Origin: Methylomicrobium sp. wino1
GTDB taxonomy: Bacteria; Pseudomonadota; Gammaproteobacteria; Methylococcales; Methylomonadaceae
Length of the DNA stretch: 64,000 nucleotides
NCBI RefSeq assembly: GCF_003932755.1
Contig: NZ_CP024202.1
Location: 1,488,001-1,552,000 of the forward strand
Direction: 5' to 3'
Positions 1-64,000 of the stretch are shown piece by piece. How positions within the stretch are numbered: position 1 is the stretch's first letter; every line of letters starts with the position of its first letter. The notes beneath the pieces were generated by a model that saw nothing but the letters and a program-made list of their open reading frames with translations, was not told where the DNA came from and did not search any database. A program made the position numbers and the translations under genes.

Positions 1-1
1 C

Positions 2-874
2 AAGCGCCCGGACGATAAACATCAAGGCGGCTTATGGGAATTCCCGGGCGGTAAAATCGAGCCGGGCGAAACGCAGCGTCAAGCATTGGACCGCGAGCTC
101 CATGAAGAACTGGCCATCGACGTTAAAACCGCAACGCCGCTGATCACGATTCATCACGACTACCCGGACCTCAGCGTTAAGCTCAAAGTTTGGCGGGTCG
201 ACCGTTTCGAAGGCGCCCCGCATGGCAGAGAAGGACAAGCGGTCGAGTGGGTCGCTCCGGCCGATCTTCAAAACTATTCGTTTCCGGCGGCAAATCGTCC
301 GATCTTGACCGCGCTACGCTTGCCGTCGTTTTATGCAATCCTGGACGACAGCCCCCCCTCGGCGTTATTCTCTAATTTACAAGCTATTCTCGCCAATGGC
401 ATTCAACTGATTCAATTGCGCTTGAAAACATTAACGGCCGGCGAAGCGGTGGAATTTATAGCGCGCATCATTCCTTTATGCCGTCGTTATGGCGTATCGC
501 TTCTGCTCAACTCGGCCGTTTCCGGAGTCGAGGCGAGTGCCGTCGACGGAATGCATTTAACTGGTAGGGATTTAATGATGTTACGCGAACGGCCGGACTG
601 TCAAGGCTGGCTGGCCGCCTCTTGCCATAATGAAGTGGAACTACGCCATGCTGAATCCATCGGCGTCGATTTTGCCGTGTTGGCCCCGGTGTTGCCGACC
701 GCCACGCATCCGGGAGCCCGAATACTCGGTTGGCAAGGCTTTACAGCACTCGCCGAAACCGCGAATATTCCGGTTTTTGGCTTGGGAGGGTTGGCTATGG
801 GCGATCTGACGCGAGTCCGTGAAGCCGGCGGCCAAGGCGTGGCCGGTATCCGAGCGTTTATCAGAGCGGAATAA
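2..874 (+). CDS. Nudix hydrolase fused to ThiE/TenI-like domain (5' truncated)
   Basis: The reading frame is open from base 2, so the true start lies upstream of the window. The first visible residues contain a Nudix box: GGKIEPGE, seven residues, then RELHEEL. This signature belongs to MutT-type enzymes that hydrolyse oxidised nucleoside triphosphates such as 8-oxo-dGTP. After about 100 residues a second domain begins (FYAILDD, then IQLIQLRLK, and later VDGMHLT, GVDFAVLAPV and FGLGGL). It resembles the TIM barrel of thiamine-phosphate synthase/TenI. Nudix-ThiE fusions of this kind are known in proteobacteria next to or in place of mutT. The thiamine-synthase activity of the C-terminal half is unproven. 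The box ends in Ala-Ile where Gly is usual, a common variation. Confidence 0.85.
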   Translation, partial: KRPDDKHQGGLWEFPGGKIEPGETQRQALDRELHEELAIDVKTATPLITIHHDYPDLSVKLKVWRVDRFEGAPHGREGQAVEWVAPADLQNYSFPAANRPILTALRLPSFYAILDDSPPSALFSNLQAILANGIQLIQLRLKTLTAGEAVEFIARIIPLCRRYGVSLLLNSAVSGVEASAVDGMHLTGRDLMMLRERPDCQGWLAASCHNEVELRHAESIGVDFAVLAPVLPTATHPGARILGWQGFTALAETANIPVFGLGGLAMGDLTRVREAGGQGVAGIRAFIRAE

Positions 875-876
875 AA

Positions 877-982
877 GCGTTCCCAGGCTCCAGCGTGGAA
901 CGCAGACGTAGCCCGCACCGCTCCGCGGTGAGGGGACGCTGGAGCGTCCCCGACTGTACTCCCACGCTGGAGCGTGGGAGCC
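877..982. repeat. REP-like palindromes (CCACGCTGGAGCGTGGG type)
   Basis: Two related palindromes flank a third hairpin. The clearest is at 960-981, where CCCACGCTGGAGCGTGGG can fold on itself. The same unit recurs near 10066-10140, 17342-17370, 21108-21180, 54226-54250 and 63755-63855. The reverse-strand reading frames across it are incidental. Confidence 0.7.
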
Positions 983-1082
983 ATTTGATAGGGGGGTATA
1001 CAAAGCTCGCCCGCCCGGCAAGGGCTTGTAAACGATGAACAACCGGCACCTTCGCAGTTCAAGACCCTAAAAGGCAAAACCA

Positions 1083-2363
1083 ATGCGATTCGAAACCTCA
1101 CGATTTTTCCTAATTATATTTTTACTGACATTCCTAAGCCAAACGGTTACGGCAAAGACCGGCCCTGAACTTGTCATGGACGTTTTTTGGGGCGAAACCT
1201 GTCCTCATTGCCTGGATCAAAAACCCTTTCTAAGCGAATTGGAAGAACGTTATCCGCAGTTGCAAATCCGGCAGCATGAAGTATGGCGCAACCGCTTCAA
1301 CCGGGAACTCTTTCAATTGACCGCGCGCGAACATGGCGTAGACGCCGACAGCGTGCCCGCCATATTTGTCGACGGCAAGGCCTTTTTCGGCGATGCGCCG
1401 TTTATCCGGTATCAAATCGAAGAAGCGGTTAAGGCAGCGTTGAACCGAAAACGGTCGCCGGACCATGGTTCGACGCAAGCGGCAGCACGGAAGCTTAGCA
1501 CATTGCATGAACAGCCGCCTCCCACCGCCACCACGATTTCCGTACCCTGGCTCGGAACCATAGACCTGATTCAGCAACCCCTCATATTCAGTACCCTCTT
1601 GATTGCCTTTGTCGACGGCTTTAACCCATGCTCGCTATGGGTATTGACGCTGCTCTTAGGCATGGTGATTCACTCAGGCTCTAGGCAACGAATATTGCTG
1701 GTCGGGCTGGTGTTTTTGTTCACCACGGCAATTCTCTACGGCGCCTTTGTCGCCGGCGTCTTTAAAGTGCTGAGTTACGTCGCCTATCTAATCTGGGTGC
1801 AATGGCTGGTGGCCTTGTTTGCGCTGCTATTCGGCCTGGTCAATATCAAAGACTATTTTTGGTTTAAAAAAGGCATCTCGTTCACGATATCGGACAAACA
1901 TAAACCGGGTATTTATCAATCGATACGAGGCTTGTTGAATCCCGAAAGAAAAGGCCTTGCGCTTGCGGGTGCTACATTCGTCATGGCCGCCGGCATTGCA
2001 TTAGTCGAATTGCCTTGTACGGCCGGTTTTCCTGTTATTTGGAGTCAACTGGTCAGATCGCAGCAAGTCGGCTCGATGGAGTTCTTGGGTTTATTGCTGA
2101 TTTATCTGTTCATTTATCTTTCGATTGAAATCGCGATTTTTTTGACGGCCTTGATAACCTTGAAAAGACAGCAGTTCGAACAAAAGCACGGTCAAACGCT
2201 CAAGCTTATCGGCGGCATGATCATGGTGGCGCTTGGAATCGTCATGATCGTCGACCCGAATTTGATGAACGATCTCACCGGTACCTTAATGGTATTCTCG
2301 GCCGTCCTGTTCGCTGCGGCAGTGATCATGCTCGTCCAAAAAATGCGAACCGGTGCAGAATAA
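1083..2363 (+). CDS. Thioredoxin-fold / CcdA-DsbD-like membrane protein
   Basis: This 426-aa protein has an N-terminal signal or anchor segment (about 8-24). A thioredoxin-like domain follows with the redox motif CPHC in WGETCPHCLDQKPFL and the cis-Pro region SVPAIFVDG. The second half has six or more membrane helices. Two cysteines sit in helix contexts typical of the CcdA/DsbD transporter family: FNPCSLW (about 180) and ELPCTAGFP (about 305). The likely role is moving reducing equivalents across the inner membrane to the periplasmic thioredoxin domain, for disulfide isomerisation, cytochrome c maturation or metal handling. The fusion order (thioredoxin first, then the transmembrane core) differs from classic DsbD. 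No operon partner is visible. Identification rests on motifs; the physiological partner is unknown. Confidence 0.75.
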   Translation: MRFETSRFFLIIFLLTFLSQTVTAKTGPELVMDVFWGETCPHCLDQKPFLSELEERYPQLQIRQHEVWRNRFNRELFQLTAREHGVDADSVPAIFVDGKAFFGDAPFIRYQIEEAVKAALNRKRSPDHGSTQAAARKLSTLHEQPPPTATTISVPWLGTIDLIQQPLIFSTLLIAFVDGFNPCSLWVLTLLLGMVIHSGSRQRILLVGLVFLFTTAILYGAFVAGVFKVLSYVAYLIWVQWLVALFALLFGLVNIKDYFWFKKGISFTISDKHKPGIYQSIRGLLNPERKGLALAGATFVMAAGIALVELPCTAGFPVIWSQLVRSQQVGSMEFLGLLLIYLFIYLSIEIAIFLTALITLKRQQFEQKHGQTLKLIGGMIMVALGIVMIVDPNLMNDLTGTLMVFSAVLFAAAVIMLVQKMRTGAE

Positions 2364-2408
2364 GCCGTTTAGCGATAGGCAGCCAACATTATTTCAAAAG
2401 ACCCGTCT

Positions 2409-2571
2409 ATAACCATCGTAGATCAAAATTCGGCCCAGGGTGATCGTCAAAGGACGCCGTGAATACGTCCGTCCATGTAGGCTCTATGCCAGCATTCATG
2501 CTGGCAAAGCCTTTACCGATCACCCCGGCGCCTCCTTAAGCATCGTCGAAATTTGAAGTGCGAAAGGTATA
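2409..2571 (+). repeat. Family-1 MITE-like element, copy A
   Basis: The element has imperfect terminal inverted repeats of about 26 bp. The left end reads ATAACCATCGTAGATCAAAA and the right end, reverse-complemented, ATACCTTTCGCACTTCAAAT; both continue into TTCGGC or a close variant. Inside lies the core GGACGCCGTGAATACGTCC and a hairpin GCCAGCATTCATGCTGGC. It carries no coding capacity. It lies 46 bp after the preceding stop codon and ends 16 bp before the next start codon. Confidence 0.85.
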
Positions 2572-2587
2572 AAACAGGATTGTCGTA

Positions 2588-3010
2588 ATGAATACAATGA
2601 AGCCATCATTTAAATACAAACTCATTGCCGCATCGCTGATGGGGATCATTGCTTTGATTGCCATTACGCCATTGTGCGGTTTTTTGTTTCAATGCGGCTG
2701 TGATTGGCCGTGGTTGGGTTTGGATGCCGGGTGTAATTATCACGAGGTGCATGCCGAGCATAAATGCCCATGGTGCGCCTCGCTGGCAACGGGAGTTTTG
2801 TCGACAGTCACGGCAACTTTGTTGTCGGTGTTAACCGTAATGATCGCGCCTGTTCCGCGCTTCTTGCGGGTCGTTAATGAATGGGTTTTAAGGATTTCCT
2901 TCGGGTCGGCAATTTTTGCGGGGACCGCTTTGGTAATGGCCGCAATCGCCGCAGTCCGGCAAGATTACCCTTTGGGAGTGGGAAGTGTGTTGTTAAACGC
3001 TACGATCTAA
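2588..3010 (+). CDS. Hypothetical four-helix membrane protein
   Basis: This is a 140-aa protein not recognised as a named family. Hydrophobic segments lie at about 12-32, 65-88, 103-122 and near the C-terminus. Between the first two is a cysteine- and aromatic-rich extracytoplasmic loop with CGCDWPW and CPWC, which could bind metal or form disulfides. An AGGA-like ribosome site precedes the ATG, within or beside the right end of the upstream repeat. Function is unknown. Confidence 0.6.
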   Translation: MNTMKPSFKYKLIAASLMGIIALIAITPLCGFLFQCGCDWPWLGLDAGCNYHEVHAEHKCPWCASLATGVLSTVTATLLSVLTVMIAPVPRFLRVVNEWVLRISFGSAIFAGTALVMAAIAAVRQDYPLGVGSVLLNATI

Positions 3011-3605
3011 GATTGTCCATCAACGAGATTTCGCGAGCGGCAATTTAGAAAAAAGGGGCCAGTAAGCTGCGGGGAAACGATGCGGACAGGTTTGCAAGCC
3101 TCATCCTACGCAAGAGCGGCCATGCGGGATGGGCTGCGCAGTAGGATGTGTAGGAGCGAAGCGGACACCCATCTTGGGCAGGAAAACGTTGCGGACGGGT
3201 TGATAAAGCCCCATAAGCGCCAACTTAGTGCTTATCCTATGGTGCATTTGCTGCTTTATTCGTCATATCGGCATGGATTACCGATATCCTGTTTACATAA
3301 ATGTGAAGCTAAGCATTGCTATCCGTGGCACTGGATTCCGCCACAAATCCGTATGGAACGGATTTGCATTTACCCGAAGAGCTCCGGGCAGGATAGCCGC
3401 CCGGAGTGAATCCCTGGCGAAATAACGTGTTTTTTTACTTAAGTTGGCGCCAATGTGATAAAACCGCCGTCCGGCGGTAAGGACGGACGACACGCCAAAT
3501 TTAGCGCTCGGTCGCTGCTTTTTGTACAATAGGTATATTTATACTTGTGTAGAACGGCGGCGCCGGGTGTAGGAACGATAAAGGGTTGGGGATTAGCGCA
3601 CCGAT
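3011..3605. other. Intergenic region with degenerate repeats, no gene
   Basis: No reading frame here has a convincing start, ribosome site or family resemblance. The stretch at about 3262-3400 (GGCATGGATTACCGATATCC and following bases) resembles 32278-32370. The stretch at about 3485-3545 (ACGACACGCCAAATTTAGCG and the poly-T part after it) resembles 10325-10395. These are decayed intergenic repeats. Confidence 0.6.
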
Positions 3606-5705
3606 TCATGCCAAATAAATCCTCTCCAATGCGCTGCGCGAGACATTGCCACAGTTATCTTCGGCTTCGATTAAATAACGTACGTCGCCCGCTCCGACCG
3701 GTAAGGACGCGGTGCAATAATCGGCCGATACCGAGGCGCCGGTGTGGCTTGGATACGGGCCGTGATTGTTGAGATCCAGGCGTTTCTCGCCGGAAGCGGT
3801 GCGCAGTACCAATGTCGTGCGCTTCAGGCCGGATAGGTCGTTGATAAAAGTATGCAACGTGGCTTGTCTTGGCGCGGCTTTAAGGCAACCCTGTCCCCAG
3901 CAATCGCCGCCCGGGTTTTCCGGCGTTACCCAGGGAGCGAAAATGGTCGGTCCGGTGCGGTCGCTGACTTGTTTAACGGCGCTGCCCAATAAATGCCAGC
4001 CTTTATTGGCCGCTTCGGTGACTTGTTTATCCCAGACGTCCTGACCGGTCCAATACCAGTAACAGCTGGTTTCGGCCGTGAGCATCAAGCGCGAGGCTTC
4101 TTGCAGCGTGGCATGTTCCGGCGCGCTGTCTTCGATCGTATGCACGAGGTTTTGTAGCGCCGTGAGCGCGGCCCAGGAGTTTAGATCGGGCGAATAGGGC
4201 TGGTCGTAACGGCTAAACCACTTCATGAACTGCGGATCGCCGTTGTCGGCCCCACTCCAGGAGCCGGGTTCGATATGCACGGCCTGAGCCGGGTCGGGCG
4301 GAAAGCGTTGTAAATAATCCTCGCTGGTGGTCAGTTCGAAACGCGGGTCTTCATGCAGCCAGCGCACCAGTTGGCTGGTGTTGTGATGATAATAGCTGTC
4401 GGCGCCGCCGCCGTGGTTGTCGCCGTCGGAATGCAGCAGAAAAAATGGCGGATGTTTCGGATCGAAGCTGCCGGTGTGAACGATTTGATCGTAGACTTGG
4501 CCGAGAACATCGGGATATTGTAAGGCGCCGAAACCGCCCCGGGCATCTTCGTTGCCGATGTAGCGCTCGGCCGGAATGCCGATGATTTTATGCGTCTTGC
4601 CGTCAGGGTCTTCGTAGGCGATATATTCGGGTCGCATCAGGCTTGGAGAAATTTTCGAGCCGGCCCAGATGTTGTGCAGTTGCAACCAATCGTCCACCGG
4701 CGGGTTGATTTGTTCCGCGAGGTTGGGCGGCAGCATGCCTTCGTTGATACCGGCGTAGGGATAGTCGCGGCAGGCGCGGTAACGGTGAATGGAATCGTAG
4801 ATGACCGCTTCGATGCCGGCTTCCTTTAGTGCCGGAATCATACGTACATGGAAGGCGGTCTCCGGTGGGAACAAGACTTTGGAGGCTTCGGCGCCGAAAT
4901 GGGCGCGAATGGCGTCTTGATGCCATTGAATGTGACGCACGATGTTGCGCGCCGGAATCAGCGCCATCAGCGGATGAAAGTAGCCGAACGCGGAAAAGGC
5001 CATGCGGGGATTGCCGAGTGCGGTTTTAGAGCCGGCGATGCCGCGCAGCTCGTTTTTCCATCCCGCGAAACGGCCGCCGCATAAGCCTTGCGCCTCGCAC
5101 CGGTCGAGTTGTTCAATCAGCGAACCGCTCCAACTGGTCGACAGTCCGGCATGCGGCAAGTCGCCCTCGCCATATTGGCGCACAGCGGCCGGTAAGAAGC
5201 CTTTGTAATTGCCGACCCGAGAGCCGAATATCTCGTCTTTTTCGCCATCCCAATAATCGGGGTCGGTCGCGCGGTAATAGGGTTGGTGCATGTGCTTGTG
5301 AATGCCGAAATACACCTTGACGCCGCCTGTAATCTCTATTTTTCGTGCGGGACGGGGCGGCGTGTCGAGACGGAGGTCGCGATAGACTTTGATCCAGTCG
5401 TCTCCGCCGGCCCGGCTCAAGTCGGCCTGGCGGCAGCCTTCGATCTGTATATGGATATGGTTTGCGGCAAATAAACCGGCCGGTATCTTTGCGGTATAAA
5501 TGTAGCCGCCTTTGTCGTCGGCCCGACTGCCGATCGCATCATCCTTTATGATTTTTTGCCGGCCTTCGCCGTGTAGGATCACTTGCGGAAACGGGACTTT
5601 TCCGTCGGCGCGAAAGCCGACCTCGAATGATGGGTTTTTTCCCGAGGCATCGCAAGCAAGCGATTCGGGACAGTTAATATCCGATAGTTTGGAAAAAATA
5701 ATCAT
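3606..5705 (-). CDS. Glycoside hydrolase family 57 protein (alpha-amylase-like)
   Basis: A protein of about 699 aa that likely cleaves or transfers alpha-glucans in the cytoplasm, consistent with the glycogen metabolism common in type I methanotrophs. Family motifs are visible: GIHKHMHQPYY (motif 1), a FPPETAF segment whose Glu fits the catalytic nucleophile position of the family's W-x-P-E motif, and FFLLHSDGDNHGG around the presumed acid/base Asp. The first 150 residues look like a beta-rich carbohydrate-binding or starch-excess-type module. A start at 5705 (MIIFSKLSD) is preferred because an upstream in-frame ATG at 5759 would add 18 unconserved residues; neither start has a strong ribosome site. 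No signal peptide is evident. Exact substrate specificity within GH57 cannot be read from sequence alone. Confidence 0.82.
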   Translation of the reverse strand: MIIFSKLSDINCPESLACDASGKNPSFEVGFRADGKVPFPQVILHGEGRQKIIKDDAIGSRADDKGGYIYTAKIPAGLFAANHIHIQIEGCRQADLSRAGGDDWIKVYRDLRLDTPPRPARKIEITGGVKVYFGIHKHMHQPYYRATDPDYWDGEKDEIFGSRVGNYKGFLPAAVRQYGEGDLPHAGLSTSWSGSLIEQLDRCEAQGLCGGRFAGWKNELRGIAGSKTALGNPRMAFSAFGYFHPLMALIPARNIVRHIQWHQDAIRAHFGAEASKVLFPPETAFHVRMIPALKEAGIEAVIYDSIHRYRACRDYPYAGINEGMLPPNLAEQINPPVDDWLQLHNIWAGSKISPSLMRPEYIAYEDPDGKTHKIIGIPAERYIGNEDARGGFGALQYPDVLGQVYDQIVHTGSFDPKHPPFFLLHSDGDNHGGGADSYYHHNTSQLVRWLHEDPRFELTTSEDYLQRFPPDPAQAVHIEPGSWSGADNGDPQFMKWFSRYDQPYSPDLNSWAALTALQNLVHTIEDSAPEHATLQEASRLMLTAETSCYWYWTGQDVWDKQVTEAANKGWHLLGSAVKQVSDRTGPTIFAPWVTPENPGGDCWGQGCLKAAPRQATLHTFINDLSGLKRTTLVLRTASGEKRLDLNNHGPYPSHTGASVSADYCTASLPVGAGDVRYLIEAEDNCGNVSRSALERIYLA

Positions 5706-5808
5706 CTTTATGCCTATGATTTCAACGACTGAGAATGATAAAAGTGTATGTCTTCCCAATCAATCTGTCGACTGTGTCAATTGCTGTTTTTATTGATTAG
5801 CTAAGAGA

Positions 5809-5883
5809 CTATTTTCGTTGACCGGAAATTGCCTCGGTGCGTTTGTACGTCGCCGGATGGCTGGACAGATAATCGAACTTTGG
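5809..5883 (-). pseudogene. Vestigial C-terminus of an M48 peptidase paralogue
   Basis: Read on the minus strand this encodes PKFDYLSSHPATYKRTEAIS and then GQRK and a stop. The intact downstream-numbered neighbour at 5977 ends in PEFDYLSSHPATDKRIAAIS, DRRK and a stop. The two 3' ends are about 170 bp apart on the same strand. Nothing further upstream of the fragment resembles the protease. It is best read as a remnant of a tandem duplication or a template-switch event. Confidence 0.8.
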
Positions 5884-5976
5884 CGGGACGGGGTTTATTC
5901 ATCCCTAAATGGAATAGAAAGACTAATGCTTTATTGATGATAAATCGGTAAATAGTAGGTAATTTTCATCACCCTA

Positions 5977-6996
5977 CTACTTTCGTCGATCGGAAATCGC
6001 CGCGATGCGTTTGTCCGTCGCCGGATGACTAGACAGGTAGTCGAACTCGGGATTCAAACCATGGCTTTGTTCGAGTAGGGTCAGTATCCGGGTGAAATGT
6101 TCGACCGGTATGTTTTGTTGGTCGAGTAATTCGATGGCATAGCGGTCGGCTTCCAGCTCGAACTGTCTCGAATAGCGAGTTTCGACTAAGACGGTCGGCA
6201 GCGCGACCGACAAGGAGGTGACCGAGGCGATGTCGCCTAAAAGTCCCGCCATGAACAGTGCGGTCAACGAGTCCTGCAATAAGGATCGCAAGCCGTGTTT
6301 ATGTTCGATGTGGCCGATTTCATGCGCCAGTACCGCGAGGATTTGTTCGTTGTTTTCGGCCAAGTCCAGCAAAGCGTCGGTCAGGATAATGTTGCCGCCC
6401 GGTAAAGCGAGTGCATTTGCGCCCATTTTTGTGCTGTTTCGAAATAGTAAGCGGTAGCGGTGCTCGCGTTGGGTGTCAGCGGTCAATTGTTGTAATTGCC
6501 GGTTCAGTTCCTCCTGCACGTTGGAATCGATAGACGTTTCGGTGAATAGCCAGCTATCGAGTTTAGCCAACGCTTCTTTGGCTAGTTTGTGTTCGACATG
6601 AGCGGGTAAACTGTTTGCGACAGTCTTTGCGACGAGCGGTACGCCGAATTCGATACCGGCCCAAATAGTCGCGGCAGTCAGTAGCAATGCCGCGAGTACG
6701 TAGGTTCGGTTTTTTTCCAGAGAATGTAATAGGGATTGCGGCCGGTTTTTGTTGAAATAGCGGCACACTCGGTCGATCGCTTCATTATCGTCGGTTTCAA
6801 TCTTGCTTCCGTCCGACAGGAAAATATTGCGCCGAGTATTGCCCAGACGCGCCGCGATCGACAGCCGGTCGACTGTGCTGTCCCATTGCGACGCATCGCT
6901 CCGGATCAAGACCTTGCCGGATTCGTAAAAAACCAGTTCGACCGGTGTTTGCACCGATGATTTGCCGTCGTAATAAAGAGCTTTGACGCTGATCAC
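5977..6996 (-). CDS. M48-family zinc metallopeptidase
   Basis: This protein of about 340 aa has the zinc-protease signature HEIGHIEHKHG and a downstream Glu in the helix FELEADRYAIELL, the third zinc ligand of M48 peptidases. A membrane helix lies near residues 95-115, so the protease domain is probably periplasmic. The N-terminal 90 residues form a separate small domain. The favoured start is a GTG at 6996 that overlaps the stop codon of the upstream DUF898 gene as GTGA. An ATG at 7146 would impose a basic, low-complexity extension read out of frame with that gene. The overlap implies translational coupling with the membrane partner. The family is related to BepA/Oma1-type quality-control proteases; the substrate is unknown. 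Confidence 0.82.
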   Translation of the reverse strand: MISVKALYYDGKSSVQTPVELVFYESGKVLIRSDASQWDSTVDRLSIAARLGNTRRNIFLSDGSKIETDDNEAIDRVCRYFNKNRPQSLLHSLEKNRTYVLAALLLTAATIWAGIEFGVPLVAKTVANSLPAHVEHKLAKEALAKLDSWLFTETSIDSNVQEELNRQLQQLTADTQREHRYRLLFRNSTKMGANALALPGGNIILTDALLDLAENNEQILAVLAHEIGHIEHKHGLRSLLQDSLTALFMAGLLGDIASVTSLSVALPTVLVETRYSRQFELEADRYAIELLDQQNIPVEHFTRILTLLEQSHGLNPEFDYLSSHPATDKRIAAISDRRK

Positions 6997-8018
6997 AAGC
7001 CGATGTCGATATCTAAAAAGTCGCCGACTTCCTCGCCGATCGCTTCGGCTTGTTCGGCTTCCGCGGAGATGAACTGATCGAGATCGCCGGTCGAATTCAA
7101 TGAGAGACAGGCGATGCGATAGCGTGCCATTCTGATCTTTGCCCAAGGAATCAACAAGCCCAATGAAACGATGATGGCTAGCGCATTCGTGAAATAAAGC
7201 CAGCAGATTTTGCCGGTTTCCAGGCGGCTTTCGAATTGTATGTGAGGCAGGAAAGTATGATTGATGGAAAGATTAGTGATTTGGGTATACACATAACCAT
7301 AGACAAGCATCAAAAAGGGATAAAACAGCAAAAGCAGAATTGCCGGTAAGGCCGGATTTATAGAACCGTCAGTCAGCCCTATTCCTTGCCAAAGGGCATA
7401 AGAAAATCCCGCGACCGTAAGCAGAGTAGCCAACAATATGAGCAACGCCTTACCGTAAACGGCATAAAATTGATTAGTAGTTGCCGTCATTTCGAAGCGG
7501 CTGGTGCCGTAGGCGCTGTTGTCGATCACGAATTGTTTACGGGCTTTGGTGAAATAGGGGTAGGCCAAGCCGAACGTGAATGCGATCAGAATCGGCAAGC
7601 CGACGAATACCCATAGCGCTTTGAGATAATCGCCGCTGAAATGAAAACGGATATTGCGGTAGGCCGAATTGTACCAATTAAATTTGAGCGCCTTGATGAC
7701 GACCCATGGAAAAACCGGTATGAAAAGCAGAATTAAAACCGCCTCGGCTTCCGGAAACAGCGCCGCAATCGCTACATAAACGATCACGAGAGCTAATACC
7801 AGCAGACGGCCTTTCAGGATCTTGACCGGGTCGGCCAAGTAATCGAACGGCGCGTTCATCAGGTAGGTGTTGTTGTAAAAATAACGTCGCGTTCTGACTT
7901 TGGCCCAGGCCGAGTAAATGCCCAGCGTGATGATCGAAAGCAAAATATTGACGATCCAAATTTTAAAAAACTCGCCGGCTTTGCCGTGAAATTCGAATGG
8001 ATGGTGGTTTGGTTGCAT
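6993..8018 (-). CDS. DUF898 / YjgN-family membrane protein
   Basis: A 341-aa polytopic protein with a repeated architecture. Two halves each carry an F-x-G-K-A-G-E-F or related start (HPFEFHGKAGEFFKIW) and the family hallmark ITLGIYSAWAKVRTRRYFYN, later echoed by LGLLIPWAKIRMARYRIACL. About eight hydrophobic segments are visible. A good ribosome site (AGGAAAAACC) precedes the ATG at 8018. The gene is coupled through a GTGA overlap to the M48 peptidase, an association seen for YjgN-like proteins elsewhere. The biochemical role of the family is not established. Confidence 0.85.
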   Translation of the reverse strand: MQPNHHPFEFHGKAGEFFKIWIVNILLSIITLGIYSAWAKVRTRRYFYNNTYLMNAPFDYLADPVKILKGRLLVLALVIVYVAIAALFPEAEAVLILLFIPVFPWVVIKALKFNWYNSAYRNIRFHFSGDYLKALWVFVGLPILIAFTFGLAYPYFTKARKQFVIDNSAYGTSRFEMTATTNQFYAVYGKALLILLATLLTVAGFSYALWQGIGLTDGSINPALPAILLLLFYPFLMLVYGYVYTQITNLSINHTFLPHIQFESRLETGKICWLYFTNALAIIVSLGLLIPWAKIRMARYRIACLSLNSTGDLDQFISAEAEQAEAIGEEVGDFLDIDIGL

Positions 8019-8120
8019 GGTTTTTCCTGTGTGCGATCGATATAGGCTATTCAGCCGGATTAAAGTCGTACTCAGGCTTAAAGATAGTCCTATTTCTTCA
8101 AAAGTGGAAAAACGCTTTGG

Positions 8121-8522
8121 TTAATCATCGTCTTCTAGCAATTCGACACCGATTCTGCTTCGATGCACGCAGTCGGCGTAGACATCGTCGGCATTCGACA
8201 AGCCGCGCGCTTCCAAATAACACTGGCGCGAAACCGTTAAATAGTCTTCTAAATCGACTTTAGGCGTTTTGTGTCCGGCAAAACGCATGCAGTTCGTAAA
8301 GGCGCCGGCATTGTAGATAACGGGGATTTCGACCTCGGTCATACCGCCCCCCGTCGGCACTTTTAGGCGCTCCTTGTGCATCGAAGTTTTGAAGCAATTC
8401 GAGGCATCGATGAAATAACCTCGATTGTTTTCTAGGGGTTCGGTTTCGGTTAATGTACCAGAGCAACTTTGTAAAATAATTATCGCTATCGGCAAGGCGG
8501 CTTTTTTAATACTGAGCATCAT
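8121..8522 (-). CDS. Small lipoprotein, hypothetical
   Basis: This 133-aa product begins with a short basic region, a hydrophobic stretch (AALPIAIIILQS) and a lipobox-like LQSC with Cys near residue 20, so it is a predicted lipoprotein. The mature part contains four further cysteines spaced to allow two disulfides (SNCFKTS, TNCMRF, RQCYLE, ADCVHR). An acidic tail ends in EDDD. No family was recognised. It lies upstream of, and in the same orientation as, the DUF898-M48 pair, about 100 bp away. Confidence 0.65.
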   Translation of the reverse strand: MMLSIKKAALPIAIIILQSCSGTLTETEPLENNRGYFIDASNCFKTSMHKERLKVPTGGGMTEVEIPVIYNAGAFTNCMRFAGHKTPKVDLEDYLTVSRQCYLEARGLSNADDVYADCVHRSRIGVELLEDDD

Positions 8523-8593
8523 TTTAATTGGGGTAAAAGGGGCGACAAGTTATTATCGAGCCGAAATATGACAATTAAATGAATCGGCAATTT

Positions 8594-8809
8594 ACTCCCT
8601 TTTGATTGTAAAACCGTCTAAGAATAAAAGGCATGGGATGTGTCTATCGAGGCTCGCCGTGAACCCATCCTGGGCTTGACGGCAGCTAAGCGCCAAGGAT
8701 GGTGTGAATGCAGATTTTGCAGGAGCAAAAATCTGCCCCAGCTGCCGACATCCTCGTTAGCCACACCATACCTTCATAAAGTTAGCTAATTTTTGAGTAT
8801 AAAGGGAGT
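8594..8809 (+). repeat. Family-3 MITE-like element, copy a
   Basis: Terminal inverted repeats start with ACTCCCTTTTGATTGTAAAA on the left. The reverse complement of the right end starts ACTCCCTTTATACTCAAAAA. The interior holds a hairpin built from GCAGATTTTTG and its complement around GCAGGAGCAAAAATCTGC, and a longer pairing between AGCGCCAAGGATG and the flanks. The element has no coding capacity. Other copies are at 29410-29636 and 60754-60930. Confidence 0.85.
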
Positions 8810-8892
8810 AGTTGGATCGAAATGATTTATGATTGAACTCTCGAAGAGTTTCGTTGAGTACTTGATTGTCAAGGTAATCAATATTTAATAAA

Positions 8893-9102
8893 TATACCCA
8901 TCGTAGATGAAAAAAAAATCGGCACTGGGGTGCCCGTCAAAGGTCGCCGTGAACCCAGCACCTAAATTATCCAAGATAATTAACCATAGCCAATGGGCTA
9001 TGGAATTTAGGTGCTGGGTGAATACATCCCTGTAGGCAAAGCCTTAGCCGAGCACCCCGGCGCCTCCTAAGACACTGCCGAAATTTGAAGTGCGAAAGGT
9101 AT
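8893..9102 (+). repeat. Family-1 MITE-like element, copy B, with nested palindrome
   Basis: Ends match family 1 (TATACCCATCGTAGATGAAA on the left, TGCGAAAGGTAT on the right). The centre carries an extra palindrome bounded by CCAGCACCTAAATT and AATTTAGGTGCTGG, with a TAACCATAGCC-GGCTATGG inner stem. That inner module also occurs at about 25293-25345 and 31076-31135, and degenerately at 36445-36520. Confidence 0.85.
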
Positions 9103-9177
9103 AAGAGCTCATTTCTTCGATGCGATAATGTATGGTCTGTTGTTAAACGGTTTTTTAAAATTTAACGGGGGCGGGAT

Positions 9178-10041
9178 ATGAGTGAAGATGTTCGAATGGG
9201 TCCGGTGCGTTTGATTCAAGGCATTGAAGTCCCAAGTTTTTTCTATGGAACGGCCTGGAAGGAAGAGCGGACCGAGACATTGGTTTTGGCCGCGATCGAA
9301 GCCGGTTTTCGGGCCGTTGATACCGCGAACCAGCGGCGGCATTATTACGAAGAGGGCGTCGGTCATGCGCTAAGCAAGTTATTAGGGGAGAGCCGACTTA
9401 AACGCGGCGAGCTTTTTTTGCAAAGCAAGTTTACCTTTGCGGCAAGTCAAGATCATCGGCTTCCTTACGATCCCGATGCGGATTACGCCACGCAGGTCGA
9501 ACAGTCGTTCAACAGCTCGTTGCAGCACATGGGTACCGATTATCTGGATTCCTACATCTTGCATGGACCCTCGCTAAGTCGGGGTTTGACCGAAGCGGAT
9601 CGCGAAGTATGGCGAGCGATGGAGCGGCTTTGCAAAGCCGGTTCGGTGCGATTGATCGGCGTTTCGAATATTAGCGAGGATCAATTAAGGCTCTTGATTG
9701 AATTTGCCGAGATCAAGCCGGCGTTCGTGCAAAACCGATGTTTTGCACGAACGCAATGGGATGCCAAGGTTCGCCGGTTGTGCATTGAGCACGGCATCGT
9801 TTATCAGGGTTTTTCGTTGTTGACGGCAAACGCTTCCGAATTGAAGCGCCCTGTCATGGACCAGCTTACCAAGCGACACGGCTGCACCAAAGCGCAGGCC
9901 GTGTTTCGTTTCGCGTTGCAACTCGGTATGGTTCCGTTGACCGGCACGAGTGATCCGGAGCACATGAAACAAGACTTATCGGTGTATGATTTCGTGTTCG
10001 GTGCAGATGAAATAGCTATGATGGAAAATGTTGCAGTTTGA
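9178..10041 (+). CDS. Aldo/keto reductase
   Basis: A 287-aa single-domain TIM-barrel oxidoreductase that should reduce carbonyls with NAD(P)H. The family tetrad can be traced: Asp in AVDTANQ, Tyr in HYYEEGVG, Lys in LQSKFTF and His in YILHGP. The cofactor-side motifs SVRLIGVSN and GMVPLTGTSDPEHM are also present. The length is normal for the family. The ATG follows a G-rich stretch (GGGGGCGGGAT) that may serve as ribosome site. It stands alone between repeat-filled gaps, and its substrate cannot be inferred. Confidence 0.85.
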   Translation: MSEDVRMGPVRLIQGIEVPSFFYGTAWKEERTETLVLAAIEAGFRAVDTANQRRHYYEEGVGHALSKLLGESRLKRGELFLQSKFTFAASQDHRLPYDPDADYATQVEQSFNSSLQHMGTDYLDSYILHGPSLSRGLTEADREVWRAMERLCKAGSVRLIGVSNISEDQLRLLIEFAEIKPAFVQNRCFARTQWDAKVRRLCIEHGIVYQGFSLLTANASELKRPVMDQLTKRHGCTKAQAVFRFALQLGMVPLTGTSDPEHMKQDLSVYDFVFGADEIAMMENVAV

Positions 10042-10059
10042 ATTGATGATTTTCTCGTT

Positions 10060-10400
10060 TTCTCGCTCCAGCGTGGGAACGCATACCGATTTTGCTACGG
10101 CAGCCAAGGTATGGATTCCCACGGAGGACCGTGGGAACCAGAAAAATCATTAGCCAATGAGGCTACGATATCATTTATTGTCACTTAACACTCTCGGCCG
10201 TCCCTCACCTAACGCTAGGTGAGGGGGGATCAGAGGGATCGCTCCCACAGCGCTTGCAATCCTCTGTGGGAGCGACGCCTTCGTCGCGGCTATCGAAGCC
10301 GTTAACGCAAAAACACCAATAGTCTTGCCGGACGACACGGCAATCTAACGCTCAGTCGCTGCTTTTTGCACGATAGGAATATTTAATACCGGTGAGCGCA
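10060..10400. repeat. Cluster of REP-like and family-4 repeats
   Basis: No gene lies here. From 10066 to 10140 are REP-type arms (CCAGCGTGGGAACGC, CCGTGGGAACC). A family-4 repeat spans about 10147-10305. It includes the palindrome CCCTCACCTAACGCTAGGTG (10203 onward) and a GTGGGAGCG hairpin. Its end motif, read on the minus strand, is ACAATAAATGATATCGTAGC and is shared with 21690 and 54185. Bases 10325-10395 resemble 3485-3545. Confidence 0.65.
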
Positions 10401-10457
10401 GAGAGAGGAAACCATTTGGGGATGTTATTTTTTACCGTATCCTAAGAGGAATTTGTT

Positions 10458-10805
10458 ATGCCTTATTTAAAAATCAATACCAATACGCCTATTAACGATG
10501 AAAAATCTTCGCCATTAATGGCCGAAATGTCTCAACTGATGGCCAAAGAGACCGGTAAGCCGGAGCGTTATGTCATGGTCGAATTGGCGTCCAGTAAGCC
10601 GATGTTGTTTGGCGGCAGCGATCAACCCTTGGCTTATCTCGAATGTAAGAGTATCGGCTTGAGCGGTGCGCAGGCCCGTTCGTTGTCGGCATCGTTGAGT
10701 CGTCTATTGGAAAAGGAATTGTCGATTCCGCCTGATCGGGTCTATATCGAGTTCAGTAATTGCCCGGCTGAATTATGGGGGTGGAACGGTTCGACATTTG
10801 GTTAA
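10458..10805 (+). CDS. MIF/phenylpyruvate tautomerase-like protein
   Basis: This 115-aa protein has the length and fold signature of macrophage migration inhibitory factor homologues. Met is followed by Pro (MPYLKINTN), which becomes the catalytic N-terminal Pro after processing. Later come the PERYVMVEL strand, IGLSGAQ, and the C-terminal IPPDRVYIEFSNCPAELWGWNG typical of the family. It probably forms a trimeric tautomerase; the physiological substrate in bacteria is unclear. A clear ribosome site (AGAGGA) lies upstream. A repeat element starts at the base after its stop codon. Confidence 0.82.
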   Translation: MPYLKINTNTPINDEKSSPLMAEMSQLMAKETGKPERYVMVELASSKPMLFGGSDQPLAYLECKSIGLSGAQARSLSASLSRLLEKELSIPPDRVYIEFSNCPAELWGWNGSTFG

Positions 10806-10898
10806 GGATTTCGCGAAAAATAAGCTTTTGGAGTTATGAGCTTTGTCCAGGGGGTTCGGTAACTCGCCTGGCAGGACGCCGTAAATACGTCCATGTAG
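10806..10898 (+). repeat. Left half of chimeric MITE (family-2 arm), split by IS110
   Basis: The stretch starts GGATTTCGCGAAAAATAAGC immediately after the upstream stop codon and ends GTCCATGTAG at the IS boundary. It matches the left arm of the family-2 copies at 25113 and 46016. The other half of this repeat is at 12225-12306 and belongs to family 1, so the original element was a chimera. Confidence 0.8.
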
Positions 10899-10939
10899 AT
10901 ACTCTGTTTAAAATCAAGTTAAAAATAGGCATTTTTCTG

Positions 10940-11974
10940 CTATTCAGCGATTGACGGAATTGCATAAAAACGCGTGTTATCGAATGGTTTATCATGCTTG
11001 AGCATGCCGTGAATCGCATGTAACAATTTACGCATGACCGCACAACAGGCTTGCAACGGTAATTTACCCATATCAAGGAGATGTTGGTAATACGCCTTAA
11101 TATGGCGATCATGCTGCACAGCGCTCCAGACAGGCATATACAGGGCGGCGCGAATCTGGCTGTTACCGGCCTTGGATATACGCGTTTTTTTGTGGACACT
11201 CGTGCCGGAATCAAAAGCTCTTGGATCGAGCCCCGCAAACTTGACCCACTCACGGTGCGACATATCCGCAGGCAAAATCAGTAGTTCTCCCATGAGGGCA
11301 ATCGCACTGGTATTGGCAATACCCTTAATGGTCGTGAACAAAACTAATGCTCGACTGAGTTCCGGATGTTTTTCGATCAATGCCAAGGCGCCAGCCGTTA
11401 ACTGATCGATACGCTTATCTAATTGATCGATGGCTGCTTGTGCATCTTTTAGCACGGCTTTGGGTGTTTCAACTGTTGCGCTTAAGGCATGCAACTGATT
11501 CTTTGCTGCTGTTTTTTGATCGGTTAGCGCATTAATACGGCGTGAGAAACAACGTAAAGCGATCTTTTCATTCGAAGGACGGGACCAAGGCACAAAATCC
11601 ATCCGTTCGGCATACACCGCCAGAGTATTCGTGTCCACATCATCTGTTTTACTATTGTTCATCAACACTTTAGCAAAGTTATGAGAGACCTTGGGATTGA
11701 TGACCATTACCTTGACGCCGGCATCATGGAGCGCAACGGCTAAATCGAAATGATAACTGCCGGTGGCTTCCATACACACGATAATGCCGGACAATTTGTT
11801 CAGTTTCTTGGCCATCCGGGCATGATCAGCTGGGGTATTGGAGAACTTCTGCGGATTGAAAGGTTTGCCATTTTTGCGCACCACCAAAACCAGTTCTTTA
11901 GATCCTACATCGACGCCAGCGAAGATACGGGTTTGTGTGTCAAGTGAAGCGCTGTTAATTTGTTGATCTGCCAT
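10940..11974 (-). CDS. IS110-family transposase (RNA-guided recombinase)
   Basis: A 344-aa full-length protein with the two family domains. The N-terminal DEDD RuvC-like domain has FAGVDVGSKELVL (first Asp), VCMEATGSYH (Glu) and NSKTDDVDTNTLA (Asp pair). The C-terminal domain carries FTTIKGIANTSAIALMGEL and the KFAGLDPRAFDSGTSVHKKT region with the conserved serine SKAGNSQIR nearby. These two domains jointly form the composite active site in IS110 enzymes such as IS621. The long helical linker (about 150-200) matches the family. No frameshift or stop interrupts it. Confidence 0.95.
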   Translation of the reverse strand: MADQQINSASLDTQTRIFAGVDVGSKELVLVVRKNGKPFNPQKFSNTPADHARMAKKLNKLSGIIVCMEATGSYHFDLAVALHDAGVKVMVINPKVSHNFAKVLMNNSKTDDVDTNTLAVYAERMDFVPWSRPSNEKIALRCFSRRINALTDQKTAAKNQLHALSATVETPKAVLKDAQAAIDQLDKRIDQLTAGALALIEKHPELSRALVLFTTIKGIANTSAIALMGELLILPADMSHREWVKFAGLDPRAFDSGTSVHKKTRISKAGNSQIRAALYMPVWSAVQHDRHIKAYYQHLLDMGKLPLQACCAVMRKLLHAIHGMLKHDKPFDNTRFYAIPSIAE

Positions 11975-12009
11975 GTTTAATTGTTATTCTGTGATAAGGA
12001 AAGTAAACT

Positions 12010-12165
12010 AGTCATTGGTTCCCGACCCTGCGTATGCACCTACCATCCTTGTGAATGCAGGCTCTAAGCCTCAGATACTCCGCGGTATAGGTGAATAGGG
12101 CGGGGGCCAATCTACATGACAGGCTCTGGTTTAATCCAGTCCTCAGGCTCAAGCGGCCTCCCAAT
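12010..12165 (-). ncRNA. Predicted IS110 bridge RNA
   Basis: The transcript would be read on the minus strand from the noncoding end upstream of the transposase. Reading 5' to 3', it contains AGAGCCT (12127-12121), two bases later CATGTAG (12118-12112), then GAGTATCT (12080-12073) and ACAAG (12052-12048). The first two match the left and right halves of the insertion site (AGAGC-CT and CT-ACATG, pairing with opposite strands). The third equals the element's own right terminus including the core CT. The last is complementary to the start of its left terminus (CTTGT). This order is that of the target-binding loop followed by the donor-binding loop in IS621. Ends of the RNA are approximate; the 5-nt right donor guide is weak on its own. 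Confidence 0.8.
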
Positions 12166-12224
12166 GAACTCGGTACAGCTTAAAGTATTTCCTGGCTAAA
12201 ATTCATTTAAATTAATCATACAAG

Positions 12225-12306
12225 GCTCTATGCCAGCTCCATGCTGGCAAAGCCTTTACCGAGCACCACGAGGCCTCCTCCGGCACTGCCGAAATTTGAA
12301 GTGCGA
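12225..12306 (+). repeat. Right half of chimeric MITE (family-1 arm)
   Basis: This stretch resumes the repeat interrupted by the IS: GCTCTATGCCAGCTCCATGC, then TGGCAAAGCC, and the family-1 right end GCCGAAATTTGAAGTGCGA. The last AAAGGTAT of the usual terminus is missing. Confidence 0.8.
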
Positions 12307-12324
12307 GATGATGAGGTGCGCTCT

Positions 12325-12672
12325 TTAGCCGGTCGGCTTTAGTTTTTCTAATTCTTTGATATGCTCGCTAAGGCCCAAGGCCTTCTCGACATCGAGTTGT
12401 ATCGCAATGCCGGTGCCCAAGCTTTCATCGAGATTGCCGGCCTCGGCAACGGCTTTCAGGACGCAAGCGGCGCGTCTTTCTTCGGCCAAAATCAGCACGA
12501 CGGCTCTCGGGTTTAATATTTCCAAGCCGAAAATGCCTACAACTTTTTCAAGACCTTGGCCTAAGGCTTTATTGATGATCGTCGCGCCCGTCGCGCCGGC
12601 GTCTCTGGAAGCGTCAAGAACTTGTTCGGTTTTGTCGTCATCGACAAAAACCATGATTAATTTGAAACGCAT
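12325..12672 (-). CDS. PII-like signalling protein
   Basis: A 115-aa protein with the ferredoxin-like pattern of the PII superfamily: MRFKLIMVFVDDD at the start, SRDAGATGATIINK as the segment around the first helix, then a central strand NPRAVVLILAEE. The uridylylated T-loop Tyr of GlnB/GlnK is not evident, so it is an atypical PII-like protein rather than the canonical nitrogen regulator. Such proteins often sense nucleotides or small metabolites and regulate transporters. No adjacent transporter is present here. A good ribosome site (AGGAGATTT) precedes the ATG at 12672. Confidence 0.7.
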   Translation of the reverse strand: MRFKLIMVFVDDDKTEQVLDASRDAGATGATIINKALGQGLEKVVGIFGLEILNPRAVVLILAEERRAACVLKAVAEAGNLDESLGTGIAIQLDVEKALGLSEHIKELEKLKPTG

Positions 12673-12842
12673 AAATCTCCTGATCGCAACGGCTGATTTT
12701 TGGTGAGTTACTGCTTTGATGGCCTATTTATACCTAAACGGTCTGAAGCCGGCAAGTAACGCAAGCGTATTTTACGGCACTTCGATATAATACCGCGATT
12801 TTACTCTGTATCGGTCGAATGACCAGCCGGCTAACGTCTTAA

Positions 12843-13964
<1,122 letters not shown>

Positions 13965-14007
13965 TGGCGGCCTTTTTGTATAACAACTACTATAAAAGAG
14001 GATAACA

Positions 14008-14355
14008 ATGAGTTTCTTACTTTCCGATGCCATGGCGCAAGCCGCGCCGGCGGCTCAGCAACCTGGTTTTGAGGGGCTGCTGTTTCCGCTAGGAATTCTG
14101 GTATTTTTTTATTTTTTGTTTCTGCGGCCGCAATCCAAGCGCAGTAAGGAACACAAGCAGATGATCGACTCCTTGACCAAGGGCGTCGAAGTCGTGACGA
14201 CTGGCGGTGTTTTAGGTAAGGTCGCGGATTTAGACGATAACTTTGTCAAGCTTGAAATCAGCGAGAATGTCTTTATTCAGGTTCAACGCCATGCCATTGG
14301 CAGTTTAATGCCGAAAGGCACCTATAAAGCGATCGCCAAAAAACCGAAAGTTTGA
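14008..14355 (+). CDS. yajC: Sec translocon accessory protein YajC
   Basis: A 115-aa single-pass membrane protein. The membrane helix (LFPLGILVFFYFLFLRPQ) is followed by the family's RPQSKRSKEHKQM motif and a small cytoplasmic beta domain containing EVVTTGGVLGKV. It partners SecDF in the holotranslocon. A strong AGAGGA site precedes the ATG. It lies 27 bp before secD. Confidence 0.96.
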   Translation: MSFLLSDAMAQAAPAAQQPGFEGLLFPLGILVFFYFLFLRPQSKRSKEHKQMIDSLTKGVEVVTTGGVLGKVADLDDNFVKLEISENVFIQVQRHAIGSLMPKGTYKAIAKKPKV

Positions 14356-14382
14356 TAGCGGGTTAAAAGTCGGAATAATAAA

Positions 14383-16230
14383 ATGCAAAATCGTTTCCCA
14401 CTCTGGAAAAATCTATTGATCCTGATCGTCTTTTTGATTGGGCTTATTTATGCCTTACCCAATCTTTTCGGTGACGATCCGTCGGTTCAGGTGTCCTTCT
14501 CGAATGTCAGTACGGTCGAGACCGCCCAGGTTCAGCAGATAGAAGAACTGGTCAAGCAAGACGGAATGACCATTAAAGAAGTTGAAACCGGTAATGGAAA
14601 TATCTTGGTTCGTTTCAACGATACCAACGACCAATTGAAAGCTGCGGATTTACTGAGGGATAAATTGGGGAACGATGCTACTGTCGCGCTTAACTTGGCG
14701 CCCGCGACGCCGGGTTGGCTGCGCGCGCTGGGCGCAAGCCCTATGTATCTAGGTCTTGATTTGCGCGGCGGCGTGCATTTTATGCTTGAAGTCGATATGG
14801 ATGCCGCGGTTAAGCAAGCCGAAGAACGTTATAATGATGACGTTCGTTCCGCCTTGCGCGATGCCAAAATCCGTTACCAATCGGTGTCGCAAGAGACCGG
14901 CTATATCCGCGTTAAATTGAGAAGTGAAGAAGACACCAATTCCGCAGTCGCGGTGCTGGACAAGGATTTTTCGACACTGAATATCGAACGGCCGAATGTC
15001 GAGAACGAGCTTTGGCTTAGGATTACCGACGCCGAACAAAAAGAAGTCAAAAAATTCGCACTGGCGCAAAATATCACGACCTTGCGTAACCGGGTCAATG
15101 AACTCGGGGTCGCCGAACCGGTCATCCAACAGCAAGGCAACAACCGTATCGTTGTGCAATTGCCTGGTATTCAAGACACGACCCGAGCCAAGGATATTCT
15201 AGGTACGACGGCGACATTGGAATACCGCTTGGTCGACGTCGAACATGACGTTCAAAAAGCATTGAAAGGACGCCCGCCGGTCGGTAGCCGTATCTATTAC
15301 GAGAAAAACGGTAATCCGATTCTATTGGATAGGCGAATTATCGTGACCGGCGATCAGATCGTCGACGCTTCGTCCGGTTTGGATCAAAACAGTTCGCCTT
15401 CGGTATTCGTGACCTTGAACGGTATCGGCGCGAAGAAAATGGGTAAGGTGACCAGCGAGAATATCGGCCGGCCGATGGCGGTCGTGTTCGTCGAATATAA
15501 AGTCAAAACGCGTGAAGTTAACGGCGAAAAAGTTCGGACCAAGGAAAAGGTTGAAAAAGTGATCAGCGTCGCGACGATTCGCGATGCGTTTAGTAAGCGT
15601 TTCCAAACCACCGGTCTCGATAGTACGACCGAAGCCCGTAATTTGGCTTTATTGCTTAGAGCAGGCGCCTTGGCCGCTCCGGTCGATATCGTCGAAGAGC
15701 GCACCGTCGGCCCGAGCCTCGGCCAAGATAATATCGACCAAGGGATGAGATCGGTTATGGTCGGTTTTGTTCTGGTGTTGTTATTCATGGCGGCTTATTA
15801 CCGCGTGTTCGGTCTGGTCGCGAATCTGGCGCTAGGGTTTAATCTGGTCGTTATCGTAGCAATTTTGTCGATGTTGCAGGCCACGCTGACCATGCCGGGC
15901 ATTGCGGGGGTCGTGCTGACCATCGGTATGGCGGTCGATGCGAACGTATTGATTTTCGAGCGCATTCGCGAGGAAATCAAAAACGGCAACACGCCGCAAT
16001 CGAGTATCTTTGCCGGTTACGAAAAAGCCTTCGGGACGATTTTCGACGCCAATATCACGACGCTTTTGGTGGCCTTGGTCTTGTTCGGATTCGGCACGGG
16101 GCCGGTCAAAGGCTTCGCGGTGACACTGTCGATTGGGATTTTGTCGTCGATGTTCACGGCGATTTTAGGCACTCGGATGGTGATTAACTGGATTTACGGC
16201 AGTCGCCGTGTCGAGAAATTGTCGATTTAG
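14383..16230 (+). CDS. secD: Protein translocase subunit SecD
   Basis: A 615-aa RND-type membrane protein that uses the proton gradient to pull proteins through SecYEG. One N-terminal membrane helix (LLILIVFLIGLIYALPNLF) is followed by a large periplasmic domain with YLGLDLRGGVHF. A C-terminal five-helix block contains LTIGMAVDANVLIFERIREE, the conserved Asp motif of the family. It forms one transcription unit with yajC and secF. Confidence 0.97.
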   Translation: MQNRFPLWKNLLILIVFLIGLIYALPNLFGDDPSVQVSFSNVSTVETAQVQQIEELVKQDGMTIKEVETGNGNILVRFNDTNDQLKAADLLRDKLGNDATVALNLAPATPGWLRALGASPMYLGLDLRGGVHFMLEVDMDAAVKQAEERYNDDVRSALRDAKIRYQSVSQETGYIRVKLRSEEDTNSAVAVLDKDFSTLNIERPNVENELWLRITDAEQKEVKKFALAQNITTLRNRVNELGVAEPVIQQQGNNRIVVQLPGIQDTTRAKDILGTTATLEYRLVDVEHDVQKALKGRPPVGSRIYYEKNGNPILLDRRIIVTGDQIVDASSGLDQNSSPSVFVTLNGIGAKKMGKVTSENIGRPMAVVFVEYKVKTREVNGEKVRTKEKVEKVISVATIRDAFSKRFQTTGLDSTTEARNLALLLRAGALAAPVDIVEERTVGPSLGQDNIDQGMRSVMVGFVLVLLFMAAYYRVFGLVANLALGFNLVVIVAILSMLQATLTMPGIAGVVLTIGMAVDANVLIFERIREEIKNGNTPQSSIFAGYEKAFGTIFDANITTLLVALVLFGFGTGPVKGFAVTLSIGILSSMFTAILGTRMVINWIYGSRRVEKLSI

Positions 16231-16257
16231 GCGCATTTCGGATTAAGAAAACTGATT

Positions 16258-17184
16258 ATGAATATTAAAACGATAGATTTTTTGGGAAAGCGTCAGTGGA
16301 CCTATATTATTTCCGCGTTGCTGCTGCTGGTTTCGATCGTGTCGCTGGCAACTCAGGGTTTAAAGATGGGTATCGACTTTACCGGCGGTACGCTAGTAGA
16401 GGTCGCTTATCAAGATGCGGCCGATTTGACGGTGATGCGCGCGGCGCTTGCCGATGAAGGGTTTGGAGACGCAATGGTGCAGCATTTCGGTAGCGCCAGG
16501 GATGTCTTGATTCGTTTGAAGCCCGATGAGACTGTGTCTAGTGCCGAGCTCAGCGCGCGCGTCGTCGCGGCGATCAATAAAAAAACAGCGGAACCGGCCG
16601 ACTTGCGCCGCGTCGAATTCGTCGGACCGCAAGTCGGCGATGAATTGGCCGAAGACGGCGGTTTGGCGATGCTGTATTCGATGTTCGGAGTGTTGGTCTA
16701 TATCGCTTGGCGTTTCGAATATAAATTTGCGTTGGGGTCGGTCGCGGCCTTGATTCACGACGTCATCATAACGCTCGGCTTTTTTTCGCTGTTCGGGCTT
16801 GAATTCGACTTGACGGTACTGGCTGCCGTTTTAGCGGTCATCGGTTATTCGCTAAACGATACGATCGTCGTATTCGATCGAATTCGCGACAATTTTAGGA
16901 TTTTAAGGCAAGTCGGTTCCGAGGAAGTGATGAATACTTCCTTGAATGAAACCTTGAGCCGAACTCTGATGACCTCGTTCACAACGATTTTAGTGTTGAT
17001 CGCATTGGCTGTTCTAGGCGGCGAAATCATTCATAATTTTTCAGTGGCTTTGTTGGTCGGTATTTTGATAGGGACTTATTCTTCTATCTATGTTGCGAGT
17101 CCGATCGTGCTGGCGTTAGGGATTACGCAAAAAGATTTGATGGTGCCGGTCAAGGAAGGTACCGATGTCGATGATTTACCTTAA
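16258..17184 (+). CDS. secF: Protein translocase subunit SecF
   Basis: A 308-aa partner of SecD, 27 bp downstream. An N-terminal helix precedes KMGIDFTGGTLVEV, and the membrane domain carries GYSLNDTIVVFDRIRDNF with the functionally important Asp. Six membrane helices are predicted, normal for the family. No obvious rho-independent terminator follows before the repeat-containing gap. Confidence 0.97.
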   Translation: MNIKTIDFLGKRQWTYIISALLLLVSIVSLATQGLKMGIDFTGGTLVEVAYQDAADLTVMRAALADEGFGDAMVQHFGSARDVLIRLKPDETVSSAELSARVVAAINKKTAEPADLRRVEFVGPQVGDELAEDGGLAMLYSMFGVLVYIAWRFEYKFALGSVAALIHDVIITLGFFSLFGLEFDLTVLAAVLAVIGYSLNDTIVVFDRIRDNFRILRQVGSEEVMNTSLNETLSRTLMTSFTTILVLIALAVLGGEIIHNFSVALLVGILIGTYSSIYVASPIVLALGITQKDLMVPVKEGTDVDDLP

Positions 17185-17447
17185 ATTAAGTATTTGGTAA
17201 TCGATCGGGCTAGTTGAGAAGTTAATGGGATAACTTATCATTGTTAGCAGTTAGCAGTTAGCAGTGAATAGGTCCTGGCCTAGAAAAGGCTGTGTTTGCG
17301 TTAATAGTTGAAGTGTAAGCATTCAGTCCCCCGGCAGCTATGGTTCCCACGCTGGAGCGTGGGAACCATAGAGGGATGTGAATGTTTACCAATCGGATGT
17401 AATTCGTTAGTTTAATTTTTTTTAATACAATTTGGAGTTATTTAAGA
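17185..17447. repeat. Intergenic gap with a short tandem repeat and a REP palindrome
   Basis: Three consecutive GTTAGCA units occur near 17243-17264. A perfect palindrome TGGTTCCCACGCTGGAGCGT and its completion to GGGAACCA lies at about 17341-17368. No gene is seen. The AT-rich stretch from 17400 probably holds the ndk promoter. Confidence 0.6.
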
Positions 17448-17879
17448 ATGGCAATAGAACGTACTTTTTCAATCATTAAGCCTGATGCAGTCGCGAAAAA
17501 CGTCATTGGCGAAATTTACAGCCGTTTCGAAAAAAACGGTTTGCAAATCATTGCCGCGAAAATGCTGCACATGACCCGTGATCAGGCCGAAGGTTTTTAT
17601 GCTGTTCATAAAGAACGTCCTTTCTTTAAAGACTTGGTCGATTTTATGATTACTGGTCCTGTCATGATGCAGGTTTTGGAAGGCGAAGATGCGATTGCGA
17701 AAAACCGCGATTTGATGGGCGCGACCAATCCTAAAGAAGCGGCGCCCGGAACTATTCGTGCCGATTTTGCCGACAGCATTGACGCCAATGCCGTACACGG
17801 TTCCGATGCGGCTGAAACCGCTCAGCAAGAAATCGCTTTCTTATTTACAGAAAATGAACTTTGCCCTCGCACCCGCTAA
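17448..17879 (+). CDS. ndk: Nucleoside diphosphate kinase
   Basis: A 143-aa enzyme that equalises nucleoside triphosphate pools by a phospho-His intermediate. The active-site His is in [24 protein letters not shown] at the N-terminus and [14 protein letters not shown] are typical. The length is exactly that of bacterial Ndk. The end of the gene overlaps the proposed rlmN start. Confidence 0.97.
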
Positions 17880-18966
17880 GCTGAATAGAATCAATTTGCT
17901 CGATTTCGATAGAAAGGGCCTAGAAGCCTTTTTTGTCGAGATCGGCGAAAAGCCTTTTCGCGCGACCCAATTGCTCAAATGGGTTTACCAGGAAGGCGTC
18001 GAGGATTTTTCGCAAATGAGCAACCTGAGCAAGGCCTTGCGCACGCAATTAGCCGAACAATGCTCGCTCGATACGCCCGAAATCGTGCTCGAACAAATTG
18101 CATCGGACGGGACGCGTAAATGGGTCTTGGAGACTTCTTGCGGAAATCGTATCGAAACGGTTTTTATTCCCGAAGAGGGGCGAGGCACCTTGTGCGTGTC
18201 GTCGCAAATCGGCTGCGCATTGGCTTGTACCTTTTGTTCGACCGCCCAGCAAGGGTTTAATCGAAACCTGACAACGGCCGAGATCATCGGGCAGTTGTTC
18301 GCCGCGCAAAAGCGTTTGGGATCGGCGCAAAAAATTACCAACGTCGTGATGATGGGCATGGGCGAACCCTTGCTTAATTTCGACAATGTCGTGGCGGCAA
18401 TGAATCTGATGTTGGACGATTTCGCCTATGGTTTGTCGAAGCGCCGCGTGACGATCAGTACGTCCGGCATCGTACCGGCGATGTACCGATTGACCGAAGT
18501 TTGCGATGTTAGTCTAGCGGTGTCATTGCATGCCGTGACCGACGAGCTTCGTAACGAATTGGTGCCGATCAATAAAAAATACCCTTTAAAGGAATTGCTG
18601 GCGGCTTGCCGCGATAATGTTAAACAATCCCCGCGTCGTAGGATTACTTTCGAATATGTGATGCTCGAAGGCATTAATGATTCGGTGCAGGATGCCAAGG
18701 CAATGGTCAAGCTGTTGAAAACCGTGCCGTCGAAAATCAATTTGATTCCATTCAATCCTTTTCCGAATTCGTCCTATCGTTGTTCGAGCAGCGATGCGAT
18801 CGATCGTTTTCGCGCTGTTTTGCATAATGCCGGTATGGTTACGACGATCAGAAAGACGCGCGGCGATGATATCGATGCAGCCTGCGGGCAGTTGGTCGGC
18901 AAAGTTCAGGATAAAAGTCGCCGGCACTTAAAATTACAGTTGGTGGGTTCTGAACGTGCCGCATAG
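17854..18966 (+). CDS. rlmN: 23S rRNA (A2503-C2) / tRNA (A37) methyltransferase RlmN
   Basis: A 370-aa radical-SAM methyltransferase. The cluster motif [14 protein letters not shown] supplies the CxxxCxxC ligands. [13 protein letters not shown] at the N-terminus, [13 protein letters not shown], and [12 protein letters not shown] follow, and the C-terminal [17 protein letters not shown] includes the acceptor Cys. The ATG at 17854 lies inside the last 26 bases of ndk. It is preferred over an earlier in-frame ATG at 17758 because family similarity ([15 protein letters not shown]) begins just after it. The overlap suggests coupled translation. Confidence 0.95.
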
Positions 18967-19735
18967 GTTAACGCTATTTTGTCGTGTGGTTGCGGTAGCA
19001 AGTTTGTTGCTTGCACTGCCGGCATGTAGCTTGTTCGATTCTCGAGTGGATAGCGTGGACGCAGCTGATACCCAATTGCAATTGGGGGTCCGCTATATGA
19101 GCATGGATAAGCTGGCCATTGCTAAGGAGCATTTGGAGCGATCTGTCGATTTAAATTCAAAAAATGTCGAGGCACATAATGCCTTGGCATTTTTGTATGA
19201 AAAGCTGAATGATGAAGAGTCAGCCCGGGAAAGCTATGAGTATGCCTTGAAATTGAATGCCGAGGATTTGAGTGTCTTGAACAATTTAGGGCGTTTTCTT
19301 TGTGAACGCGGCGAGTACGAGGAAGGCATGGCTTATTTGGATAAAGCGGTCCGCAGTCCTTTGAACAACCGTCAGTGGCTTGCGACAACGAATGCAGGGC
19401 GTTGCGCATTGGCACAAAAGAAGTCGACAATGGCCGAAGCCTATCTGAGGCAGGCCTTACAGCGGCAACCCAATTATGCGCCGGCTCTTGAGTCGATGCA
19501 AAAGCTCAGCTATCAAAATGGCGACTATTGGGCGGCGAAGGGTTTTTATGAACGCTTTAGCAGCGTTTCCAGGCAAACAGCCGAAGCACTTTGGTATGCC
19601 TACCAAACCGAACGGGCGCTTGGCAATCAAGAGGTCGCCGAGCGATACAAAAGTCAATTGATGGAATCATTTCCGTTGGCGGAAGAAACCAAGCGGATTT
19701 ATTCAGCTCAAGAAAAACTGAAACATGGCAAATAA
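18956..19735 (+). CDS. pilW: Type IV pilus biogenesis lipoprotein PilW/PilF
   Basis: A 259-aa lipoprotein ([13 protein letters not shown], Cys near residue 24) built of about five TPR repeats, for example [20 protein letters not shown] and [19 protein letters not shown]. In Neisseria and Pseudomonas this outer-membrane pilotin assists PilQ secretin assembly. The start is GTG at 18956, overlapping rlmN by 11 bases; the end overlaps hisS by 11. The usual rodZ and ispG genes between pilW and hisS are absent here. Confidence 0.88.
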
Positions 19736-20996
19736 TATTCAGGCAATCCGCGGAATGCACGACGTTCTGCCGTATCAATCTCCGCTTTGGCAGCATGCCG
19801 AATGGATTATTTCGGAAGTACTCGGCGCGTACGGTTATAGTGAAATAAGGTTGCCGATCGTCGAAAAAACAGAACTATTCAAGCGCTCGATCGGTGAAGT
19901 GACCGATATTGTCGAAAAAGAAATGTATACCTTCGAAGACCGTAACGGCGATTCGTTGACGCTACGACCCGAAGGCACGGCCGGTTGTTTGAGAGCCTCG
20001 CTGGAGCATGGCTTGTTGCATAATCAAGTGCACCGATTATGGTATTACGGGCCGATGTTTCGGCATGAGCGTCCGCAAAAAGGCCGTTACCGCCAATTTT
20101 ATCAATTGGGCGTCGAGGCTTACGGTATGCAGGGACCTGATATCGATGCGGAATTGATTCTATTGAGTCGCCGTTTTTGGCAGCGCTTAGGAATTGCCGA
20201 TAAAGTCGAATTGCAGCTCAATACGCTCGGGACGATCGAAGAAAGGCTGGTTTATCGCGACAAGTTGGTCGATTATTTCAGTGATCATCTTGAATTACTC
20301 GACGAAGATAGTCGCCGGCGTTTGCATACGAATCCGCTACGGATTCTTGACAGTAAGAATGAAGGGCTGCGCGAGCTGATTGCTAATGCGCCCGAATTAA
20401 CCGACTTTTTAGGCAGCGATAGTCTAGCGCATTTCAAGTCGTTAACCGATACTTTGAAGGCATTGGGTATCGATTTTGTTCTGAATACTCGTTTGGTTCG
20501 AGGCCTCGATTATTACAGTAAAACCGTTTTTGAATGGGTGACCGCCGAATTAGGCGCGCAAGGCACGATTTGCGCGGGCGGGCGTTATGACGGTTTAATC
20601 GAGCAATTAGGCGGAAAAGCCAATCATGCGGTCGGCTTTGCGATGGGTATAGAACGGATTTTAGCATTAATTGAAACTTTACCGAATTTGCCAATCAAAC
20701 CGGTAGTCGATGTTTATATGATTCGACTCGGCGAACAAGCAGAGCGAATTAGCATGGAATGGGCCGAGACTATTCGCAATGAGTTGCCCGGATTAAGACT
20801 GCAGATTAATTGCGGCGGCGGCAGTTTTAAAAGCCAATTCAAGAAAGCCGATAAAAGCGGCGCCGAATATGCCTTGATCATGGGTGACGATGAAGCGATG
20901 CGTGGCGAAGTGGGTATCAAGGCGTTGCGTCAGAATCAGGATCAGCAAAATTTGCCGCTGCAGCAAGCTCTGGCATTTTTAAAAAGTCGTTTTTGA
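19725..20996 (+). CDS. hisS: Histidyl-tRNA synthetase
   Basis: A 423-aa class II synthetase. Motif 1 region, [13 protein letters not shown], motif 2 [19 protein letters not shown] and the histidine-binding [15 protein letters not shown] are all visible, as is GVGFAMG-like [14 protein letters not shown] of motif 3. The C-terminal anticodon-binding domain is complete. It starts inside the pilW 3' end. Confidence 0.97.
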
Positions 20997-21841
20997 ATCG
21001 CTGGTAAGGCGGCAATTGAAATCGGACAAAATAAAGGTTACGGATCGGGTTTGTTTAAATGGAAAGCGGGTTATGCTTAGGAACAAGCATAAAATAACTT
21101 CCCCAAATGGTTCCTACGCTCTACGTGTGAACCCAAGTAGGGCGCTCCAGTGTCCCTGAATCGCAGAGCGTGGGAACGATGGATACCTCTCCTCCTCTGG
21201 AAGAGGGGAGGGAATCAAAAGCCTAAGTTATTTCGTGCTCAGTCCTTAGCAATTCAATCTGTGATGCTTATTGAACGCAAGTATTGTTGAGCCTCATCAA
21301 GAGAATTATCCTGTAACGATCCGTCAAATCAGTAATATCTCCTGTGCGGGACGGGTTATTTAACCCGTCCCCAACGTTTCTAATTGGTTTGGCGATGGTC
21401 GAAACGTTAAGGACGGAGTTGCAAACCCCGTCCTACATATTTTCTTGTAGGAGTAAATTCATTTGTCTAGGGCGTAAAGATTGCCTCTATTTTGAATTAG
21501 GGTGCTTCGAGGGCTTCGATATAAGCCGTGAGTGTCGAGCATCAAGGGCTTTCCCTCACCTAGCGTTAGGTGAGGGACGGCGGAGGCACCGCTCCCACAG
21601 AGAGTGGCGGACGCGATGTGGGAGCGATCCCCTGATCGCGATTTCGAGGCCGAGAGTGTTCAGTAACAATAAATGGTATTGAGGTCTCATTGGTTAAGAT
21701 TGCAAAAGGGTAATACATGACTTATGTAAAGCGATGAGATTCGTCAAATCAGTAGTATCCGTGTTCCATTTATGAATCAGCGAGCCAATTCAAAAAATCT
21801 GAGCAATCACTAATTTTTAGCAAAAGCACGATAGAGTATTT
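20997..21841. repeat. Long repeat-filled gap between hisS and yfgM
   Basis: About 845 bp without a gene, splitting a gene pair that is normally adjacent. It holds REP arms (21108-21182), and a GACGGGTTATTTAACCCGTC hairpin with the AAACGTTAAGGACGGAGTTG stretch (21350-21440) that recurs at 45878-45960. It also holds a family-4 repeat (about 21552-21715) with the CCCTCACCTAGCGTTAGGTG palindrome and ACAATAAATGGTATTGAGGT. Confidence 0.65.
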
Positions 21842-22480
21842 ATGGCAATTTACGAAACAGAAGAAGAACAAGTCGAAGCCCTCAAACGTTGGTGGAAGGA
21901 AAATGGGCGCTCTACGATAACCGGCGTGATTGTCGGCATTGTGATTATCGTCGGCTGGAATATTTGGCAGGATTATAAGCAAAATCAGGCTTTGCAAGCT
22001 TCGGCTTTATATGCCCAATTGCTGAACGCGCAAAACGAAGGTAATTTGGAGTCTGCCGAAAAAATAGCCGAACGGATACAGGACCAATTCGGAGGTACTG
22101 CTTATAGCGATTACGCGGGTCTATTCAATGCGAAAGTCAAAGTTCAGCAGGGTGATTTAGCCGCCGCGAAACAAAGTCTTGAAGCCGTTGCAAAAAAGGG
22201 CAGCGACGAAATTGCGCAAGCTGCAAGGCTTGGGTTGATTCGTATTTTTTTGGCAAAAGGCGACTATGAACAAGGTTTACAAATGATTGCCGAAGCAAAA
22301 TACAGTGACGGTTTTTCCGGTGCCTATGACGAACTGAAAGGCGATTTGTATGTCGCGCTCGATCGCTTGGGAGAAGCCCGCACTGCTTATCAAGCGGCAT
22401 TGCGTAGCGGGCATAAATCGCCGTTGTTGCAATTTAAGTTGGATGACATTACCGAAGCTGAAATCATTGTTAAGCAATAA
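21842..22480 (+). CDS. yfgM: SecYEG-associated chaperone-like protein YfgM
   Basis: A 212-aa single-pass membrane protein. The cytoplasmic start EEEQVEALKRWWKENG is the family hallmark, followed by a helix (TGVIVGIVIIVGWNIW) and a periplasmic TPR-like domain. It associates with SecYEG and PpiD and helps substrates leave the translocon. It abuts bamB with no gap. Confidence 0.92.
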   Translation: MAIYETEEEQVEALKRWWKENGRSTITGVIVGIVIIVGWNIWQDYKQNQALQASALYAQLLNAQNEGNLESAEKIAERIQDQFGGTAYSDYAGLFNAKVKVQQGDLAAAKQSLEAVAKKGSDEIAQAARLGLIRIFLAKGDYEQGLQMIAEAKYSDGFSGAYDELKGDLYVALDRLGEARTAYQAALRSGHKSPLLQFKLDDITEAEIIVKQ

Positions 22481-23662
22481 ATGAGACTATTACTTGTCGT
22501 TCTGTTGGGTTTGAGCGTGGCGGGGTGTACCGCGCTGGAATCGTTAAGCGGGATTACCGATTATTTTTTGGGGGGTGAGGACAACACCGATCCTCCGAGC
22601 GAACTGACCGAGTATGAGCCTGAAATCGAGTTGGAGTATCTCTGGAAAGAGTCGGTCGGATCGGGATCCGGCGAGAAATTTTTAAAATTGATTCCGGCGG
22701 TTCATGACGGAAAAATTATTGCCGCCGATACTAAAGGACTGGTTTTGGCTTTGGATTTGGAATCCGGCGACGAGATTTGGGAAGCCGATACCGAGGCTAA
22801 GTATGCCGGCGGCCCGGGCGTTTCCGATTCGACCGTTGTGCTTGGTACTAGCGACGGCAATGTTGTGGCGCTGAACATGGGCAATGGTTCGGAGCGCTGG
22901 ACCGTGCCGGTGTCGAGCGAAGTGATTTCGGTTCCGGTTGTGTCGCAAGGCATTATCGTCGTCAGAACTACGGACGGTAGAGTGATGGCTTTAAATGAAG
23001 CCGATGGTAGTACGCTTTGGGAGTACGAGCTTAGCGTTCCGGCTCTGAGTATTCGTGGTACCGGCGCGCCGATCGTGCTCAATGAAAATGTCATCTGCGG
23101 GTTTGCGAACGGAAAATTATTGTCGTTGAGGCTAAGCGACGGTAAGCATATCTGGGAAACCAGTATTGCAATTCCGGGCGGGCGAACCGAAATTGAAAGA
23201 CTGGTCGATTTAGTTGTCGACCCGGTCGCAACCGATGGCGTGATTTTTATTGCCAGTTATCGCGGTGGAACGAGTGGGGTACTGGAGCAAAATGGCGATG
23301 TTATTTGGCGTAATGCCGATGTTTCGTCTTATACCGGCATGAGTCATGATTGGCGTTATCTTTATATAAGCGATGTCAGCAGCGATGTATGGCAACTAGA
23401 CCAACGTAACGGTGCTTCATTATGGAAGCAAAGTGATCTACATCAACGAAAGCTAACGGCTCCGGTCGCCTACGCTAATTATGTCGTGGTTGGCGATTTC
23501 GAAGGTTATCTGCATTGGTTGTCTAAAAGCGACGGCAGGCAGATGGGGCGCATTCGGATTACCGATGCGGCGATCGACGCGCAGCCGGTCGTCGTTGACG
23601 ACGTGCTGTATGTCTATGCAAAAAACGGCGTTCTTGCCGCATTAAAGGCACGGTTATTATAA
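22481..23662 (+). CDS. bamB: Outer membrane assembly lipoprotein BamB
   Basis: A 393-aa lipoprotein with lipobox VAGC (Cys about 16), followed by a beta-propeller of PQQ-like repeats ([44 protein letters not shown]). It belongs to the BAM complex that inserts beta-barrel proteins. The start codon follows directly after the yfgM stop; der follows two bases later, so the three are an operon. Confidence 0.95.
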
Positions 23663-23664
23663 AT

Positions 23665-25053
23665 ATGTTACCTGTGATTGCCCTAGTAGGGCGCCCCAAT
23701 GTCGGTAAATCGACATTATTCAATTATTTAACAAGAAGCCGCGAGGCTTTAGTCGCCGATTATCCCGGGTTGACTCGCGACCGGCAATACGGTCGAGTCA
23801 AACGCGGTCAGCGCGATTGTCTGGTCGTCGATACCGGCGGGCTTGCCGATGATGCGGACGGTATCGACAGCTTTGCCAAAAAGCAAGTGCAAGTCGCGCT
23901 CGACGAGGCCGATGTGGTTTTTTTTATCGTCGATGCGCGCGAAGGGCTCAATGCCTCCGACTTAAGTATTGCCGAAAATCTAAGAAAACTCGATAAGCCG
24001 GTTGTCTTAGTCGTCAATAAGATCGATGGCGTTGACGCGAATACGGCGGTTGCCGATTTTTATGCGCTGGCGCTTGGCGAGCCTTATAAGATCGCCGCGA
24101 CACACGGACGCGGCGTTTTCGAGTTATTGGCGCATGTCGATGAGTTGCTGCCTATGGTCGAGGTGGACGAAGCCGAGATCGATGCCGGAATCGGCATTGC
24201 AATCGTAGGAAGGCCTAATGTCGGTAAATCGACTTTGGTAAACAGATTGCTGGGTGAAGAAAGAGTCGTTGTCTTCGATGAGCCGGGTACGACTCGCGAT
24301 AGCATCTATATTCCGTTCGAACGTAACGGTCAAAAATTTACGCTGATCGATACGGCCGGGATGCGTCGGCGGTCTAAAATTGCGTTAACTATTGAAAAGT
24401 TCAGTGTCATTAAATCATTGCAAGCGATCGAAAAAGCCAATGTAGTCATTTATTTGATCGATGCCGCCGAAGGTGTGACCGATCAGGATGCGCATTTGTT
24501 GGGGCTGGTCTTGGAAGCCGGGCGAGCCTTGATTGTTGGCTTGAATAAATGGGATGGCTTGAGCGTCGATCAAAAGGATCTAATTAAACGCCAACTGGAC
24601 ATCAAACTGTCCTTCGTCGATTTTGCGCAAAAGCATCCGATTTCCGCTTTGCACGGAAGTGGGGTCGGTAAATTATTCGATGTCGTGCATGAGTTATACG
24701 ATGCGGCGATGATCGACATGTCGACGCCGGTGCTGACCAACTTTTTGAAGGATGCGGTGACCACTCACCAGCCGCCGCTGGTTCATGGTCGGCGCATTAA
24801 ACTGAAATATGCGCATCAAGGCGGCAGAAACCCGCCGGTCGTGGTGATACACGGCACGCAAACCGATGCCTTACCGGGGTCGTATAAACGGTTTTTGATG
24901 AATTATTTCAGAGACCGTTTGGGGCTTAAAGGGACGCCAATTCGTCTCGAATTCAAGTCGCCGGTTAATCCGTTCGCCGGAATCAAGAATAAGTTAACCG
25001 ATCGTCAAGTCAAGAAAAAGCAAAGACTGGTCAAGCATACGAAAAAAACATAG
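23665..25053 (+). CDS. der: Ribosome biogenesis GTPase Der
   Basis: A 462-aa protein with two tandem G domains. P-loops GRPNVGKST occur twice (about residues 8 and 183), each with its own DTGG/DTAG switch and NKID/NKWD base-recognition motif. A C-terminal KH-like domain ends in a lysine-rich tail. It acts in 50S subunit maturation. Confidence 0.97.
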
Positions 25054-25074
25054 CCCCGCTTCATGGTTTTGCCC

Positions 25075-25500
25075 AAAACCTATGTTCAAGGACGCGGTGA
25101 ACCCAGACCGAAGGATTTCGCAAAAAATAAATTCCTGGAGCTATGAGCTTTGCCGAGGGTTCGGTAACTCGCCTGGCAGGACGCCGTGAATACGTCCTTG
25201 TAGGCTTGACAGCGGCTTTCCCTGCCGCCGACACCTGCCAATCGAGCAACCGAACCCTTCAAAAATAGGGAAGTTATTTATGACCAAATCCTAAATTATC
25301 CAAGATAGTTAAACATAGCCAATGGAATATGGAATTTAGGTGATGGGTGAATGCGTCCCTGTAAGCTCTGTGCCAGCATCCATGCTGACAAAGCCTTTGC
25401 AAGCGCCATGGATGGCGTGAATGTCGATTTTGCATTTATTATATCCAGGTAAATCAGCAATTGCCGAGGAGCAAAATCGACCAACACTATGGAGCCTTCA
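25075..25500. repeat. Composite nested repeat (family 2 inside a family-1-like unit)
   Basis: An outer unit begins CAAGGACGCGGTGAACCCAG (about 25088) and resumes after 25292 with TAAATTATCCAAGATAGTTA, as in copy B at 8950-9010. A complete family-2 element (25113-25292) lies between. It starts GGATTTCGCAAAAAATAAAT and ends AGTTATTTATGACCAAATCC. Further right are GCCAGCATCCATGCTGAC and GTCGATTTTGCA modules. The latter hairpin is itself opened by a segment also seen at 37600-37640. Confidence 0.7.
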
Positions 25501-25603
25501 TGCGCTAATGCCCAAAAATATCAATCATTGCTGGTTTTTACCTCGTAAAAAATGTACAAAGTGGCATTTGAAATAACCATGAGAATGCTGCTTTAATTCA
25601 TTT

Positions 25604-27196
25604 ATGGACGACTTAAGCTCAATACGAGCGTTAGGCGATCAGGAGCTTTCCGATCGTCTAGCGCTTATCCAGTTCTCTGCTCGCGATATCGAGTTGCTAA
25701 AAAATTTGCATGCCCAGTTAAAAGGCATTCGCATGGACTTTCTTGATGACTTTTACGTGCAAATGCTAAAGTTTGAGGAAACGAGCAAGCTTTTATCGGA
25801 TCCCGAGCAAGTCGAACGCTTGAAAAACAAGCAAGTAGCCTATTTTCAACGTTTGATTGAAGGGAAATACGATCACGATTATGTCAAGGATAGGGTGCAA
25901 ATCGGCGCAACGCATCATCGAATCGGCTTAAAGCCGCAATGGTATATTGGCGCTTATCATTTTTACTTGGCTTGGCTTTTCGATCGAATGCAAAGTACTC
26001 CGCTTAAAGAAGACGCGGATTGCTTCGGTACCTTATTGGCCGTTATCAAAGTTATTTTGTTCGATATTGAATTGGCGATTGATGCGTATTTTCAGTCCGA
26101 TCACGATATGCTTAGGCTCATGGCTCAAGTGTTCGAAAGCAATGTCGAGGGTGTGATGATCAGCGATACTCGCGGCCGCGTCCTGCATGCCAATCGGAAA
26201 GTTTCGTCGATAGCGGGCTATTCGCATGATGAACTATTTGGCCTGCCGGTGACAACCTTATTGGCGCCGCAAGAGCGGAACGTTTTTGTCGCTCACTGGC
26301 AAGGCATTAAAGTCGGATCGCCTTGGCAAGGCGAAACGTATTTGCAGAAACGTGACGGAAAATCGTTTCCAGCCTGGGTTAATGTCAGCGCTGTGATGGA
26401 TGACAATAATCAAGTGACTCATTTTGTCATCGAATTTTCCGATATTAGTGCCTATCGCGCAGCACAAGAGGCATTGCAGCAACGTACCGAGGAATTGGCA
26501 AGATCCAATAAAGAATTGGAGCAGTTTGCCTATGTTGCATCGCATGACTTGCAAGAACCGTTACGCATGGTGGCCAGTTTTACGCAATTATTGGCGCGCC
26601 GATATGAGGGCAAGCTGGATGCCGATGCAGACGAGTTTATTCATTATGCGGTCGATGGAGCGACACGAATGCAAACCTTGATCAATGATTTGCTGGCATA
26701 TTCCAGGGTCGGAACGCGTGTGAAATCGTTCGAGGCGGTGAGTCTCGAAATCGTGTTGCAAAAAGCCTTGGATAATTTAAGGCTTGCTGTCGAGGAAAGC
26801 GGTGCGGATATCGTTCGGCCAACTCTCCCAACCATAAAGGGAGATAATGTCCAATTGACTCAATTGTTTCAAAACTTGATTGCCAATGCGATCAAATTCC
26901 GAGGCAAAGCGTCACCGAAAATAAATATTTCGGTATCATGCTCGGATATTTTTTGGCGAATCGAGGTGAACGATAACGGAATCGGAATAGCGCCTGAATT
27001 TTTTGAGCGTATTTTTGTAATTTTTCAACGCTTGCATACGAAGGAAGATTATCCCGGTACCGGAATCGGCCTTGCGATCTGCAAAAAGATCGTCGAACGC
27101 CACGGAGGAACGATTAACGTCGAATCCGAGCCCGGCCAGGGGGCTACTTTTATTGTGATATTACCTAAAATCAAAAGCGAGGAAGTGAACCAATGA
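25604..27196 (+). CDS. Globin-coupled PAS sensor histidine kinase
   Basis: A 530-aa soluble kinase. Residues 15-165 form a sensor globin: distal-type Tyr51 in FLDDFYVQM, and proximal His104 in [20 protein letters not shown], so haem and O2/NO/CO sensing is likely. A PAS domain spans about 172-285. A coiled segment leads to the DHp helix with phospho-acceptor His314 (VASHDLQEP). An HATPase domain carries the N box LIANAIKF, the G1 box DNGIGIAP and G2 [18 protein letters not shown]. No membrane segment is seen. Its last four bases overlap the next gene as ATGA, making a three-gene signalling operon. Confidence 0.9.
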
Positions 27197-27648
27197 GTCT
27201 GGAAGAGATTGGCCGTGCTGCGGAGTTTTTGTTGGTAGAGGATAATCCGGGCGATGTGCGCTTGACCAAAGAGGCTTTAACCGAGAGTAAAGTCAAAAAC
27301 AATTTGAACGTGGTCGGCGATGGCGAGGAAGCAATGGCTTTTTTGAGGCGGCAGGGAAAATATGCCGAAGCGCCACGGCCCGATGTTATTCTGCTAGATC
27401 TCAATCTGCCCAAAAAAAACGGGCGCGAAGTCTTGGAAGAAATTAAAGCCGACCCGAGTCTAAAGCGTATTCCGGTTGTCATTATTACTTCTTCCGAAGC
27501 CGAACAGGACGTTTTGAGAACCTATGATCTGCATGTCAATTGTTATGTCAACAAGCCGGTGGATTTGGAGCAATTTGTCAAGGTGGTGCAATCCATCGAA
27601 ACGTTTTGGTTGACTATCGTCAAGTTACCTTCCGAAATAGCGGAATAA
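27193..27648 (+). CDS. Stand-alone response regulator receiver (Rcp1-like)
   Basis: A 151-aa single-domain CheY-like protein. The acidic pocket is LVEDNPGD, the phospho-acceptor Asp69 is in [14 protein letters not shown], and the Thr/Ser and Lys are in [10 protein letters not shown] and CYVNKPVD. This resembles the small regulators that pair with phytochrome- or globin-type kinases. With no output domain, it likely relays phosphate to another protein, perhaps the GGDEF protein encoded next. It overlaps both neighbours (ATGA and TAATG). Confidence 0.88.
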
Positions 27649-29378
27649 TGATGAGCCAGGCCGCCGCTAAAGTATTGCTGATCGAGGATAATCCGGGCGA
27701 TGTCAAATTGGTTCAGGTATTGCTGGAGCCAAATGATGAGCATCAGCAGCCTTTTGAATTGATTAGGGTCGGGCAACTCAGTGATGCTTTTCCTATTTTG
27801 GCGAAAGGCGGCATTATGGCGATATTGCTCGATTTAGGGTTGCCCGACGGTAACGGGATCGATACCTTGATTCGAGTGCATGCTGCGGCACCCATGATTC
27901 CGATAGTTGTGCTCAGTGCGGAAGAAGATGAGATGCTGGCGATACGCTCGGTGCAATTGGGAGCACAGGATTTCCTAGTCAAGCATGGTATTTCAGGCAT
28001 GCTACTGAGGCGGGCAATCTGTTATGCGATCGAGCGAAAACGCTTGATGGAGCAATTACAATATTTGGCTCATTACGATGTATTGACCGGGCTGGCCAAT
28101 CGAAAGTTGTTTTACGATAGGTTGAAGCATGATGTGATAGGAGCAAAGCGTTCGAAAAAATCATTGGCATTAATTTTTCTCGATCTGAACGATTTTAAAA
28201 AAATCAATGATTCTTTGGGGCATCATGCCGGCGACGAATTGCTCAAAAATGTTGCGAAACGCTTATCCGGGAGTGTACGGGCCAGCGATTGTGTGGCCAG
28301 AATGGGCGGCGATGAATTTACGATTATCCTCAATGGTTTGAATAACGCCGAGGAAGCGGCTTTGATTGCCGATAAGATTTTGAAAGCTTTGGTTGAGCCA
28401 TTTAAGTTTGGTGGTTCCTTGATTGTCGTTCGAGCCAGCTTGGGAATCGCAACTTATCCCGATGATAGCGATGAATTGGAAAAGCTAATCGGAGCGGCCG
28501 ATTCGGCAATGTACAAAGCCAAAGTGTCGGGCAGTGAAAAAATCAGCCGGTTTTGTTTTTATTCGGCGGCAATGACTGCCAAGGTTCAACTTGAGGTAGA
28601 AAAGGTTCAGCAACTTGAGCGTGCCCTCGAAAACGGCGAGTTCGAGCTGTATTATCAGCCGGAAATCAACGTTCATAGCGGAAAGATTATTGGTATGGAG
28701 GCTTTGTTACGCTGGCGCCATCCCGATAGGGGAGTTTTGGCGCCGTGTTCGTTTATGCAGGATTTAGAAGATACCGGTCTGATAGTTCCCGTCGGTGAAT
28801 GGGTCATCCGGAAAGCCTGCGAGCAAAGTAAAGTTTGGCAGGATCAAAATTTTCCGCCATTGACGGTATCGATTAATATATCGGCTAAACAATTTCGTCA
28901 TAATGGTTTTGCCGACTGTGTATTGGGTGCTATTGACCAACAACGTTTGAATCCGGCTTTAGTTGAGTTGGATTTTAACGAAGAGACGCTATGGGAAGAA
29001 GAGGAGCGTGCCGCTATCGTGCTTGACCGATTAAGCCGAGCTGGTGTGAAAGTGTCATTAGACCATTTTGGCAGCGGATCGATTTCTTTTAAAACGTTGA
29101 CACGCTTTCCGATTCACGCCATTAAAATTGACCATACGTTGATTGCTCTGGCGTCATCTGACTCGGCTGAAACGGCGATAGCCAAGGCCGCTATCGAAAT
29201 TGCTCACGTATTCAGCATCAAAGGCTTGGCGGGGGGTGTTGAAACCCAGGATCAACTCGAGTTGGTTCGCCGAATTGCTTGCGATGAAGTGCAAGGGTAT
29301 CTCTATAGTAAGCCGCTTCCGGTTGAAGAGGCCACCGCATTGATTGCTCGTCATGACTTTTTGAGTCCGCAAGACTAA
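27648..29378 (+). CDS. Response regulator with GGDEF and degenerate EAL domains
   Basis: A 576-aa protein. The receiver (1-125) has Asp62 in LLDLGLPDGNG. The GGDEF domain (about 135-305) has an intact catalytic GGDEF at 220-224 and the inhibitory RxxD site at 211-214, so it should make cyclic-di-GMP with product feedback. The EAL domain keeps EAL (351-353) but the metal-binding Asp pair is Asp472-His473, and the usual AEGVE is AGGVE (Gly529). The phosphodiesterase is therefore probably inactive. The ATG at 27648 shares one base with the preceding stop codon; an earlier in-frame ATG at 27540 would overlap the regulator gene and is not favoured. Confidence 0.88.
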   Translation: MMSQAAAKVLLIEDNPGDVKLVQVLLEPNDEHQQPFELIRVGQLSDAFPILAKGGIMAILLDLGLPDGNGIDTLIRVHAAAPMIPIVVLSAEEDEMLAIRSVQLGAQDFLVKHGISGMLLRRAICYAIERKRLMEQLQYLAHYDVLTGLANRKLFYDRLKHDVIGAKRSKKSLALIFLDLNDFKKINDSLGHHAGDELLKNVAKRLSGSVRASDCVARMGGDEFTIILNGLNNAEEAALIADKILKALVEPFKFGGSLIVVRASLGIATYPDDSDELEKLIGAADSAMYKAKVSGSEKISRFCFYSAAMTAKVQLEVEKVQQLERALENGEFELYYQPEINVHSGKIIGMEALLRWRHPDRGVLAPCSFMQDLEDTGLIVPVGEWVIRKACEQSKVWQDQNFPPLTVSINISAKQFRHNGFADCVLGAIDQQRLNPALVELDFNEETLWEEEERAAIVLDRLSRAGVKVSLDHFGSGSISFKTLTRFPIHAIKIDHTLIALASSDSAETAIAKAAIEIAHVFSIKGLAGGVETQDQLELVRRIACDEVQGYLYSKPLPVEEATALIARHDFLSPQD

Positions 29379-29409
29379 TATGGCTATCCGTTGAGATGAA
29401 AATATTACT

Positions 29410-29636
29410 ACTCCCTTTTGATCGAAAAACCGTCTAAGAATAAAAGGTATGGGATGAGTCTAACGAGGATCGCCGTAAACCCGTCCATGGGGGGGGCTTG
29501 ACGGGGCTCGAACGCCAAGGATGGCGTGAATGCAGATTTTGCATGGAGCAAAAAATCTGCCCTGCTGCCGACATCCTTGCTATCCACACCCCCCATGCCT
29601 TCATGAAGTTAACCATTTTTTGAGTATAAAGGGAGT
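29410..29636 (+). repeat. Family-3 MITE-like element, copy b
   Basis: The element begins ACTCCCTTTTGATCGAAAAA and ends TTGAGTATAAAGGGAGT. It contains CGTAAACCCGTCCATGGGG and a GCAGATTTTGCATGGAGCAA hairpin. Its right end directly adjoins a truncated receiver-domain frame. Confidence 0.85.
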
Positions 29637-29637
29637 C

Positions 29638-29910
29638 ATTGAGGATCATAAGCCGGATGCGATATTGTTGCGTGAATTGTATTAAGCAAAAAATAGCACC
29701 AATCAGATTCATTTATTTCATTTGAAACGACTGAGTGATGTGCTTGAGGCTCTGAAAAGTAGAGAGTTTGATATTGCATTGCTCGACTTGTCGTTGCCCA
29801 ATGCCTTTGGGCAGGAAACCTTAAAAATCGCGTTGAATGGGTTTGGGCTATTAAAAATTAATGCTGATCGAGTAAATAAGTCATGTGGATCCAAAAGCGA
29901 ATTAAAATAA
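29638..29910 (+). pseudogene. Response regulator receiver remnant cut by a MITE
   Basis: Reading in frame from 29638 gives IEDHKPDAILLRELY, a stop (TAA at 29683), then AKNSTNQIHLFHLKRLSDVL and EALKSREFDIALLDLSLPNA followed by FGQETL. This is the first half of a receiver domain with its acidic pocket and phospho-acceptor Asp region. The residues before the acidic pair are replaced by the repeat end, a stop interrupts it, and the second half is lost. The open part after the stop is not a functional gene. Confidence 0.8.
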
Positions 29911-30314
29911 GCCCAAAAAAAAGCGGTTTTCATATAATCACGCATGAAATCCGTCAAGGCTTACCCGAGATAGGTGCGATCAAGTGCGGGTTATTACATC
30001 TATTTATCCAGCATACCTCGGCGTCTTTGGGGATTAATGAAAATGCCGACCCCGATGTCAGAATAGATATGGATGCTTATTTTTCAAAAACGGTCCCGGA
30101 AAATGAACCATATTATCAACATACGCTCGAAGGAAGTGATGATATGCCTGCGCATATAAAAAACATTATGATCGGCTGTCAGTTGACAATACCGGTGGGC
30201 TCGGGGCGGTTGCTGTTAGGAGCATGGCAAGGTATTTATTTATGTGAGCATCGGGAAAATGCCGGTTCGAGAAATATCATTGCGACGATGACGGGCGAGC
30301 CGCTTCATCATTAG
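29883..30314 (+). CDS. YjbQ / UPF0047 family protein
   Basis: A 143-aa protein spanning a complete UPF0047 domain: CGLLHLFIQHTSASLGINEN, DMPAHIKNIMIGCQLTIPV and GTWQGIYL-like GAWQGIYLCEHR near the end. Members have weak thiamine-phosphate synthase activity; the true role is unsettled. The start overlaps the tail of the upstream receiver remnant frame, and no strong ribosome site was seen. Confidence 0.88.
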   Translation: MWIQKRIKISPKKSGFHIITHEIRQGLPEIGAIKCGLLHLFIQHTSASLGINENADPDVRIDMDAYFSKTVPENEPYYQHTLEGSDDMPAHIKNIMIGCQLTIPVGSGRLLLGAWQGIYLCEHRENAGSRNIIATMTGEPLHH

Positions 30315-30436
30315 CAATAAAGATAATGTTTGTTAGTCAAATTTCGACACCTATCAGTCGAGTTATCAGGACATCGTGCAATTTCACAGTAACGTTCATG
30401 AAGGGCCGGTAATCGCCTAGACAAATGTAAGTTCGG

Positions 30437-30505
30437 GAGGTGGATGAGGTACGGTCACTCGCCCGACAGGGCTCCCGGTGCCGAATTTTGATCTACGAGG
30501 GGTAT
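30437..30505 (-). repeat. Truncated chimeric repeat (family-2 arm joined to family-1 end)
   Basis: GAGGTACGGTCACTCGCCCG resembles the family-2 arm (GGTTCGGTAACTCGCC). It is followed by CCGGTGCCGAATTTTGATCT and ACGAGGGGTAT, the family-1 left terminus on the minus strand. Confidence 0.65.
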
Positions 30506-30569
30506 AGCTAAGGGCCGGGTGATGTCTTAACTATAAAATGAATTCATGTCGATTCCATAGGAGTAATGA

Positions 30570-31025
30570 ATGAAAAAAATATTGACGATAATGATGATGG
30601 TGTTTTTTGTTTTTGCCGGGCGCTTAGCCTTGGCCGAGATTGGAGAGATAAAGGATGTTGTGGTTTATCGAAGTCCTTCTTGTGGATGTTGTGGAAAATG
30701 GGTCCAACATCTTAAGGATAATAACTTTAACGTGATTGATAATGTTGTTCATGATGTGGACTCGGTTAAGCGTAAGTATGGGGTTCCCAGTGAGCTGGCT
30801 TCCTGCCATACGGCGATAGTGGGTGATTATGTGATCGAAGGTCATGTGCCTATCGAAGATATCGAAAAACTCTTAAGTTTAAAGGCCGATGTTTCAGGTA
30901 TTGCCGTACCGGGTATGCCGGTCGGGACGCCGGGTATGGAAATGGGCGATCGAAAAGACGCCTATAAAGTCATTGCTTTCGATAAGGAAGGCCGCAAGCA
31001 GGTCTTTAGTGTGCACGAAGAATAA
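30570..31025 (+). CDS. DUF411 family periplasmic metal-binding protein
   Basis: A 151-aa protein with a signal peptide ending near ALAE (about 23). A thioredoxin-like DUF411 domain follows, with the cysteine-rich VYRSPSCGCCGKWVQHL and later LASCHTAIVGDYVIEGHVP. The C-terminal part is Met- and Gly-rich (GMPVGTPGMEMGDRKD). DUF411 proteins are often encoded with copper-resistance or copper-trafficking genes. Here the nearest large locus is pmoCAB, about 1.9 kb downstream, whose product needs copper; a link is inference only. Confidence 0.85.
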   Translation: MKKILTIMMMVFFVFAGRLALAEIGEIKDVVVYRSPSCGCCGKWVQHLKDNNFNVIDNVVHDVDSVKRKYGVPSELASCHTAIVGDYVIEGHVPIEDIEKLLSLKADVSGIAVPGMPVGTPGMEMGDRKDAYKVIAFDKEGRKQVFSVHEE

Positions 31026-31147
31026 GAATAGTTTAAATTTAAGCGCCGGGAGGTCAAGAGTGCCTTGAACCCAGCGCCTAAATTATCTGAGTAATCGTGA
31101 ATATAGCCAATAGGCTATGGAATTTAGGGCAGGGGAAAAATCGGCTT

Positions 31148-31180
31148 AAAAAATGCCCTCATATCGAGGGCATTTTTTTT
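31148..31180 (+). terminator. Rho-independent terminator
   Basis: ATGCCCTC and GAGGGCAT form an 8-bp stem around a 5-base loop (31153-31173), followed by eight T residues. It lies about 125 bp after the DUF411 stop, downstream of a degenerate repeat (about 31066-31135) containing CCTAAATTATCTG and GGCTATGGAATTTAGG. Confidence 0.85.
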
Positions 31181-31380
31181 GGCTATGTTTACGTTAATAG
31201 TTGGCGTCACTCCAACATGGATTGCCGGGGCTAGAGGTCATGGATAATGAAGGGCTTTCTCGTCATTGTGGCATGGATCCGGGCAATCCCTACCGGGATG
31301 AAGCTTTCGATGTCTTTTCAATTACAAACGAGAACATAGCCATTTTTTTGCATTAATGGGTTTGAGAATGCGCTTATCGT

Positions 31381-31818
31381 TTATAGCTCGTCAATGCCGG
31401 ATAGTCCGTCAACCGACCAGTTATCAGTATTCAAAATGCCTGATTGATCATCGCCTTTTTTGTATTTAATCCGGCAAGCATATCTTCGAGTGATGCTTGC
31501 CGTGTCCGGACCTGTTATTTCAACTTCTGCATTGATGACATATTGGTAGTTGCCGATACCCCACGCATTAAGCGGCTGTGCCGAAAAAAATACCGAATAT
31601 TTACTATCAAGCTCATCCTTTATATAGTTGTTACAGAAGGTAAAGGCAAGATCGGTCATTTCATTGGAAATGCTTTCTAGATCACCGATATCTTGTGAGT
31701 CAACGAGAAAAAGGTCGGAACTGGCCACTTTGTGCACAAATGGCATGATGGCTTCGCGCTGAAATAATATAAGTCCGATAAAGCCGATGATAATAAACAA
31801 GAATTTAAAATTTTTCAT
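31381..31818 (-). CDS. Hypothetical membrane-anchored protein
   Basis: A 145-aa protein with an N-terminal helix (FLFIIIGFIGLILF) that is a signal anchor, then a soluble domain with two cysteines (FTFCNNY and RYACRIKY). A mixed alpha/beta pattern includes NYQYVINAEVEITGPDTASI. No family was recognised. It points away from the pmo operon, so the region between is divergent. Confidence 0.6.
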   Translation of the reverse strand: MKNFKFLFIIIGFIGLILFQREAIMPFVHKVASSDLFLVDSQDIGDLESISNEMTDLAFTFCNNYIKDELDSKYSVFFSAQPLNAWGIGNYQYVINAEVEITGPDTASITRRYACRIKYKKGDDQSGILNTDNWSVDGLSGIDEL

Positions 31819-32805
31819 TGTTGTTTTTTTGTATATGGGTTTGTGAACACAAATGAGATTCTAACAGAATTCAGAATGCAGGAAACTCAATTTGTTAAAT
31901 TGAAAAGTATTGTAATTTTAGACTGTTGGCGCAAAAGAGTGATTTGTGTTTTTAATTCGTTTGGTAAAGTAAAGTGGTTGATGTAAGTCGATTAAGAAGG
32001 TTTGATAATAATGCCTAATAATCACTGTACATTTGTATCAGGCGTAATGCTTGAGTCAATAGATAGCTAATGACTTGCTCATTAGGCTATAAGCCTTGAA
32101 TTTTAATAAAGCTGTCACCGAAGAAGACGACACGATGACTTTAAAGGAAAGCCATATGTTGGGGAGACAATCCTTGTGTAAGTATTCACTACCCTCTCTC
32201 TTTGAAAGAACAACTGCATGGATGCAGGAGCGCAGAACAGAGAAATGCTCCTGCATTGGTGCATTTACATAATGATTTGTCATATTGGCATGGATTGCCG
32301 AAATCCAGGGCATGAATGCGGCGCTAAGCATGGTCATCCCTGGCTCTGAATTCCGACAATCCCTGTCGGAATGGTGCGTTTTCCTGTTATGAATCCCCCT
32401 TCTTTTTTCAGTTCCTCTTTTTCAAAGGGGGCGGCCAATTTACCAGTTTTTTTAGGGCAAGGAAGTCTAAATAAATACTTTTTTGCCCGTTTTCTACATT
32501 GCGAAAACAGGTGCATAGCTTAGCATGTCGCTTTTGAGCGCCTTGAATGCGAACCATAATCATGGTGTCGTTTGCGTAGAATATTTCATGCTCGTTCCTT
32601 AATTTAGGTTATACATCTCTCGCTAGCGAGTTGCTTATCAATAAGTTATTGGCGTCTTATGATTCGGAATGGAATCAAAATAAATCTAAAGATTAGATAT
32701 TTTTAACGGATGATGGATAAAAGAATAAGGGCTAGAGGATAAGTGAGAAATAGCGTGGATACGGATTGGCTAATTGATAGCGTACTAGATTAGTTATAAA
32801 TTATG
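31819..32805. other. AT-rich gap upstream of pmoC, no gene
   Basis: Just under 1 kb with no convincing coding frame. A decayed repeat at about 32278-32370 (GGCATGGATTGCCGAAATCC) resembles 3262-3330. Bases 32515-32609 (GCCTTGAATGCGAA, TATTTCATGCTCGTT) have a related stretch downstream of pmoB at about 36670-36762. The region is likely to hold upstream regulatory sites for pmoCAB, but none can be defined. Confidence 0.55.
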
Positions 32806-32833
32806 TTGACAAGCCTTTTCGAAATGATAAACT
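32806..32833 (+). promoter_or_regulatory. Putative sigma-70 promoter of pmoCAB
   Basis: A perfect -35 TTGACA (32806-32811) is followed, after 16 bp, by TAAACT (32828-32833) as the -10. Transcription would start near 32840, leaving a leader of about 95 bases. The leader ends in the strong ribosome site AGGAGGT (32924-32930). A weak GC hairpin (AACCGCC, CTTC, GGGGTT at 32894-32910) followed by T-rich sequence lies within the leader. Confidence 0.65.
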
Positions 32834-32934
32834 GAGCAGCACCAAATTGGACTGGTAGAGCTTGAATAAAGCGTTAAAGGGAAGTTCTAAAGCAACCGCC
32901 CTTCGGGGTTTTATAAATTTTTTAGGAGGTAGAA

Positions 32935-33687
32935 ATGGCTGCTACAACTGAGTCAGTTAAAGCTGATGCTGCAGAAGCACCACTTTTGAACAAAAAAAAT
33001 ATGATTGCCGGTGCAGCTCTGTACTGTGTTTTCTATGCTTGGGTTCGTTGGTATGAAGGTGTTTATGGTTGGTCCGCCGGCCTGGATTCGTTCGCACCTG
33101 AATTCGAAACTTACTGGATGAACTTCCTGTACATCGAAATGGTACTGGAAGTATTAACAGCTTCTGTATTGTGGGGCTACATCTGGAAAAGTCGTGATCG
33201 TAAAGTGATGTCAATCACTCCGCGTGAAGAGTTGAGAAGACATTTTACTCACTGGACATGGTTGATGATGTACGGCATCGCGATCTACTTCGGTGCTAGC
33301 TACTTCACAGAGCAAGACGGTACATGGCATCAAACCATCGTGCGTGATACTGACTTCACTCCAAGTCATATCATTGAGTTCTACTTGAGCTACCCAATCT
33401 ACATCATCACTGGTGGCGCTTCTTTCTTGTATGCTAAAACAAGACTTCCATCTTACCAACAAGGTCTGTCTCTGCAATATCTAGTTGTTGTTGTAGGTCC
33501 GTTCATGATCCTGCCAAACGTTGGTTTGAACGAATGGGGTCATACTTTCTGGTTTATGGAAGAATTGTTTGTTGCTCCTCTGCACTATGGCTTCGTCTTC
33601 TTCGGATGGTCTGCCTTGGGTGTATTGGGTGTAATCAACATCGAACTGGGCGCTTTGTCCAAGTTGCTGAAAAAAGACCTGGCTTAA
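32935..33687 (+). CDS. pmoC: Particulate methane monooxygenase subunit C
   Basis: A 250-aa inner-membrane subunit of the enzyme that oxidises methane to methanol. Asp128 and His132 in EQDGTWHQ and His145 in DFTPSHIIEFY match the conserved Asp-His-His metal site of PmoC (Asp156, His160, His173 in Methylococcus capsulatus). About five to six membrane helices are visible, and the cytoplasmic N-terminus is Ala- and Glu-rich. A strong AGGAGGT site lies 4 bases before the ATG. Codon use is visibly biased, as expected of a very highly expressed gene. It is the first gene of the operon. Confidence 0.98.
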   Translation: MAATTESVKADAAEAPLLNKKNMIAGAALYCVFYAWVRWYEGVYGWSAGLDSFAPEFETYWMNFLYIEMVLEVLTASVLWGYIWKSRDRKVMSITPREELRRHFTHWTWLMMYGIAIYFGASYFTEQDGTWHQTIVRDTDFTPSHIIEFYLSYPIYIITGGASFLYAKTRLPSYQQGLSLQYLVVVVGPFMILPNVGLNEWGHTFWFMEELFVAPLHYGFVFFGWSALGVLGVINIELGALSKLLKKDLA

Positions 33688-33719
33688 TCGCTTAAGTCTT
33701 GAAAAAAACTATCTCCTGG

Positions 33720-33745
33720 TCGCTTCTTCTTTGTCGAAGAAGCGA
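33720..33745 (+). other. Intercistronic hairpin between pmoC and pmoA
   Basis: TCGCTTCTTC pairs perfectly with GAAGAAGCGA around a 6-base loop. There is no T-run after it, so it is more likely an mRNA processing or stability element than a terminator. Confidence 0.7.
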
Positions 33746-33800
33746 TTCAGAAAATAGTAAAAATAAATAATAATTTTTAAATCCTTTAGGAGGTAAGCTA

Positions 33801-34544
33801 ATGAGCGCATCTCAATCAGCTGTTCGTTCACGCGCAGAAGCTGTCAAAGTTTCTCGTACGTTCGACTACATGATTCTCTTTACGGCGTTTTTTGTTGTTC
33901 TCGGTGGTTATCATATCCACTATATGTTGACTGGCGGTGACTGGGATTTCTGGACCGATTGGAAAGATAGACGTCTATGGGTAACTGTAGCGCCAATCGT
34001 TTCAATTACTTTCCCAGCTGCGGTTCAAGCTGTGCTTTGGTGGCGCTATCGCATCGCTTGGGGTGCAACTTTGTGTATCTTGGGTCTGTTACTCGGTGAG
34101 TGGATCAACAGATACTTCAACTTCTGGGGATGGACATACTTCCCAGTTAACTTCGTTTTCCCATCTAACCTGATGCCAGGTGCGATCGTATTGGACGTCA
34201 TCCTGATGCTTTCTAACAGCATGACTCTGACTGCGGTTGTCGGTGGTTTAGCTTATGGCTTACTGTTCTATCCAGGTAACTGGCCAATCATTGCTCCATT
34301 ACATGTTCCTGTTGAATATAACGGCATGATGATGACTCTGGCTGACCTTCAAGGTTACCACTACGTTAGAACCGGTACTCCTGAGTACATTCGTATGGTT
34401 GAAAAAGGTACACTGAGAACATTCGGTAAAGACGTTGCTCCAGTATCAGCGTTCTTCTCTGGTTTCGTAAGTATCTTGATTTACTTCTTGTGGCACTTCT
34501 TCGGAAGCTGGTTCGGAAGTGAAAAATTTGTACAAGGTTCTTGA
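33801..34544 (+). CDS. pmoA: Particulate methane monooxygenase subunit A
   Basis: A 247-aa membrane subunit, the same length as in Methylococcus capsulatus and the standard phylogenetic marker for methanotrophs. GGDWDFWTDWKDRRLW corresponds to the region of the widely used A189 primer site, and NFWGWTYFPVNFVFPS and EYNGMMMTLADLQGYHYVRT are hallmark stretches. About seven helices are expected. An AGGAGGT site precedes the ATG. The sequence type is clearly PmoA rather than AmoA. Confidence 0.98.
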   Translation: MSASQSAVRSRAEAVKVSRTFDYMILFTAFFVVLGGYHIHYMLTGGDWDFWTDWKDRRLWVTVAPIVSITFPAAVQAVLWWRYRIAWGATLCILGLLLGEWINRYFNFWGWTYFPVNFVFPSNLMPGAIVLDVILMLSNSMTLTAVVGGLAYGLLFYPGNWPIIAPLHVPVEYNGMMMTLADLQGYHYVRTGTPEYIRMVEKGTLRTFGKDVAPVSAFFSGFVSILIYFLWHFFGSWFGSEKFVQGS

Positions 34545-34569
34545 TACAAACTTAATAATCAAAAAACCG

Positions 34570-34594
34570 CGGTATATTCATTTCGAATCTACCG
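34570..34594 (+). other. Intercistronic hairpin between pmoA and pmoB
   Basis: CGGTATATTC pairs with GAATCTACCG (one mismatch) around a 5-base loop. As with the pmoC-pmoA hairpin, no T-run follows. Confidence 0.6.
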
Positions 34595-34637
34595 GATGCT
34601 TATAAAACTATTAATTCTCTGTAATAGAGGAGGATAT

Positions 34638-35882
34638 ATGAAAATAATAAAAGACAAAGTTGCTAAATTGTCCTTTGTCGCACTGCTGGTATCTGTAACG
34701 GCAGCGATGTTTTACACTCCGACAGCATCTGCTCATGGTGAGAAATCACAGGCGGCGTTCATGCGTATGCGGACCATTCACTGGTTCGACTTGAACTGGT
34801 CTAAAGACCAAGTTTCTGTCAATGAAACCATGTCAATTTCTGGTAAATTCCACGTTTTCGCGGGATGGCCGGAAACTGTCGATAAACCAGAAGTTGCTTT
34901 CTTGAACATCGGTATTCCTGGTCCTGTATTTATTCGTGCAGGTTCTTGGATCGGTGGTCAGCTGGTTCCTCGTTCAGTAACGTTGGAACTTGGCGAAACT
35001 TATGAATTCAAAGTTTTGTTGAAAGCACGTCGTCCAGGTGACTGGCACGTTCACACTATGATGAACGTTGAAGGCGGGGGTCCAATCATTGGTCCAGGTA
35101 AATGGGTAACCATTACTGGTTCAATGGGTAGTTTCAAAAACCCAATCACTACATTGACTGGTGAAACTATTGATCTGGAAACTTATGCATTAGACAATGT
35201 ATACGGATGGCATTTGTTCTGGTACGTTTTGGGTGTTGCTTGGATGGTATACTGGTGTCGCAAGCCTGTATTCATTCCACGCAGAATAGCTGTTGATGCT
35301 GGTAAAGCGGATTCTTTGATCACACCAACTGACAAAAAAGTTGGTATGGCTTTCGCTGCCGGTACTATGGCAATCGTTGCTATCTCAATGGGTCAAACCA
35401 ACGAGAAGTATCCTGTTACGACTCCATTGCAAGCAGGTTTGATGCGCGGTATTAAATCTTTAGATCTTCCACAGCCTACAGTTTCTGTGAAAGTTATTGA
35501 TGCTTCTTACCGTGTACCAGGTCGTGCAATGCAAATGACTTTGGAAGTCACTAATAACGGTGATTCTGCAGTTCGTTTGGCTGAGTTCAACACGGCTTCT
35601 GTTCGTTTCTTGGATGCTGATGTATACGAAGACGATACTAACTATCCAGATGACTTGTTAGCTGAAGAAGGTTTGACTGTTAGCGATAACAGCCCGCTTG
35701 CTCCAGGTGAAACAAGAACTATTGACGTTACTGCTTCTGACGCAGCATGGGAAGTTTACCGTTTAGCTGACTTGATCTACGATCCGGACAGCCGTTTCGC
35801 GGGTCTGTTGTTCTTCATCGACGAAGACGGCAACCGTCAAATGACAATGGTAGATGCTCCATTGATCCCAACATTCATCTAA
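34638..35882 (+). CDS. pmoB: Particulate methane monooxygenase subunit B
   Basis: A 414-aa subunit with two periplasmic cupredoxin-like domains joined by two membrane helices (about 185-205 and 235-255). A signal peptide ends at ASA, leaving His33 as the mature N-terminus. His33, His137 and His139 (DWHVHTMMNVEG) are the copper ligands known from crystal structures, with numbering identical to Methylococcus capsulatus. The start at 34638 is chosen because GAGGAGGATAT lies directly before it and the product then has the family length; an upstream ATG at 34596 adds 14 unrelated residues. Confidence 0.98.
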   Translation: MKIIKDKVAKLSFVALLVSVTAAMFYTPTASAHGEKSQAAFMRMRTIHWFDLNWSKDQVSVNETMSISGKFHVFAGWPETVDKPEVAFLNIGIPGPVFIRAGSWIGGQLVPRSVTLELGETYEFKVLLKARRPGDWHVHTMMNVEGGGPIIGPGKWVTITGSMGSFKNPITTLTGETIDLETYALDNVYGWHLFWYVLGVAWMVYWCRKPVFIPRRIAVDAGKADSLITPTDKKVGMAFAAGTMAIVAISMGQTNEKYPVTTPLQAGLMRGIKSLDLPQPTVSVKVIDASYRVPGRAMQMTLEVTNNGDSAVRLAEFNTASVRFLDADVYEDDTNYPDDLLAEEGLTVSDNSPLAPGETRTIDVTASDAAWEVYRLADLIYDPDSRFAGLLFFIDEDGNRQMTMVDAPLIPTFI

Positions 35883-35927
35883 TGAATAGCTTGGTCTAGT
35901 TACAAACAAGACTAAGTAGGGTTGAAG

Positions 35928-35961
35928 AGCCTCCGTGCTGGAAAGCACGGGGGCTTTTTTA
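35928..35961 (+). terminator. Rho-independent terminator of pmoCAB
   Basis: GCCTCCGTGCT pairs with AGCACGGGGGC (one G-T pair) around GGAA, followed by six T residues. It lies 46 bp after the pmoB stop. Confidence 0.9.
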
Positions 35962-37008
35962 CGTGTGTTGTTATCGTATTAGCTAATAGTTTTTTTGGTT
36001 TGATTACGCAAGCAAGCAGCTAGCAATTAATTGGCAAATACAATGGAGAATTGAGTCGATTAGGGGAATTTTATCGTTCCCACGTCAGGCGTCACTGCCA
36101 TTAGGTTAAGCGCTTTTTTTCGTTCGCCCTGAGCCCTTCGGCTGCGCTCAGGTGAGCCTTGTCGAAGGGATTGCCACGAACGGCTGACTTAATGACATTG
36201 TCCAGTCGTGGGGGTGGCGAGTCTAGGGTGCTCCAGCGTCCACCAGTAGCGACAGAAAACAGGGGGATAAATCGCAATTTAGGCCGGGATTTAAAATGCT
36301 CGCCCAATTGGAAAATCCGCGCATGCTTCGAAAAGCCCGGCGCGAACGGATTTCACGCGCTCCAGTTGATTTTTTTTAGGATAATTAAGCCTGGGTGAGC
36401 TTGGATTGGAAAGCCAAAGTCAGGTATCTCTTTTAAAAGACGCCGTGAGCTCAGCGTCTAAATAATGCAAGATAGTTAACCGTAGTCAATGAGCTGTAAA
36501 AGTTAGGTGATGGGCTTCTTTCGGAGTTATCAGGTGCCGTCTTAGCCCTTAGGAGGGTGCATTTGATAAGTTTTAGGTAACCGACGGTTTTTTACCCGTC
36601 TTCTGTCTTACCTATATGGGTGAGGGTGTGGGCGGGAGCGGGAGCTTTGAAAAAAACAGTTATATAGCAAAGCTTAAGGCCTGTTTGCGGGCCTTGAATA
36701 CGAATAAAAAAACAACGCCAGTTACCTAGCTTATTTCATACTCGTTACTTGGAATATAGGATTTTATTATCCCGGGCTGAGGCTAAATAATAGTAGGGTG
36801 GTGAGCGCTAAGGGCTATTTGACGAATGTAAATAAAAAAAGTATCAAACGAAACTAAAGGGACGGGATGGTGACGGGGAGGCGTCCAGCAATAGCGCGGA
36901 TGAACAAATGAATTGGAGTTGAGGCGAAGCGATTAAATATGGGTTTGAGAGGATAGATAATATGAACCCAGCTCATTAGAAAATAAGCTAGGTTCATAAA
37001 ATTAAAGC
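35962..37008. other. Repeat-rich gap downstream of pmoB
   Basis: No gene of normal size was found. A palindromic repeat at 36121-36175 (TTCGCCCTGAGCCCTTCGGC, then CTTGTCGAAGGGATT) is of a type widespread in proteobacterial genomes. Bases 36440-36520 are a decayed copy of the nested family-1 palindrome. A stretch at 36670-36762 resembles 32515-32609 upstream of pmoC. An inverted repeat TGAACC(C)AGCT to AGCT(A)GGTTCA lies at 36963-36997. Confidence 0.6.
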
Positions 37009-37125
37009 TTACAATCTAATAGTTGTATTTTCAACTTTTTGTTTGGAGCTATCAGGATCGTCCAGGCAACCTGTTAAACCAACGATCATTAATGCCATAG
37101 CTAAAAGTGATAAAACTTTTTTCAT
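37009..37125 (-). CDS. Tiny lipoprotein, 38 aa
   Basis: The product is MKKVLSLLAMALMIVGLTGC followed by an 18-residue tail starting LDDPDSS and ending TIRL. It has a positively charged start, a hydrophobic core and a perfect lipobox LTGC with Cys20; Asp22 after LD may affect sorting. A strong ribosome site (GGAGG, 6 bases before the ATG) supports translation. The short polar tail resembles no family I recognise. An AT-rich region upstream could hold its promoter. Confidence 0.75.
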   Translation of the reverse strand: MKKVLSLLAMALMIVGLTGCLDDPDSSKQKVENTTIRL

Positions 37126-37647
37126 ACTATCCTCCAAAAGAATTTATTTTTATATTAATAAAATTACAGTACTAAATGCTTAGCACGGTATTTTTATATC
37201 ATGGCAAAAATTTCTATGCAACATTTAAATTAAAATGATCGTAGATGAAGTAAATGATATTGTTAGGATAAATGTTAAAAAAACAGGATGTTGCGTTGAT
37301 AAGTTATTGTTCTAAAATATAAAAAAGTATTGGTGGTTGAGACAATATTTGCTTGGGTTATTCGAATGGCTTGATCATAAATCACGTAACAGTTTGCGAA
37401 GGCGTTTAAACTTAAGAATGGATGAGTAGCCATGCTGCGATAACCGGATTGGTCAGGGAGGAGGGTGACACATGACGCAGACTTAAAAAAACTCATTTCG
37501 CCTGATATTGGCGGAATCCAGGATCAGGGATGGCAATGATTAGCTTCATCCATGTAGCCTGGATACCGGTAATCTATAGCCACCGTAATGCATTTTCTGA
37601 ATTCATTACATCCTTGTAAGTCAGCAATTGCCGAGGAGTAAAAATCG

Positions 37648-37752
37648 ACAAGCGCCATGGAAGGCGTGAATGTCGATTTTGCAGGAGCAAAAATCGACCT
37701 AGTACCCCGGCTCCTCTTTAAACGCTACCGAAATTTGAAGTGCGAAAGGTAT
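37648..37752 (+). repeat. Family-1 MITE-like element, right part (copy E)
   Basis: The right terminus ACCGAAATTTGAAGTGCGAA with AGGTAT is intact, preceded by a GTCGATTTTGCAGGAGC hairpin module and CACCCCGG-like ACCCCGG. The left terminus is missing; upstream sequence (37590-37645) is shared with 25436-25475. Confidence 0.75.
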
Positions 37753-37781
37753 AGTCCAACCGCAAAGACAAAGGCTTGTCA

Positions 37782-39731
37782 CTATTCGGGTATTGCCGTT
37801 GGCCAGTAAGTTGATTTAACGGAGGTATGATCCGGCAACATTTGATTTAGGTTGCTATGAAATTGCTGCTGTTTCCACTGGACTGTGCCCAGGTTTGACC
37901 ATTCTCCGCTGAGGTTTTTATTCAGTAAGTCATAAACCCAGTAGGACGGGGCTGAATTTGCCTTGATTTTGATAGTGAACAGGGTGTCATCAAGGTTTAG
38001 TTGTAGTCTATGGGACCAATAAGCAGTGATTTTCATGATCAGTTTGTTGAGCCTGGTAACGTCGATATTCGGTGTGACGGCGATATTGGCCCACATTGAG
38101 TGAACACGCCCCCAGTGGGGAGCAAGTATCCGTCCTTCTTGGTTAATGAACGGAAGCCAGACTTCTTCTCCTTTATCGTTATTATAAGTGATCGCGAGTA
38201 CTGAGTCATACCCCTCAAAATGGTCGTGTAAATAAAGGGCGTGAGGTGTTATGCCGATGAATGAATGGGATAGTAATACAATGGAATTGCTGGCTTGAGT
38301 CAGGGCGAGCGTTAAGGGATTGCGGCGTGTGTCGACATTAAGCCGGTATAGTAGTCCGTAGTGAATGGAGCTATTGATTTGTAGTAGGCAAATGATAAAA
38401 AGGGCTTTAGCCAGTGTTTTTAGGTTTTTTCTTGATTGAAGGTCGTTGGTTTCAAAAAAGCGGCCATAAAAGCTGGATAATTTAAATTGGCTTGTGTTTG
38501 GGATCATGCAGTCTTGATTGCATGGTATGCGCTGTCTGTTGTCGGCTATGTTGCGATAGATGGCTTTGGTTAAATGATAAATGCCGGGAATGCGCAATAA
38601 CCAGCCGAATAAGAATGGATAGCGCATTTTGATTAGAATCTGGATATAAGTATTGATTCCTTTATATACCTTTCCTTGTTCGTCAACTGAATAAAGATCG
38701 GTCAGCAAGGTGTTCAATGGTATGGCGGATAGGGCGAGTTGTTTATTCGAAAAAGTTTGAGCGTCTTTAAATTCAATACATTTAAAAATATCGAAATGAT
38801 TGACGGTTAATGCGGTGTGATTGCATAAAGGACAGTCTTTGTCGTAATAAACCAGTAATAAAGGCTGAGTGGGTCTAAGGGCTTTTGCTAAGCAACGCCA
38901 CCATGAAAAAGGAACGAGCAGGCTGTAAAAAATGAGCATGCCAAGGCCAAACGGATAAATGTTTAGCGAAAGCGTGATACCAAGATGTAAGCCAATGCCA
39001 GCAAATAAATAGATGGGGCGTAAATGGCGGTATGAAAAGAAGAATAGAAAGCTAAATTGAAAAATGATAATAGTATAGCCAATCGTTTTTTGTAAGATTT
39101 CCTGGTTGAGCAGCCAGGACATATTGATCGCGGATACATAATATGGCTGTGTGGACGGTAGCCAGGCGCCCAGGCCGTTTCGCCAGTGTTCGGCAAATAA
39201 TTTATGAATCGCCGAATCGAAATAAAGAAAGCCCAGGCAAATAAGAGTGGGTAGGTAATAGCTGAGACTTGAAACAGTGGGTTTTGGATGTTGTGAATAA
39301 TGACGAAAGGGCGTGCTGAGTTTTAGTCTTAATTGATCGAGCGCAAAGGCTTTGTCGGTCGGCATGAAGAGTAAAAAAAATCCTGCGCCGGTCATGAACG
39401 CATCGAATCCGCCGTCAAAGTCACGCTGCATGGGGGTAAACTGTACAAAGACGATCCAAAAAATATAGCTGACAATCAGTGCGTATTGGCAATGGTAGCC
39501 GACGATTATGTATAAAGCAGCAATCGCCCAGAGGCAAAGAAAAAAAGGAATGAGTGGGAATTCGACGTCAATATAAGGAATTGGGTCGAAAATTAGATGA
39601 TTGAAATATAATAAGAAGCAGATTTCTTGAAATAATACAATGCCATAGAGCAGTCGGAATAAGCCGATGCCGGTAGCTGGGGCAGGTTTATTGTGGAGTT
39701 GGTATAACTTGGCGAAAATAAAATGATACAT
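37782..39731 (-). CDS. HTTM-domain membrane protein fused to DUF393 (DCC) thiol domain
   Basis: A 649-aa protein. The first about 290 residues are polytopic and look like an HTTM domain, the fold shared with vitamin K-dependent gamma-carboxylase (MQRDFDGGFDAFMTGAGFFL; LICLGFLYFDSAIHKLF; HWRNGLGAWL). Residues about 295-410 form a DUF393/DCC domain with LLVYYDKDCPLCNHTALTV, containing the CPLC redox motif, and RYPFLFGWLLRIPGIYHL. A further helix and a soluble C-terminal domain (about 430-649) follow. HTTM and DUF393 genes are often neighbours in bacteria; here they are one polypeptide. The substrate is unknown. Confidence 0.78.
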   Translation of the reverse strand: MYHFIFAKLYQLHNKPAPATGIGLFRLLYGIVLFQEICFLLYFNHLIFDPIPYIDVEFPLIPFFLCLWAIAALYIIVGYHCQYALIVSYIFWIVFVQFTPMQRDFDGGFDAFMTGAGFFLLFMPTDKAFALDQLRLKLSTPFRHYSQHPKPTVSSLSYYLPTLICLGFLYFDSAIHKLFAEHWRNGLGAWLPSTQPYYVSAINMSWLLNQEILQKTIGYTIIIFQFSFLFFFSYRHLRPIYLFAGIGLHLGITLSLNIYPFGLGMLIFYSLLVPFSWWRCLAKALRPTQPLLLVYYDKDCPLCNHTALTVNHFDIFKCIEFKDAQTFSNKQLALSAIPLNTLLTDLYSVDEQGKVYKGINTYIQILIKMRYPFLFGWLLRIPGIYHLTKAIYRNIADNRQRIPCNQDCMIPNTSQFKLSSFYGRFFETNDLQSRKNLKTLAKALFIICLLQINSSIHYGLLYRLNVDTRRNPLTLALTQASNSIVLLSHSFIGITPHALYLHDHFEGYDSVLAITYNNDKGEEVWLPFINQEGRILAPHWGRVHSMWANIAVTPNIDVTRLNKLIMKITAYWSHRLQLNLDDTLFTIKIKANSAPSYWVYDLLNKNLSGEWSNLGTVQWKQQQFHSNLNQMLPDHTSVKSTYWPTAIPE

Positions 39732-39790
39732 TTAATAAAGCAGTATGCTGAATAAATGTATAAATTATAGGGTATTTAGGTGGCAATGGG

Positions 39791-39843
39791 TAAAAAAACA
39801 AAGGCCGCCTCTAATACTTATCAGAATTAGCACGGGCGGCCTT
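39791..39843 (-). terminator. Rho-independent terminator of the 43-aa gene
   Basis: On the minus strand AAGGCCGCC pairs with GGCGGCCTT across a 25-base loop and is followed by a TTTGTTTTTTT tract. A second smaller hairpin (AACTAAC/GTTAGTT, 39857-39875) sits at the stop codon. Confidence 0.8.
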
Positions 39844-39874
39844 GTGATCTTTTTTAAACTAACAGAGCGTTAGT

Positions 39875-40006
39875 TTATTTGTCTTCGTCGTTAGGCTCAG
39901 CAAAAACCCATTTTACTAAGAAGTAGCCGGCTGCGATAACGACAATCGCACCGATCATGCCAGCTGGTTCTTTTAACATTTCAGTCAAATCTAAGATCGC
40001 ACCCAT
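39875..40006 (-). CDS. Small single-pass membrane protein, 43 aa
   Basis: The product begins MGAILDLTEMLKEPAG, has one hydrophobic helix (MIGAIVVIAAGYFLVKWVF, about 17-35) and an acidic tail AEPNDEDK. The gene has a canonical promoter (40069-40096), a ribosome site (AGGA 6 bases before the ATG) and a strong terminator, so it is a complete monocistronic unit. Codon choice resembles the highly expressed pmo genes. I do not recognise the family. It lies about 4 kb from pmoB, and its size and single helix would suit an accessory subunit of a membrane complex, but that is speculation. Confidence 0.8.
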   Translation of the reverse strand: MGAILDLTEMLKEPAGMIGAIVVIAAGYFLVKWVFAEPNDEDK

Positions 40007-40068
40007 GAGTGTCCTACCTGTATTTTTATATTTTAGAAAATGCTATAGACATAGCAAATGAGCCATCA

Positions 40069-40096
40069 ATGATACTTTAGACAGAGCTAATGTCAA
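40069..40096 (-). promoter_or_regulatory. Sigma-70 promoter of the 43-aa membrane protein
   Basis: On the minus strand, a perfect -35 TTGACA (40096-40091), a 16-bp spacer and a -10 TATCAT (40074-40069). Spacing and -35 equal those of the proposed pmoC promoter. The leader is about 60 bases and includes a small GCTATGTCTATAGC hairpin. Confidence 0.75.
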
Positions 40097-40216
40097 GATT
40101 TATTGTTGAAATTTTAAAGCGATGTACAGTAAGTAGGAGAATGTAAAACTAGAGTAGCAGTGGGTGTGTGTTATAATCCAAAAGACCTATAAAATTCAAA
40201 GTAAAAAGGTGGGAAG

Positions 40217-40606
40217 ATGAATATAAAAAAGAGAATACATGCAATATGGCCCGCTGTTTTATTGGCTTTTGCAGCGAATGCGGAAGTCTTATTAAAAGAT
40301 CAGTCTGAAATTTTGGGGAAGTGGAATCTCTATGCGGAAGCCGCCAAATTGGAGGGGGAGAAAAAAGACTTGAGTATCGAATGGGATTTTAAAAGTGACG
40401 GGGTATTGAACACTAAGTCGATTGATAACTATGGGCGGACCAAGACGTTTGAAGTGGCATTAAAATATTCTGTCGAAGATGGCATGATTAGAAAGCAATC
40501 GACTCCCGGCCGCGAAAAATACGAATCCTGCAAAGTGATCGAAAAATCAGATTCGGATATGATTTTGAAGTGTACTTATCTTTTTTTCTTTTTAACTAAA
40601 AAATAA
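40217..40606 (+). CDS. Hypothetical secreted protein
   Basis: A 129-aa protein with a likely signal peptide (KKRIHAIWPAVLLAFAANAE). The mature part starts with EILGKWNLYAEAAK, a lipocalin-like GxW pattern, followed by alternating strands (LSIEWDFKSDGVLNT; TFEVALKYSVEDGMI) and one Cys (YESCKVIE). It could be a small beta-sheet protein. It is 23 bp upstream of the next gene and probably co-transcribed. The family was not identified. Confidence 0.6.
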   Translation: MNIKKRIHAIWPAVLLAFAANAEVLLKDQSEILGKWNLYAEAAKLEGEKKDLSIEWDFKSDGVLNTKSIDNYGRTKTFEVALKYSVEDGMIRKQSTPGREKYESCKVIEKSDSDMILKCTYLFFFLTKK

Positions 40607-40629
40607 CAACTAAAACAGGAGGGTGTGCA

Positions 40630-41055
40630 ATGATTGGTGGTATTGTGATGATCCTGGTAGCCGTTTGGGTCTACCAGTCGGCTTCGCGGGCTAAAGTAGA
40701 AAAAATCCTTTTTTGGGTGGTTTTATGCTCCGTCGTTTTTTTAGCGGTTCAATTTACGGCGGTTTATTTCAATGTGTATTTGCTTGAGACTTTTAAAGGC
40801 GGCGAATTCGAAGGCGGCTATGAGCGTGATTTGGCCTCCGTCGGCGATCGTAAAACCAAGGGCGGAATATTTCAAGGGTTTACCGGAACTCTGTTGTCCA
40901 TTGTGTTTGAATTGATGCCGCCACTTCTAGGTGTCTTAGCCGTTGCATTTATAAGAACTAAGTTTATGCTCAAAGAAGCATTGACAGTTTCTAATTTATT
41001 CAGCGGAATGAAAGAGTTATTCGTCTCGATCAAGAATAGCTTCAAGCCGGAATAA
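40630..41055 (+). CDS. Hypothetical membrane protein
   Basis: A 141-aa protein with helices at about 2-17, 25-50 and 80-105. A loop between the second and third (ETFKGGEFEGGYERDLASV) is polar. A good ribosome site AGGAGGG precedes the ATG. A bidirectional terminator follows directly, closing a two-gene unit with the secreted protein upstream. No family was recognised. Confidence 0.6.
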   Translation: MIGGIVMILVAVWVYQSASRAKVEKILFWVVLCSVVFLAVQFTAVYFNVYLLETFKGGEFEGGYERDLASVGDRKTKGGIFQGFTGTLLSIVFELMPPLLGVLAVAFIRTKFMLKEALTVSNLFSGMKELFVSIKNSFKPE

Positions 41056-41073
41056 TATCTCGATTTACCAGAC

Positions 41074-41104
41074 AAAAAAGCCCAAGTCCTGCTTGGGCTT
41101 TTTT
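41074..41104. terminator. Bidirectional rho-independent terminator
   Basis: AAAAAAGCCCAAG and CTTGGGCTTTTTT form a long perfect stem with a short loop. It serves the convergent genes ending at 41055 (+) and 41110 (-). Confidence 0.9.
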
Positions 41105-41109
41105 GTTAA

Positions 41110-41298
41110 TCAGCCAGTAATTTTTGCAACAAGCAATACCAAAAGAGCGACAAAAAGAACAGTAAAAATAATGCCGACAAAGATATAAGTGGATAACTTG
41201 CCGTGTTCGAAATCCCGTTGTCTATTTTTGTTGCTTTGTATGCCGACTGCGGCGGCGAAAACACTTTTTATTACATTGAGTATCGTCGGTTTCGACAT
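41110..41298 (-). CDS. DUF2970 family small membrane protein
   Basis: A 62-aa protein. The segment SVFAAAVGIQSNKNRQRDFE is the DUF2970 signature, followed by one membrane helix (IFVGIIFTVLFVALLVLLVA). The ATG at 41298 is preferred because GGGAG lies 6 bases before it; the ATG at 41304 sits directly on the ribosome site. Function is unknown. Confidence 0.82.
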   Translation of the reverse strand: MSKPTILNVIKSVFAAAVGIQSNKNRQRDFEHGKLSTYIFVGIIFTVLFVALLVLLVAKITG

Positions 41299-41404
41299 AA
41301 CCATCTCCCTAGAAATCCGTTAAGCATAATATGGCGCGACAGCTTGTCAAGCCAAGCTTTATCCGGGTGCTATGCCCCTTATTTAACTTCTAGCATGTAA
41401 GTAC

Positions 41405-44400
41405 ATGAGTAAATTAGAAAACTTTAAAAAAAGACTGTCCCAAAATATCTTGTTTTTAGATGGTGCGATGGGCACGATGATTCAAAGCTACAAATTGGAA
41501 GAAAAAGATTATCGGGGCAAGCGTTTTTCGGACTGGGCTGTCGATCTAAAAGGTAATAATGACCTGTTGTCTTTGACTCAGCCGGATATTATTAAAGCGA
41601 TTCACTGCGCGTATCTCGATGTCGGTTGCGATATTATCGAGACCAATACCTTTAACGCGACGCAAATTGCGATGGCCGATTACCAAATGGAGTCATTGGC
41701 CTATGAGATCAATTTGGAATCAGCGCGCTTGGCCAGGCAAGCCGCGGATGAGTATTCCAATAAAACACCTGATAAGCCGCGCTTCGTAGCCGGTATTTTA
41801 GGGCCTACCAACCGGACCGCGTCAATGTCGCCCGATGTCAACGATCCCGGTTTTCGTAATATCGACTTCGATACTTTGGTCGATGCTTATACCGAAGCGA
41901 CGCGCGGCTTAATTGACGGCGGTGCCGATATTATTTTGATCGAAACGGTATTCGATACGCTCAATGCCAAGGCGGCAATTTTCGCGGTCGATCAATATTT
42001 CGAGGCACTCGGCCATAAATTGCCGGTCATGATTTCCGGTACGATTACCGATGCTTCGGGAAGAACATTGTCGGGCCAAACCGTCGCGGCGTTTTGGAAC
42101 TCGCTCAGTCATATCGAGCCGATTTCGTTCGGCTTCAACTGTGCTTTAGGCGCTAAAGAGCTCAGGCAACATATCGAAGAATTGTCCTCGATCGCCGATA
42201 CGCATGTGTCGGCTCATCCGAATGCCGGTTTGCCGAACGAGTTCGGCGAATACGACGAGTCTCCGGAAGACATGGCCTTGGAGTTGGCCGATTGGGCCGC
42301 GAACGGTTATTTGAATATCATCGGAGGTTGCTGCGGTACGTCGCCCGAACATATCAAAGCGATTGTCGAGGCGGTCAAGCAATACCCGCCGAGAGTCGTT
42401 CCCGTTATTGAAAAGCAATGCCGCTTGGCCGGCCTGGAGCCGATGAATATCGGGCCGGATTCGTTGTTCGTCAATGTCGGCGAACGAACCAACGTGACCG
42501 GTTCGGCTAAATTCAAGCGTTTAGTTGTCGAAGGCGATTTTGAAACCGCATTGGAAATCGCCAAGGATCAGGTCGAAAACGGCGCGCAAATCATCGACAT
42601 CAATATGGACGAAGGTATGTTGGAGTCGAAAGAAGCGATGGTGCGCTTTCTCAGCCTGATCGCGGCCGAACCGGATATTGCCAAGGTGCCGATCATGCTC
42701 GATTCGTCGAAATGGGATATTCTCGAAGCCGGATTGAAGTGCATTCAAGGCAAGGGCGTCGTTAATTCGATCTCGCTGAAGGAAGGCGAGGAGGCCTTTA
42801 TACTGCATGCCAAATTGATTCGTCGCTATGGTGGGGCCGCAATCGTGATGGCTTTCGATGAGCAAGGCCAAGCCGATACTCGTGATAGAAAGGTCGAAAT
42901 CTGCAGGCGGGCCTATCGCATCTTGACCGAGCAATTGAATTTTCCAGCCGAGGATATTATTTTCGATCCGAACATCTTCGCGATCGCAACCGGTATCGAT
43001 GAACATAATAACTACGGCATGGATTTCATCGAAGCGACTCGCGAGATAAAGCGAACGCTACCTCATGCCTTGGTTTCGGGGGGCGTGTCGAACGTGTCCT
43101 TTTCATTCAGAGGCAACAACCCGGTTCGCGAGGCGATTCATGCGGTGTTTCTGTATCATGCCATCAAGGCCGGCATGGACATGGGTATCGTTAATGCAGG
43201 ACAATTAGCAATTTACGAAGACATTCCGTTGGAATTGCGCGATGCGGTCGAGGATGTCGTGCTCAATCGTAATGACCATACGACCGAACGGTTGCTGGAG
43301 TTGGCCGAAAAATATCGCGGTGACGGCAGTACGGCAGCCAAACCGGAAGAACTGGAGTGGCGAAGTTGGCCGGTTACTAAAAGACTCGAGCATGCCCTGG
43401 TTAAAGGCATCGCCGATTTCATCGACGAAGATACCGAACAGGCACGGCAGGAAGCCGAAAAGCCGTTGCATGTGATCGAAGGCGCTTTGATGGACGGCAT
43501 GAATGTGGTCGGCGATTTGTTCGGGGCCGGCAAAATGTTCTTGCCGCAAGTGGTCAAGTCGGCGCGGGTCATGAAAAAAGCGGTCGCGTATTTGATGCCG
43601 TTCATGGAAGCCGAGCAAGACGGCGAAATGCAGACCAACGGCAAAATACTGATGGCCACCGTCAAAGGCGACGTGCACGATATCGGCAAGAACATTGTCG
43701 GAGTGGTGCTGCAATGCAATAACTTCCAGGTCATCGACTTGGGGGTGATGGTGCCGGCCGAGAAAATATTGCAGACCGCGCGTGATGAACAAGTCGATAT
43801 CATCGGTCTTAGCGGATTGATTACGCCGTCTCTCGATGAAATGGTGCATATGGCCAAGGAAATGGAGCGTCAAGGCTTCGATATTCCGTTGATGATTGGC
43901 GGCGCAACGACCTCAAGAGCCCATACCGCGGTCAAGATCGAGCCGAATTATCATGGCCCTGTCGTTTATGTCTCGGATGCTTCCAGAAGCGTCGGTGTTG
44001 CCAGTCATTTGGTCAGCGACGATTCCAAGAGCGCATTTACCCAAAAAATTAAGGAAGAATACAAGGAGGTTCGGGAAAGGCATCAGGGACGTAAAGCCAA
44101 GACCAAGCAGCACAGCATCGAGCAGGCTAGGCGCAATAAATTCAATTGGACCGATTTCGAGCCGGTCAAACCCACATTTTTAGGGACCAAAGTCATCGAT
44201 CGCTTTCCTCTCGATACCTTGGTTTGGTATATCGATTGGACGCCATTTTTCCAGACATGGGAATTGTCGGGCCGATATCCCGATATCTTCGAGGACCGCG
44301 TTGTCGGCGTCGAAGCGCGAAAGTTATTTGAAGATGCGCAGGCCATGTTGAAAAAAATTATCAACGAAGAATGGTTGCAAGCTCGGGCCGTCATCGGATT

Positions 44401-45076
44401 TTATCCGGCCAACAGCGACGGCGATGACATCATTTTATATAAAGAAGAGTCACGCATGGAAAAGCGGGAAATTCTGCATCATTTACGACAGCAAAATGTC
44501 AAGGCGCCGGGGCGGCCTAATTATTGTTTGTCCGATTTTATCGCGCCGATTGAAAGCGGCAAGACCGATTATCTGGGCGGCTTTGCGGTAACGACCGGCA
44601 TCGGTATTGAGACGAAGCTGGAAGAGTTCGAAAAAGACCATGACGATTATAGTTCGATCATGCTTAAAGCGTTGGCCGACCGATTGGCCGAAGCCTTCGC
44701 CGAATATCTGCATGAAGCGGTCAGGAAGGATTTTTGGGGCTATGCGAAAAACGAACAATACCGTAACGAGGAGCTGATTGCAGAATCCTATCAAGGCATA
44801 AGGCCGGCTCCGGGTTATCCGGCTTGCCCGGATCATACCGAAAAGAGCAAGCTATTTGAATTGCTCAATGTCACTGCGGCGACCGGCATCGAGCTGACCG
44901 AAAGCTATGCGATGTATCCGGCTTCGGCGGTTAGCGGCTGGTATTTTTCGCATCCGGAAGCACAGTATTTCAATGTCGGTAAGATCGATCACGATCAACT
45001 TGAAGACTATGCGCGCCGAAAAGGCATCGCTAAGGAAGTGGCTGAACGGTGGTTGTCCGCACATTTACATCACTGA
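41405..45076 (+). CDS. metH: Cobalamin-dependent methionine synthase
   Basis: A full-length 1223-aa enzyme that transfers a methyl group from methyl-tetrahydrofolate to homocysteine by way of cobalamin. Domains in order: homocysteine/zinc ([13 protein letters not shown]; zinc cysteines in FNCALG and GGCCGTS), pterin binding ([25 protein letters not shown]), B12 domain with the His ligand loop [16 protein letters not shown], and the activation domain ([20 protein letters not shown]). Length and order match E. coli MetH. No cobalamin or SAM riboswitch pattern was seen in the 100-bp upstream gap. Confidence 0.98.
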
Positions 45077-45086
45077 GGATTTTTCT

Positions 45087-45584
45087 ATGATTGAACGCGC
45101 GATCGAGCGCATCATGTATGCGAGTCGCTGGATTTTGGCGCCGGTGTATTTAGGAATGAGCGTTGCCTTGTTGGCAATATCGGTAAAATTTTTTCAGGAG
45201 ATCATTCATTTTGTCCCTCATATTCTTGAGATTGATGAAGCGAATTTGACCTTGAAGTTATTGACCTTGATCGATCTGACGTTGGTCGGCAGTCTAGTCA
45301 TCATCGTGATGTTCAGTGGTTACGAAAATTTCGTTTCGCAAATGGATATCGGTTTGTCTACCGAAAAGCTAGATTGGCTTGGAACGCATGATTACGGTTC
45401 TCTAAAAATCAAGCTGGCTTCGTCGATTGTCGCGATCTCGTCGATTCATTTATTGAAGGTCTTCATGAACATACAGGCGACCGACAACGACAAGATTCTA
45501 TGGTACGTCGCTGTGCATTTAACTCTAGTAATTTCTGCGCTGTTGATGGGCTTTCTCGATAAAATCAGCAAGCATCATGATTAA
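45087..45584 (+). CDS. UPF0114 / YqhA-family membrane protein
   Basis: A 165-aa protein with four helices; [21 protein letters not shown] at the N-terminus and [12 protein letters not shown] near the C-terminus are family hallmarks. The ATG at 45087 follows GAGGA with proper spacing and lies 10 bp after the metH stop. The frame is open further upstream inside metH but without support. Function is unknown. Confidence 0.9.
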
Positions 45585-45831
45585 ATTGAAGCTGTTCGGC
45601 ACGCAAGGCTGTCATTTGTGCGAGCAAGCGGAGGAAATGTTGGATAGTTATCCGGCTGATAATAACGATATCGAGATCGAGTCGATCGATATAGCTGAGC
45701 AAGCGCAATGGCAGGAACGTTACGCGATACGCATTCCGGTATTGTTGCACGAGGCGTCGGGCTCAGAGCTTTGTTGGCCGTTCGATCGACTCGATGTGGA
45801 GAAGCTTGTCGCAATTCTTTGCAGAAAGTAG
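45577..45831 (+). CDS. Glutaredoxin-family protein
   Basis: An 84-aa thioredoxin-fold protein (DUF836 type). The redox motif is [15 protein letters not shown] with Cys12 and Cys15, and the cis-Pro follows in [12 protein letters not shown]. It starts 8 bases inside the end of the YqhA-like gene, so the two are translationally coupled. The target is unknown. Confidence 0.85.
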
Positions 45832-45869
45832 ATGATGGTGAGCGGTGAGCCGTGTATTGCTTGATCCAA

Positions 45870-46010
45870 TACGCGGGGCGGGTTATTTAACCCGACCCGA
45901 ACATTTTGATCTGCTTTGACCTCGGTTGAAACGTTGAGGACGGGGTTACAAACCCGGTCCAGCCAAGAAATATTTTCGTGATTTTCGTGGAAAAAAAATG
46001 CTTTTTATAA
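45870..46010. repeat. Degenerate repeats
   Basis: GCGGGTTATTTAACCCGACC and AAACGTTGAGGACGGGGTTA recur from 21350-21440. AATATTTTCGTGATTTTCGT and ATGCTTTTTATA form, on the minus strand, one end of the insert seen at 55842-56011. A family-2 element follows directly. Confidence 0.6.
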
Positions 46011-46015
46011 GCTAA

Positions 46016-46149
46016 GGATTTCGCGAAAAATAACTTCCTGGAGTTATGAGCTTTGTCGAGGGTTCGGTAACTCGCCTGCCCTGCCGCCGTCACCTGTCAA
46101 TCGAGCAGCCGGACCCTCCAAAAATAGGAAAGTTATTTATGACCAAACC
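46016..46149 (+). repeat. Family-2 MITE-like element, copy b
   Basis: The left end GGATTTCGCGAAAAATAACT pairs imperfectly with the right end AAGTTATTTATGACCAAACC, and the inner parts GAGGGTTCGG and CCGGACCCTC also pair. It lacks most of the central core present in the 25113 copy. Confidence 0.8.
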
Positions 46150-46198
46150 GGGGGCGTCGATTGACTCCCGATTTGGCCGGTCGAACCGAGCAGGCTTG

Positions 46199-46606
46199 TT
46201 ATTTTTTCTCGGGTTGTTTCGGTTGCGCGAGTTCGAAAATAATCAATTCGGCGGTGCCTTTGCCGACATTTTCGACCGACATGACATTGCCGGACTCCCA
46301 GAAAACGTCGCCGGTCGAATAAATTCCCGTTTTATCGCCTTCGATGACTTTTAACTTGCCTTTGATAACATAGCGAGGGCCAGGGCCGTCATGGGTGTGG
46401 TCCGGTGTTTTGAAGCCTGCCGGTATGGTGACTTTGATAGTCTTGGCATTGACGTTCTTCGACGGTAATTCGATCTGTTGTTCTAATAACATTTTTCTGT
46501 CGAATTTGCCTTGAGTTTGTGCGGTCGCCGTTGAAATTCCAAGCGTTAGCATGGCTAGCGGTAACCCGAATAGGCCTACGTATTTTAAATAACAATTAGT
46601 GGTCAT
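46199..46606 (-). CDS. Secreted cupin-domain protein
   Basis: A 135-aa protein with a signal peptide ending near TATAQ (about 30). The single cupin domain has metal-binding residues in GFKTPDHTHDGPGPRYVIKG and a second conserved block GDVFWESGNVMSVENVG. A GGGAG ribosome site precedes the ATG. Cupins of this type are often periplasmic; the ligand is unknown. Confidence 0.82.
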   Translation of the reverse strand: MTTNCYLKYVGLFGLPLAMLTLGISTATAQTQGKFDRKMLLEQQIELPSKNVNAKTIKVTIPAGFKTPDHTHDGPGPRYVIKGKLKVIEGDKTGIYSTGDVFWESGNVMSVENVGKGTAELIIFELAQPKQPEKK

Positions 46607-46800
46607 CTTGCTTTCTCCCGTTTAAATTTATTGTGAGACTATCTGATCGTTAGCTGGTGATTTTGTTGCATTTACCCAGCTTTAATATTTATGGGTATAA
46701 GGTATTGAAAAATTATTTATTATATTCAATGTCATAGTCCATAGTTAGCGCATTTGTTAAGGCTGGGTCAAATGTTGTTATTTCAATTTAAGAAAAGAAA

Positions 46801-47340
46801 TTACCAAATCAAATCGTCCGGTATTTGATAATCGGCATAGGGGTCGTCAGCCTCGGGTTGTTTAGGGGGCTCGTTGATTAAAACGATCACACCGGGTAAG
46901 CGTTGTTCGATTTTTTGGGCAATTTCGAGCGGTACGATTTGGTATTTTTTTTCGCAAATGACGATTGCCGCGCGGCCATTGACGATTTGATTTCGTACGA
47001 ACTCCGAAACATATACCGACTTGACTTTGCCGTTATCGTTGAAGTTGTATTTTACGCCGTCATCGCTTTGCGCAAACTTATGTTGCTCGACCAATTGTTT
47101 GATCTGTGCTGCCAGTTGTTTACGTTCCGTTTCCTCTTTTTTTAGTTGGTTGAGCAGACGGTCTTTTTCTTGTTGTTCCGTTTTGGCTTTTTGTATCTCC
47201 AGGCGGGTTTGCTCCGTAGCGACATGGGCATTCTTTCTGGGTTGTTTACGTTTTTCGGCCCGGATTTGTTTAGCCCTGTTGTCGCTGGCAAGTCCTGACT
47301 TAAGTAGTTGTTCCTGAAGGCTTAATTTTTTTTGACTCAT
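46801..47340 (-). CDS. DUF2058 family protein (YaiL-like)
   Basis: A 179-aa protein with the family start SLQEQLLKSGLASDNRAKQI, a long charged helical stretch (about 25-85) and a small C-terminal domain (DGVKYNFNDNGKVKSVYVSE; AIVICEKKYQIVPLEIA). YaiL is a nucleoprotein-like polypeptide of uncertain role. It starts 25 bp after the antiporter gene in the same direction. Confidence 0.85.
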   Translation of the reverse strand: MSQKKLSLQEQLLKSGLASDNRAKQIRAEKRKQPRKNAHVATEQTRLEIQKAKTEQQEKDRLLNQLKKEETERKQLAAQIKQLVEQHKFAQSDDGVKYNFNDNGKVKSVYVSEFVRNQIVNGRAAIVICEKKYQIVPLEIAQKIEQRLPGVIVLINEPPKQPEADDPYADYQIPDDLIW

Positions 47341-47364
47341 GGTTTTATCGTGACGGCAATAAGT

Positions 47365-48336
47365 TTAGAGAGTAGTGACCGAAAAGATTAGATAACAGGT
47401 GTAGCCGATGTAGGCCGATAATAATAATCCGCCTTCGATACGGTTGATTCGCCCACCGCCATTATATGAATAACCCAGGACGAAAAGGGAGGCCGTTAGT
47501 GCAGCCATGACCGGCCAATCTCTGATCAGAATATCTTCGGGGATCGTCATTGGATGTATTGCCCCAGCGATCCCGACGACCGCAGTCGTATTAAACAGAT
47601 TGGACCCGATAATATTTCCCAAAGCAATATCGTGCTCGCCCTTTTTGGCGGCGATGACTGATGACGCTAGTTCCGGCAAGGATGTGCCGATTGCAACGAC
47701 GGTCAGGCCAATGATCAAGTCGCTGATGCCTAGACTTTGCGCAATCGTTACTGCGCCTGAGACCAGCATCTGTGAGCTGACGATCAATAAAACCAAGCCT
47801 ACGGTAACCCAAAATAGCGCTCGTCTAAGCGTCATCGCGTGGGCTTGTAATTCGGATTCCATTTCCTTTTCGAAACTATCGGAGTCTTTACGCATGCCTT
47901 GGATGATTGTCCAGCCCATGATCATGCCAAACACCGCTAATAAAAGCCAGGCATCCAATTGAGTAAATTCGTTGTCATAAATTTGCAAAGCAGCGAACAG
48001 CGTGACCGCGCTAAGTATAGGTAGTTCTTTTCGAAGCACTTGAGAGTGTACGGCAATCGGACTGATGATCGCGGTGATGCCGAGAATTAATGCGATATTG
48101 GTGATGTTTGAGCCGTAGCCGTTGCCCAAAGCAAGATTCGGGTTGCCATGCCATGCCGATATTGCAGATACCGCTATTTCCGGGGCGGAGGTGCCGAAGC
48201 CGACGATGACCATGCCAATCAATAGCGGCGACATGCCGGCAAAATTCGCAATAGCGGCCGCGCCCTCGACAAAGCGATCGGCACTCCAGACTAATAATGC
48301 TAAACCGAAAATGATTAGAACAACAGATAACGCCAT
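47365..48336 (-). CDS. Calcium/sodium antiporter (YrbG-like)
   Basis: A 323-aa cation exchanger with the two inverted alpha repeats of the CaCA superfamily: GMVIVGFGTSAPEIAVSAIS with LGNGYGSNITNIALILG, and GLTVVAIGTSLPELASSVIA with LGNIIGSNLFNTTAVVG. The acidic residues in these repeats bind Ca2+/Na+. About ten helices are present. The ATG at 48336 has GGAGT upstream and fits the family start; an open extension to 48426 is not supported. Confidence 0.92.
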   Translation of the reverse strand: MALSVVLIIFGLALLVWSADRFVEGAAAIANFAGMSPLLIGMVIVGFGTSAPEIAVSAISAWHGNPNLALGNGYGSNITNIALILGITAIISPIAVHSQVLRKELPILSAVTLFAALQIYDNEFTQLDAWLLLAVFGMIMGWTIIQGMRKDSDSFEKEMESELQAHAMTLRRALFWVTVGLVLLIVSSQMLVSGAVTIAQSLGISDLIIGLTVVAIGTSLPELASSVIAAKKGEHDIALGNIIGSNLFNTTAVVGIAGAIHPMTIPEDILIRDWPVMAALTASLFVLGYSYNGGGRINRIEGGLLLSAYIGYTCYLIFSVTTL

Positions 48337-48498
48337 GGAGACTCCAAAAAAGAAATACAGAATTTTATGATTCCGCATGTGGAAGGGAAAAGGAAATCGA
48401 TTACAATCAAGCTTTGAAGCAGTCATTGTAGTACCAGTTTCGTAACCGAATTATATTCCAATTCGGATGATAGCTTGCCACTAAATCAAGGGGGCGCA

Positions 48499-49605
48499 AT
48501 GAGAATAGGTATTCCGAAAGAAATTAAGGATCAAGAAGGAAGGGTGGGCTTGACTCCTGCGGCCGCCGGAATATTGGTCGAGAGAGGCCACGAAGTGTTA
48601 GTTGAAACCGGTGCCGGCTTAGACTCGGGGTTTACCGATAATCAGTACAAACAGCTTGGTGTTAATGTGGTTTCAGCATCAGAGGCTTGGAAGACGGAGC
48701 TAGTGGTTAAGGTCAAGGAGCCGTTGCTTGCCGAGTATCAGTATTTGAAGCAACAAACGGTTTTTACTTTTTTGCATTTGGCCGGTGTCGATCCGGCTTT
48801 GACCGATGCCTTGCTCACAAATGGTACCACCGCGATTGCATACGAATTGGTTGAAGATGAGCAAGGCCGGCTCCCGATTCTGGTGCCGATGAGTGCGATA
48901 GCCGGTAATATCGCGGTCTTGATGGGCGCGTATTATCTGGCTGAGTTCAATGGCGGCAAAGGCGTTCAATTAGGCCGTATAGGCAAGAGCAGGCATGGTC
49001 GTGTACTGGTCGTCGGCGACGGGGTGGTTGGCATGCATGCAGCGCGCGTGGCATCGGCAATGGGTGCCGTGGTTGATGTCGCCGGTATCGATAAGTCGCA
49101 CATGAATTGGTTGAGAAGGAACGAGTTGCCGGAAGTCAATTTCGTATTCTCGACGCCGGAAAACATAAGTCGCATTGTTCCCGAGGTCGACCTAATTATC
49201 GGGGCTGTGCTGTGCCGTGGAGACAAAGCGCCTAAAGTCATCACCGAACAAATGATAGCAACGATGGTGCCAGGCTCGGTCGTTGTCGACGTCAGTATCG
49301 ACCAAGGTGGTTGCATCGAAACTTCGCGGCCGACTTCGCATACCGAACCCGTCTACACGATGCATGGAGTGATTCATTATTGCGTTAGTAACATGCCCGG
49401 TGCCTACCCTCGAACTTCCACACTGGCGCTCAATGAAGCGACTTTGCCTTTTGTTCTAAAACTGGCGGAGACTGGTAAAGAAGGGCTTGAGCATCTTGAC
49501 AGTGGATTAAAGAAAGCGGTAATGACTTATCACGGACAGTTGACCAATCATGCGGCGGCAGCGGCGCTTGACAGGCTAGAGTATTATCGGGTCTGGGTTT
49601 ATTAG
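48499..49605 (+). CDS. ald: Alanine dehydrogenase
   Basis: A 368-aa NAD-dependent enzyme interconverting alanine and pyruvate plus ammonia. MRIGIPKEIKDQEGRVGLTP is the conserved N-terminus with catalytic Arg, FTFLHLA and Lys/His sites follow, and the nucleotide fold is VLVVGDGVVGMHAARVASAMG. In methanotrophs it often serves ammonia assimilation at high ammonium. The ATG at 48499, after GGGGGCGC, fits the family; an ATG 24 bases upstream does not. The 160-bp gap to the divergent antiporter gene should carry its promoter. Confidence 0.95.
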   Translation: MRIGIPKEIKDQEGRVGLTPAAAGILVERGHEVLVETGAGLDSGFTDNQYKQLGVNVVSASEAWKTELVVKVKEPLLAEYQYLKQQTVFTFLHLAGVDPALTDALLTNGTTAIAYELVEDEQGRLPILVPMSAIAGNIAVLMGAYYLAEFNGGKGVQLGRIGKSRHGRVLVVGDGVVGMHAARVASAMGAVVDVAGIDKSHMNWLRRNELPEVNFVFSTPENISRIVPEVDLIIGAVLCRGDKAPKVITEQMIATMVPGSVVVDVSIDQGGCIETSRPTSHTEPVYTMHGVIHYCVSNMPGAYPRTSTLALNEATLPFVLKLAETGKEGLEHLDSGLKKAVMTYHGQLTNHAAAAALDRLEYYRVWVY

Positions 49606-49674
49606 CGCGGACAACAGTTCGGGAATCGATAGGTGGTTTTTTGATAGTCCTTTAACGAGAAGTTTTTCCCGAGC

Positions 49675-49935
49675 TTAACGCTGTTGCCGCCAACGGTAAT
49701 AAATTTTTCCGTCATCACATTGCCAACTCAGGCGTTGACTGCCGCTGTCGTTGATATACGGCTGGCAATCATGATCGACTTTAAATCGATCCCATTCGCC
49801 ATCGTCGATATTGGAACTCAGGTAAGCGCCGATCAATTTGATAATGGCTATGCTGAAAAATAGCCCGACGAAGATAGCAACCAAGTTGTGCTTCAGCGAC
49901 AGTATGATTTTTGTGGTTTTTTCCGATAATGTCAT
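49675..49935 (-). CDS. Hypothetical small membrane-anchored protein
   Basis: An 86-aa protein with one helix (HNLVAIFVGLFFSIAIIKLIGAY). A polar C-terminal part has two cysteines (HDCQPYIND and WQCDDGKIYYRW), likely extracytoplasmic and disulfide-bonded. It ends close to the convergent ald gene. No family was recognised. Confidence 0.6.
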   Translation of the reverse strand: MTLSEKTTKIILSLKHNLVAIFVGLFFSIAIIKLIGAYLSSNIDDGEWDRFKVDHDCQPYINDSGSQRLSWQCDDGKIYYRWRQQR

Positions 49936-50007
49936 GGCGGCCTTCCTTTTCGGTTAACAAATAAGATTATTATTCTTCATTTATGCCTGATTGGATTTTA
50001 TGTTGCA

Positions 50008-51375
50008 TTATTCAGGCTCCGAATTCAACGGAAGTTCGCGAGGCGCTTGGTCGATGGATTGCTTGGCATTTTTTGCGGCCTGTATCATTTCGTTGCGCCG
50101 CTTCTCGAGTACCAGTAGCTCGATATCCCTGCGTAAATATTCAGAAGTTTCCTGAGTGGCTTCATAGCGTTTTTTCTGCTCCTCGATCTGCATCGCCAGC
50201 TCCATTTCCTTCAGGCGGCTTTCGTGTTGAAGTTTTTCCGCATGCAGCTTTTCCTGCAACTTCTGAGCTTCTGATTGTTTCTGCGCGGCTAGAACCCGTT
50301 CCGCTTCAGATTCGATTTGTTTTAAGCGCTGTTCCTGTTTGATCTTTTCTTGTTGCATACGCTCTTTCGTGGCGTTCCATTGAGCTTGTTGTTCTTCGAA
50401 CTGTTTGAGTTCGGCTGAGAGCTCCTTTTCTTTAAGTAACTGCTGATGCTTCAACTTTTCCTCTTGTAGTCGGTACTCGGTTTCAAGTTGCTTGGCCAGT
50501 TGTTGGCGTTGCGATTCTCGTTGCGTTTCTTGTTCAAGTTCTTGCAGACGGGCTTGATGCCGGACCCGCTCAATGTACAGACGCTCTTCCAGGCTGAATT
50601 GCTCGGTTATTTGTTGCTCTTGCTCCTTTAGCAAGCGTAAATTGGATTCGGCCTCAAGAGCTTGTTCCTTGATTTTTAATTCCGTCTCACGATTTCGTTT
50701 TTCGATAAGCAGGCGTTCTTGATCTTCTTGTTGGCGCAGACTTTCTCGGTTTTGACGTTCCTTGAATTCAAAGTTTTTCTTTTGGATTTTTAGATAAATA
50801 TCTTCTCGAGCAAAGCTATTACTTAGGTTTTGCGATTGAGCGACATCGGCAAAAGACGGCTGCATCGAGCATAACGCACGGCACTGAATATGTTGAGTAA
50901 TTAGGGTTTCGTTGATTTGTGTTTGAATGCGTTTTTCGATCGGCGTTAAACCGGATTCTATCCATTCGCCATCGTCGAGCTTTTTGATTTCCTGGTCGAT
51001 GACATCGCGAACCAGGCTTTCATAAGTTTTTTTGATATATGGGTTGATTTCGGGCAAGGTTTCAATATGTGCCATTGCATATTGAATCGAGGCCTGAAAA
51101 TGAATCGTCAGGTTGATTTCGAGTGAGCAAAAACCGCCGTAAAGTTCGGCGTGACTGGTCATCAACCAGTCTTCAATCGGTAGTTGAAAAATACGGTGAT
51201 AAAAACGTGGGGTAAATGTTTTGGGACGAGGAAAGGCTTTCAGATAAGGACCTAGTTTTGCGACGACCAAGCGTCGGCTGCCGTCGAAGCCCGGGTCCCA
51301 AGTTTCATCTTGGTCGTTAGCTTCGCTTGCGATATCGGCTAGCCATAGGTCCAGAGGCGATTTAGTGCTGTTCAT
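50008..51375 (-). CDS. SPFH-like N-domain plus long coiled-coil protein, unknown
   Basis: A 455-aa soluble protein. Residues about 20-190 look like an SPFH/prohibitin-type domain: ELYGGFCSLEINLTIHFQAS as paired strands, INPYIKKTYESLVRDVIDQE as the helix, and LTPIEKRIQTQINETLITQH as the later helix. Residues about 195-435 are an almost unbroken coiled coil rich in Glu, Gln, Lys and Leu (EEKLKHQQLLKEKELSAELK). This is the layout of flotillins, but the membrane hairpin is absent. The start lies 14 bases inside the end of the upstream membrane gene, so the two are coupled. The SPFH call is a pattern judgement and needs profile confirmation. Confidence 0.6.
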   Translation of the reverse strand: MNSTKSPLDLWLADIASEANDQDETWDPGFDGSRRLVVAKLGPYLKAFPRPKTFTPRFYHRIFQLPIEDWLMTSHAELYGGFCSLEINLTIHFQASIQYAMAHIETLPEINPYIKKTYESLVRDVIDQEIKKLDDGEWIESGLTPIEKRIQTQINETLITQHIQCRALCSMQPSFADVAQSQNLSNSFAREDIYLKIQKKNFEFKERQNRESLRQQEDQERLLIEKRNRETELKIKEQALEAESNLRLLKEQEQQITEQFSLEERLYIERVRHQARLQELEQETQRESQRQQLAKQLETEYRLQEEKLKHQQLLKEKELSAELKQFEEQQAQWNATKERMQQEKIKQEQRLKQIESEAERVLAAQKQSEAQKLQEKLHAEKLQHESRLKEMELAMQIEEQKKRYEATQETSEYLRRDIELLVLEKRRNEMIQAAKNAKQSIDQAPRELPLNSEPE

Positions 51376-52648
51376 GGGCGGCGGGTTCGGTATTCATCGT
51401 TGCAAGTTCTGCGCGTCCGGATTGCTCCTTGATTATTTGTAGTTTATCGCCAAGCTTTTCGGCAATCAACGGATAAAGCGTCGGCGCGAATTCCACGGTA
51501 CGGTCATCGACTTTACGCAAAAAGCCCCTGCTGAGCAATAGACCGACCGCAAACATTCTCGGCCAGTCAATATAGCGTTTGGCTTTTTCAATTTCGGTTT
51601 TTTCGATTATCATTTCGAGCGCGTCGTTCTCGTTAATCCTGAATTCAGTAAACTGTCTCAGGCACTCGAAAACCAGTTCTTCTTCCTGTTCGGTCAATGG
51701 CCCCGGCGCTGTAAATTCCAAGCGGTAGGAGAGTAGCACGGTGAAAAAATCGACCATGCCCGCACAAACCAGTGCGAATGTCGAAAATCCGGTCCACATC
51801 GCAAAAGACGGTTTGATGCCTTGAGCATATTGCGAATAGGGCATCAATACCGGTGCCGCAGGTAAATTGGTGTTGAATTTGGCAACTTTCTGATTGAACT
51901 GGAGCTGCACTGCATGCAGGTTGTTCGATATCTGTTGGTATATTGGCTGGATATCGGCCGCATCCTGATCCAGCCGGTTTAGATTGCTTTGCAGTTCGCC
52001 GATTTGTGCATCGAGTACCGCAAATTTCTCTTCTAATTCAGCCAGTTCGTTTTTTTTGTTTTGGTAAAGCTCGTTATAGTGGCGCCATACACGGCCTTCG
52101 CCGATTTGATTTCTCAATGATGGCGGAATTTCAGGATGTGTGCCGAAATAGGCCTGTGTGACCTGCCGGTTCAGATGCTCGACTTCAACTCTTTCCTTAG
52201 CCAGCAGTTCGCCTTTAATCGAGATGACTTGGGTTAAATAATCTTCGACGTTATTGCGCACTTTGTTAAGCCGCTGAATATGAATCGTGTCCTGTTCCGA
52301 GATTTCATAAAATTTGAAATAGGAGAACGATATTGAAGCGCCTAATGCAACCAGTAATGAGGCGAGTACGCTGAAATAACGCAACCGGTTCGCGCGCCAA
52401 TGAATGCCGGCGATTTCGAACGAGCAGATCACCATGATCGACTGAATCGCCACCGTGATGATCAACGCGATCCAGGGAGTGATGAAATGCGACATTCCGT
52501 AATAAGTTGTAAATCCCGATGCTAAACTGAGTGCGAGTACGATCGGAATGGTCCATAACCGCATCAAACTGACAAACATCGTTTGAACGATATTGATGAG
52601 ACGTCCCAGGCCGCCGCTTTTCATTTTTATTATTATTCGGTTGTCCAT
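51362..52648 (-). CDS. Four-helix membrane protein with coiled-coil insert, unknown
   Basis: A 428-aa protein not recognised as a named family. Membrane helices lie at about 25-47, 57-80, 90-112 and 283-306. The long segment between helices 3 and 4 (about 115-260) is helical and coiled-coil-like (YQNKKNELAELEEKFAVLDA). A C-terminal soluble domain (about 310-410) has a winged-helix feel (WPRMFAVGLLLSRGFLRKVD). It is the first gene of a two-gene operon with the SPFH-like protein and probably anchors it. Confidence 0.65.
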   Translation of the reverse strand: MDNRIIIKMKSGGLGRLINIVQTMFVSLMRLWTIPIVLALSLASGFTTYYGMSHFITPWIALIITVAIQSIMVICSFEIAGIHWRANRLRYFSVLASLLVALGASISFSYFKFYEISEQDTIHIQRLNKVRNNVEDYLTQVISIKGELLAKERVEVEHLNRQVTQAYFGTHPEIPPSLRNQIGEGRVWRHYNELYQNKKNELAELEEKFAVLDAQIGELQSNLNRLDQDAADIQPIYQQISNNLHAVQLQFNQKVAKFNTNLPAAPVLMPYSQYAQGIKPSFAMWTGFSTFALVCAGMVDFFTVLLSYRLEFTAPGPLTEQEEELVFECLRQFTEFRINENDALEMIIEKTEIEKAKRYIDWPRMFAVGLLLSRGFLRKVDDRTVEFAPTLYPLIAEKLGDKLQIIKEQSGRAELATMNTEPAAHEQH

Positions 52649-52802
52649 CGTCTGACTTTATGTTGTTATTTCGAGTAAGCGTTATTGCGGAAATTAGTAG
52701 GATTAAAAAAATTCTGCTAATAGTATCACATTGAATTTAAATAGTTTCTATTGAAAATAAATCAATCGGTTGCCTTTATCCCGGCTGTTGCGAGAGCGTT
52801 TT

Positions 52803-52974
52803 ATACCTTTCGCACTTCAAATTTCGGCAGCACCTGAGGAGGCACCGGGGTGATCGGTCCCTCACCTAACGCTAGGTGAGGGACCAGCATGGATCTGGCA
52901 TAGAACCTACAGGGATGTATTTACGGCGTCCTTTGTCGGACCTCCGGTGCCGAATTTTGATCTACGATGGGTAT
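52803..52974 (-). repeat. Family-1 MITE-like element, copy F
   Basis: Complete with both termini, in reverse orientation. The usual central hairpin is replaced by the palindrome CCCTCACCTAACGCTAGGTG (with its AGGG end), which also occurs at 10203, 21554 and 56040. It ends 19 bp before the next start codon, so it must contribute to that gene's upstream region. Confidence 0.85.
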
Positions 52975-52993
52975 AACATAGTGAGTATCAATC

Positions 52994-53917
52994 ATGAAAA
53001 TAGCGATAATCGGAGCCGGCCATGTCGGTTCTTCGTTAGCCTATGCATTGGTGTTAAAGGGCTTGGGTAATCATTTGCTGTTGGTCAATCGGGATGCGAC
53101 TAAAGCGTTGGGCAATGCCTTGGATTTACAGCATACCCTGGCTTTTTGCGAACGGCCGATGCAAATCGAGGGCGGTCCGCTTGAAGAAGCGGTGGGCTGC
53201 GATATCGTCGCGATCACCGCTTCGGCACCGATGGCAAAAGGCATGACTTCTCGTATGGAATTGGGCAAAGCGAATGTCGAGTTGTTTAAATCGATTATCC
53301 CGATGCTGGACAAAAATAATCCTGAAGCTATTTTTATTATTATCACTAATCCGGTCGATGTGATGACCTGTTGGGTTACGCGGCTTTCGGAGTTGCCATC
53401 TTCAAAAATCGTCGGTATCGGCACACTGGTCGATTCGGCACGTTTTAGAACCTTATTGTCGAAGGCCGAACAGATTCACCCCGACGATTTAAGAGCCTAT
53501 ATTCTTGGCGAACACGGACCGAATCAGTTTCCGGTATTCAGTCATGCTTCGGTCGGCGGCGAACCGATAACCGATAGTCCGATTCACCGAGGAATTTTTG
53601 AAGAGGTCAACAAGGCCGGTTTCGAGGTCTATCGATTGAAAGGCTATACCAATTTCGCGATTGCATCGGCCGCTTGCGAAGTCATCAGAACCATCGTTCA
53701 TGACGAACACCGAACGATGCCGCTCAGTACCTACTTCGATGATTGGCAGGGAATCAAAGACAATTGCTTCAGCATTCCGGTCGTACTAGGCCGTTCCGGT
53801 ATTATCCGGTATTTACAGCCCGACCTGAACGGTCTGGAGCGTGAAGCGCTAGAGCATACGGCCAAAATTGTCCGAGCCAATATCGCTAGTTTATTGCCTG
53901 GGGGAGATGAGGTTTAG
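52994..53917 (+). CDS. L-lactate/malate dehydrogenase-family enzyme
   Basis: A 307-aa NAD-dependent 2-hydroxyacid dehydrogenase. The Rossmann motif is IAIIGAGHVGSSLAYALV, the catalytic His is in ILGEHGPNQFP, Asn and Asp-Arg are in IITNPVDVMT and DSARFRTLL. At the specificity-loop position that is Gln in lactate and Arg in malate dehydrogenases, the sequence reads SAPMAKGMTSRMEL, giving Met and a one-residue insertion before Arg. Substrate is therefore open; another 2-oxoacid is possible. The region directly upstream is a repeat element and no strong ribosome site is seen. Confidence 0.85.
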   Translation: MKIAIIGAGHVGSSLAYALVLKGLGNHLLLVNRDATKALGNALDLQHTLAFCERPMQIEGGPLEEAVGCDIVAITASAPMAKGMTSRMELGKANVELFKSIIPMLDKNNPEAIFIIITNPVDVMTCWVTRLSELPSSKIVGIGTLVDSARFRTLLSKAEQIHPDDLRAYILGEHGPNQFPVFSHASVGGEPITDSPIHRGIFEEVNKAGFEVYRLKGYTNFAIASAACEVIRTIVHDEHRTMPLSTYFDDWQGIKDNCFSIPVVLGRSGIIRYLQPDLNGLEREALEHTAKIVRANIASLLPGGDEV

Positions 53918-53937
53918 ATGGAAGGTGAAAGGAGTCT

Positions 53938-54250
53938 TGTGGGAGCGATCTCCAGATCGTCCCTACCCTAGCGTTACTGTGAAAGTTGGCGAACCGAAGA
54001 GGGTGCGGTTGCTCGACCGACCGGCGTCGGCGGCAGGGTGTCGCCGTCGAGCCTATATGGACGTATTTACGGAGTCCTGTCGGGCGAGTGATCGTACCCT
54101 AGCCACCCCTCGCACTTTCATTTGCCGGGATGACGACAGCTTCTTCATGATCGTTAGGTGAGGGGAAGCCGGTAAGCTTGGATGACAATAAATGGTATCG
54201 AAGTCACATTGGTAAAGGTTCCTCGTTCCCACCGCCCCAGCGTGGGAATG
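53938..54250. repeat. Mosaic of decayed repeats
   Basis: Pieces in order: GTGGGAGCGATCTCCAGATC; a degenerate reverse family-2 arm (GGTGCGGTTGCTCGACCGAC); a core GGACGTATTTACGGAGTCCT; GTTAGGTGAGG; the family-4 end ACAATAAATGGTATCGAAGT; and a REP arm CCCAGCGTGGGAATGC. No gene was found. Confidence 0.6.
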
Positions 54251-54287
54251 CATACCAAAGATGAAAGAGAAGGGGAAGGTAACCGAA

Positions 54288-55769
54288 TCAAATATCGTGT
54301 TTGTGGCGAAGCAGCGATCGAATATCGAACCACGCTGTGGTAATTAGATAAACTGCAAGGCTTGCCGAAGCGCTGAGCCAGGTGTTGATAAGATAAACTT
54401 CTGTCGCGAAATGATGCGCGGCATATAATGTTAAGCCGAAGGCGATATAGCCGGTGATTTTGCCTAGCTTATAAGGGACCGGATAATAACGACGTCCGAG
54501 TAGCCAGGAGGTGACGGCCATGAACAGATAACACGCCAGCGTTGCCCAGGCCGAACCATGATAGCCCCAAATCGGGATCCACCAGACATTCAACCAAGCG
54601 GTCAATCCGGCGCCCGCCAACGAAACCCAAGCGCCCATGCCGGTGCGGTCGGTCAATTTGTACCAGATCGACAGATTGACATAGATTCCAAGCAGTAGAT
54701 TCGCGATCAACAATACCGGCACAATATCGAGTCCTTCACGGAAGTCCGAGCCAATAAAGTATTGAAAAAAATCGATGAATAGCGTCACGACTAGAAAAAT
54801 AAACACGCCGAAAATTACAAAATAATTCATGACTAATGCATAAGACTTTTGCGCATCCTCACGGCCGGCTATGCTGAAGAAAAACGGTTCGCCTGCATAA
54901 CGAAATGCTTGCACGAACAGGCTCATCAGAATCGATAATTTATAGCAGGCGCCATAGATACCAAGCATTTGCAGGTTGGTCTCCAAGTCATAGGGCAGCA
55001 GGTATTTTAGGATTGCCCGGTCGAGCATTTCGTTGACCATGCCAGCGAAACCGATAATGACCATCGGCAGCGAATAGGTCAACATCGGTTTGATTATTGT
55101 GGGGCTTAGCTGTAGCCGTATGCCGCGCAATTGTGGAATCAGTAACAGGAATTTAAAACAACTGGCCAGCAGATTGGCTACGAAAATATATCCGACCCCG
55201 ATATCCGGATCGTAAATAAAGCGAATCGCCGAGCCCGGCCAGGCCGCAGCAATTTTCGGGCATGCGACCAGAAAAAACAGATTGAGACCGATGGTCAAGA
55301 AAATCTCGATCAATTTGATGCCGGCAAAACGCCATGCCCGGTTTTCTGCGCGTAACCGCGCGAACGGCAGCGCCGTTATCGCGTCCAGAACTAGAATCGA
55401 TGCAAACCAAAGAATGTATTCAGAATGTTCGCCGTAATGCAGATGCGCCGCCAAAGTTTCGTTGAAAAATACGATGAATCCCAGAAAAGTCAGATTGACC
55501 AAAACCAGAAAAGTTTGCGCGCCGGCATAGACTGCCTCGTTCGAAAACTCCTGTTTATTGCGAAACCGGAAATAACCGGTTTCAAGGCCGCCGATCAGAA
55601 GTACCGCGAAAAAACCGGCATAGGCGTAAAACTCCGACACGACGCCGTATTCACCGGTGCTAAAAGTATAAGTATAGAGCGGCACCAGAAGGTAATTGAG
55701 AAAACGGCCGATGATGCTGCTCAAGCCGTATATCGCGGTCTGTGAAACAAGTTGACGTAAAGGGTTCAA
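54288..55769 (-). CDS. Polysaccharide/oligosaccharide flippase (Wzx-like)
   Basis: A 493-aa protein with about 12-14 helices and the family N-terminus (QLVSQTAIYGLSSIIGRFLN and LVPLYTYTFSTGEYGVV). Central MADILDRAI-like EMLDRAILKYLLPYDLETNL and QMLGIYGACYKLSILMSLFV are typical of MOP-superfamily lipid-linked sugar flippases. No glycosyltransferases are adjacent, so the substrate cannot be guessed. Confidence 0.88.
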   Translation of the reverse strand: MNPLRQLVSQTAIYGLSSIIGRFLNYLLVPLYTYTFSTGEYGVVSEFYAYAGFFAVLLIGGLETGYFRFRNKQEFSNEAVYAGAQTFLVLVNLTFLGFIVFFNETLAAHLHYGEHSEYILWFASILVLDAITALPFARLRAENRAWRFAGIKLIEIFLTIGLNLFFLVACPKIAAAWPGSAIRFIYDPDIGVGYIFVANLLASCFKFLLLIPQLRGIRLQLSPTIIKPMLTYSLPMVIIGFAGMVNEMLDRAILKYLLPYDLETNLQMLGIYGACYKLSILMSLFVQAFRYAGEPFFFSIAGREDAQKSYALVMNYFVIFGVFIFLVVTLFIDFFQYFIGSDFREGLDIVPVLLIANLLLGIYVNLSIWYKLTDRTGMGAWVSLAGAGLTAWLNVWWIPIWGYHGSAWATLACYLFMAVTSWLLGRRYYPVPYKLGKITGYIAFGLTLYAAHHFATEVYLINTWLSASASLAVYLITTAWFDIRSLLRHKHDI

Positions 55770-55804
55770 GGTAAGGAGTCCGGTTAACAGAATAGCTATG
55801 GCTA

Positions 55805-56085
55805 TCGTAGATCAAAATTCGGTGCCGGGGTGTCCGTTAAACCTATAAAAAGCATTTTGTTCATGAAACACACGAAAATCACGAATATATTCAAATAGTT
55901 AAACTTTTCAAGCTGCCCGCCCGGCGGGTAATTCAAGAGATTTATGTAACCGTATGATGACTTTCGTGTATTTCGTGATTTTCTTGGGCTGACTGCTGAA
56001 TTTAGGTTAAAGGATGCGGTGAATACGCCCATGTAAGCCCCTCACCTAGCGTTTGGTGAGGGGCCGAATTCCCCGGCGCCTAATC
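55805..56085 (+). repeat. Family-1 element (copy G) interrupted by a 170-bp insert
   Basis: The family-1 left end (ATCGTAGATCAAAATTCGGT) runs to GTCCGTTAAA at 55841. After an insert, the repeat resumes at 56006 with GTTAAAGGATGCGGTGAATA. The six bases GTTAAA at 55836-55841 and 56006-56011 flank the insert and look like a target duplication. The insert contains ACACGAAAATCACGAA and its near-complement TTTCGTGTATTTCGTGATTT. The CCCTCACC-type hairpin follows; the family-1 right terminus is lost. Confidence 0.75.
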
Positions 56086-56306
56086 TGTTGAAAAAAACTA
56101 TTTTAGCTAATTTCTGTGATCCCGCTTTTTAGTCTCAAAATAACTTGGAAATTGTTGGTGATCATAAGCTATAAAGCGCTAGGTGTAGGGTGCCAGATCG
56201 TTTTTTCAACCGCCGAGAACACAACGCATGAGTATTTGCACCGCTGTTAACTCTGTGGTTTTATCAAGCGTTAAATGAAAAATTCAAAGCATTGAGTGAT
56301 AAAAGA

Positions 56307-56573
56307 CTAAGGATAGATAACCTTGGGCTGGAAATATGCGGCCGGATATTTAGGATCGAAATCCGTTTTCGAGGCCGATTTGCTGACTGATTTTTTCTCG
56401 GCTTTTTGGGCAGTCGATGCTGAGCCCAATTGGCTGGCTAATTCCTTATCGATAAAAACAACTTTCGGTTGAAAATTGCTGGCCGGATATTGATCGTTGC
56501 TGGTGGCTGAAGCAGTCATTGACGCGAAAGTGAAGCCGAATGCGGCCAAGCCTAATAGGATTGTTTTGAACAT
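56307..56573 (-). CDS. Small secreted protein with duplicated YPAxxFQPKV motif
   Basis: An 88-aa protein. A signal peptide (MFKTILLGLAAFGFTFASMT, cleavage near ASA) is followed by two copies of a short motif: YPASNFQPKVVFIDKE near the mature N-terminus and YPAAYFQPKVIYP at the very C-terminus, joined by a Ser/Lys-rich linker (STAQKAEKKSVSKSASK). The ATG at 56573 has a strong GGAGGA site. I recognise no family. It lies downstream of, and in line with, the ABC transporter genes. Confidence 0.7.
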   Translation of the reverse strand: MFKTILLGLAAFGFTFASMTASATSNDQYPASNFQPKVVFIDKELASQLGSASTAQKAEKKSVSKSASKTDFDPKYPAAYFQPKVIYP

Positions 56574-56708
56574 TATTGTATGGTCCTCCGAGTGGTGGAA
56601 TATCAATCCGCCATTATCTTTGATAGCGGGGCATAAAGGGCTACAAGTATCGGGTATTTTTCCCGGTCCTGCAACCGTGAAAGGCGTCTAAAAAGACTGC
56701 CGGTAAGC

Positions 56709-57458
56709 TCATAACAGCTCCCTGATTTCAGGATGATCCTGAAGCAATTTTTGTCTGAACGCCTCAATAGCCGTCTCGTCGTCACGTATGTTTCTCGGAA
56801 TGTCCACGCGGATTTCGCTGAGCGCCTGCATCGGCGGCGGCGATAGAAATATCAGTCGGTCGGCTAACGCGATCGCTTCGCGCAAATCGTGCGTGACGAA
56901 CAAGACCGTATGCGGGCGCTGTTGCCAGAGTCCTATTAACAATTCCCTGACCTGACGCGCGGTTGGTGCATCAAGCGACACGAAAGGCTCGTCCATCAAT
57001 AGTACGTCGGGATCGACCGCAAAAGCCCTGATGATCGCTACGCGCCGGCTCATGCCCAACGACAGGCGCTCAGGGTAGACATGCTGGGCCTGCGTCAATT
57101 GCATCGTTTCGAGTAATGCGTCGACCGTTTTCGGATCGTAATCGTCGGGCAAGGCCAGCGTGATATTCTCTCTTACCGTTCGCCAGGGCAGCAGGCGAGG
57201 GTTTTGGAACACGTAACCGATCTTCGGTTCTTTATGCTGTTGCTCCACGGTAATTTCGCCGCTGTAATCCCGATCGAGTCCGGCAATGATGTTCAGCAGC
57301 GTGGTTTTGCCGCAGCCGGAGGGTCCGACTAGGCACATGAATTCGTTACTCGGCAAGGATAGTTTTAAATTTGCAATCGCGCGGTGTAGGCCGGCTTGTC
57401 CGGCTGCGGGATAGCTTTTGTTGATGATGTCGACAGTAATTGCGGTCATCGGCGCCAC
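56709..57458 (-). CDS. ABC transporter ATP-binding protein (SsuB/TauB type)
   Basis: A 249-aa ATPase. Walker A is GPSGCGKTTLLN, the Q loop YVFQNPRLLPW, the signature appears as LSLGMSRR rather than LSGGQ, and Walker B is VLLMDEPFVSLD with the switch His in FVTHDLREA. The altered signature is typical of a subset of nitrate/sulfonate/taurine-type importers. The gene overlaps the permease gene by 13 bases. Confidence 0.92.
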   Translation of the reverse strand: MAPMTAITVDIINKSYPAAGQAGLHRAIANLKLSLPSNEFMCLVGPSGCGKTTLLNIIAGLDRDYSGEITVEQQHKEPKIGYVFQNPRLLPWRTVRENITLALPDDYDPKTVDALLETMQLTQAQHVYPERLSLGMSRRVAIIRAFAVDPDVLLMDEPFVSLDAPTARQVRELLIGLWQQRPHTVLFVTHDLREAIALADRLIFLSPPPMQALSEIRVDIPRNIRDDETAIEAFRQKLLQDHPEIRELL

Positions 57459-58207
57459 CTTCCAGCTTTTCGGTCGAGCGGTTTTAAAATGAGCAGCTCG
57501 ATCAGTTGAATCACTGCTACGAATGCGATCGTATAGGCTAGAATGCCGGCGACGTCGAACAATTGAAAAAACAGGTGAAGCTGATAACCCATGCCGTTAC
57601 TGCGGCCGAGCAGTTCGACGACGAGGATGATTTTCCAGATTAGGGCCAGGCCGGAACGCGTCGCGCCCATTACAAACGGATGCAGCTGCGGCCAGATGAC
57701 ATGACGCAGCGTCTTGAGCTTGCTGAAACGATAGCAGCGGGTCATTTCCAGTAAATCCTTGTCAAGCGCCCGAGTGCCCTCGCGAATCGTGACGACGACA
57801 TTCGGCAATTTGTTGATCACGACCGCGAGAATCGCGGCCGACTCGACCAGTCCGAACCAGACGTAGCACAGAATGATCGTCACCAATGCCGGAATATTCA
57901 AAAAGATGACCAGCCAATTGTCGAAGAAAGCATCCAGTTTTTTGTTTCCGCCCAGCAAGATGCCTATTGCGCAACCAAGCAACATCGCGACAACAAAACT
58001 CGATATCAGTCTGAGCAGTGTCATACCCAGATGATAGGGCAGCTGGCCGGATAAGGTTTCTTGCCAGAATACCTCGGCTACCATTGCCGGCGTTGGTAGG
58101 CTATTGTCGCTGAGATAAAAAGCAAGGCTCTGCCATAGCCCTATAAAAAGTAGAATCGACAACAGATTAAGTGTTCTGTAATGGCTTAATAGTTTAGTTA
58201 AGGTCAT
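57446..58207 (-). CDS. ABC transporter permease (SsuC/TauC type)
   Basis: A 253-aa inner-membrane protein with about six helices. The EAA-type loop region near VTIREGTRALDKDLLEMTRC and IWPQLHPFVMGATRSGLALI contacts the ATPase. It lies between the ATPase and binding-protein genes in one orientation. Confidence 0.92.
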   Translation of the reverse strand: MTLTKLLSHYRTLNLLSILLFIGLWQSLAFYLSDNSLPTPAMVAEVFWQETLSGQLPYHLGMTLLRLISSFVVAMLLGCAIGILLGGNKKLDAFFDNWLVIFLNIPALVTIILCYVWFGLVESAAILAVVINKLPNVVVTIREGTRALDKDLLEMTRCYRFSKLKTLRHVIWPQLHPFVMGATRSGLALIWKIILVVELLGRSNGMGYQLHLFFQLFDVAGILAYTIAFVAVIQLIELLILKPLDRKAGRWRR

Positions 58208-58320
58208 GATTGGATTGAGTGCAGCAGCATTTCGGGGATTCCGCTGCTTTTGACGAAAGAGCTTCCTTTTGTCATTTCGAGATTTTGTGGGTAATCCTTT
58301 AATTCAATGACATCCAAGCA

Positions 58321-59295
58321 TTATTCTTGGTCGGTGACCCAAAAAGTGCCCGGCTGCAGATTGTCGTCTTTTCCGGTCAGTTTGTTGTGGCTCACCGTTT
58401 TCAAAATACGGTAGATGCGGTTAGCCGCATTTTTTTCATGGGCTCCCCATCGTTTTACGTTGCCTTCGCAATAACGCTTACGAAGTACGCTTTGAGTGTG
58501 TTTATCATTGGTTTGCGTTAACGGCAGGATTTTTTGCCAGGCTCCATCCGATTCGCATAGTAATGCGCGGGCTTGTCGAGTGGCTTGCAAAAAACCGGTC
58601 AGCGCTTGCTTATGTCGGTCGGCCCAGCTTTGATTGAAGACATAGCCAAGCGTCGGAACCTCCTCTTTTATTCCTAGTGTTTTGATCAACGCTTGACCAT
58701 CGATAATTTGGCGATATCCTTGAGCTTCAAGTTTGGCGGCAAAATGCCAATATGTCAGTACGGCATCAAGGCGGTTGCTAATCATTTGCTTATTGAGTAA
58801 AGGTGGAGCGCCGTAGACCTTTTCGATAGATGAAGCGATTTCGCTATTGCCTTGTTGTTGGAAAACTGCTTGCATTAGTAGACCGTTTTTGTCGAGTTCC
58901 CCGCCGGCGATACCTAAGCGCTTATCTTTAAGGTCGTTTAGCGTTTTGATAGGACTGTTTTCGGCAACGACAAGACCTCCCGAGACATTTGAATAAGGAT
59001 AGAACGTATAATCGTCGCCCATCGAGCGCAACTTCGATACCCATATCCAGTCGGAGACGATGATATCGACCGCGCCTGAATGCAATGCGATTTTGCCGGC
59101 TTCAGGGTTGGCCAGTGGATGAATAGCCAATTTAAATTTTCCGGATTCGTCGAGTTTCGTACTTTGTAAAGTCTGTATTTCCCAGGCTGCCGTGCCGAAC
59201 TCCAAAATGCCCAGGCGTATGGTAACGGGTTCGGCTGCGAAACTGTTGAGCGAGAACAGCAAACCAAGCCATAAAAAGTGTAGTTGTTTTTTCAT
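58321..59295 (-). CDS. ABC transporter substrate-binding protein (NMT1/SsuA-like)
   Basis: A 324-aa periplasmic protein with a signal peptide ending near SFAAEP. Family features are IRLGILEFGTAAWEIQTLQ, ALHSGAVDIIVSDWIWVSKL, the LNDLKDKRLGIAGGELDKNG hinge and LDAVLTYWHFAAKLEAQGYR. The ligand is unknown; this family binds nitrate, sulfonates, taurine or thiamine precursors. The start at 59295 has GGA at proper spacing and removes two spurious residues. It is the first gene of the three-gene importer. Confidence 0.88.
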   Translation of the reverse strand: MKKQLHFLWLGLLFSLNSFAAEPVTIRLGILEFGTAAWEIQTLQSTKLDESGKFKLAIHPLANPEAGKIALHSGAVDIIVSDWIWVSKLRSMGDDYTFYPYSNVSGGLVVAENSPIKTLNDLKDKRLGIAGGELDKNGLLMQAVFQQQGNSEIASSIEKVYGAPPLLNKQMISNRLDAVLTYWHFAAKLEAQGYRQIIDGQALIKTLGIKEEVPTLGYVFNQSWADRHKQALTGFLQATRQARALLCESDGAWQKILPLTQTNDKHTQSVLRKRYCEGNVKRWGAHEKNAANRIYRILKTVSHNKLTGKDDNLQPGTFWVTDQE

Positions 59296-59415
59296 TGGAG
59301 TCATCCTTTCTGTTCTATAGTCAATAACCGAAACATTCTAACTTGTTTTGGCTCTGAAATGGGGCGGCTCTATTTAGCGAGGTCATGTTTGCGCCTTGCA
59401 CGGCAAGGCTATTTT

Positions 59416-59550
59416 ATACCTTTCGCACTTCAAATTTCGGCAGTGCCTAAGGAGGAGGCGCCGGGGTGTTCGGCATAGAGCCTACATGGATGTATCCGCG
59501 GCATCCTTTGACGGGTCCCCCGGTGCCGAATTTTGATCTACGATGAGTAT
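59416..59550 (-). repeat. Family-1 MITE-like element, copy H
   Basis: Complete, reverse orientation, with both termini (ATACCTTTCGCACTTCAAAT and CGAATTTTGATCTACGATGA). It is a short form without a central hairpin cassette: the core runs straight from GGCATAGAGCCTACATGGAT. That stretch is also the intact IS110 target found at 10899. Confidence 0.85.
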
Positions 59551-59675
59551 ATTCGATGCTTACAAGGAAGTAAGCGGTAGACTGCGTCTGGAACCGGCAG
59601 TCATGAGCAATGCACGAAAACAGACTGTGAGCCGTATTGTGATAATATTGCCACATTAGTCAACCGATATTACTT

Positions 59676-60683
59676 ATGAGTTCATTATCCAACACGACGC
59701 AATTGATCGACCGCTTCGGCAGAATTGTCGATTATGTAAGAATTTCAATTACCGACCGCTGCGATTTTCGGTGCCAATATTGTATGGCCGAAGACATGGT
59801 GTTCTTGCCGCGTGCGCAAATATTGACGCTCGAGGAAATCCATACGATAGCCCGGGCGTTTACTGAATTGGGTGTCAAAAAAATCCGTGTGACCGGGGGC
59901 GAACCGTTGGTGCGCAAAGGCGCATTGCAATTGCTTGAAAATCTGGGTCGTTTGCCGGGACTGAATGAGCTGGTGCTGACCACCAACGGTTCTCAATTGA
60001 CGGCGATGGCGCAGGCGATTAAATCGGCCTGCGTAAAGAGGCTCAATATCAGCTTGGATACGCTCGATGCAAAAAAATTCAAGGATATTACCCGAACCGG
60101 CGACTTACATCAGGTGTTGCGAGGTATCGAGGCGGCGAGGCAGGCGCGGTTTAAACGTATCAAAATCAATGCCGTGGTTTTGAAAAACCGTAATCACGAA
60201 GAAACGGCTGATTTGGTTCAGTTTGCGATCGACCGTGATTTGGATATCAGTTTCATCGAAGAAATGCCGCTCGGTGTCATCGGCAGTCACGATCGCGCCG
60301 AAGCGTACTACTCCAGCGATGACATTAAAGCCGATTTGGAGCGGCATTTCAATTTGATCGCGAGTACCGAAAAAACCGGCGGACCTTCGAAATATTTCCA
60401 AGTTGCAGGAACTTCGACCAAGGTCGGATTTATTTCGCCTCATAGCCACAATTTTTGTAGTACCTGCAATCGTGTCCGATTGACCGTTGAAGGCCGATTG
60501 CTGTTATGTCTAGGCAACGAGCACTCGATCGATCTAAAAAAAGTCATCCGAGCGAATCCGGGGAACCTTGATGCGCTCAAGAATGCGATCATCGAGGCGA
60601 TGAAAATCAAACCCGAAAAGCATGAATTCAATCTAAACGAGCAACCGGTTATTTTCAGGCATATGAATGTAACGGGGGGATGA
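59676..60683 (+). CDS. moaA: GTP 3',8-cyclase MoaA
   Basis: A 335-aa radical-SAM enzyme of molybdenum cofactor synthesis. The N-terminal cluster is RCDFRCQYCMAEDM, followed by RVTGGEPLVR. The C-terminal cluster is HNFCSTCNRVRLT with a third Cys in LLLCLG, and the essential C-terminal Gly-Gly is present (NVTGG). No other moa gene and no Moco riboswitch pattern was found nearby. Confidence 0.97.
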   Translation: MSSLSNTTQLIDRFGRIVDYVRISITDRCDFRCQYCMAEDMVFLPRAQILTLEEIHTIARAFTELGVKKIRVTGGEPLVRKGALQLLENLGRLPGLNELVLTTNGSQLTAMAQAIKSACVKRLNISLDTLDAKKFKDITRTGDLHQVLRGIEAARQARFKRIKINAVVLKNRNHEETADLVQFAIDRDLDISFIEEMPLGVIGSHDRAEAYYSSDDIKADLERHFNLIASTEKTGGPSKYFQVAGTSTKVGFISPHSHNFCSTCNRVRLTVEGRLLLCLGNEHSIDLKKVIRANPGNLDALKNAIIEAMKIKPEKHEFNLNEQPVIFRHMNVTGG

Positions 60684-60753
60684 AGAGATGATTTTTTGGT
60701 TAGCGGTGAAAGATGAATTCTTCTGTCCTGCCAAATGCATCCCGCAGCCCCCT

Positions 60754-60930
60754 ACTCCCTTTATACTTAAAAAACAGTTTACTTTATGAAGGTATGGGGT
60801 ATGGCTAGCGAGGATGTCGGCAGCAGGGAAAGCTGCCGTCAAGCCCCCCCATGGACGGGTTCACGGCGGTCCTCGATAGACACATTTCAAATCTTTTTAT
60901 TCTTAGACGGTTTTTCAATCAAAAGGGAGT
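60754..60930 (-). repeat. Family-3 MITE-like element, copy c
   Basis: Reverse orientation: it starts ACTCCCTTTATACTTAAAAA and ends TTTCAATCAAAAGGGAGT. It contains CATGGACGGGTTCACGGCGG and lacks the GCAGATTTT hairpin cassette found in the other two copies. Confidence 0.85.
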
Positions 60931-61100
60931 AAAAATAGACGTTGTATCGCTTGGATTTAGGAGAAAACGCAGATAAACCATCAAGAGCAATAATAAGCCT
61001 TATAGATAACAAGCATTTTCTTTATCCCATCAGTCGGAATCTTGTATTTCGCATTCTATTTTTTATCAACCCGCAACTTTATTTTCTCCATCTGAAAATT

Positions 61101-62378
61101 ATGACATTCGAATCTCTTGGGCTTATTGCCCAACTCCAAACTGCAGTTGCGGAACAAGGTTATGAAACGCCTACACCGATACAGCAAAAAGCCATTCCGC
61201 TTATTCTTGACGGACGCGATGTCATGGCCGGCGCGCAAACCGGAACCGGAAAAACGGCCGGTTTCGCGTTGCCGATCCTGCAGCGGTTGAGCGAGACGAT
61301 TAACAAAAAACCTCGGCCGATTCGCGCATTGGTCTTGGTGCCGACTCGCGAACTGGCAGTACAAGTGCATCAAAGTTTCAAGGATTACGGCAAGCATGTC
61401 GCGTTGTTTAGCGAGGTGGTTTTCGGCGGCGTGAGCATGAACGGTCAAGCTCAACAATTGCGGCGCGGTTGCGATATTGTTGTCGCGACGCCGGGACGCT
61501 TGCTGGACCATGCTCGTCAAGGCCATGCCGATTTGGGCAGCATCGAAGTCTTGGTTCTTGATGAAGCAGACCGTATGCTGGATATGGGTTTCAAGCGCGA
61601 AGTCGATGCGATACTGGCAATGCTGCCTAGGCAGCGCCAAAATTTGTTATTTTCAGCGACGTTTTCTAATGAGATAAAAGCCTTGGCCGGGCGGTTATTG
61701 CATGATCCGGTCGCGATTGAAGCGCCCCGGCAAACGATCGATGCCGATACGGTCGAACAACGTATTTATCCGATTAAGCGCGAATACAAACGGGAATTGT
61801 TATCCTATTTGATCGGTAGCGGTAATTGGCGACAGGTTTTGGTATTCGTTAGAACCCGGCATGGTGCGGACCGTTTGGCCGAGCAATTACTCAAGGATGG
61901 TATTCGGACTGGGGTATTGCACGGTGATAAATCTCAAGGCGCGAGGATGCGAGCCTTGGCGGGATTTAAAGCCGGGAAGATAGCGGTTTTGGTCGCGACC
62001 GATATTGCCGCGCGAGGTCTCGATATTGATCAATTGCCGCACGTAGTTAATTTCGATCTCCCCTCCGTGGCGGAGGATTATGTGCATCGTATTGGTAGAA
62101 CCGGTCGCGCAGGATGGGTCGGCGAGGCCATTTCGTTGGTTTGTCCGGAGGAAGCGCCGATGCTTTTGGCGATTGAGAAATTATTAAAACGGTCGATACC
62201 GCGCGTTGCCGATACCGGTTACGAAGCCGTTTCATTGGAGGTTCGGTCGGGGGCGGAAAAAAAGGATAAAAAACGCACTACGCGTAACGTTCCGCCCGTT
62301 AAAAAAAGAACACATCGAGCGGCTTCCGTTAATAAAAAACGAGAAAATCACCAAGGCAAGCGCTTGCGGAAGACTTGA
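61101..62378 (+). CDS. rhlE: DEAD-box RNA helicase RhlE
   Basis: A 425-aa ATP-dependent RNA helicase. Q motif and motif I are visible in [16 protein letters not shown] and [16 protein letters not shown], motif II is [13 protein letters not shown], motif [11 protein letters not shown], and motif [15 protein letters not shown]. The basic C-terminal tail ([16 protein letters not shown]) is typical of RhlE. The ATG at 61101 gives the family start MTFESLGL; an open frame from 60942 would add 53 unrelated residues. It is likely involved in ribosome assembly or RNA decay. Confidence 0.93.
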
Positions 62379-62383
62379 ATATT

Positions 62384-62522
62384 ATACCCTTTGCTAATCA
62401 AAATTCGGCGCCGGGGCGCCCGTCAAAGGACGCCGTGAATGTCGATTTTGCAGGAGCAAAATCGACCGAACACCCCCAACGCCTCCATACCTTAATGTCG
62501 AAATTTGAAGTGCGATAGGTAT
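62384..62522 (+). repeat. Family-1 MITE-like element, copy I
   Basis: Complete, beginning 6 bp after the rhlE stop. The central cassette is a GTCGATTTTGCAGGAGCAAA (then ATCGAC) hairpin, identical in type to those of copy E and of family 3. It lies between convergent genes. Confidence 0.85.
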
Positions 62523-62539
62523 ATACTTCATGCCCATTC

Positions 62540-63667
62540 CTAATCTACCAAGCTCAACAAAATTCCGGCCGCGACGGCGGAGCCGATCACGCCGGCAACA
62601 TTCGGTCCCATTGCATGCATCAGTAGGAAGTTATGAGGGTTGCTTTCAAGGCCCAGCTTATTGGCGACCCTGGCCGCCATTGGGACCGCCGATACTCCGG
62701 CCGCGCCTATTAGCGGGTTGATCGGTGTTTTGCTGAATTTATTCATGATTTTTGCCATGATGACACCGGCGGCGGTGCCGATGCAAAAAGCGATCGCGCC
62801 CAAGCCTAAAATACCGAGAGTTTCGAATTTCAGGAAAGCTTCGGCGCTCAATTTAGAACCGACCGAAAGGCCTAAGAAAATCGTGACGATGTTGATTAAT
62901 TCGTTTTGTGCGGTTTTGCTCAGACGGTCGACCGCCCCGCAAGTATTCATTAGGTTGCCTAAACAGAACATGCCTACCAAGGGTGCGGCCGAAGGCAAAA
63001 GCAAGGCTGTTAACAGCAATAGCAGCAGTGGGAACAAGATTTTTTCGGATTTGCTGACGGCTCTGAGCTGCTCCATTTCGATCATGCGTTCTTTTTCCGT
63101 GGTCAATGCACGCATGATCGGGGGTTGAATAAGCGGCACCAGTGCCATATAGGAATAAGCGGCGACCGCGATCGCTCCAAGCAGGTCGGGAGCTAGTTTC
63201 GAAGCAACATAGATGGCGGTTGGACCGTCCGCGCCGCCGATAATGGCAATTGCCGCGGCATCCCTAAGCGAAAACTCGAGGCCGGGTACCATGTTTAGCG
63301 CCAATGCGCCTAATAATGTTGAAAAAATACCGAATTGAGCCGCAGCGCCTAATAATAAGGTCTTCGGGTTGGCTAGCATCGGTCCGAAATCCGTCATTGC
63401 GCCGACGCCCATAAAGATCAACAATGGAAATATGCCGGTTTTAATGCCGAAATATAAATAGTATAGGAGACCGCCTTCTTCGGCCATGTTTGCAATCGGT
63501 ATGTTGCTCAGTATTGCGCCGAAACCGATCGGTAGAAGTAATAGAGGCTCAAAGCCTTTCTTGATGGCCAAAAACAGAAGTAAAAAACCTACCATCATCA
63601 TAAAAGCCTGGCCGGTTTCGATGTTGTAGATCCCGGTGCTTTGCCAGAGCGAATTTAAATTTTCCAT
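62540..63667 (-). CDS. oadB: Sodium-pumping decarboxylase beta subunit (OadB-like)
   Basis: A 375-aa membrane protein that couples decarboxylation (oxaloacetate, methylmalonyl-CoA or glutaconyl-CoA) to Na+ export. Conserved blocks are [19 protein letters not shown], the sodium-site [13 protein letters not shown], and [20 protein letters not shown] at the C-terminus, with about nine or more helices. The ATG at 63667 gives the family-type start [12 protein letters not shown]. The partner alpha and gamma genes would lie upstream on this strand, beyond the right edge of the window. Confidence 0.9.
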
Positions 63668-63749
63668 AAATGATCTCGATTGAAGTTGATTTTTATTCTG
63701 AATAGTTGTTGAGTGCATCACGCATTAGCAGTAATTATTCACATTCCCC

Positions 63750-63860
63750 CTATCGTTCTCAAGCTCCAGCGTGGGAATGAAGACCGAGACGCTCTAGCGT
63801 CTCGTACCGTTGGAGCGGTACTCAGGCATTCCCACGCAGAGCGTGGGAACGATAATTGTC
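63750..63860. repeat. REP-like palindrome cluster
   Basis: CTCCAGCGTGGGAATG, GACGCTCTAGCGTCTCG and GCATTCCCACGCAGAGCGTG form nested stems. This is the same family as at 877-982 and 17342-17370. Confidence 0.7.
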
Positions 63861-63968
63861 GGGGGACTGAATAGTCACCATTAGCAGAGACAAGGTCAGG
63901 AATTAGGAAATGCTAATAGACTGAATTCGTTAACTTGGGGCTTTTTTATTATAAATTTAAGAGAGCTT

Positions 63969-64000
63969 CTATTTATCCTCATCCGGCGAGTCTTGATTCT
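63969..64000 (-). CDS. Possible 3' end of an upstream gene
   Basis: On the minus strand the last bases read NQDSPDEDK and a TAG stop at 63971-63969. If real, this is the end of the gene preceding oadB. Only ten codons are visible, so identity cannot be judged. Confidence 0.3.
   Translation of the reverse strand, partial: NQDSPDEDK

What the first reader, a model, noticed from the sequence alone, without database searches (positions are those of the whole stretch)
10899..12224. IS110 element whose bridge RNA guides can be read and match its own insertion site
Seen directly: the element interrupts a repeat whose intact copies read, on the transposase strand, GGCATAGAGC-CT-ACATGG. In the noncoding end upstream of the transposase the same strand carries AGAGCCT, GT, CATGTAG (12127-12112). 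AGAGCCT equals the left target half plus the CT core; CATGTAG is the reverse complement of the core plus right half (CTACATG). Further along, GAGTATCT (12080-12073) equals the element's right terminus with core, and ACAAG (12052-12048) is complementary to its left terminus (CTTGT). Known for IS621: the RNA has a 5' target loop and a 3' donor loop, each with left and right guides, and a CT core. Order, strand and core all agree. Inference: this is an intact RNA-guided recombinase with target specificity for the repeat family of its own host.
Basis: partly seen in the sequence, partly recalled or inferred. Interest (0 to 1): 0.92.

Follow-up and report, generated by a model that had tools for sequence, protein, structure and literature searches.

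The report
Jumping gene deletes itself at its guide
The window holds an ordinary RNA-guided jumping gene of the IS110 family, with one of its four guides misread; but shortened copies here and in E. coli suggest that the DNA encoding such a guide can itself be taken as a recombination site, so that the element deletes most of itself and leaves a short scar.

Summary
The element is real: a 1326-bp IS110-group IS (window 12224-10899, minus strand) in a host repeat at AGAGC-CT-ACATGG; 13 of 13 full copies read in its genus sit at GAGC-CT-ACATGG. Its left target guide (AGAGCCT, 12127-12121) is wrong: that is a conserved stem strand. The true one, CTTGAGCCT (12153-12145), covaries with target over 23 elements (P about 5e-5).

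The surprise is in shortened copies. At seven loci in the genus, left-end-only copies are fused, at an internal core, to the right target half; five of seven breakpoints lie at sites resembling left target or left donor, guide DNA included. E. coli IS621 shows the same: remnants ending exactly at the left target guide at three loci, an estimated 730-765 records among 5,426 genomes. At one locus, two strains read hold the intact 1279-bp IS621 between identical flanks. Best reading: the bridge-RNA recombinase takes its own guide DNA for the left junction and excises imprecisely. Not demonstrated by experiment; no description was found in the library searched.

The parts
10899..12224 (-). Complete IS110-group element, 1326 bp; position 1 (C of the CT core) at 12224; the second CT core lies just outside at 10898-10897
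   Evidence: 3 identical copies in own genome; junctions compared
10940..11974 (-). DEDD/serine recombinase (transposase), 344 aa; candidate catalytic residues D22, E69, D111 or D112, D114, S256
   Evidence: Pfam PF01548 8.7e-24 and PF02371 8.2e-20; NCBIfam NF033542 203 bits, cut-off 140; alignment to IS621, PDB 8wt6; residue numbers; the catalytic role of these residues is recalled from the IS110 literature, not tested
12005..12184 (-). Bridge-RNA region in the left end (approximate; the stretch used for the alignment)
   Evidence: 40-pair structure, 96.3% of cells paired on 14 sequences, 6 pairs with a change on both sides, 0 of 500 shuffles as high on these two measures
12145..12153 (-). 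True left target guide, CTTGAGC-CT (element 72-80); breakpoint of derivative L089
   Evidence: covaries with left target over 23 elements; derivative
12121..12127 (-).
   Evidence: invariant in 14 of 14; paired; derivatives
12112..12118 (-). Right target guide CATGTAG; the following AT (12111-12110) extends the complementarity to ATCTACATG, the right junction, as a handshake guide would
   Evidence: 7 of 7 match to CTACATG; RTG-RT matching above shuffle over 11 elements, P=0.003
12073..12080 (-). Left donor guide GAGTATCT, equal to the right terminus plus core; breakpoint of derivative L005
12059..12065 (-). Second AGAGCCT, 3' strand of the donor-loop apical stem
   Evidence: GAGCCTG invariant in 14 of 14; helix never varies, so it is supported by pairing only
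12048..12052 (-). Right donor guide ACAAG, complementary to the left terminus CTTGT; followed by an invariant G
11923..11928 (-). Internal GTAT-CT in the recombinase gene; breakpoint of derivative L004
12225..12244 (-). Left half of the interrupted host repeat (..GGCATAGAGC)
10879..10898 (-). CT core copy and right half of the interrupted host repeat (CT-ACATGG..)

Best explanation
This is an IS110-group insertion sequence whose left-end bridge RNA directs its DEDD/serine recombinase to CT cores in a host repeat. Its left target guide is a sense copy of the left target half including the CT core, so the guide's own gene is a half target. In normal excision the enzyme would recombine the left junction (LT-CT-RD) with the right junction (LD-CT-RT). 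Sometimes it takes an internal CT preceded by LT-like or LD-like sequence, including left target guide or left donor guide DNA, in place of the left junction. The result is a precise core-to-core deletion of the recombinase gene (all or most of it) and, in most cases, part of the bridge RNA, leaving a left-end scar joined to the right target half. The same happens in E. coli IS621. Shown: breakpoints, core precision, sequence preference, recurrence at different loci, and intact counterparts at the same E. coli sites. Inferred: the direction intact-to-remnant, that the bridge-RNA recombinase does it, and that normal excision is guided in the same way.
For: Seven genus derivatives (L004, L005, L006, L072, L087, L088, L089) at different loci, all joined at the core to ACATGG or ACAGGG. 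Of 58 internal CT sites, 5 of 7 events fall on 4 of the six sites best matching LT or LD (permutation P 2.2e-4 by contiguous match, 2.4e-3 by seven-base match). The two breakpoints share only 2 bp in 5 of 7 events (sites 80, 87, 104 twice, 136). IS621 in E. coli: remnants ending at the left target guide were read at znuB (L180, L181, L203, L204), the flg locus (L199, L201, L202, L205, L220, L221) and msrQ-zinT (L200). The junction for wild-type IS621 was written before it was seen and matched 43 of 43 bases in 30 of 30 listed records (2,188 records not listed). Control junctions: CT87 no exact match, CT116 no exact match, CT49 one true case. Before/after: intact IS621 at msrQ-zinT in both strains read of 29 (L217, L218), identical to the remnant strain over 740 bp on the left (666 bp of flank plus the 74-bp left end) and 701 bp on the right. 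At znuB the intact element read (L219) and remnants L203 and L204 share a left guide changed to GTATCCGAC-CT, matching that site's TTATCCGAC-CT. In IS621 the left guide is the CT site most like LT or LD among 70 examined.
Against: No experiment. Two of seven genus events (87, 136) are at CT sites with little LT or LD similarity, and one E. coli event (CT49) matches only the last two bases before the core. If only CT sites in the first 330 or 250 bp are allowed, the preference weakens (P 0.010-0.030 and 0.036-0.063). In the window's own IS family, fusion at the true left guide was found in 1 of 311 genomes, against 30 of 311 with unfused guide sites; none among 9 copies in G094, 6 in G134 and 5 in G060. 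Five of 12 partial genus copies with both flanks are not of this type: L007, L077, L082, L085, L091. Two genus junctions (sites 152 and 302) share 8 and 6 bp and could be slippage. The genus gives no before/after pair. Only three other CT sites were tested as controls in E. coli, with exact junctions only. Most E. coli records are probably descendants of one event per locus. No strain tree was built, so the direction of change is assumed.
Confidence: 0.83

Rival explanations
1. The short copies are ordinary deletions between short direct repeats (replication slippage or microhomology repair), without the recombinase.
For: Two genus junctions share 8 bp (site 152) and 6 bp (site 302).
Against: Five of seven genus junctions, and IS621 sites 74 and 49 in the reference copy, share only the 2-bp core. 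Yet the right breakpoint is at the exact element end, and the left one recurs at different loci (104 twice in the genus, the IS621 left guide at three loci).
Confidence: 0.06
2. The short copies were never full there: a left-end minicircle (internal CT joined to the left terminus) formed elsewhere and was inserted, or an insertion was abandoned after first-strand exchange.
For: It would give the same junctions; identical wild-type 74-bp remnants exist at two E. coli loci. No strain tree was built to show intact-to-remnant change.
Against: The right end of such a minicircle lacks the donor sequence the left donor guide needs. At msrQ-zinT and znuB an intact element occupies the same site in other strains, and the znuB remnants L203 and L204 carry the same variant guide as the intact element read there.
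Confidence: 0.1
3. One reading: AGAGCCT is the left target guide and the L006 and L088 deletions are at the guide itself.
For: AGAGC-CT equals the left target of 11 of 13 full genus copies; two derivatives break there.
Against: CAGAGCCTGT is unchanged in 14 of 14 sequences with different targets and paired in the consensus fold. Over the 23 rows AGAGC matches the last five bases of the left target at 5 of 5 in the window's element and at 1-4 of 5 in the other 22, while the variable block gives 2-5 of 5.
Confidence: 0.02
4. Plain IS decay or assembly error, with breakpoints where they are by chance.
For: Several other partial copies (L007, L077, L082, L085, L091) look like decay.
Against: Core-exact junctions at seven loci of the genus, three of them in the single-contig own genome, and the same E. 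coli junctions in many separate assemblies.
Confidence: 0.01

Closest known systems
IS621 and its bridge RNA (IS110 group; Durrant et al. 2024 PMC11208160, Hiraizumi et al. 2024 PMC11208158)
   Same: Left-end RNA with target loop 5' and donor loop 3', left guides on the 5' side and right guides on the 3' side, CT core, repeat-targeted insertion, homologous recombinase. Programmed excision between target and donor on one molecule was shown, and rare genomic deletions and inversions between insertion sites were reported (PMC11208160 passages)
   Different: The protein is a distant homologue (phmmer 1.2e-38). What I saw of the two papers (abstract, sections 6, 7, 8, 12 and passages of PMC11208160; passages of PMC11208158) does not describe deletion at guide DNA; 'self-target' and 'solo' occur 0 times in PMC11208160. 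Supplements were not seen
ISEc11 and other IS1111/IS110 elements with seekRNA (PMC11187229, section 7 and passages read)
   Same: Circle formation needs the noncoding RNA and intact target sequence on both sides
   Different: That work did not detect rejoined flanks after excision; the scars here are rejoined flanks, with an internal CT as left partner
Self-targeting and self-avoidance in CRISPR systems (recalled)
   Same: A guide's own gene matches what the guide recognises
   Different: No PAM-like rule is known to exclude the guide gene here; only the missing right half limits it
Solo-LTR formation and MITE-like internal deletions (recalled)
   Same: A terminal scar is left while the coding part is lost
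   Different: Here the breakpoint lies at guide or guide-like DNA at a 2-bp core, not at long terminal repeats

Membership tests
IS110 group of the IS110 family | DEDD RuvC-like domain plus C-terminal Tnp domain with the serine | tested here: met
   PF01548 and PF02371, NF033542 above cut-off, alignment to IS621
IS110 group of the IS110 family | Long noncoding left end that holds the RNA, short right end | tested here: met
   Left end 250 bp, right end 41 bp; conserved structure in the left end
IS110 group of the IS110 family | CT core at both ends and a promoter formed at the circle junction | tested here: met
   CT at both ends; TTGATT-17-TATGAT across the joined ends, promoter activity not tested
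Bridge RNA | Target loop with guides that covary with the target | tested here: met
   LTG 5.09 of 6 against 3.41 shuffled, P about 5e-5, 23 elements; RTG 5.73 of 7 against 4.99, P=0.003, 11 elements. The rows are related, so not fully independent
Bridge RNA | Donor loop with guides that covary with the donor ends | tested here: inconclusive
   Complementarity is present but donor ends and donor guides are conserved in these relatives
Bridge RNA | Expressed, bound by the recombinase and needed for recombination | not testable with these tools
   No RNA reads or assay
Bridge RNA | Handshake pairing of non-cognate strands | tested here: inconclusive
   CATGTAGAT is complementary to ATCTACATG; left targets end in C in 23 of 23 rows and the right donor guide is followed by an invariant G; consistent only
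IS1111 group | RNA in a long right end | tested here: not met
   Right end 41 bp; RNA in the left end
IS1111 group | Subterminal inverted repeats of 7-17 bp | not tested
   No search for inverted repeats at the element ends was run

The most novel reading that the evidence does not exclude
Bridge-RNA elements carry an unavoidable suicide site: the left target guide must include the core, so its gene is a half target for its own excision complex. Excision in nature is then bridge-RNA-guided and leaves guide-terminated scars, a recurrent and recognisable class of remnant (by estimate about one in seven complete E. coli genomes). Absence of the CT core from the left donor guide, in IS621 and in 8 of 14 aligned sequences of this family, would be an evolved escape from the donor-side version.
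Probability: 0.6. Interest if true: 0.82.

Novelty: new variant of a known kind. Interest (0 to 1): 0.72.

Why it matters
Hiraizumi et al. [quoted passage not shown] Scars ending at the guide are natural products that fit such excision gone wrong, and they can be counted in thousands of genomes. The znuB locus looks like a natural guide swap. For genome engineering, keeping the bridge-RNA gene in cis with a right junction predicts some self-deletion at the guide; supplying the RNA gene elsewhere should avoid it. The E. coli remnants listed carried no annotation under the match (15 of 15 rows, 30 of 30), so they would mark unnoticed former IS110 sites.

Tried and rejected
Rfam at gathering scores gave no family in the window. 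Single-sequence folding of the RNA was no better than shuffles (z -0.82, 38 of 200 as good), so the structure rests on the alignment, where one of five measures, further pair types, is not above shuffle (77 of 500). RNAalifold's donor-loop pairs were replaced by a hand-written donor loop that fits the published layout; this is my choice. My first idea, that L006 breaks at the guide, was dropped when AGAGCCT proved to be a structural stem. Flanks of the seven derivatives: 23 orthologous stretches for six of them (none found for L072) hold no copy of the IS in the stretch read, so the genus gives no before/after pair. RE-only remnants: one 37-bp case (L216), not explained. A pattern for guide-fused scars over the one-genome-per-species collection gave one hit, a chance match without a left end in Pseudomonas caspiana. 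L207 looked like a CT49 scar but is a point mutation in a longer copy. LTG joined to ACA instead of ACG: no exact match, the best rows being the ACG scars (25 rows listed). L110, L111, L117, L136 and L139 in other genera end at various points and could not be assigned. Literature: nine searches; no report of such deletions seen in the listings or in the parts read. Choi et al. 2003 on IS621 is not held; nothing of it was seen.

Full report
1. What is there. The element spans window 12224 to 10899 on the minus strand, 1326 bp, with a CT core at each side. It encodes a 344-aa IS110-family recombinase homologous to IS621 and ISCro4, whose structures are in the PDB. It lies between a MIF-like and a P-II-like gene. 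The genome, one contig of 5.06 Mb, holds three identical full copies and 37 exact copies of AGAGCCTACATGG, with none for the reversed control pattern; one of the 37 is the site re-formed in L006.

2. Target use. In the six genomes of the genus I read 13 full copies with both ends (3 own, 1 in G010, 4 in G037, 5 in G060; the drafts G078 and G093 have broken ones). All 13 sit at GAGC-CT-ACATGG, 11 of them at AGAGC-CT. More distant copies (about 70-74% identical) in other genera keep the same ends, CTTGTATGAT and GAGTAT-CT-A, but sit at other targets.

3. The guides. Those relatives allow a covariation test. A block just upstream, between GGCCG and GAGGA, changes with the target. Over 23 elements its last six bases before the core match the element's own left target at 5.09 of 6 positions, against 3.41 when targets are shuffled (P about 5e-5, the floor of 20,000 shuffles; the elements are related and the rows were typed by hand, with the omissions told below). 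In the window it reads CTTGAGC-CT (12153-12145); it matches the own targets at 5 of 6. Copies in G094 (9) and G134 (6) show that right targets vary beyond CT-A, so right-side specificity is loose. Donor guides are conserved together with the donor ends.

4. The fold. A 40-pair structure with a target loop and a donor loop has 96.3% of cells paired on 14 sequences, with 10 cells changed on both sides against 2.5 in shuffles, 0 of 500 as high; the best slid version pairs 51%. In it the true left guide lies on the 5' side of the target loop, the right guide on the 3' side, and AGAGCCT is the 3' strand of the apical stem. Ten of the twelve donor-loop pairs never vary, so they are supported by pairing and little by covariation. 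Folding the single sequence gives no significant stability. The joined ends of a circle would form TTGATT-17-TATGAT, a promoter-like sequence as reported for other IS110 elements; its use is inferred.

5. Truncated copies in the genus. Besides full copies, one search found 16 partial matches. Leaving out three that end at contig ends (L071, L076, L081) and a different IS (L090), 12 have both flanks. Seven of these start at the normal left junction and end at an internal CT (now TT in L087) joined to the right target half, ACATGG or, in L088, ACAGGG: L089 at element position 80, L072 at 87, L006 and L088 at 104, L087 at 136, L005 at 152, L004 at 302. The other five (L077, L085, L007, and the orthologous L082 and L091) are not of this type. 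The seven lie at different places; 23 orthologous stretches in the other genomes, for six of the seven, lack the element, and one (L152) shows the empty target at the place of L089. Position 80 is the true left target guide, 152 the left donor guide, 104 the stem that happens to equal the left target in this genus, 302 an internal GTAT-CT. Ranked by contiguous match to left target or left donor, the best six of 58 internal CT sites are 104, 152, 166, 1178, 80 and 302; five of seven events fall on four of them (binomial 2.1e-4). The preference is weaker when only the first 330 or 250 bp are allowed (P 0.010-0.063). The two breakpoints share only CT in five of seven; at 152 and 302 they share 8 and 6 bp.

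6. The same in E. coli IS621. I took IS621 from public records and searched 5,426 E. coli genomes with its first 411 bp: 2,234 records match, 1,661 of them over at least 80%. In the evenly spaced listing, 15 of 60 rows held only 81 bp. Two of these 15 were read: behind znuB, TTATCCGAC, then the left end from CTTGTATT, then ..CTTATCCGAC-CT joined to ACGG. That is the left end up to and including the left target guide, which here matches its own target. A 101-bp query over this site, with about ten bases of flank on each side, matches 554 records at 99% or more and 136 at 95-99%.

7. A prediction and controls. I then wrote the junction expected for wild-type IS621, left end to GTATCGGGC-CT plus ACG. 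All 30 listed records matched 43 of 43 bases (2,188 more not listed). In the spaced listing of the same query, 2 of 60 rows match 43 of 43 without mismatch, which puts such records between about 38 and 75 of 2,218, and 20 of 60 rows cover all 43 bases with at most 3 mismatches. Seven perfect cases were read, six and one: six at one flagellar-gene locus (L199, L201, L202, L205, L220, L221) and one at msrQ-zinT (L200). Two of the two-mismatch cases (L203, L204) are at znuB with a second guide variant, GTATCCGAC. Controls with other CT sites plus ACG: site 87, no exact match; site 116, no exact match; site 49, one true case at ybiT-ybiU and one point mutation. So E. coli shows three loci at the guide and one elsewhere, out of four CT sites tested; the znuB one was found without choosing the site. 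Adding 554, 136 and 38-75 gives an estimate of 730-765 records with such scars; only 11 were read, and most are probably descendants of one event per locus.

8. Before and after. With 120 bp of msrQ-zinT flank joined to 180 bp of IS621, 29 records match over at least 80%. Two were read. Both hold the intact 1279-bp IS621 at exactly this site, identical to the remnant strain over 740 bp on the left (666 bp of flank plus the 74-bp left end) and 701 bp on the right. The remnant lacks 1205 bp between the guide's CT and the right-end CT. At znuB four records match over at least 80%; the one read (L219) has an intact 1279-bp element, 98% identical to IS621, whose guide is GTATCCGAC-CT as in remnants L203 and L204, with flanks about 97% identical. 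The direction intact-to-remnant is the simple reading; I built no strain trees. The flagellar locus was not examined for intact copies.

9. Mechanism. In normal excision the left junction (LT-CT-RD) would recombine with the right junction (LD-CT-RT). Guide DNA offers LT-CT, or LD-CT, inside the element and in the same orientation. Recombination with the right junction deletes everything between, precisely at the core. The left target guide cannot avoid this, since it must contain the core. The left donor guide can: it ends in CC in 8 of 14 aligned sequences, and the IS621 segment that equals its right terminus reads ACAGTATCA (its identity as the guide is inferred). Programmed excision with target and donor on one molecule has been shown for IS621 (PMC11208160 passages). 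Hiraizumi et al. [quoted passage not shown] for ISEc11 circle formation needed the RNA, and the authors did not detect rejoined flanks. The scars described here favour RNA-guided, rejoining excision in the IS110 group, but indirectly.

10. Limits. The window's own IS family shows fusion at the true guide once (1 of 311 genomes, against 30 of 311 with unfused guide sites), and other multi-copy genomes show no such scars (G094, G134, G060). Some events use poorly matching CT sites. No experiment was run. Papers: of PMC11208160 I saw the abstract, outline, sections 6, 7, 8, 12 and passages; of PMC11208158, PMC1525189 and PMC12859917 passages; of PMC11187229 section 7 and passages; the rest as search listings.

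11. Verdict. As an RNA-guided IS the finding is a new member of a known kind, with one guide misread. The guide-terminated deletions, found through it and shared with IS621, are the part of interest, and for them I rate it a new variant of a known kind.

Noticed in passing
L179 1290-2991 (E. coli, plasmid record CP061270.1): Tandem IS621: the first copy stops at element position 425 (GCTGG-CT inside the gene) and a full second copy starts at that CT; it looks like reinsertion at an internal deletion point.
   Followed up: partly
L183 601-1725 (E. coli strain WEC, near cpxA): Tandem of left end 1-116 ending at CT, directly followed by a second copy from its left terminus.
   Followed up: partly
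A1 alignment, left donor guide; IS621 left end: Left donor guides often lack the CT core (CC in 8 of 14 sequences, CA in the matching IS621 segment), while left target guides keep it (14 of 14); possibly self-avoidance.
   Followed up: partly
left targets: The base before the core is C in 23 of 23 left targets, as expected if a donor-loop handshake G pairs with it.
   Followed up: partly
L216 (G010:C1:1951259-1951295): A 37-bp right-end-only remnant, the only one found in the genus away from contig ends; origin unclear.
   Followed up: partly
L007 1501-1531 (own genome 625577-625607): A 31-bp exact fragment of left-end positions 3-33 at a site without the target.
   Followed up: no
L077, L085, L082/L091: Partial copies ending near 103, 134 and 43 without the right target half; L082 and L091 share their flanks in two species.
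   Followed up: no
L144 (G052), L062 (G044): A second copy in G052 has no recognised right end in the stretch read; L062 seems to have lost the part between positions 214 and 755 but keeps both ends, a possible non-autonomous element.
   Followed up: no
window, families D1-D19: The window is rich in composite intergenic repeats, and several target sites in the genus are followed by a nested repeat unit.
   Followed up: no
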